This document shows positions 1-11,040 of a stretch of 11,040 nucleotides of DNA, one piece after another. Positions within the stretch are counted from its first letter, which is position 1. Each line of letters begins with the position of its first letter. Location of the stretch: contig JAFGQA010000498.1 of assembly GCA_016935885.1 (NCBI GenBank), positions 1 through 11,040 on the forward strand, written 5' to 3'. The notes under the pieces are model-generated. The model was not told where the DNA came from. It saw only the letters and a program-made list of their open reading frames with translations, and searched no databases. The position numbers and the translations under genes are program-made. The stretch is from Phycisphaerae bacterium. GTDB lineage: Bacteria; Planctomycetota; Phycisphaerae; UBA1845; UTPLA1.

Positions 1-1
1 C

Positions 2-58
2 ACGCCAGACACGTTCCACGGCGATTGGAACTACACCATTCGTCCGCAAGGCATATAG
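2..58 (+). CDS. C-terminal end of a protein, possibly an IS transposase (partial)
   Basis: An open frame enters from the left edge and stops at TAG 56-58. It encodes about 18 residues ending with the stretch TFHGDWNYTIRPQGI. From memory, the FHG(E/D)WNYTI(K/R)P pattern resembles the extreme C-terminus of ISAzo13-type (DDE_Tnp_ISAZ013) transposases common in planctomycetes. That is recollection, not a search. The fragment is too short to prove function, and the start lies outside the window. Finding a truncated miniature element about 40 bp downstream fits a mobile-DNA neighbourhood. It could instead be the tail of an unrelated gene or a chance open frame. Confidence 0.35.
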   Translation, partial: TPDTFHGDWNYTIRPQGI

Positions 59-94
59 TGTATGTTATTTCTTGACGGTCGCTAAGTGCACGTA

Positions 95-139
95 CGCAGG
101 CAAGCTGCGCGTGGCACACGCCTGAACTGTCACGGACCC
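95..139 (+). repeat. Truncated right end of the 142-bp miniature element (copy D)
   Basis: The last 45 bases match the right half of the full element at 3886-4027. They contain the AGGCAAGCTG hairpin region, GTGGCACACGCC, and the terminal inverted repeat GTCACGGACCC at 129-139. The left half is missing, so the copy was cut by a deletion or by the mobile element whose transposase may end at 58. It lies about 100 bp upstream of the C45 hydrolase start and may form part of that gene's leader or promoter region. In the internal stem, one G-C pair of the full copies is replaced by C-G here. Confidence 0.7.
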
Positions 140-243
140 CGAAGACATCGGTCAAGCTTCGTGGGACTTCCGGCGGTGGAGGCCGCCGGTTACCATGTGG
201 CCTGCTGCGAATGTCTGAAGCCTTCCCGACAAGGAGATCACCC

Positions 244-1545
244 ATGTTTGAGCGATCGCGTTGGTTATACATTTCGACGGCTGTCTTGTTTCCGGTCTTG
301 GCGACCGTGGCGCTCGCGGGCCAGCCGCCGGCAAAGCATGTCAACGGCTCGCTGACGGAGATCGACGGCGTCCGCGTGCTGCGTGTGTGGGGCACGCCGG
401 AGGAACGGGGATTCGCCCACGGTTACCTGCTCGGGCAAGACATGGTGAGGGTGCTGGACGGGCTTCTGGCGAGCGGCCGGCTCGGCGGCGGCCCGAGCGG
501 TTACGAGGAGAAGGTCTTGCCCGTGCTGGGCCTGATGAAGATCCAGCCCCAGTTCGAGGCGGAGATGCGGGGCTTGCTGGCGGGCATCGAGGCCAAGGCG
601 GGAGGGCCGGTGGATGTGCCGTGTTTGGGGCGAAGCCTGCGGTACGAGGATGTGGCAGCGGTCAATTGCACCGCGGACTTTGCGCGGATGGCGTGCTCGT
701 CGTTCGCCGCGTGGGGCGGGCTGACGGAGGACGGTGGGACGATCGGCGGTCGAAACATGGATTGGACCGTGATCCCCGCCTTGCAGGGGACGTCGATCAT
801 GCTGGTGGAGGTGCCCGCGGCGGACAGCGGCGCGATCGGCTGGGTGTCGATGACGTGGCCGGGATACATCGTCTGCACCACGGGGATGAATGCCGAAGGC
901 GTGACGGTCAGCATGCACGACGTGTACAACCCCGCGCCGTCGGTGAAGACCGGCTTCACGCCGCGCGGTTTTGCCCTGCGAGAGGCGATCGAGTCGGCAC
1001 ATGCCAAGACGGCGTTCGACGACGTGGGACGCGTATTGCGGAAGCGGGTCTGTGCAGTGGGGAACAACGTGGCGGTCACCAGGCCGTATGCCAGCGACAC
1101 GCCGGCGGTGGCCGTGTTCGAATACGACGGCAATCTCGACGATGGCAAGGGCGTGACCGTCCGGAAACCCAAAGCCAAGAAGCACAAGAAGGAAAAGGGC
1201 AAGAGGTCTAAGGGGCAAGGTTCTCGGCAGGACTTCCTGATGTGCACGAACCATTATCGCGAGCGGGGCGAGCCGACGGAATGCGACCGCTACGCGGGAA
1301 TGAACAAGCGCCTCAGGAAGGCGGTCAAAGGCAAGAAGCCTATCGACCTGGAGGTTGCCTGGGAGATCCTCAAGGACGTCAGCTTCCCAAGGGGACAAGC
1401 CCAGCAGGTCATGACGTATCACAGTGTCGTGTTTGAGCCGAACAAGCGGCTGATGCACGTGGCGTTTGACCAAGACCGCAAGCCCGCCCCGACGTGCAGG
1501 AAGGCGACGTTGGACGTGGCGAAGCTGCTAAGCGGGGCTGCGTAG
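244..1545 (+). CDS. Secreted C45-family N-terminal-nucleophile hydrolase/acyltransferase
   Basis: Encodes 433 residues. The ATG at 244 is chosen because AAGGAG at 231-236 lies 7 bases upstream; the frame is open further upstream but has no such site. Residues 1-25 look like a signal peptide ending VALA before GQ, so the product is exported. The family motif is clear: ACSSFAAWG with the likely nucleophile Cys151, followed about 20 residues on by GGRNMDW (Asn171, Asp173, Trp174), then CTTGMNAEGV and a C-terminal CTNHY. In C45 enzymes (isopenicillin-N acyltransferase and acid-ceramidase-like relatives) the precursor cleaves itself just before this Cys, which then acts on amide bonds. The substrate cannot be told from sequence. 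Odd: a run of Lys/Arg at about residues 308-328 interrupts the domain. The gene converges with the ACT gene and is followed at once by a hairpin. Confidence 0.85.
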   Translation: MFERSRWLYISTAVLFPVLATVALAGQPPAKHVNGSLTEIDGVRVLRVWGTPEERGFAHGYLLGQDMVRVLDGLLASGRLGGGPSGYEEKVLPVLGLMKIQPQFEAEMRGLLAGIEAKAGGPVDVPCLGRSLRYEDVAAVNCTADFARMACSSFAAWGGLTEDGGTIGGRNMDWTVIPALQGTSIMLVEVPAADSGAIGWVSMTWPGYIVCTTGMNAEGVTVSMHDVYNPAPSVKTGFTPRGFALREAIESAHAKTAFDDVGRVLRKRVCAVGNNVAVTRPYASDTPAVAVFEYDGNLDDGKGVTVRKPKAKKHKKEKGKRSKGQGSRQDFLMCTNHYRERGEPTECDRYAGMNKRLRKAVKGKKPIDLEVAWEILKDVSFPRGQAQQVMTYHSVVFEPNKRLMHVAFDQDRKPAPTCRKATLDVAKLLSGAA

Positions 1546-1579
1546 TGTTTGAACGGTTGACACCCACACTGTTCAAACA
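1546..1579 (+). terminator. Hairpin directly after the C45 stop codon
   Basis: TGTTTGAAC (1546-1554) and GTTCAAACA (1571-1579) form a perfect 9-bp stem with a 16-base loop, starting at the first base after the stop. The stem is AT-rich and has no T-tract, so it is not a classic rho-independent terminator. It could stop transcription, protect the 3' end of the mRNA, or be a remnant of an inserted repeat. Confidence 0.4.
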
Positions 1580-1673
1580 TCGGCAGAACTGGCTCAGACG
1601 GACCGTAGCCGGTGGAATTCGCATTCCCATCGCGCTGGACGCCTCCGCGGATGCCGGCAGCGGGCCCCCTTAG

Positions 1674-1772
1674 CAGCCCGTGGTAAAAGGGAGAACAGCG
1701 GATCGGAAACGCCGTTCCTGACCGTAAAAACCACCGGCTTTGGCGCCGGTGCCACAGTTTTGCCACGGGCTG
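1674..1772. repeat. 99-bp inverted-repeat element with TTAG flanks and internal TTTGGC-loop hairpin
   Basis: CAGCCCGTGG (1674-1683) and CCACGGGCTG (1763-1772) are perfect inverted repeats. TTAG lies directly outside both (1670-1673 and 1773-1776), as a 4-bp target duplication would. Allowing mismatches, the inverted repeat extends to about 19 bases on each side. Inside is a hairpin, CACCGGC (1732-1738), loop TTTGGC, GCCGGTG (1745-1751). No coding capacity. It sits between two convergent genes and may also act as a two-way terminator. Mobile origin is an inference from the symmetry. Confidence 0.45.
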
Positions 1773-1779
1773 TTAGGTG

Positions 1780-2187
1780 TCACTCCACGGCCGGGCTATC
1801 CTCGAACAGTGCGGCGGCACGATCCAGGTCGCTGACACTCAACAGCAGTGTTGAGGAGGTTCCACCTTCGGGGTTGCTGCCGTAGACGTAGTTGATATTG
1901 ATGCCCGCCTTCGCCAGCCGGGTCGCCACGCCCCTCAGGGCGCCGGATCTGTGCGAGACCTCCAGCCTGAGGATTCGCTGCATGCCGAAGCTGTATCTGG
2001 CCTTGGCCAGCGCCGATTTGACCGAGGCGGTGGGTGTCCCGACGAACCGCACCCAGCCGCACTCGCCGTCCATCAACAAGGCGATCGCCTCGATGTTGAC
2101 TCTTGCCCGCTTCAAGACGCCGCACAGCTTGCCCAGCGTGCCGGGCCTGTTGTCCAAACCGACGGTGAACTGAGTCACCTTTGCCAT
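1780..2187 (-). CDS. Tandem ACT-domain protein (amino-acid-binding regulator)
   Basis: Encodes 135 residues read from ATG at 2187 to TGA at 1780. An AGAGGTG sequence (2192-2198) a few bases upstream serves as the ribosome-binding site. The protein is essentially two ACT domains: residues 1-68 begin with FTVGLDNRPGTLGKLCGVLK and contain the helix RARVNIEAIAL; residues 70-135 contain LEVSHRSGALRGVATRLAKAGININYVY. The (D/N)RPGTL loop and (V/I)NI turn are typical ligand-binding parts of ACT domains, which sense amino acids or similar small molecules. There is no attached enzyme, so the protein is probably a free-standing sensor or regulatory subunit. Its target is unknown. It is divergent from the radical SAM gene, separated by about 400 bases, and converges with the C45 gene. 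Confidence 0.85.
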   Translation of the reverse strand: MAKVTQFTVGLDNRPGTLGKLCGVLKRARVNIEAIALLMDGECGWVRFVGTPTASVKSALAKARYSFGMQRILRLEVSHRSGALRGVATRLAKAGININYVYGSNPEGGTSSTLLLSVSDLDRAAALFEDSPAVE

Positions 2188-2600
2188 CGTACACCTCTGT
2201 CGTTAAAGCCCGCGTGGATCATCCACCAACGCGGCCATTCAAACGGGGCCGTGCGGCGCCGTCAACGGCAGGCTCCTGGGGAGCGCGACCGACCAAGCCG
2301 ACCCGGCCCGTGAACACATGCCCGATTCAGCCGCCAGCATCCGTCGGGCTTTCACGTTATAATCTCTCCGTCGCTCTCGACGGTACGCGTTTAGCGTGAT
2401 GGCATGGGTTGGCGAAGCCGCCAGCGGCGGCGGAGCTCACCCGTGGGCATCCATTCGAGCCTGTCTTCAAGGGGGTAATGAGCGACCCGCCCCCGTGGGG
2501 CGTGTCGTTCGTTACCCACGCCACCCCACGTGGACGCTAAGAGCGTACTCTCGACGGGGCCCCGTGTCGCGGGCCGTTGTGCGCGATTGGATGGTGCAGT
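2188..2600 (+). other. Divergent intergenic region with stable hairpins
   Basis: About 410 bases without a supported gene between the ACT gene (-) and the radical SAM gene (+). It contains a consensus -10 box (2358-2363). Two compact hairpins follow it: GCCGCC (2417-2422), loop AGC, GGCGGC (2426-2431), enclosed by GGGT 2406-2409/ACCC 2439-2442; and GCCCC (2489-2493), loop CGT, GGGGC (2497-2501), extended by CGAC 2483-2486/GTCG 2504-2507. If transcription starts near 2370, the leader would be about 230 bases and structured. I see no match to tRNA, SRP RNA, RNase P RNA or a known riboswitch. Confidence 0.4.
2358..2363 (+). promoter_or_regulatory. Candidate -10 box for the radical SAM gene
   Basis: A perfect TATAAT within GTTATAATCTC, in otherwise GC-rich DNA. 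No good -35 hexamer is found 16-18 bases upstream (CAGCAT at 2335-2340). Hence this is a possible promoter only. It would give a leader of about 230 bases before the start codon. Confidence 0.35.
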
Positions 2601-3716
2601 ATGTCGGCGACTGTCTCACTGAAGATGCTCCTGGCTGACCACACGATGCCGGCCCATCCGGATCTGGTCCGCCGCGAGGAGAAAGGTGTCCGCTGCCTTG
2701 CCTGCGGACACCGGTGCCTGGTGAAGCCTGGCCGCTCGGGCGTTTGCAGGGTGCGGTTCAACCGGGACGGGGAGCTGCGTGTGCCGGCCGGCTACGTGTC
2801 GGGCTTGCAGGTCGATCCGATCGAGAAGAAGCCGTTTTACCACGCCCTTCCCGGGCGGGACGCGCTGTCGTTCGGGATGCTGAGCTGTAGCTTTCACTGT
2901 CCATTCTGCCAGAACTGGGTGACGTCGCAGACCCTGCGCGACGACCAGGCGGTCAGCATGCCGAGGTTCTGCACGGCGAAGCAGTTGGCGGACCTGGCCG
3001 TCGAGCACGGCGCGCCGGCCGTCGTCTCGACGTACAACGAGCCGCTGATCACGAGCGAATGGGCCGTGGAGGTTTTCAAGGAGGCCAAGGCCCACGGATT
3101 GATGTGTGGCTACGTCTCAAATGGCAACGGCACGCCGGAGGTGCTCGCCTTCCTGCGGCCGTATCTTGACTTGATCAACGTGGACCTGAAGTGCTTCGAC
3201 GACAGGCGCTATCGCAAGCTAGGCGGCGTGTTGGCGAAGGTGCTGGCAACGATCGAGCAACTGGTCTCGGACGGCTACTGGGTGGAGATCGTCACGCTCG
3301 TGGTGCCGGGCTTCAACGACAGCGACGACGAGTTGACGCGGATGGCCAAGTTCATTGCCGGGATCTCGCGCGATATCCCGTGGCACGTGACGGCGTTTCA
3401 TCCGGACTACAAGATGCAGGGCCCGCCGCGGACGCCTGCGGCAACGTTGGTTCGGGCATACGACATTGGCAAGGCGGCCGGTCTGATGTTCGTGTATCCC
3501 GGCAACGTCCACGGCGGCGTCGGCGACCGGGAGAACACATTCTGCCCAGCGTGCAACGAACTGGTGATCCGGCGATCGGGGTTTTACGTCGAGGAGAACC
3601 GGATGACGTCGCCCGGCAAGTGCCCGGCGTGTGACACCTCGATTTCCGGTGTTTGGGAAGACACGGCGCCACACCAATCCGATGGGACCGGCATCCCCAG
3701 GCCGGTTCGGCCGTAA
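2601..3716 (+). CDS. amrS: AmmeMemoRadiSam-type radical SAM enzyme
   Basis: Encodes 371 residues from ATG at 2601; TTG at 2577 and ATG at 2625 or 2646 are alternatives, and none has a strong ribosome-binding site. The radical SAM cluster motif is CSFHCPFC (Cys96, Cys100, Cys103), which binds the 4Fe-4S cluster that cleaves S-adenosylmethionine. An N-terminal CLACGHRC with a later Cys (32, 35, 39, 49) and a C-terminal pair of CPAC knuckles (315/318 and 341/344) match the AmrS layout, where the tail resembles a zinc ribbon and ends near SGVW. YNEPLI and NVDLKCFDD are barrel elements typical of the pyruvate-formate-lyase-activating-enzyme group. The family is usually encoded with Memo-like and AMMECR1-like partners; neither is in this window. 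The reaction is not established from sequence. The C-terminal 15-20 residues after GVWED are low-complexity. Confidence 0.88.
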   Translation: MSATVSLKMLLADHTMPAHPDLVRREEKGVRCLACGHRCLVKPGRSGVCRVRFNRDGELRVPAGYVSGLQVDPIEKKPFYHALPGRDALSFGMLSCSFHCPFCQNWVTSQTLRDDQAVSMPRFCTAKQLADLAVEHGAPAVVSTYNEPLITSEWAVEVFKEAKAHGLMCGYVSNGNGTPEVLAFLRPYLDLINVDLKCFDDRRYRKLGGVLAKVLATIEQLVSDGYWVEIVTLVVPGFNDSDDELTRMAKFIAGISRDIPWHVTAFHPDYKMQGPPRTPAATLVRAYDIGKAAGLMFVYPGNVHGGVGDRENTFCPACNELVIRRSGFYVEENRMTSPGKCPACDTSISGVWEDTAPHQSDGTGIPRPVRP

Positions 3717-3876
3717 CGGCATCGACCGCGCCCCAGACTGGAACATGGAATGGGCGGCCAGGAGCGTATCCGGCTGCACCGCCCCGGAAACGCGGCTATG
3801 GACGGGGTCTCCGGGCCGATTCCAATTTCCGATTCGCCAAGCCACGAATTCGTAGAGGCGGCGTCGTGCCGCAATG

Positions 3877-3885
3877 GACGCTCAC
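3877..3885 (+). repeat. Left 9-bp target duplication of element copy A
   Basis: GACGCTCAC abuts the left inverted repeat of the element at 3886. The same 9 bases occur directly after its right end at 4028-4036. Confidence 0.9.
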
Positions 3886-4027
3886 GGGTCCGTGACACTT
3901 CCGGCGGCATTCGATTCTGGGCGCCACGGCCGGCCTGTCCGCCCGTGCGGCCTCTCTGGTGGGCGCATGGGGGATAAACACTGGCAGGCTAGCTGCCAGT
4001 GGCACCCGCCCAGACTGTCACGGACCC
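3886..4027 (+). mobile_element. Miniature inverted-repeat transposable element, copy A (complete)
   Basis: 142 bp bounded by perfect 12-bp inverted repeats, GGGTCCGTGACA (3886-3897) and TGTCACGGACCC (4016-4027). It is flanked by a perfect 9-bp duplication, GACGCTCAC. About 90% identical to copy B (9807-9947) in the other orientation. It has two internal stem-loops: CACGGCCGG/CCGCCCGTG (one mismatch), and a perfect CACTGGCAG (3979-3987), loop GCTAG, CTGCCAGTG (3993-4001). No reading frame of its own makes sense, so it depends on a transposase elsewhere. The transposase family cannot be named from the ends; several bacterial families make 9-bp duplications. It lies between the radical SAM gene and the PpiD-like gene, about 110 bases before the latter's start. 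Confidence 0.9.
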
Positions 4028-4036
4028 GACGCTCAC
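4028..4036 (+). repeat. Right 9-bp target duplication of element copy A
   Basis: GACGCTCAC, identical to 3877-3885, directly after the right inverted repeat. Confidence 0.9.
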
Positions 4037-4054
4037 TCGACGCCGGGGACGGGC

Positions 4055-4082
4055 TTGCGGCCGCCATCAATAAGCGTATGCT
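4055..4082 (+). promoter_or_regulatory. Possible sigma-70-like promoter of the PpiD-like gene
   Basis: TTGCGG (4055-4060) and TATGCT (4077-4082) are separated by 16 bases and lie just outside the miniature element, about 55 bases before the start codon. Both boxes are only partial matches to TTGACA/TATAAT. Confidence 0.3.
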
Positions 4083-4136
4083 AGTGGGTTTGCGAGTTTT
4101 GGCGACAACCACCGCTACGATAAGGAGTTGCGGGCA

Positions 4137-6287
4137 ATGATGAAGTGGCTGCGAAAACACACCAAACAGATCATGGTTGTGGTTGTGTTGTTCTCGATGT
4201 TTGCGTTCGTGGGTGGCTCGGCCCTTCAGTGGATCCTCTCGCCAAGCAGGAGTGCCGATCCTTATGCCCGGGTGTTTGGCAAGGAGATCACCTTCCTCGA
4301 TATGTACCCCGCACAGCGGGACACTTCGACGCTGGAGCGGCTGTACCTCTCATGGAAGTATGACCTTCCAAACTGGGACATGACCGTTCGTCACTGGTAT
4401 GTGCTCGCCCAGGAGGCGGAACGAGCCGGGATCGTCATCCCCGATGAAGAGGTCGAGGAGGCGTTGCAGCTTCGAGTGCAACTTCTGGAGCAGCAGGGTT
4501 TTCCCGCGGATTACCTCGACGTGCTGCGGACTCAATCCAGGATCACGCCGATCGAGGTCCGCCGGGCACTGCGCCAGCACCTTGCGATTCAGAAGAATGC
4601 CGCACGTGTGAGTGACGCGGCGACTCCTTCGGAGGCGGAGGTCCGGCACTACGTGCGCGACACCGCGAACAACGTGCGTGTTCGGTTTGTGACGCTGGAC
4701 GCGCAGAAGTTCCTCGATCCAAACGAGACGTTCACGGAGGAGGCATTGCGGGCCCACTTCGAGGCCAACAAAGACGTTGACGCGGGGGACAGCGAGACGG
4801 GATTCGGGTGCCGGTATCCGCGACGGGTCAAGGTGCAGTACATCCTGGCGTCTATTTCAGAGATTGAACCCCAGGTTGCCGTCACCTTCGAAGAAATCAA
4901 GGACTATTGGAAGAAGAACAAGGGACAGTATAAGAAGACCATTCAGGTTGATGCTCCTGATCCGACGACCGGCCCGGCCACGACTCAGGCCTCGACGCGG
5001 CCGGCGGAGCCACCCAAGAAGGTCTCCAAAGAAGTGGAGAAGAGCTTCAGCGAGGCGCGGGCCGACGTCGAACGTGCCATCCGAAAGAAGAAGGCGTTGC
5101 AGACGGCCGAGGAGGCGATGCGAAAGGCCGCGAGGGAGTTGCTACGCCCGTGGGAAGGCCAGAAGACGGACGTGAGGACCGGCTACAAGCCGATCCCGCA
5201 GGTGGCGCAGGATCCGGATCACATGCGATCGATATCCGAGGCCATGTCGAGGGAATTCGGCATTCCTCTGGAATACAAGGAGACACCGCTTTCTTCGATG
5301 GACACGTTGTCCAAGGACTCGACGCTTCGCTCGGTACGATTGGAGGGTGGAGGCCAGGAGAGCATAAGTCTGACCGACTACGCCTTCCGCGTGCCCCCCT
5401 TTGTGAAGCGCGCGATGGCGGAAGAGACGGGCCCCTGCCTTCAGCTCTTTCAATCACCGGATGTCCCATTGAAGGGAACGGCGTATCAATTCGCTCACGG
5501 TCAGTTCACGCAATCGGAGAACCTCGTTCTGTTTCGCGTGGTCGAGGCGCGGGAGGCGGAGGCCCCGACGAGCCTTGCGGAGGTTCGGGGTGACGTGGAG
5601 CGCGATCTGCGGGTGGTGCGGGCGTTTGAACGCATCGAACCGGTGGCCAAGGAGATCTTCGCCGTGGCCTCGCGGTTGGGTGTGCAGGACGCGATGACCC
5701 TTTTTGAGGAGCTTCGCACCAAGCGGGGTGTCCGAGACGCAATCTCGCCGGCACCGTTCAGTCGACGAGTCAGTCTGGCAGACTCAAAAGACCGGGCCGA
5801 GCAGGCCCGCTACTTGGAGGCCTTGGAAGCGGGTAAGCCGACGTTGGCGGCGCCGAACGTGCCAAGCGTGGGTGCCTCCAAGGAGTTCGTGGACGCCTGC
5901 TTCGAGATGGCAGTGGAAGGATGGCAGCCGGAGGAGGTGGATTCACCGGAGACCGAGCAGGTCCAGGCAGCAACCACCATGCCGGCGGCGACGCCGACGC
6001 CGGTGGTGCGGTTGCTTTCCATTCCTAAGCTGCGGAAGTGGTTCGTCATCGAACTGCTGGGCACGGAGGATGTGGAACAGGACCGGTTCGAATCCGAGCT
6101 TCGCGAGGCGGCATACAACAGCCTTAGGGGGGAGCGCCGCCTCAAGCTGCGCATGGACTGGTTCAAGCCGGAGAACATCGATGCCCGTTGTGGCTTCGAG
6201 TTCATCGCGCCCGAGGAGGCCGAGGAGCCGTCGGGTTCGGATGAAGGCATCGACGCCGCTGACCAACCGCCCTTTCCTTACCTTTAG
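4137..6287 (+). CDS. Membrane-anchored PpiD/SurA-like periplasmic chaperone
   Basis: Encodes 716 residues. AAGGAG at 4122-4127 lies 9 bases before ATG 4137 (or 12 before the next ATG, 4140). Residues 1-9 are basic (WLRKHTK), then a hydrophobic segment at about 10-33 forms an N-terminal signal anchor, putting the bulk in the periplasm. Residues 40-160 look like a SurA-type N-terminal domain: GKEITFLDM, then ERAGIVIPDEEVEEAL and TPIEVRRALRQHLAIQK. Two segments of the FTEEALRAHFEANKD / VTFEEIKDYWKKNKGQYK type follow. A Pro/Thr/Ala-rich linker (about 275-295) and a charged, probably coiled-coil helix (about 297-345) come next. I see no convincing parvulin active-site motif, so it may be a chaperone without isomerase activity. 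The acidic C-terminus ends PPFPYL. The family assignment rests on the N-terminal architecture, which is frequent in planctomycetes. It appears to be a single-gene unit. Confidence 0.7.
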   Translation: MMKWLRKHTKQIMVVVVLFSMFAFVGGSALQWILSPSRSADPYARVFGKEITFLDMYPAQRDTSTLERLYLSWKYDLPNWDMTVRHWYVLAQEAERAGIVIPDEEVEEALQLRVQLLEQQGFPADYLDVLRTQSRITPIEVRRALRQHLAIQKNAARVSDAATPSEAEVRHYVRDTANNVRVRFVTLDAQKFLDPNETFTEEALRAHFEANKDVDAGDSETGFGCRYPRRVKVQYILASISEIEPQVAVTFEEIKDYWKKNKGQYKKTIQVDAPDPTTGPATTQASTRPAEPPKKVSKEVEKSFSEARADVERAIRKKKALQTAEEAMRKAARELLRPWEGQKTDVRTGYKPIPQVAQDPDHMRSISEAMSREFGIPLEYKETPLSSMDTLSKDSTLRSVRLEGGGQESISLTDYAFRVPPFVKRAMAEETGPCLQLFQSPDVPLKGTAYQFAHGQFTQSENLVLFRVVEAREAEAPTSLAEVRGDVERDLRVVRAFERIEPVAKEIFAVASRLGVQDAMTLFEELRTKRGVRDAISPAPFSRRVSLADSKDRAEQARYLEALEAGKPTLAAPNVPSVGASKEFVDACFEMAVEGWQPEEVDSPETEQVQAATTMPAATPTPVVRLLSIPKLRKWFVIELLGTEDVEQDRFESELREAAYNSLRGERRLKLRMDWFKPENIDARCGFEFIAPEEAEEPSGSDEGIDAADQPPFPYL

Positions 6288-6575
6288 GAGTCTCGCAGGA
6301 AAGAAGTAAGCGGCTGATCCGCCAAACGGCAAGCCAACACGTAAGCCAAGCGGAGCAATCGCTCATGCCACTCCTGCGAGATGCCGCAGCCGCTTCAACC
6401 CGGATCGCCGCCAGCAACGCCAGTTTCGACAGCGTCACGTGACGACTGGCTTACGAGCCAGGATTACACCGAATCTCTCGCAGCGCCAACGCCAACATTG
6501 ACAGCGTCACGAGACGATACTGCTCCACCGGCCCGAGCAATCCCCGAACATACGCCGATGCGCAGTGATTCGTGC
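6288..6575. other. Non-coding debris with imperfect 72-bp-period repeat
   Basis: No intact gene is supported. Bases 6413-6445 and 6485-6517 are alike (26 of 33, sharing GACAGCGTCACG), a period of 72. CGTAAGCCA (6340-6348) and TGGCTTACG (6447-6455) are perfect inverted repeats 98 bases apart. The area leads into the integrase relic and could be its decayed upstream part, but the translated frames show no recognisable domain. Confidence 0.4.
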
Positions 6576-6629
6576 GACGTTCATGGCTTGCGTCACACAT
6601 TCGCCATGCTCCTGAGCCGCGCCGGCGCA
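6576..6629 (+). pseudogene. Tyrosine recombinase (integrase) relic, catalytic HxxR box
   Basis: The frame at 6576 encodes DVHGLRHTFAMLLSRAGA. This matches the conserved box II of phage-type integrases (H-x-L-R-H-T-F-A-x-x-L-x-x-x-G), which holds the catalytic His and Arg (here His 6582-6584, Arg 6591-6593). Only about 18 residues are recognisable. Upstream the usual Arg and Lys boxes are absent, and downstream the frame runs straight into the truncated miniature element at about 6629, so the catalytic Tyr is lost. It is a dead fragment. A chance match cannot be fully excluded, but the run of conserved positions is long. Confidence 0.5.
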
Positions 6630-6839
6630 CGACCACGGACGGCTTGTCCGCCCGTGCGGTCCCTCTGATGGGCGCACGGGGCAAACACACTGGCAGGCAA
6701 GTTGCCATTGGCACACGCCTACAGCACTTCACGGTTGGCTGCACCTGTGGCACCGCCGTCTCGGCGGTGGATTCACGGGCTTTGGCGCCCGTGCCAGAAT
6801 CGCAGGCAAGCGTGAACTGCTCGAAACTGTCACGGACCC
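6629..6839 (+). repeat. Decayed miniature element (copy C) with hairpin cassette insertion
   Basis: Bases from about 6629 to 6738 match the middle and right part of the 142-bp element (GTCCGCCCGTGCGG, TCTGATGGGCGCA, CACTGGCAGGCAAGTTGCCA) but lack its left end; a corrupted right end, CTTCACGGTTGG, lies near 6728-6738. A second, intact right end, GTCACGGACCC, closes the block at 6829-6839. Between them sit two hairpins, CACCGCCG/CGGCGGTG (6751-6769) and CACGGGC-TTTGGC-GCCCGTG (6774-6793). The structure suggests nested insertions or a fusion of two element ends. No target duplication is seen. Confidence 0.65.
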
Positions 6840-6847
6840 CATGAAAG

Positions 6848-6882
6848 GGGGCGCTTCCGACTTTGGATGTCGGAAGCGCCCC
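6848..6882 (-). terminator. Strong terminator hairpin of the subtilase gene
   Basis: GGGGCGCTTCCGAC (6848-6861) and GTCGGAAGCGCCCC (6869-6882) form a perfect 14-bp stem with a 7-base loop, 30 bases after the subtilase stop codon. Read on the minus strand the stem is followed by CTTTCAT, a weak T-tract. Its symmetry would let it serve both strands, blocking transcription from the debris region as well. Confidence 0.8.
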
Positions 6883-6912
6883 GGGTTCATCGGCCCGCCA
6901 AGTGCGGCGAAG

Positions 6913-9564
6913 TTAACGGGTTCGGCGGCGGCCGATCGTGCGGAAGCCGACCACCCCGGCGACCACGCCCACCATCGGCAGCGGCGCACAGGGCCCGCAG
7001 GGCGGACACTGGTACGGTTCCACACTCACGTTAAGACCGTAGCTGCTGGTCTTGCCTTCCTCGTAGGGCATGACGAGCAGATAGAGGTCGTCGGGCTCGA
7101 CGAGGATCTCGATGCGCTCGTGTGAGTCGAAATTCTCCGAGATGGCCAGCGCGTTCTGATTCGAGTCCGCGAGACCGAGATCGAGGTCGCCATCGGGGCC
7201 GTCGACCGTGATCGTCAGGATGCTGGGCTCGCTGACGCGGATGCGGAACCAGTCCTGGTCCATGCCCTGCAACTGATGGCTGCCGGGCTGGACGAACGCG
7301 GCTTGTTGGGCTGTGTCGTTTTCCTCGTACTGGTCGTCACCACCCGGCGGCGTAGGCGAAGGCGTGGGCGTGGGCGTAGGCGTGGGCGTAGGCGAAGGCG
7401 TGGGGGTAGGCGTCGGCGTCGGGTTGCCTGCCAGGCTGACGTTCATCGTGTAGCTGCAAGTCTGGCCGTTGATCGGGACCACCAGGATGAAGTAATCGCC
7501 CGGCTGCACGGCGGCGGTGACGGTCTCGTTCGAGTCGGGACCTTCCGAAAGACCCAGCGCCTGGGGCTCGGCATCGGTGGTGAACACACCGAGGTCCAGG
7601 TTGCCCGCATTGCCCTGCGTCTGGACGGTCAGCGTGGTGGAGGCCGTCACATTGAGGAGGAAGATGTCCGCGTCGAGGCCTTCCAACTGGTAGGTTCCAG
7701 GCTGGATACGTGCCGCTTGCTGACCGCTGTCGTTCTCCTCGTACTGGTCGTCACCGCCCGGCGGCGTAGGCGAAGGTGACGGCGTCGGGTTGCCTGCCAG
7801 GCTGACGTTCATCGTGTAGCTGGCGGTTTGGCCGTTGATCGGCACGACCACGACGAAGTAATCACCCGGCTGCACGGGGCTCGCGACGGTCTCATTTGAG
7901 TCGGGACCTTCCGAGGTACCCAGCGCCTGGGGTTCGGCGTCGGTGGTGAACACGCCGAGGTCCAGGTTTCCCGCATTGCCCTGCGTCTGGACAGTCAGCG
8001 TGGTGGAAGCCGTGACGTTGAGGAGGAAGATGTCCGCGTCGAGGCCTTCCAACTGGTAGGTTCCAGGCTGGATACGTGCCGCTTGCTGTCCGCTGTCGTT
8101 CTCTTCATACTGGTCGTCACCCCCCGGTGGCGTGGGCGAAGGTGCGGGCGTCGGGTTCGTCGATAGGGCCAGGTAGGCGTTGATGCGGCCGTAACCGGTC
8201 TGGGCATCCCAGCCCTGTTGACCGAGATCATCGGTCGTTGCGGCCAGGCGGCCGCGGGCCGTCTGGGCGTCCATGCCGGGGTTGGCCGAGCGGATCAGGG
8301 CGACCACGCCAGCCGCGTAGGGCGAGGCCATGGACGTGCCATCCGAGAAATCGTAGCCGGACTCGGTCACGGTGCTCAGGATCTGCACGCCTGGAGCCAC
8401 GACTTCGAGCGCGTCGCCCCAGTTGCTGAACTCGGCGAGTTGGTCATAGGCGTCGGTGGCACCCACCGAGATCACGGCATCGTAGGCGGCGGGATAGTTG
8501 ACCTGCCCCCGGCCGTCGTTGCCCGCGGCGGCGACGAGAACCACGTCATTCGCCAGGGCGTTTGCGCAGGTGTCGGCGTAGGCCTGGCTGTAAGGTGCTC
8601 CACCGAGGCTCATGTTGATGACCTTCGCGCCGTTCTGGACGGCATAGTCGATGGCTCGCATCGTATCCGAATTGCTGATCCCGTCGGCACCCAGGACCTG
8701 CAACGGCATGATCCTCACGTCCGCCGTACCGGCCACGCCGAGGTTGTTATCCGCCACGGCAGCGATGATGCCGGCCACGTGCGTGCCGTGCCAATGCGTA
8801 GGACCGGGGTTGTTGTTCTCTGCGGTGAAGTTCCAACCGTAGACGTCGTCCACGAAGCCGTTGCCATCGTCATCAACGCCGTTGAACTCCTCGTTCGGGT
8901 TCCGCCACATTTGCTCGGCGAGGTCCGGATGGTCCAGTTGCACGCCGCTGTCGATGACCGCCACGACCAGGGACGGATCACCACGGTGCAGATCCCATGC
9001 TTCGTAGGCGCGGATCCTCTCCAAGGCGTACTGCTGGTCGGAGCCCGGATCTGAGCTGCCGTTGGTATACAACCGGGCGGACGACACCGGCGGCGGCGGC
9101 GGCGCCAAGTAATCGGGCTCCACAAGGAGGACATCCTGCTCGTAGGACAACTCGGTCAAGGCCTGCTCAACGGAGAATCCCTCTGTGAGTTCGGCGATGA
9201 ACCACCGCGGACGCGTGCCGAGGGCGTGGGCCTTCATCTCTGAGCCGACGGGCGAAAGACTCACCAGGCGTTCGACGCCGGGTAAACCCATGCTGCTGTC
9301 CGCCGCAAGCGTGGAGTGAGCGCATTGGATCTTCACCAGGACGCGGCCAGCGGCGTGGGGCCCGGCGACTGCGTCCCACGGGGAGTCTTCGTGCATCTCG
9401 CGGTTGTGAAGGACGTCCCACGGTGAGTCGTGCTGGGCCTGTGCCGTTCTGGTGAATCCGAGCAACACCAGGGCCATCCCCAGCACGAACAGGCCGGACC
9501 ACGTCCACATGCCTGCCCGACAGATCGAAGAACAACTCGGTTCGTTTTGGCTTCTCATAGTCAT
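6913..9564 (-). CDS. Secreted subtilisin-like serine protease with three PPC domains
   Basis: Encodes 883 residues from ATG at 9564, preceded by AAGGAG (9572-9577) with 7 bases spacing; ATG 9558 is a less favoured alternative. Signal peptide about residues 1-43 (ending AQA before QHD). A propeptide-like region follows to about 165, including a Pro run. The S8 domain spans about 170-468 with the full catalytic set: Asp205 in VIDSGV, His259 in HGTHVAG, Asn349 in AAAGND (oxyanion hole), Ser411 in GTSMASP. A DDDGNGFVDD stretch (231-240) may bind calcium. Three bacterial pre-peptidase C-terminal (PPC) domains follow, each beginning GGDDQYEEND, at about 481-590, 603-712 and 741-850, joined by Pro/Thr/Ser linkers. 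The first two are nearly identical. The tail CPPCGPC, a short hydrophobic stretch and GRRRTR ends the protein. It probably degrades extracellular or surface protein. Confidence 0.92.
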   Translation of the reverse strand: MTMRSQNEPSCSSICRAGMWTWSGLFVLGMALVLLGFTRTAQAQHDSPWDVLHNREMHEDSPWDAVAGPHAAGRVLVKIQCAHSTLAADSSMGLPGVERLVSLSPVGSEMKAHALGTRPRWFIAELTEGFSVEQALTELSYEQDVLLVEPDYLAPPPPPVSSARLYTNGSSDPGSDQQYALERIRAYEAWDLHRGDPSLVVAVIDSGVQLDHPDLAEQMWRNPNEEFNGVDDDGNGFVDDVYGWNFTAENNNPGPTHWHGTHVAGIIAAVADNNLGVAGTADVRIMPLQVLGADGISNSDTMRAIDYAVQNGAKVINMSLGGAPYSQAYADTCANALANDVVLVAAAGNDGRGQVNYPAAYDAVISVGATDAYDQLAEFSNWGDALEVVAPGVQILSTVTESGYDFSDGTSMASPYAAGVVALIRSANPGMDAQTARGRLAATTDDLGQQGWDAQTGYGRINAYLALSTNPTPAPSPTPPGGDDQYEENDSGQQAARIQPGTYQLEGLDADIFLLNVTASTTLTVQTQGNAGNLDLGVFTTDAEPQALGTSEGPDSNETVASPVQPGDYFVVVVPINGQTASYTMNVSLAGNPTPSPSPTPPGGDDQYEENDSGQQAARIQPGTYQLEGLDADIFLLNVTASTTLTVQTQGNAGNLDLGVFTTDAEPQALGLSEGPDSNETVTAAVQPGDYFILVVPINGQTCSYTMNVSLAGNPTPTPTPTPSPTPTPTPTPTPSPTPPGGDDQYEENDTAQQAAFVQPGSHQLQGMDQDWFRIRVSEPSILTITVDGPDGDLDLGLADSNQNALAISENFDSHERIEILVEPDDLYLLVMPYEEGKTSSYGLNVSVEPYQCPPCGPCAPLPMVGVVAGVVGFRTIGRRRTR
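6916..7008 (-). other. C-terminal tail resembling a tripartite sorting signal
   Basis: The last 31 residues (853-883) of the subtilase comprise CPPCGPC (Cys853, Cys856, Cys859), a short hydrophobic run (about 862-874, LPMVGVVAGVVGF) and the basic end GRRRTR. Motif, hydrophobic helix and Arg cluster is the general plan of PEP-CTERM and similar C-terminal sorting signals, but the Cys motif is not one I can assign to a named class. The hydrophobic run is short for a membrane span. Confidence 0.45.
7345..7425 (-). repeat. Hexanucleotide repeats encoding the Pro-Thr linker
   Basis: Imperfect repeats of GGCGTG/GGCGTA/GGCGAA units (plus strand) encode alternating Pro-Thr and Pro-Ser, residues 714-740 of the subtilase. 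This third linker is about 16 residues longer than the other two, consistent with slippage growth of the repeat. Confidence 0.8.
7426..8157 (-). repeat. Tandem 366-bp duplication encoding PPC domains 1 and 2
   Basis: Two adjacent 366-bp units, 7792-8157 (residues 470-591) and 7426-7791 (residues 592-713), each encode a linker plus one PPC domain. By hand count they differ at 8 of 122 residues, and long DNA stretches are the same or nearly so. The third PPC domain (7015-7344) is much more divergent. The pattern points to a recent in-frame duplication or gene conversion. Confidence 0.9.
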
Positions 9565-9797
9565 CGTGCTTCTCCTTGGTTTGTAGCTGCCGTTGTTTTG
9601 CCTCGTTTGCCCGTTGGCAACGTCACTACGGGGGATACCCGGACCGGCGGAGCCTTTGACGCGATGCCCGGTTTTTCTTGCGGGACGACGGAGAGCACTA
9701 TCGAGATGAAGGGCGGTCGGAATGGCTGACCGCCAGGTATGGCGTCACGACCTTCAATCACGTGGGGTATCGCGTACGCGGCGCAACGGCGGGGACA
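9565..9797 (-). other. Leader/upstream region of the subtilase gene
   Basis: About 230 bases between the subtilase start and the target duplication of element copy B. Read on the minus strand it contains GCGTCAAAGGCTCCGCCGG (within about 9640-9664) and a small hairpin TTGCC-AACG-GGCAA (about 9606-9620). The first recalls, only in part, the ACGCAAAGCC core of cyclic-di-GMP-I riboswitches. I cannot fold it into that shape and do not assign it. No gene is supported here. Confidence 0.25.
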
Positions 9798-9806
9798 GTG
9801 GACCGA
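9798..9806 (+). repeat. Left 9-bp target duplication of element copy B
   Basis: GTGGACCGA abuts the element start at 9807 and recurs at 9948-9956. Confidence 0.9.
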
Positions 9807-9947
9807 GGGTCCGTGAGAGCCTGGGCGGGTGCCACTGGCAGCTTGCCTGCCAGTGCGTATGCCCCCGCGCCCACCAGAGAGACCGCACGGGCGGACATGC
9901 CGCCCGTGGCACCCAGAATCGGATGCCGCCGGAAGTGTCACGGACCC
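9807..9947 (-). mobile_element. Miniature inverted-repeat transposable element, copy B (complete)
   Basis: 141 bp, the reverse complement of copy A at about 90% identity by hand alignment (roughly ten substitutions and two small gaps). Ends GGGTCCGTGA (9807-9816) and TCACGGACCC (9938-9947); one base beyond this has changed in the end at 9817. A perfect 9-bp duplication, GTGGACCGA, flanks it. Two perfect 9-bp stem-loops lie inside: CACTGGCAG (9833-9841), loop CTTGC, CTGCCAGTG (9847-9855); and CACGGGCGG (9886-9894), loop ACATG, CCGCCCGTG (9900-9908). It lies in the divergent gap between the subtilase and the sigma factor genes. Frames across it produce arginine- and proline-rich nonsense, not a real protein. 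Confidence 0.92.
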
Positions 9948-9956
9948 GTGGACCGA
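9948..9956 (+). repeat. Right 9-bp target duplication of element copy B
   Basis: GTGGACCGA, identical to 9798-9806, directly after the element's right end. Confidence 0.9.
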
Positions 9957-9992
9957 GGCCCCGAAGGGCATTCAGCATCTTCCGAGGCACAG

Positions 9993-10032
9993 TCTTCTCG
10001 GTTCTGGGGCACTATCTTTTCGGTTGCGGGGC
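9993..10032 (+). promoter_or_regulatory. Two 18-bp direct repeats upstream of the sigma factor gene
   Basis: TCTTCTCGGTTCTGGGGC (9993-10010) and TCTTTTCGGTTGCGGGGC (10015-10032) match at 15 of 18 bases with a 22-base period, about two helical turns. A weaker third start, TCTTCCGAGGCAC, is at 9978-9990. The spacing would suit side-by-side protein binding. The gene start is about 140 bases downstream. Function is inferred from position only. Confidence 0.35.
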
Positions 10033-10173
10033 GAGGCTTGAACATGCGGAACGCGAAGGCTACGCCCCGGCCAGCAGGCGGCCCGCGCGAACAGGACCGA
10101 ATCCCACGCAACAGGGCGATGCCAGAAGACCAGGAGACCGTTATGATGGTTTTTGGTGGGAGGCCACCCGGCT

Positions 10174-10749
10174 GTGTACACGACACGTGGAAGTCTTCTG
10201 GTGCGGATCAAGGACCGCCGGGACCAGGCGGCGTGGCGGGAGTTCGACGCGATCTACCGGCCGATGCTCTATCGGTTCGCCACCGCCCGAGGTCTCGATC
10301 ACGCCCGGGCGGAAGACGTGGTCCAGCAGTGCATGGTGGTCATCAACCACCATATCAACAGCTTCGACTACGATCCGGAGAAGGGGCGTTTCAAGGGCTG
10401 GCTGCGCATCATGGTCAACAATCGGATCCGCAACCTGATCCGGGACCGGCACGACCAGGTGGCGGAGTCGAAGGACTTCAAGCGGGACCAGCGGCGCGAG
10501 CAGTCGCCCGAGGAGATCTTCGACAAGCTGTGGATGGAGGAGCACCTCGACTATTGTCTCCGGCTCGTCCGCTGCGAGGTCAAGGAGTCGACGTTCAAGG
10601 CCTTTCAGCTCCATGTCATCGAAGAACGGCCAGTCGAGGAAGTCGGCAAGGAGCTGAACATGACGACCAACCAAGTCTACCGGATCAAGTGGCGGGTGAC
10701 CCAGAAACTCAGTGAGAAGATGAAGGAGTTGCTGGAAGGGTCAGACTGA
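10174..10749 (+). CDS. ECF-type RNA polymerase sigma-70 factor (planctomycete type)
   Basis: Encodes 191 residues. GTG 10174 is chosen because GGGAGG (10158-10163) lies 10 bases upstream and the protein then begins VYTTRGSLLVRIKDRRDQAAW, the usual opening of planctomycete ECF sigma factors; a TTG at 10153 is the alternative. Region 2 is at about residues 23-92: FDAIYRPMLYRFATARGL, AEDVVQQCM, then FDYDPEKGRFKGWLRIMVNNRIRNLIR, which binds core polymerase and the -10 element. Region 4 is at about 125-185, with the helix-turn-helix RPVEEVGKELNMTTNQVYRIKWRV that reads the -35. There is no region 3. No anti-sigma gene or protein kinase follows within the 290 bases left. Its target promoters are unknown. 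Confidence 0.88.
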   Translation: MYTTRGSLLVRIKDRRDQAAWREFDAIYRPMLYRFATARGLDHARAEDVVQQCMVVINHHINSFDYDPEKGRFKGWLRIMVNNRIRNLIRDRHDQVAESKDFKRDQRREQSPEEIFDKLWMEEHLDYCLRLVRCEVKESTFKAFQLHVIEERPVEEVGKELNMTTNQVYRIKWRVTQKLSEKMKELLEGSD

Positions 10750-11040
10750 CTCCGAAGGCCTGCACGGGCCGGCGCCTGAGCGAGGTGACGCGGGTCGAAG
10801 CCTGTAGGGTGCGTCGTGACGCACCTTTCGCATCCGCCGACGCGTCCCCCGATGTTCGTGCGGCAAGCCGCACCCTACGTGCTGGTCTCCGCGGTACTGT
10901 GCGGCTGGCGGGCCATCCTAGAGCAGTGTAAGCTTGAGATTGCCTATGCCGGCCGACGCCGATCCGAACAGCGACCGTGAGGGAGCGGTCAGCCTTCACC
11001 CTTGAGGAACGTCGGCAGACTGGTCATCCCCGTCGGCCAC
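10750..11040. other. Region after the sigma factor gene, no gene supported
   Basis: About 290 bases to the window edge. Apart from the palindromic repeat at 10804-10878, no convincing reading frame or ribosome-binding site is seen. An ATG near 10946 opens only a frame of about 19 codons. A gene starting beyond the edge is possible. Confidence 0.5.
10804..10878. repeat. 75-bp palindromic repeat with GTAGGGTGCG ends
   Basis: GTAGGGTGCG (10804-10813) and CGCACCCTAC (10869-10878) are perfect 10-bp inverted repeats. The inner flank holds the palindrome TGCGTCGTGACGCA (10810-10823). Short repeats with GTAGGGTGCG...CGCACCCTAC ends are common between genes in many bacteria. No target duplication is evident. 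Confidence 0.6.

What the first reader, a model, noticed from the sequence alone, without database searches (positions are those of the whole stretch)
3877..4036. Complete non-autonomous transposon with 12-bp ends and 9-bp target duplication
The element 3886-4027 has perfect 12-bp terminal inverted repeats and sits exactly between two copies of GACGCTCAC. Together with copy B, which has a different 9-mer duplicated at its ends, this shows directly that a 141-142 bp DNA unit has transposed, with 9-bp staggered cuts. Opposite orientation and about 90% identity indicate separate insertions. I do not recognise its family.
Basis: seen in the sequence. Interest (0 to 1): 0.75.

Follow-up and report, generated by a model that had tools for sequence, protein, structure and literature searches.

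The report
Miniature transposon carrying paired hairpin repeats
A 142-base piece of DNA without genes has jumped within a planctomycete-type genome, most likely by borrowing another element's enzyme, and it carries inside it two hairpin repeats of a kind usually thought to spread by a different route.

Summary
The finding holds. Window 3886-4027 has perfect 12-bp inverted ends (about 22 bp imperfect) between two exact copies of GACGCTCAC. A second copy (9807-9947, inverted, 130/143 columns identical) lies between two copies of GTGGACCGA. Relatives occur in Phycisphaerae/Planctomycetota drafts. Of 57 candidate end-pairs (48 if each end is used once), 18 have exact 9-bp duplications and 28 have at most one mismatch, against 1 of 3192 mispaired controls. 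Similar ends bound ~1.5-kb insertion sequences whose transposase is closest to the ISKra4 (Mutator-like) family. So this is most likely a MITE moved in trans by an ISKra4-like transposase. Against: no such gene was found in the four MITE-bearing genomes searched, and IS copies with both ends in one contig lack 9-bp duplications.

The less ordinary part is the interior: two inverted hairpins resembling a REP pair (REPIN). The hairpins flank a REP-associated tyrosine transposase gene in one relative and also occupy elements with different, CTAG-type ends. I found no description of this in nine paper searches. Novelty: new variant of a known kind.

The parts
3877..3885 (.). left copy of the 9-bp target duplication GACGCTCAC (copy A)
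   Evidence: sequence
3886..4027 (-). copy A of the miniature element, 142 bp (orientation set by copy B)
3886..3907 (+). terminal inverted repeat, copy A (12 bp perfect, about 22 bp imperfect)
   Evidence: similar ends on ~1.5-kb IS
4006..4027 (-). terminal inverted repeat, copy A, other end
3979..4001 (-). REP-like hairpin 1 (9-bp stem, 5-nt loop), copy A
3925..3947 (-). REP-like hairpin 2 (inverted relative to hairpin 1), copy A, one stem pair broken
4028..4036 (.). right copy of the 9-bp target duplication GACGCTCAC (copy A)
9798..9806 (.). left copy of the 9-bp target duplication GTGGACCGA (copy B)
9807..9947 (+). copy B of the miniature element, 141 bp, inverted relative to A, 130/143 columns identical
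9833..9855 (+). REP-like hairpin 1, copy B
   Evidence: (I6)
9886..9908 (+). REP-like hairpin 2, copy B
   Evidence: (I6)
9948..9956 (.). right copy of the 9-bp target duplication GTGGACCGA (copy B)
6633..6719 (-). fragment C: interior (both hairpin regions), 85% identical to A over 87 bp, no left end; a lone right end lies at 6828-6839
   Evidence: (D4)
96..139 (-). fragment D: right 44 bp of the element (84% identical to A) with intact end, left part missing
   Evidence: (D12)

Best explanation
The unit is a MITE: a short gene-less element with the ends of an ISKra4-like (prokaryotic Mutator-like, DDE) insertion sequence, inserted here twice by a transposase supplied in trans that cuts the target with a 9-bp stagger. 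Shown: the ends, the duplications, copies in relatives, and IS with similar ends and transposase genes in other genomes. Inferred: that this transposase moved these copies, and that it acted in this host. The interior is not a deleted transposase gene but two inverted REP-like hairpins (a REPIN-like pair), so the DDE element also multiplies REP sequences.
For: TSD statistics: 18 exact and 28 with at most one mismatch of 57 pairs, 1 of 3192 in the control; 14 of the 18 come from G265 and G276. Copies in four related genomes: G265 19 matches, G276 6, G004 4, G240 1 at E<=1e-10. Similar 22-bp ends (17-20 of 22 positions) on elements of 1524-1541 bp around a transposase (L063, L225, L226). Transposase C-terminal frames score best against ISKra4 (NF033572), 174.4-202.6 bits. 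In G017 the left end (L039) and one of five right ends (L051) share the flanking 9-mer GGACCGCCA (about 5/4^9 by chance). L054 is a 499-bp element with related ends whose 131-aa frame has an N-terminal stretch like that of the IS followed by the transposase C-terminus, apparently an internal deletion. Published p-MULT elements have 18-39 bp IRs and 8- or 9-bp duplications (PMC3942029, passages). No Pfam or NCBIfam match at E<=0.01 in the four frames of 80 aa or more that I tested across copies A and B. Interior: the hairpins recur without these ends and flank a REP-associated tyrosine transposase gene in G265.
Against: No ISKra4-like transposase at E<=1e-8 in G265, G276, G240 or G004, 0 of 4; these are drafts, and multicopy IS often drop out of drafts (general knowledge). 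Elements with transposase sequence and both ends in one contig show no 9-bp duplication: 0 of 3 full-length (L063/L137, L225, L226), 0 of 2 shorter (L230, L231), and not the 499-bp L054. Transposase scores stay under the NCBIfam cut-off (205); the gene lies in two frames and the frames were scored apart. The N-terminal frames tested do not match ISKra4 clearly (E 0.006 in L227, none at E<=0.01 in L225). Only about 12-22 bp are shared between MITE and IS. Host genome not held.
Confidence: 0.85

Rival explanations
1. The element is moved by a different DDE transposase (for example another IS256/Mutator-like group) that happens to recognise GGGTCCGTGACA ends and makes 9-bp duplications.
For: No ISKra4-like gene at E<=1e-8 in G265, G276, G240 or G004; IS copies with both ends in one contig lack 9-bp duplications (0 of 5, and L054).
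Against: Near-identical 22-bp ends on IS with ISKra4-like genes, the G017 contig-end 9-mer match, and an internally deleted IS derivative with related ends.
Confidence: 0.1
2. The unit is a REPIN moved by a RAYT (HUH, Y1 transposase), and the outer ends are simply conserved flanks.
For: Two inverted REP-like hairpins inside; a RAYT flanked by the same hairpins in G265.
Against: The 9-bp duplication abuts the TIRs, not the hairpins, in 18 exact cases. To my recollection IS200/IS605-type Y1 transposition leaves no duplication; no call tested that. REP pairs also occur with other outer ends.
Confidence: 0.03
3. An immobile, conserved intergenic RNA or terminator structure whose flanking 9-mers match by chance or by selection.
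For: The strand folds better than its shuffles, z -4.78, -4.26 and -7.83 for A, B and L004.
Against: Different 9-mers duplicated at each site, opposite orientations, 1 of 3192 in the mispaired control; no Rfam match at gathering thresholds; no terminator-like site in 3700-4200 (copy B not scanned).
Confidence: 0.01

Closest known systems
ISKra4 family (p-MULT 4, Mutator superfamily), in particular the ISMich2 group
   Same: Terminal G:C pair, IR length, 8- or 9-bp duplications (PMC3942029, passages). Partner IS of 1524-1541 bp; best NCBIfam match ISKra4 for the C-terminal frames. Transposase gene split in two overlapping frames at one conserved site in 5 of 6 loci scanned; two ORFs are described for ISMich2.
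   Different: The window element has no gene. In the partner IS the second frame is +1 relative to the first, whereas the paper reports -1 for ISMich2, so I do not file it there.
Bacterial MITEs (RUP, NEMIS, ERIC, Nezha and others; named in PMC3733652, passage)
   Same: Short, gene-less, TIRs, duplications, multicopy, strongly folding.
   Different: Ends like those of an ISKra4-like element; interior is an inverted REP-like pair rather than a deleted IS.
REPIN / REP-RAYT systems (PMC3116915, PMC3733652, PMC8266576; passages)
   Same: Two inverted tagged hairpins, about 82-87 bp end to end; the same hairpin flanks one REP-associated tyrosine transposase gene in G265.
   Different: Tag here is GGTGCC (26 of 27 copies), not GTAG; the mobile unit shown by the duplications is the outer MITE, not the REP pair.

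Membership tests
MITE | Short, no transposase gene, terminal inverted repeats | tested here: met
   141-142 bp, 12-bp TIR (about 22 imperfect); the four frames tested across A and B match no Pfam or NCBIfam family at E<=0.01
MITE | Target-site duplication and multiple dispersed copies | tested here: met
   2 complete copies with exact 9-bp duplications in the window; 19 matches in G265
MITE | Autonomous relative with the same ends in the same genome | tested here: inconclusive
   IS with similar ends found in other genomes of the order; none in the 4 MITE-bearing drafts searched; host genome not held
ISKra4 family (p-MULT 4) | IR 18-39 bp with conserved terminal cytosine | tested here: met
   About 22 bp imperfect, outermost base pair G:C; definition from PMC3942029
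ISKra4 family (p-MULT 4) | 8- or 9-bp target duplication | tested here: met
   Peak at 9 bp for the MITEs and one G017 IS read across contig ends; not seen in 5 of 5 contiguous IS-derived elements nor in L054
ISKra4 family (p-MULT 4) | Transposase over the NCBIfam ISKra4 cut-off | tested here: inconclusive
   Best family for each C-terminal frame, but 200.2 (L063), 202.6 (L225), 174.4 (L226) and 176.2 (L227) bits against 205
ISMich2 group | Transposase in two ORFs related by a -1 frameshift | tested here: not met
   Two overlapping frames at one site in 5 of 6 loci scanned; the shift reads as +1 in 5 of 5
REPIN | Two inverted REPs forming a unit | tested here: met
   (I6)
REPIN | REP carries a GTAG (or CGTC) tag | tested here: not met
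   5' of hairpin 1: GTGCC in 27 of 27, GGTGCC in 26 of 27 aligned copies
REPIN | Association with a RAYT gene | tested here: inconclusive
   1 RAYT (NF047646, 91.2 bits, cut-off 80) flanked by these hairpins in G265; none in the 30 other Y1 loci fetched from the four genomes

The most novel reading that the evidence does not exclude
In this order of Planctomycetota, REP pairs spread as cargo: the same tagged hairpin pair has been taken up independently by MITEs with ISKra4-like ends (9-bp duplications) and by MITEs with CTAG-type ends, so DDE transposases rather than only RAYTs disperse REPs, and MITE interiors are interchangeable hairpin modules.
Probability: 0.45. Interest if true: 0.6.

Novelty: new variant of a known kind. 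Interest (0 to 1): 0.42.

Why it matters
How REP/REPIN repeats reach hundreds of copies is an open question, usually answered with RAYTs (PMC3116915 and PMC8266576, passages). Here is a REP-like pair whose spread as part of a DDE-type transposon can be read from target duplications, and a similar pair sits in a second element type. That makes a second route of REP dispersal testable. It also gives a probable mobiliser to an intergenic repeat found in several genomes of this order.

Tried and rejected
Own-genome search: no genome is held for the window, so copy number in the host and the empty site could not be tested. Viral contigs hold no exact match to the 22-bp end pattern; plasmids have no match to the element at E<=1e-5 and 52 records with relatives of the transposase, all under 60% identity. 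Rfam at gathering thresholds: nothing. Upstream-of-promoter insertion, known for some ISKra4-group elements: no sigma-70-type site found in 3700-4200 (copy B not scanned). L006, in a bin labelled cyanobacterium, matches the end pattern but has no duplication and no folded core; I treat it as chance or decayed. Pfam has no match for the transposase pieces tested. A general link of the hairpins with Y1 transposases was not found: none of the 30 Y1 loci fetched (about 1.5 kb on each side, less at contig ends; two further matches were not fetched) has the hairpin within 4 mismatches; only the G265:C65 gene does. A tyrosine-recombinase reading of 6381-6668 found no Pfam match at E<=0.01.

Covariation in hairpin 2 (U-A in 15, G-C in 11 of 27 copies at one pair) is compatible with selection on the stem, but it splits mainly by subfamily and may be one event; the number of pairs changed on both sides (3) is that of the shuffles (2.9), so I do not lean on it. 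The idea that interiors of these MITEs in general are hairpin modules is only partly supported: 7 of 10 tested cores fold better than 60 shuffles each (z -2.6 or lower), 3 of 10 do not.

Full report
The observation. They agree at 130 of 143 aligned columns. The end motif is found six times in the window within two mismatches, 0 of 200 shuffles reaching that number. Two of the six are lone right ends (139 and 6839); the first belongs to a truncated copy (96-139), and the second lies near an eroded interior (6633-6719). The inverted repeat runs on imperfectly to about 22 bp.

Relatives. No genome is held for the window. One scan of the genome collection (one genome for each of 84,980 species, by the tool's description) for the paired ends gave six stretches of DNA from five genomes: four Planctomycetota or Phycisphaerae MAGs and one bin labelled cyanobacterium. 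In a sample of the class of G004, 7 of 198 genomes hold the exact 22-bp end pattern. In the order of G004, 25 of 114 genomes match copy B at E<=1e-6, with at most 7 candidates scored per genome; in most of the 25 the match covers only the hairpin region. Near-complete copies, 85-91% identical, lie in G240, G276, G265 and G004; a closer look at these four gave 1, 6, 19 and 4 matches at E<=1e-10, with 40 of 58 candidates scored in G265 and 40 of 212 in G276, so those two are lower bounds.

Target duplications. I paired left and right ends 100-320 bp apart in the window and everything fetched at that point, without regard to flanks; 57 distinct pairs resulted. Exactly 9 bp are duplicated in 18, and 28 of 57 match with at most one mismatch; when the left flank of one pair is set against the right flank of another, 1 of 3192 does. 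Exact duplications of 7, 8 and 10 bp number 1, 2 and 1. With each end used only once, 48 pairs remain, with the same 18 and 28. Those with two or more mismatches include spurious pairings (for example several in L006), one-base register shifts (L090, L180, L191) and copies with clean ends but no visible duplication (L016, L040). Of the 18 exact cases 9 come from G276, 5 from G265, 2 from the window, 1 each from G004 and G001; the loci were chosen for the ends or the hairpins, not for the flanks.

The likely source of the transposase. In G017 five contig ends carry the exact 22-bp right end preceded by a stretch that is 70% identical over 30 aa to the C-terminus of the L053 transposase, and one contig end carries a left end (L039). 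The left flank 9-mer GGACCGCCA recurs next to one of the five right ends, L051, as expected for one IS copy split by the assembly. At E<=1e-60, 9 of 114 genomes of the order hold a relative of the L063 transposase. Three contiguous IS of 1524-1541 bp (L063, L225, L226) have ends that match the MITE end at 17-20 of 22 positions. Their C-terminal frames match the ISKra4 family best, at 200.2, 202.6 and 174.4 bits (L227: 176.2) against a cut-off of 205; the L225 reading has one stop inside the match. L054 carries a 499-bp element with related ends whose 131-aa frame joins a start like that of the IS gene to the transposase C-terminus, a plausible step from IS towards MITE. Against this: none of five contiguous elements with transposase sequence nor L054 shows a 9-bp duplication, and no related transposase was found in G265, G276, G240 or G004 at E<=1e-8. 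Published Mutator-like prokaryotic elements have 18-39 bp ends with a terminal cytosine and 8- or 9-bp duplications, and the p-MULT 4 cluster includes Planctomycetes (PMC3942029, passages read).

The interior. The 27 aligned copies share two hairpins with 9-bp stems, in inverted orientation, the first preceded by GTGCC in 27 and GGTGCC in 26. The structure I named holds in 96.9% of cells. The hairpin is more widespread than the element: with up to two mismatches it occurs 29 times in G265, 161 in G276, 4 in G004 and 1 in G240, against 0 for the reversed pattern. I read 33 of the 161 G276 places (exact matches, places near contig starts passed over) and 7 of the 29 G265 places (two-mismatch variants only, so not a sample of all). 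In G276, 13 of 33 have ISKra4-like ends on both sides and 8 on one side (six of these eight run off a contig), 5 have CTAG-type ends on both sides, 1 on one side, and 6 have neither clearly (one of them, L157, met one end pattern only, which I take as chance). In G265, 2 of 7 have CTAG-type ends on both sides, 3 on one side, and 2 (L185, L186) lie on either side of a gene that matches the NCBIfam REP-associated tyrosine transposase (91.2 bits, cut-off 80). None of the 30 other Y1-transposase loci fetched from the four genomes has the hairpin nearby; G004 and G240 have few hairpins in any case. So the hairpin pair looks like a REPIN, with a tag other than GTAG, that sits as cargo in at least two kinds of TIR element. 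In the two kinds the spacers between the hairpins differ, which suggests separate captures; this is inference. The CTAG-type duplication was not tested.

How it works. Most likely an ISKra4-like DDE transposase, made elsewhere in the genome or the population, binds the ends and inserts the unit at a 9-bp stagger; repair gives the duplication. Steps shown: ends, duplication, multiple copies, IS with similar ends in other genomes. Steps inferred: binding, cutting, the trans supply in this host, and whether movement is cut-and-paste or copy-out. What the hairpins do for the element is not known; whole copies fold far better than shuffles as single strands (z -4.78, -4.26, -7.83 for A, B and L004).

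Literature. Nine searches listed no paper that I recognised as describing ISKra4-type MITEs of Planctomycetota or REP pairs carried inside MITEs. I saw listings and beginnings of abstracts, and of four papers (PMC3733652, PMC3942029, PMC3116915, PMC8266576) the passages named; the library lacks most subscription journals. Known is the reverse case, IS that insert into REPs (PMC3116915, passage).

Assessment. As a MITE this is ordinary and well supported. The REP-like pair as cargo of a DDE-type MITE, with a similar pair in a second element type, is the part a specialist may find surprising.

Noticed in passing
L063 780, L226 1533, L229 1539 (+); L225 and L227 (-), 1539 and 1536 on the reverse complement: The ISKra4-like transposase gene is split into two overlapping frames at the identical sequence TCTTTTTCCCCCTC in 5 of 6 loci scanned; the second frame is +1 relative to the first. 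It looks like a conserved frameshift or slippage site, in the +1 direction where -1 is published for ISMich2.
   Followed up: partly
L156, L164, L171, L192, L193 (G276) and L184, L190 (G265): A second MITE type with ends of the form CTAGTGC..CGCCAC / CTAGTACT.CGACAC carries a similar REP-like hairpin pair with a short spacer. The ends would fit an IS630/Tc1-like element with TA duplication (recalled, not tested).
   Followed up: partly
L224 1553-2315 (G265:C65): A REP-associated tyrosine transposase gene with the hairpin on one side and a hairpin pair on the other: a candidate REPtron for the GGTGCC-tagged REP.
   Followed up: partly
window 6570-6632: Just left of fragment C a frame reads HGLRHTFAMLLSRAGA, which resembles the end of a tyrosine recombinase (recalled motif); Pfam gave no match at E<=0.01 for the frame 6381-6668. 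Fragment C may have been truncated together with an integrase remnant.
   Followed up: partly
window 1732-1754 and 6774-6796: Another short palindrome (CACCGGCTTTGGCGCCGGTGCCA / CACGGGCTTTGGCGCCCGTGCCA, D10) that ends in GGTGCCA or CGTGCCA, possibly a further REP type.
   Followed up: no
L002, L010: MITEs with the same ends but a different interior, a long hairpin around GAGCCCGAAGCGCAAGCGA (core z -5.1 and -4.9); interiors of this MITE family seem exchangeable.
   Followed up: partly
L002, L003, L004, L005: In all four the two 9-mers differ by exactly one transition, C on the left and T on the right as found in the locus orientation. It may be chance.
   Followed up: no
window 7397-8062: The S8 peptidase gene (6913-9564, minus strand) holds two 300-bp repeats 89% identical (D1), in a protein with three PPC-domain stretches.
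   Followed up: no
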